Assembly (NCBI GenBank): GCA_020216895.1
Contig: JAIWOM010000026.1
Coordinates: 1-11,313 of the forward strand
DNA: 11,313 nucleotides
Reading direction: 5' to 3'
Source of the DNA: Microcella sp.
GTDB taxonomy: Bacteria > Actinomycetota > Actinomycetes > Actinomycetales > Microbacteriaceae
How positions within the stretch are numbered: position 1 is the first letter of the stretch; the number at the start of each line of letters is the position of its first letter. The notes below the pieces were generated by a model. That model searched no databases. It was given only the letters and a program-made list of their open reading frames with translations, and was not told the origin of the DNA. Of the stretch, positions 1-11,313 are shown one piece after another. The translations under genes were made by a program, and so were the position numbers.

Positions 1-6
1 ATCCCG

Positions 7-12
7 TACCGT
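7..12 (+). promoter_or_regulatory. Possible -10 box (TACCGT) for the first gene
   Basis: TACCGT fits the TAnnnT actinobacterial -10 pattern and ends 7 bases before the GTG at 20. This is the same kind of spacing seen before the helicase gene and the SRPBCC gene, so it would give a leaderless mRNA starting at or next to that GTG. The window begins just upstream, so no -35 region can be assessed. This is a weak call based on one hexamer. Confidence 0.3.
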
Positions 13-19
13 GGGCGGG

Positions 20-1099
20 GTGACCGAGCACACGCCCGAGACCGCGCGCGAGCATCCGCGCCCCCTCGTCGTCGCGCATCGCGGGGCGAGCGGCTACCGG
101 CCCGAGCACACCGCGGCCGCCTACCGGCTCGCGCTCGCCCTCGGGGCCGAGGCCATCGAGCCCGACATCGTGGCCACGCGCGACGGCGAGCTCGTGCTGC
201 GGCACGAGAACGAGATCTCGGGCACCACCGACGTCGCCGACCGGCCCGAGTTCGCCGATCGGCGCACGACGCGCGAGATCGACGGGCAGCGGCTCACCGG
301 CTGGTTCACCGAGGACTTCACCTGGGCCGAGCTGAGCACTCTCCGCGCGCGCGAGCGGCTGCCGCAGGTGCGGGGCGCCTCGACCCGGTTCGACGGGCAC
401 TACCCGCTCGTGCGGCTTCGCGACCTGCTCGGGATGCTCGCCGAGGCCGCACCGGCTCCCTCGGGCGTGCCCGTGCGCCTCGTCGCCGAGGTCAAGCACG
501 CCACCTACTTCGCGAGCATCGGCCTGCCGCTCGACGAGCTGCTGGCAGCCGAGCTCGCGCCGTGGGCGGCAGAGCATCCGGGCCGCTTGGTGGTCGAGGC
601 GTTCGAGCAGACGGTGCTCGGGCAGCTGCAGCAGCGCGGCCTGCCCGCTGCGTACGTGTACCTGCTCGAGAAGGCGGGCAGCCCGGCCGACCTCGTCGCG
701 CGCTACGGCCGCGCCGCCCTCTCGTACGCCGGGCACCTCACCGGCGCAGGGCTCGCCCGGCTGCGCGCCGCCGGCATCGACGGCATCAGCGTCGACACGG
801 CTCTGCTCGTGAAGGCGGCGCCGAAGGAGACCGACCGGCCGGGCTCTGCCTGGCGCTCGATCGGCGGCGGGCTCGCGGCCTCCGACCTCGTCGACCGCGC
901 CCACGCGGCCGGCCTCGGCGTCTACACCTGGACCCTCCGACCCGAGAACCGCTTCCTGCCCGCACCCTGCCGGGTGGGCTCGGCGGGGGCGGCGCACGGT
1001 GACTGGCACACCTGGTTCGGCGCCCTCATGCGCACCGGTCTCGACGGTGTCTTCGCCGACCACCCCGATCTCGCCCTCGAGGTGCGCGCGTCCCTCTGA
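20..1099 (+). CDS. Glycerophosphodiester phosphodiesterase (GDPD family), cytoplasmic
   Basis: This enzyme probably hydrolyses glycerophosphodiesters, the deacylation products of phospholipids, to glycerol-3-phosphate and an alcohol. Numbering from GTG 20 (359 residues), the GDPD signature is clear: His-Arg-Gly at 20-22 with Glu29, then Glu47-x-Asp49 (metal ligands), and the second catalytic His62 in VLRHENE. An LxxTTDV-type stretch and a C-terminal GVYTWTLRPEN strand followed by DGVFADHPD complete the TIM-barrel pattern. The long insert after His62 resembles the GlpQ-like subgroup. There is no signal peptide or membrane segment, so it should act in the cytoplasm, unlike periplasmic GlpQ. I chose GTG 20 over GTG 11 because a TACCGT box sits 7 bases before it; the two starts differ by 3 residues. 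It stands alone, with a 75-base gap before the helicase. Substrate specificity cannot be read from sequence. Confidence 0.88.
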   Translation: MTEHTPETAREHPRPLVVAHRGASGYRPEHTAAAYRLALALGAEAIEPDIVATRDGELVLRHENEISGTTDVADRPEFADRRTTREIDGQRLTGWFTEDFTWAELSTLRARERLPQVRGASTRFDGHYPLVRLRDLLGMLAEAAPAPSGVPVRLVAEVKHATYFASIGLPLDELLAAELAPWAAEHPGRLVVEAFEQTVLGQLQQRGLPAAYVYLLEKAGSPADLVARYGRAALSYAGHLTGAGLARLRAAGIDGISVDTALLVKAAPKETDRPGSAWRSIGGGLAASDLVDRAHAAGLGVYTWTLRPENRFLPAPCRVGSAGAAHGDWHTWFGALMRTGLDGVFADHPDLALEVRASL

Positions 1100-1159
1100 C
1101 GCCGCCCGTCCTCCGCGGGGCGACCGGATGCTCGCCGCGACCCGGTCGGGGGCGCGACC

Positions 1160-1165
1160 TAGACT
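1160..1165 (+). promoter_or_regulatory. -10 box (TAGACT) of a likely leaderless pcrA promoter
   Basis: TAGACT lies exactly 9 bases before the pcrA ATG. Transcription would start about 7 bases after the box, at or within 2-3 bases of the start codon, leaving no room for a ribosome binding site. The same hexamer with the same 9-base spacing precedes the gene at 11264, which supports it as a real element. No convincing -35 hexamer is visible about 17 bases upstream. A 7-base inverted repeat (1121-1127 with 1142-1148, loop 14) lies just upstream and may be a weak terminator for the preceding gene or chance. Confidence 0.55.
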
Positions 1166-1174
1166 GGGGCGGTC

Positions 1175-3511
<2,337 letters not shown>

Positions 3512-3519
3512 GCCGTCTG

Positions 3520-3544
3520 GCGCGCCGCCGCTCCTGCGGCGCGC
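3520..3544 (+). terminator. Candidate hairpin after pcrA
   Basis: GCGCGCCGC (3520-3528) pairs perfectly with GCGGCGCGC (3536-3544) around a 7-base loop, starting 8 bases after the pcrA stop. There is no T-tract, so it is either a GC-only actinobacterial-type terminator or an mRNA-stabilising hairpin. A second, much weaker CCCC/GGGG hairpin (3625-3638), followed shortly by TCTTT at 3641-3645, may add to termination before the STAS promoter. Confidence 0.45.
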
Positions 3545-3582
3545 TGCGCTTCGCGCACCGAGCGCGGTCGCTGCGCTTCGCG
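3542..3582 (+). repeat. 14-base direct repeat, two copies 27 bases apart
   Basis: CGCTGCGCTTCGCG occurs at 3542-3555 and again at 3569-3582 in the 186-base gap between pcrA and the STAS gene. The first copy overlaps the right arm of the hairpin after pcrA. Each copy contains the partial dyad GCGCTTCGCG. No function can be assigned. Such TGCGCTTCGCG-type runs are, from general experience, common in high-GC intergenic DNA. Confidence 0.5.
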
Positions 3583-3661
3583 TTCTCTGCCGGAACGATG
3601 CGGCGTCGCATTGAGCGTCTCGAGCCCCTTTCGCGGGGGGTCTTTCGCCTCCAAACCGATG

Positions 3662-3667
3662 TAGATT
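3662..3667 (+). promoter_or_regulatory. -10 box (TAGATT) of the STAS/kinase-phosphatase operon
   Basis: TAGATT lies in a locally AT-richer patch after the pcrA terminator region and 30 bases before the TTG start. It would give a leader of roughly 24 bases that includes the ribosome binding site at 3686-3693. The -35 region is unclear: GTCTTT at 3640-3645 with a 16-base spacer is the nearest candidate and is poor. The absence of a consensus -35 fits either an extended -10 promoter or an alternative sigma factor, as expected if the module controls its own sigma factor, but the sequence does not decide this. Confidence 0.45.
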
Positions 3668-3685
3668 CATGCCAGGGCGAACGAC

Positions 3686-3693
3686 GAGGAGGG
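3686..3693 (+). promoter_or_regulatory. Ribosome binding site fixing the TTG start of the STAS gene
   Basis: GAGGAGGG, with its GGAGG core ending 5 bases before TTG 3698, is the strongest Shine-Dalgarno sequence in the window. It selects the rare TTG start, which places the first beta-strand of the STAS fold at residues 3-7. The ATG at 3669 is in another frame and does not produce a STAS protein. Confidence 0.75.
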
Positions 3694-3697
3694 CCCT

Positions 3698-4033
3698 TTG
3701 GACATCACGGTGGTGCACCACCCCTTCGGGGTCGCCGAGGTCACGGTCTCCGGGCGCCTCAACATGGTCACGGCCGCGCGCATGCGCGAGGCGATCGAGC
3801 AGGCCGTCGACGGCAATCACCCGAACGTCGCTGTCGACCTGTCGCAGGTCGTCTTCCTCGACTCCTCGGGGCTCGGGGCGCTCGTCGCCGGGCTCAAGTC
3901 GGTGCGGGCATCCGGCGGCGATCTGCGCCTCGTGCGCCCCGCCGAGCAGGCGCAGCTCGTGCTCGAGCTGACCAACATGGGCACGGTGCTGCAGAGCTTC
4001 GACTCGGTGGGCGCCGCGTTCCCGCATGCCTGA
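3698..4033 (+). CDS. STAS-domain anti-sigma factor antagonist (RsbV/SpoIIAA type)
   Basis: A single-domain, 111-residue cytoplasmic STAS protein, the usual length for RsbV/SpoIIAA. In this family the unphosphorylated form binds a kinase/anti-sigma factor and frees its sigma factor; phosphorylation on a conserved serine disables it and a PP2C phosphatase restores it. The hallmark DSSGLGAL motif is at 55-62, after the hydrophobic strand VAVDLSQVVFLD, so Ser56 or Ser57 should be the phosphorylation site (Ser56 by alignment with RsbV). The start is a TTG with a strong ribosome binding site. Its stop overlaps the start of the next gene by 8 bases (ATGCCTGA), implying translational coupling and matched amounts with the kinase-phosphatase fusion, its likely partner. 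No sigma factor gene is adjacent, so the downstream target is unknown. The alternative is a regulator of a non-sigma target, as some STAS proteins are. Confidence 0.9.
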   Translation: MDITVVHHPFGVAEVTVSGRLNMVTAARMREAIEQAVDGNHPNVAVDLSQVVFLDSSGLGALVAGLKSVRASGGDLRLVRPAEQAQLVLELTNMGTVLQSFDSVGAAFPHA

Positions 4034-5633
4034 GCTGGTCCGCCGGACCTTCCGGTTGCACTCGCCGCCCGACTCGGTCGACACGGTGCAGGACGCCCTC
4101 GCGACCGTCTGGGGCTACGTGCCCGATCTCAGCCCCGCCGACCTGATGGCCGCCGAGCTCGCGATCGTAGAGCTGGCGGCCAATGTCGTCCAGCACGCCA
4201 ACATGGGCGACCCGATCGACTTCACGCTCACGGTCGTCGTCTACGACGATCGCATCGAGACGACCGTCACGGATGAAGGTCGCGTCGACCACGTCGACCT
4301 CCGCGAGCGCGCGATGCCCGGCGGGGAGGCCGAGCGCGGGCGGGGCATCCCGATCATGCAGTCGCTCGCCGACAGCCTCGAGCTCCGCCGCATCGACGGG
4401 CTGAAGCACTGGACGATCGTGCGCGGGCGGCAGGCCGCCACGACCCGCTCGCGGAAGGCGATGCCGTCGATCTCGATCGCGGGCGTCATCGACGAGATCG
4501 CCCGTCAGCGCGCGCTCGACGACATGGGCATCCTCGACACCCCGCCGGAGGAGCGCTTCGACCGTGTCACCCGGCTCGCCCGCCAGCTGTTCGGCGTCGA
4601 GTCGGCGGCGATCAACCTCATCGACGGCGACCGCCAGTGGGCGAAGTCGGTCGCGGGTCGGGCCGTCGTCGAGATCCCGCGCGATGAGTCGATGTGCACG
4701 GTGACGATCCAGGATGACGCTCCCCTCGTGGTCGCCGACATCGGGGCCGATCCGGTGCACGCGCACAAGATGGTGCCGGGGCTGCTGAACTTCTACGCCG
4801 GCTTCCCGCTCTACGCACCCGGCGGCAAGCGCATCGGCGCCTTCTGCGTCTACGACTCGCAGGCGCGGCACTTCTCGGCGCGCGAGGCCGAGATGCTGCG
4901 CGATCTCGCCAGCTGGGTGCAGCAGGAGCTCACCGTCAGCCAGGAGCTGAGCAGGGCCTCGGAGGTGCAGCAGGGCCTGCTGCCGCACCAATTGCTGAGC
5001 CTGCCGGGCTGGCACACGGCCGGCGTGTGCATCCCCGCCCGCGCCGTCGGCGGCGACTTCTACGACTGGTACCCCGTCGGCGAGGGCGCCGCGCTCACGC
5101 TCGCCGATGCGATGGGCAAGGGGATCGCGGCGGCGATCATCGCGGCGACCGTGCGCGCCGTGCTGCGCTCGGCCGCCCGCTTCGGCGATGTCGCGGGCGC
5201 CGTCGAGGCCGCATCGGCGGCACTCACGGTCGACCTCGACAATGCCGGCGTCTTCGTCACCGCCTTCCACGCCCGGCTCGACATGGACTCGGGCCTGCTC
5301 AGCTACGTGGATGCCGGGCACGGCCTCTCGATCGTGGCCCACGCCGACGGCACCTCCGAGCGGCTGCGGTCGACCTCGCCGCCGCTCGGCGTCGACTACG
5401 AGACCGACTGGAAGGTGCAGACCGTCCAGCTGGATCCGGGTGACACCCTGATCGTCGTCAGCGACGGCGTGCTCGACCTCTACGACGGCACCCTGGGGTC
5501 GCTGGACAACCTGGTGACGCTGGCGCTGCTGGCCCAGGACCCCTGGGAGATCATCGACGCGATCCGGGCGCGCGCGCGGGGCACGAGCGCCGATGACGTG
5601 ACGGTGCTGATCGTGCGGCGCGACACCGCCTGA
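4026..5633 (+). CDS. Fusion protein: RsbW-like kinase + GAF sensor + PP2C (SpoIIE/RsbU) phosphatase
   Basis: A 535-residue soluble protein with three domains. Residues 1-137 form a GHKL anti-sigma kinase domain: N-box Glu49 and Asn53 (VELAANVVQHA), G1 Asp83-x-Gly85, and the Gly-rich G2 motif ERGRGIPIM (103-111). Residues 155-305 are a GAF domain of the [16 protein letters not shown] type, with DRQW and FYAGFPLY signatures; it binds an unknown ligand. A helix (299-320, ending EVQQGLLP) leads to a PP2C phosphatase, 325-535, with all expected metal-site motifs: GGDFYDW (Asp344), DAMGKG (Asp361), SDG (Asp480), ADDVT (Asp523). The kinase should phosphorylate and the phosphatase dephosphorylate the STAS protein encoded just upstream, with the GAF signal setting the balance. 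The start overlaps the STAS stop by 8 bases and has no good ribosome binding site, so translation is probably coupled. Mycobacterial Rv1364c also fuses both activities, but with phosphatase before kinase. Functional coupling is inferred. Confidence 0.88.
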   Translation: MPELVRRTFRLHSPPDSVDTVQDALATVWGYVPDLSPADLMAAELAIVELAANVVQHANMGDPIDFTLTVVVYDDRIETTVTDEGRVDHVDLRERAMPGGEAERGRGIPIMQSLADSLELRRIDGLKHWTIVRGRQAATTRSRKAMPSISIAGVIDEIARQRALDDMGILDTPPEERFDRVTRLARQLFGVESAAINLIDGDRQWAKSVAGRAVVEIPRDESMCTVTIQDDAPLVVADIGADPVHAHKMVPGLLNFYAGFPLYAPGGKRIGAFCVYDSQARHFSAREAEMLRDLASWVQQELTVSQELSRASEVQQGLLPHQLLSLPGWHTAGVCIPARAVGGDFYDWYPVGEGAALTLADAMGKGIAAAIIAATVRAVLRSAARFGDVAGAVEAASAALTVDLDNAGVFVTAFHARLDMDSGLLSYVDAGHGLSIVAHADGTSERLRSTSPPLGVDYETDWKVQTVQLDPGDTLIVVSDGVLDLYDGTLGSLDNLVTLALLAQDPWEIIDAIRARARGTSADDVTVLIVRRDTA

Positions 5634-5671
5634 GGGTCGCTCAATCCCACCCTCGCGCCGAGCCCCCTCCT

Positions 5672-5681
5672 TTGACAGACT
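5672..5681 (+). promoter_or_regulatory. Promoter element before the second fusion gene
   Basis: TTGACAGACT contains CAGACT (5676-5681), the same -10-like hexamer found before the SRPBCC gene, followed by GGGGGCG as before pcrA. It would start transcription near 5688. Alternatively TTGACA (5672-5677) is a perfect -35 box, but no good -10 lies about 17 bases further on. A 6-base inverted repeat, GCCCCC (5662-5667) and GGGGGC (5682-5687), brackets the element and could be a weak terminator for the preceding gene or an operator. The second copy thus probably has its own promoter. Confidence 0.4.
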
Positions 5682-5711
5682 GGGGGCGTCGACCAGAACG
5701 GGGGCGCGACG

Positions 5712-5819
5712 ATGCGGAACGAGAGTGCGGAGACGGTGCTGCGGGGCGACTCCAGGTCGGGGACACGGAGGCGCCGCGGCACCGCGCCGATCGGCGCCGG
5801 AGGGCATCGCCATGACTGA
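5712..5819 (+). pseudogene. 35-codon upstream ORF, possible remnant of a duplicated STAS gene
   Basis: ATG 5712 opens a 35-codon frame ending at TGA 5817-5819, overlapping the start of the next gene by 8 bases (ATGACTGA), just as the STAS gene overlaps the first fusion gene (ATGCCTGA). Its frame matches the STAS 3' end. ACGGTGCTGC occurs in both at a codon boundary (3983-3992; 5733-5742), CGACTC follows in both (3-base gap), and both end CAT-GNC-TGA. In protein terms both read TVL..DS..G, then His-x-stop, with about 12 extra Arg/Gly-rich codons in the remnant. None of the catalytic DSSGLG region survives. The shared TGA is partly explained by conserved coding of M-x-E-L in the next gene, and short matches in high-GC DNA can be chance, so this is a hypothesis. 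If translated it may act as a leader peptide coupling expression of the second fusion. Confidence 0.35.
5799..5804 (+). promoter_or_regulatory. Ribosome binding site fixing ATG 5812
   Basis: GGAGGG lies 7 bases before ATG 5812. It supports this start over the in-frame GTG 5725, which would add 29 Arg/Gly-rich residues with no counterpart in the first fusion protein. From ATG 5812 the two proteins align from residue 1 (MPELV.R with MTELV.R). Confidence 0.7.
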
Positions 5820-7416
5820 GCTGGTGTCCCGGTCGATCCGTCTGACCCGCGAGGGCTCACCGCGCTCGGCCGTGCGGGCCCTGATCGACGAGCTGTGGCA
5901 CGAGGCGGGGGACGTCGACGCAGCAGATCGCTCGGCCGTGGAGCGGGCCGTCGACACCATGCTCGACGCGGTGTTCCCGGATGGCGAGCCGGACGGGGCC
6001 GCGGTCTGCTCGCTGCTGATGAGCGTGCGCGACGATCGGCTCGAGGTCATCGCCGCCGCAGCGGCCCCGGCGCCCCTGGACGAGCCGGTGATCTCGGAGG
6101 GGGCGGAGGTTCTCTCCCGCCTCCGCGACCTCGTCGACCTGGCGCGCGTGAGGAGCCACGGATCGATCACGGAGTGGGAGCTCGTGCGTGCCCGGGCCCA
6201 CGCCCGGTCGTTCGCGGTGCCCACCGCGACGGCCGCGACCACGGCCGATGTACCGGCGGAACTCAGGAGGCAGCGCGCCCTCGAGGACATGCATGTGTTC
6301 GAGCACCCGGACGATGATCGATTCGATCGCGTCACCCGGCTCGCCATCGAGCTGTTCCGGGTGGGCAACTCGGCTGTCAACCTCATCGATCGCGACCGAG
6401 CGTGGTCGCGGTCGCTCGCGGGCGGCGGCAGCCGGACCGTGCCGCGAGCCCGATCCCTGTGCAACGTCACCATCACGCAGGACAGCGCCTATGTCCTTCC
6501 GGACATCGGAGCCGACCCCCGAGCGTCGGTGATCCTCGAGTCCGATCACAGGTTCTATGCGGGCCTCCCGCTCTACTCCGCGGGCGGAGAACGGATCGGT
6601 GCCTTCTGCATCTACGACTCGGAGCCGCGATCGTTCTCCGCTCGAGATGAGACCGTCCTGCGCGACCTCACCGCGCTCGTGCAGCAGGAGCTCTCGGTGA
6701 GCCGCGAGCTCGCCCGAGGAGCCCGCGTGCGGCGCCGACTGATGCCTGATCGGGCTGCGACGAGCGCCGGGTGGAGCGTTGCCGGGTTCAGTGTCGCCGA
6801 ACGGGGCTTCGGTGCCGAGTTCGTCGACTGGAGCGCGACCGACGCGGGGATCACCCTGTCGTTGGGCGACGCGCGGGACACCGATGCGGGCGCGGCGGTG
6901 CTCGCCGCGACCGTGCGGGCGGCCCTGCGGTCGTCGGCGCCGGTCGACGACCACGGTGGCGCTGACGAGGTCAGCCGCTCGATCACCGCCGCCGCTCGCG
7001 CCCTGGGCGCTGACCCCGATGACCACGACACGGCGGTCGCCGTGTTCCATGGGCGCATCGACCCGGCGACGGGGGCCCTCCACTACGTCGACGCCGGGCA
7101 CGGTCTCGCTGTCATCCTGCGTGTCGATGGCTCGCGTCAGGTGCTGCCCTCCACGGCACCGCCGCTCGGTGCATCGGTCTCTGCGTCCAGGCCTGTGGCG
7201 AGCCGCACGCTCGAGCAGGGCGATGCTCTCGTCGTCGTCAGCGACGGGGCCCTCGACCTCGTCGGCGGCGGCGAGGGGGCCCTCGAGCGGCTGGCGGCGG
7301 CAGCCTCATCCGCCCGCGACCCCGAGGCGTTCATCTCGGCGATGCGCGATCGGGTCGGGTCGAGGACGCACCAGGATGTGACGGCGCTGGTGGTCCGCCG
7401 TCACCGGGCGGCCTGA
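5812..7416 (+). CDS. Degenerate paralogue of the kinase-GAF-phosphatase fusion (likely double pseudoenzyme)
   Basis: This 534-residue protein is a tandem paralogue of the 535-residue protein before it, collinear across all three regions. The kinase region (1-130) has lost its active site: Glu49 is Thr49, Asn53 is Ala53, Asp83 and Gly85 lie in a run of alanines, and the Gly-Arg-Gly loop aligns with Ala-Glu-Val at 98-100. The GAF domain (about 155-297) is well kept, including [20 protein letters not shown] and [10 protein letters not shown]. In the phosphatase (315-534), GGD is Gly-Ala-Glu336, DAMGKG is DARDTD (353-358), and DDVT is Gln521-Asp-Val-Thr; Asp353 and Asp478 remain. At least two of four metal ligands are thus changed, although the fold motifs YVDAGHG and VVVSDG persist. 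The frame is intact, so the protein is probably made and selected for something other than catalysis: ligand sensing, heterodimerisation with the active copy, or binding a STAS protein. Codon choice looks slightly less biased than in its neighbours. Confidence 0.85.
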
Positions 7417-7451
7417 GCCGGCCGGCGGTCGAGTGGTCTCGGCGGCGGCGG

Positions 7452-7457
7452 TACAGT
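7452..7457 (+). promoter_or_regulatory. -10 box (TACAGT) of the sucCD operon
   Basis: TACAGT, followed by TAAG, lies 36 bases after the stop of the preceding gene and would start transcription near 7464. This leaves a leader of about 107 bases before the sucC GTG, the longest untranslated leader in the window. No clear -35 is present. The palindrome at 7473-7486 falls at about +10 to +23, a position suited to a repressor roadblock. Confidence 0.45.
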
Positions 7458-7466
7458 TAAGCCTGC

Positions 7467-7490
7467 GATTTGTCTCGATATCGAGAAATC
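7467..7490 (+). promoter_or_regulatory. Perfect 14-base palindrome in the sucC leader, candidate operator
   Basis: TCTCGATATCGAGA (7473-7486) is a perfect palindrome with two 7-base half-sites. GATT (7467-7470) and AATC (7487-7490) extend the dyad outside a 2-base asymmetry. It lies in the AT-richest patch near sucC, just after the likely transcription start, as expected for a dimeric helix-turn-helix repressor. As RNA it could only form a 5-pair stem with a 4-base loop, so a DNA site is more likely. I cannot name the regulator. Confidence 0.55.
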
Positions 7491-7570
7491 TCTCCCGCGG
7501 GGATGCTCACGGTGGAGACCGACCGCATCCCCTTTACCCTCTCTTTTCGCACGCGGATGGGACGAGCAGC

Positions 7571-9647
<2,077 letters not shown>

Positions 9648-9663
9648 CCCCGCATCCTGCTGA

Positions 9664-9699
9664 CGACGGCCCCGCCCCTTTCGGGAGGCGGGGCCGTCG
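9664..9699 (+). terminator. Intrinsic-type terminator after sucD
   Basis: CGACGGCCCCGCC (9664-9676) pairs perfectly with GGCGGGGCCGTCG (9687-9699), a 13-base stem with a 10-base loop (CCTTTCGGGA), 16 bases after the sucD stop. The following GCGTTCT is only weakly T-rich, which is usual for actinobacterial terminators. It ends the sucCD operon before the promoter at 9731. Confidence 0.8.
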
Positions 9700-9730
9700 G
9701 CGTTCTGATGATGCCTCGAGAACGGCGTGC

Positions 9731-9736
9731 CAGACT
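9731..9736 (+). promoter_or_regulatory. -10 box (CAGACT) of a leaderless promoter
   Basis: CAGACT ends 6 bases before GTG 9743, so transcription should begin at the start codon itself. It lies directly after the sucD terminator and would drive the SRPBCC-DUF4166 pair. No matching -35 hexamer is visible. Confidence 0.5.
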
Positions 9737-9742
9737 GACCCC

Positions 9743-10351
9743 GTGGGCACGCGCGCGATCCGGGTCGAGACCGTGATCGCGGCCGACATCGAAACGGTCT
9801 GGCGGCTCACGCAGGATCCGACGGCGCACGCCCGCTGGGACGCGCGCTTCAGCCGCATCGTCCCGACCGAGCGGGGCGACGACGGCCAGTGGCGCTTCCG
9901 CTACGAGCGGGGGATGCTCGTCCGCACGATCCGCGGAGCCGGCATCGCGCTCGGCACCCGCGAGGGCGCCAATGGCGCCCGCACTTCGGCGCTGCGGTTC
10001 ACGACGCGCGACCGGCTCTCACCCCTGCGCGACGGTCGCGGCTACTGGCGCTACGAGCCCGTCGACGGTGGCGTTCGCTTCATCACCGGCTACGACTACG
10101 CGCCCGGCTGGGGGTCGCTGCTCGACCGCGTGCTCGTGCGGCCCCTCGTCGCCTGGATGACCGCCTGCAGCTTCGCGCGCCTCCGGCGCTGGGCCGAGCG
10201 CGGCGACGAGCCGGAGCGCTGGCCGCTCTGGCGCATGGCGCTGCCCGGGCGGGGGGACCGGCCGCGGGCCCGCGACTGCGTGTGGAGCATCGGGAGGCCG
10301 GAGGCCCTGCGCGACGCTCCTGCGACGCTCGTCGGACTGGACGCGCCGTGA
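9743..10351 (+). CDS. SRPBCC (START/Bet v 1-like) family protein
   Basis: A 202-residue soluble protein. The N-terminus reads IRVETVIAADIETVWRLTQDPTAHARWDARFSRI (from residue 6), the standard opening of polyketide cyclase/SRPBCC proteins: strand, I/V-xAdxetVW helix, then a tryptophan in a R/KWD motif at 31-33. Later strands YWRYEPVDGGVRFITGYDYAPG and a long amphipathic helix (about 123-152, LLDRVLVRPLVAWMTACSFARLRRW) fit the helix-grip fold that binds hydrophobic ligands. No catalytic residues can be named. The helix is followed by a Trp/Arg-rich tail of about 50 residues beyond the fold. GTG 9743 is chosen because a CAGACT box is 6 bases upstream and there is no ribosome binding site. It overlaps the DUF4166 gene by 4 bases (GTGA), so the two are co-translated and probably work together. 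The function is unknown; ligand binding is inferred from the fold. Confidence 0.75.
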   Translation: MGTRAIRVETVIAADIETVWRLTQDPTAHARWDARFSRIVPTERGDDGQWRFRYERGMLVRTIRGAGIALGTREGANGARTSALRFTTRDRLSPLRDGRGYWRYEPVDGGVRFITGYDYAPGWGSLLDRVLVRPLVAWMTACSFARLRRWAERGDEPERWPLWRMALPGRGDRPRARDCVWSIGRPEALRDAPATLVGLDAP

Positions 10352-11043
10352 GCGACGACGCCCGCAGCATGTTCGCCCGCGCGATGGGCGACGACTTCAC
10401 GCGGCTGCATCCGATGCTGCAGCGCCGGTTCGGCGTCGGTCTCGCGGCCGGGTACGCCTGCGTCGGTCGCGGCGTGATGTCGCGCATCCGTCGAGGGCCG
10501 TGGTGGACGGTGCCGTTCCTGCACATCGGACGCATCCGCAACATCCTGGCCCCCTACCCGGGCGAGCACGTTCCCTTCACGGTCGAGAACTACCCGTACC
10601 GCGACCCGCTCGGGCGCGAGACGGTGACGTTCGTGCGCACCTTCGCGTACCCCGACCGGCCCGGGCGCTCCGGCCGCTTCGACGCGACCATGATCCGCGG
10701 CCGCGACGGACGGATCGTCGACTACCTCGGCACCCACCAGCACCTCGCGGTCGACCTCGAACTGCGTGCAGAGCCGGACGGGTCGCTGCACCTGACCTCC
10801 GATGCGCAGCGCTTCTATGCCGGCCCCCTCGGCTTCCGGTTCCCGATGCTGTTCTCGGGTCGAGCCGACCTGCGCGAGTCGTTCGACGACGCGACGGGCG
10901 AGTACGTGATCCGCCTGAGCGTGCGCAACCGCGTCCTCGGCTTCCTGTTCGGCTACGAGGGTCGCTTCACCTGCGAGTTCCCCCCGGTCCACGGCTCCCC
11001 GCCCTCGCACGTCCTCCCCGTGCGCCACGAGCGGCGCGAGTAG
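10348..11043 (+). CDS. DUF4166 domain-containing protein
   Basis: A 231-residue protein matching what I know of DUF4166 over nearly its full length: MFARAMGDDFTRLHPMLQRRFG at 8-29 (the LHP motif and RFG/HFG turn), then RGP and PFTVENYPY...GRETVTFVRTF (76-99), a strand-rich middle, and the C-terminal block QRFYAGPLGFRFPMLFSGRADLRESFDD (154-181) ending GYEGRFTCEF (202-211). In other bacteria this domain occurs alone or fused to NAD(P)-binding or DoxX-like membrane domains; its biochemical role is, to my knowledge, not established. There is no signal peptide and only short hydrophobic stretches, so it is probably cytoplasmic. GTG 10348 overlaps the upstream stop by 4 bases; in-frame ATGs at residues 8 and 13 are less likely because homology starts near residue 8. 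The overlap with the SRPBCC gene suggests a shared, possibly lipid-related, role, which is inference. Confidence 0.8.
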   Translation: MSDDARSMFARAMGDDFTRLHPMLQRRFGVGLAAGYACVGRGVMSRIRRGPWWTVPFLHIGRIRNILAPYPGEHVPFTVENYPYRDPLGRETVTFVRTFAYPDRPGRSGRFDATMIRGRDGRIVDYLGTHQHLAVDLELRAEPDGSLHLTSDAQRFYAGPLGFRFPMLFSGRADLRESFDDATGEYVIRLSVRNRVLGFLFGYEGRFTCEFPPVHGSPPSHVLPVRHERRE

Positions 11044-11123
11044 CCGCCTCGGGCCCGCACCCGCTGCGCGGACGCACCACTGCTGGCCTTTCTCCGTCGT
11101 GATCCCTCCGGCCGCCCTGATTC

Positions 11124-11167
11124 CGCAATGTGCCTCTCACTGCACATGCCGCCGGAGGCACATTGCG
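11124..11167 (+). repeat. Perfect 13-base inverted repeat in the 220-base gap after the DUF4166 gene
   Basis: CGCAATGTGCCTC (11124-11136) is perfectly matched by GAGGCACATTGCG (11155-11167) around an 18-base spacer. GCACAT occurs a second time inside the spacer (11142-11147), so ATGTGC (11128-11133) could instead form a shorter 6-pair hairpin with an 8-base loop; the two structures exclude each other. The arms are AT-richer than the surroundings and no T-tract follows. It could be a terminator for the SRPBCC-DUF4166 operon, a REP/MITE-like element, or an operator. The rest of the gap holds only a bulged GC hairpin near 11200-11230 and the promoter for the next gene. Confidence 0.6.
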
Positions 11168-11248
11168 AGAACGGCGTCGCCATCCCGACAACCCTGGCTG
11201 CGCCGCCCCGCCTGCGCCCGCAGGGGGCGGGTGCCCGGGCGCGCGGCC

Positions 11249-11254
11249 TAGACT
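11249..11254 (+). promoter_or_regulatory. -10 box (TAGACT) of a likely leaderless promoter
   Basis: TAGACT lies 9 bases before ATG 11264, within CCTAGACTGG, the same 10 bases at the same distance as before pcrA. This repeated arrangement supports both the promoter and the start codon of the partial gene that follows. Confidence 0.55.
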
Positions 11255-11263
11255 GGCGGCGCT

Positions 11264-11313
11264 ATGCACGAGCTGACGGTGGGTGCCGCGACCGCGTGGC
11301 TGCGCGGGTGGGC
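11264..11313 (+). CDS. 5' end of an unidentified gene, cut by the window edge
   Basis: Only 16 complete codons are present, reading MHELTVGAATAWLRGW. The ATG is supported by the TAGACT box 9 bases upstream in the pcrA-like arrangement, and third codon positions are mostly G or C as in real genes here. There is too little sequence to assign a family or function. Confidence 0.5.
   Translation, partial: MHELTVGAATAWLRGW

Follow-up and report, generated by a model that had tools for sequence, protein, structure and literature searches.

The closest described relatives of the system reported here are RsbW3, RssB and SypE, and each of them matches one aspect of the protein B of this study. SypE of Vibrio fischeri consists of an N-terminal serine kinase, a central REC domain and a C-terminal PP2C domain and acts on the STAS protein SypA (PMC3610818). 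It shares with the fusion proteins A and B the kinase-sensor-phosphatase order around one STAS partner; however, it carries REC instead of GAF, it is active, and no inactive twin is mentioned in the accessible portion of that paper. RsbW3 of Mycobacterium smegmatis, for which no kinase activity was reported in assay, antagonises an RsbW paralogue by a presumed heterodimer (PMC7693655). As proposed here for B, it is an RsbW homologue without kinase activity acting on a paralogue, but it has 194 aa, is not fused to GAF and PP2C domains and belongs to a SigF pathway (PMC7693655). RssB shares with B the SpoIIE-type PP2C fold; its main role requires no phosphatase activity, and it is regulated through the switch helices (PMC5468089). 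On the other hand, RssB has a REC domain (PMC12143880) and no kinase-like domain, and its client is a sigma factor that is delivered to a protease. Rv1364c of M. tuberculosis is a PAS-PP2C-anti-sigma-anti-anti-sigma fusion, which differs from A and B in domain order and in having its own STAS-type domain (PMC12143880). In dimers of the GAF-helix-PP2C type, the helices form the dimer coil that carries signals to the PP2C domains (PMC12143880). A fused pseudokinase and pseudophosphatase of the B kind was not described in the titles and abstract beginnings of the papers listed, which lie mostly outside subscription journals, and no literature on Microcella with SpoIIE was found there.

Gene organization of the locus

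The window, that is, the whole 11,313-nt stretch of DNA analysed, is a contig of a Microcella metagenome-assembled genome (MAG; G000, 264 contigs, 71% complete). Its genes lie in the order GDPD, pcrA, STAS, A, B, sucC, sucD, SRPBCC and DUF4166, the names of pcrA and sucCD being assigned by eye (Table 1). The STAS protein matched TIGR00377 with 65.7 bits, above the family cut-off, and its stop codon overlaps the start of A (ATGCCTGA, positions 4026-4033). In this 71% complete MAG, the STAS gene is the sole PF01740 match at E <= 1e-5, and A is the only strong HATPase_c_2 match (9.7e-15), two others lying near 1e-6. A and the STAS protein are therefore the obvious partners of B.

Table 1. Coordinates of the genes, domains and sequence elements discussed in the text.
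Feature	Position	Strand	Remarks
STAS-domain protein, anti-sigma-antagonist type	3698..4033	+	TTG start; Pfam STAS 1.8e-15
A, HATPase_c_2 kinase-GAF-PP2C (SpoIIE) fusion	4026..5633	+	535 aa; catalytic residues all present
CAGACT, possible -10 element of B	5676..5681	+	putative function
35-codon ORF	5712..5818	+	stop overlaps B start (ATGACTGA), like the STAS/A overlap
B, intact A paralogue	5812..7416	+	534 aa; kinase and phosphatase sites degenerate
B kinase-like domain, residues 1-132	5812..6207	+	N-box, G1 and lid motifs missing; end strands and strands 61-79 retained
B GAF domain, residues 168-290	6313..6681	+	Pfam GAF_2 1.2e-8
B GAF-to-PP2C helix, residues 277-310, likely dimer coil	6640..6741	+	AF2 helix
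Basic helix end, B residues 295-312 (A 303-320)	6694..6747	+	net charge +5
B PP2C/SpoIIE domain, residues 319-531	6766..7404	+	E336, D353, RDTD for MGKG, D478, Q521
sucC upstream region	7445..7570	+	171-bp match (7445-7615), 96.5% identical to A-sucC spacer of G023

B aligned with A over its full length at 40% identity in a single pairwise BLASTP comparison (E 3e-116). The frame of B is also open from a GTG at 5725 (563 aa), and the ATG at 5812 was taken as the start because it aligned with the start of A. An earlier sequence-only reading had described an intact frame at 5812-7416, differing from A by one residue in length and composed of GHKL kinase (RsbW-like), GAF and PP2C SpoIIE/RsbU families. 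The ORF, its translation (534 aa, against 535 aa for A) and the family assignments agreed with this description. An assembly artefact was ruled out, since B is flanked by A on one side and by a sucC upstream region matching that of the relative G023 on the other, and a second protein of the B lineage, P0004, was present on another contig from another source.

The region upstream of B was also examined. The 35-codon ORF may provide translational coupling to B, or the overlap may be due to chance. Local alignment against shuffles revealed no STAS similarity in it. A STAS remnant upstream of B was rejected, the alignment score of 41 being equalled in 10 of 200 shuffles with the start included and in 14 of 200 with the upstream part only. 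Four YAGACT words are present on the + strand of the window (1160, 5676, 9731 and 11249). Three of them precede a gene start by 12 to 15 bp, and the one at 5676 lies 136 bp ahead of B. The three genes look nearly leaderless, and the words are perhaps -10 elements. A promoter and terminator scan of 5600-7600, sigma-70 consensus included, found nothing; judged from the YAGACT word, B may have its own promoter. The GC3 of B (0.865) is the lowest of the nine window genes, compared with 0.950 for A.

Degeneration of the kinase and phosphatase sites

The sites of B were compared with a reference alignment of 55 distinct full-length A proteins, from which the fragments P0025, G013 and G025 were left out. 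A positions E49, N53, D83, G85, G105 and G107, which we take to be the N-box Glu and Asn, the G1 Asp and Gly and the lid glycines, are invariant (55/55). They are replaced by T, A, A, A, A and V in B, so every kinase loss named by the sequence-only reading was correctly placed, and by L, T, E, A, S and S in P0004. Pfam HATPase_c_2 (PF13581) recognized A (8.2e-14) and neither of the two B-lineage proteins: no match was reported for B up to E = 1, although HMMER drops most matches above 0.1, or for P0004 up to E 0.1. B had no match to the A consensus in the G1 box (0.00) and few in the lid (0.17), whereas the two end strands scored 0.58 and 0.60; for these and all other segment values given here, the boundaries were drawn after the alignment had been inspected. 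Within the kinase-like part, B and P0004 agreed most in the last strand (0.90), followed by strands 61-79 (0.79) and the first strand (0.75), and much less in G1 (0.36) and the lid (0.29).

In the AF2 model, the kinase-like part of B was predicted as strand-helix-helix-strand-strand-helix-strand-strand, with pLDDT of about 70-97 when A rows were in the alignment. The model had a pLDDT of 86.4 with A rows and 36.8 from B and P0004 alone, from which the fold was not confidently predicted; these are the two known proteins of the B lineage, and the good model leans on the A rows. The N52A mutation of SypE abolished its kinase-domain function (PMC3610818), and A53 of B would be the same substitution, provided that the two Asn are equivalent as their motifs suggest. 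Judged from these replacements, the kinase of B is almost surely dead.

The PP2C domain of B was still recognized by Pfam SpoIIE (PF07228, 4e-23) and belongs to the PP2C fold. A positions D344, D361, D480 and D523 are invariant, D344 and D523 in 55/55 proteins. B has E, D, D and Q at these positions, the change of D344 to E being conservative, and MGKG has become RDTD, as the sequence-only reading had stated. P0004 has A, D, A and R. The metal-binding side chains of SpoIIE are D628, D746 and D795 (PMC5468089), which an alignment of A to 5mqh mapped to A D361, D480 and D523; A D344 is not among the three metal aspartates named in PMC5468089. Of these SpoIIE-type aspartates, B keeps two of three (D353 and D478, with Q521 in place of the third) and P0004 one of three, so that neither has the set of an active phosphatase. 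Because two are kept, the site of B is damaged, not erased. Judged from these residues, loss of the phosphatase activity is very probable in both proteins, though less certain in B than in P0004.

The damage is unevenly placed within the domain. B matched the A consensus at 0.21 around MGKG and at 0.69 in the PP2C switch helix, and B and P0004 agreed at 0.81 in this presumed switch helix. Divergence of PP2C relative to that of GAF was 1.33 in the B pair; the median for A pairs was 0.74, and 2 of 1453 A pairs reached the B value (the pairs are not independent, and 32 of 1485 were dropped for a domain distance of 0.05 or less). The kinase/GAF ratio of 1.87 (reached by 113 of 1453) and the PP2C/kinase ratio of 0.71 (235 of 1453) were less unusual. 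Relative to GAF, the constraint on the phosphatase thus fell most.

P0004 (535 aa, 2 member sequences, 2714-bp contig) is 60% identical to B; it lacks the kinase motifs that B lacks, and its phosphatase site is more heavily eroded, as expected for a pseudoenzyme with shared losses. This supports the earlier suggestion of a pseudoenzyme, which we consider highly likely for B, and B would then be a double pseudoenzyme persisting in at least two lineages.

Conservation of the GAF domain and charge reversal of the helix

The GAF domain of B also matched 4zmu_A (6e-19). Sites were called A-invariant when the same residue was found in 98% or more of the 55 A rows. Both B and P0004 keep 39 of 52 such sites in GAF, so the conserved GAF core noted earlier held up; the numbers were 44/98 in PP2C, 6/13 in the linker, 5/16 in the helix and 10/29 in the kinase part. 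B matched the A consensus at 0.77 in the FYAG part of GAF. B and P0004 agreed at 0.78 both in the first half of GAF and in the GAF-end helix, at 0.40 in the variable GAF loop and at 0.44 at the QQGLLP end of the helix.

On the hydrophobic face of the helix, B and P0004 have the same residues as A at L291, L294, L302, V304, L308 and L318, and positions 290, 297 and 319 (A numbering) have changed in the B lineage. The net charge at A 303-320 averages -1.0 in the 55 A rows (range -1 to 0), but B and P0004 each carry +5 there. Another 12 GAF-PP2C rows range from -4 to +1; one of these, P0045, resembles a fragment of A, and the alignment of P0053 and P0054 is poor at the helix end. The A-type Microcella proteins thus share domain order, length, GAF core and gene locus with B, but they keep all eight invariant catalytic positions that are changed in B and have a neutral to slightly acidic helix end. 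Since like-charged basic coils should repel each other and a basic and a mildly acidic coil should not, the charge reversal favours A/B over B/B dimers, as far as the sequences allow a prediction.

Distribution and origin of B

A was present in 24 of 26 genus genomes (this MAG counted), including every one of the 19 with a completeness of at least 90%; G014 and G024 gave no match. Loci were compared for 20 of the 23 relatives with an A match, all except G002, G010 and G011. The position of A between pcrA and sucC is conserved in the genus, and A and sucC share one piece in 19 of 20 loci. STAS adjoins A in 18 of the 20, and in the other two A is at the end of a piece. B was missing from the slot between A and sucC in all 19 loci where this slot was visible. 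No B-lineage member outside the MAG was found among the matches listed for 26 genus, 398 family and 396 order genomes, with at most three candidates scored per family or order genome. A profile search with B and P0004 added no third member among the best 7994 candidates by shared words, and one scan each of genome contigs and viral contigs found no B-lineage DNA.

sucC follows A directly in 13 of 19 loci, and other genes lie between them in the remaining six. These six gaps contain a second STAS gene (6/6), a free RsbW-like kinase (4/6) and a cellulose-synthase-like glycosyltransferase (4/6). Second STAS and free kinase occur together in L060, L065, L070 and L072, and the second STAS without the kinase in L061 and L064; the kinase motifs look intact by eye in L070 and L072. 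Because these genes occupy the slot of B, the gap seems to be a hot spot for added switch parts. The SRPBCC/DUF4166 pair (window 9743-11043) lies on the sucCD strand in the window and in L057 and on the opposite strand in L059.

The most similar relative compared, G023 (pcrA 97%, A 88%), has a short A-sucC spacer and no B. Because this spacer matches the B-sucC spacer of the window, B behaves like a 1.8-kb insertion that separates A from the promoter region of sucC. P0028, the closest A protein to that of the window (96%), is on a 39-kb contig outside the locus comparison. Among the matches listed outside the genus, no full kinase-GAF-PP2C chain was found; nearly all start at residue 109 or later, and two start at 72 and 84, each with an internal stop. 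In a large tree B was nested inside one Microcella clade (98/98), which a thinned tree did not uphold (p-AU 0.323 for all A as one clade and 0.541 for clade-1 A alone). From its sequence, B may have arisen by duplication of A, or a duplicate of this kind may have been acquired by transfer.

B as a putative non-catalytic partner of A

The best explanation of the combined results is that B is a non-catalytic regulatory partner of A, to which we give a probability of roughly 0.45. B would neither phosphorylate nor dephosphorylate the STAS protein. It would pair with A, presumably itself active and dimeric, through GAF and the helix after it, which retains most of its hydrophobic face, and the inert PP2C and kinase-like ends of B would then replace one active half of an A/A dimer. 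A signal on the GAF of B could in this way tune the kinase/phosphatase balance of A in one direction or the other, giving a second GAF input. Of the roles proposed in the sequence-only reading, a heterodimer through GAF and linker helix agrees best with the results, and the helix charge adds a new argument for it, but it is a prediction; we regard this mixed-dimer mechanism as possible, at somewhat below even odds. More tentative is the fuller proposal in which the A switch is controlled by its inactive twin, the charge reversal of the coil having driven A/B pairing, with the A/B ratio and a second GAF signal setting the switch.

Several results count against a regulatory partner. The helix keeps only 5 of 16 A-invariant sites in both B proteins, which speaks against the mixed dimer. 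The kinase-like part has dN 0.893 and dS 0.847 between A and B, as if unconstrained. B appears dispensable, since it is absent from the relatives compared. Two of three SpoIIE-type metal aspartates are kept, so weak activity is conceivable. Moreover, B seems to have its own promoter, and equal amounts of A and B are therefore not assured.

Alternative explanations

Among the alternatives, an RssB-like adaptor fared best, although we consider it unlikely. Here the pseudo-PP2C domain would bind a hypothetical client other than A under control of GAF, the kept switch helix opening and closing the binding face. Alone, however, such a role does not explain why strands of the kinase fold are kept or why the helix charge changed.

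Next comes a relaxed duplicate on its way out, whose function is lost and whose frame is open by chance. The very long stem of B in the tree (4.09; path to the nearest A 4.16), its lower GC3, dN about equal to dS in the kinase part and its absence from relatives are consistent with such decay. In simulations of neutral evolution to 60% protein identity, the two most GC-rich mutation settings left an open frame in 38 and 44 of 200 runs, but six other settings did so in only 1 to 9 of 200; the simulation had no indels and thus understates how often decay breaks the frame. Two full-length B-lineage members at 60% identity also speak against decay: the intact frame of P0004 argues against a simple recent one, an argument weakened by the fact that P0004 was found by protein search, that is, because it is open. 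In addition, the identity between B and P0004 is not the same in all domains (chi-square p 0.011) and rises with conservation in A (p 0.005), although in the kinase part it stays at 0.51-0.52 whatever the conservation class. The dN/dS values between A and B by NG86 were 0.893/0.847 in the kinase part, 0.400/0.797 in GAF and 0.521/0.871 in PP2C, with dS near saturation. Omega was 0.16-0.50 for the A of the window and 0.48-0.77 for B against the same 18 A orthologues; third-position identity of B to these was 0.43-0.51, near saturation, so that NG86 is not usable as a test here. Taken together, the results are mixed. They suggest that GAF, the beginning of the helix and portions of PP2C are constrained and that constraint on most of the kinase part is relaxed. 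As a test against neutral decay they have moderate strength, and we consider a relaxed duplicate quite unlikely.

The STAS decoy, in which B would bind the STAS protein, phosphorylated or not, without turnover and so shield it from A, is improbable. B shares its locus with the only PF01740 match of the MAG and keeps PP2C loops such as DAGHGL and PPLG; however, its PP2C metal-site loop is one of the segments that have changed most, and the kinase-like domain has lost the ATP lid. Titration of STAS, another role suggested from the sequence, is unlikely through the kinase-like domain because that domain has lost the A-type site constraints. Finally, an own activity kept or gained by B, such as that of a one-metal phosphatase, is very improbable: E336, D353 and D478 could still hold one metal, but the four aspartate places are A, D, A and R in P0004 and six kinase positions have changed in both proteins.

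Setting of the switch and implications

The switch around B resembles SypE/SypA in that a STAS gene is coupled to a kinase-sensor-PP2C gene, in the window by overlap. All 19 Microcella genomes that are at least 90% complete carry both a STAS match and an A-type match. A sigma factor of the SigB/F/G type reached the TIGR02980 cut-off in none of 26 Microcella genomes, the MAG being 71% complete and the cut-off strict (reached in 1 of 14 control genomes). G005 had one weaker sigma match (98.9 bits, 340-aa frame), below this cut-off. Because no such sigma factor passed the cut-off, the switch probably acts on something else, by analogy with SypE/SypA. In L060, L061, L064 and L065, a cellulose-synthase-like GT2 gene lies between A and the second STAS gene; that of L061, the one checked by Pfam, matched Cellulose_synt (7.3e-27). 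This gives a hint that a cellulose-synthase-like gene is a possible output of the switch.

If B is a non-catalytic partner of A, two opposed enzyme activities would have been lost together and the allosteric parts kept, in keeping with the proposal that PP2C switches can persist after their chemistry is gone (PMC5468089). The charge of the B helix offers a direct and cheap prediction. With one STAS gene, one active and one inactive fusion, and no SigB/F/G-type sigma factor over the cut-off, this locus would be a simple system for how a pseudoenzyme sets a partner switch.
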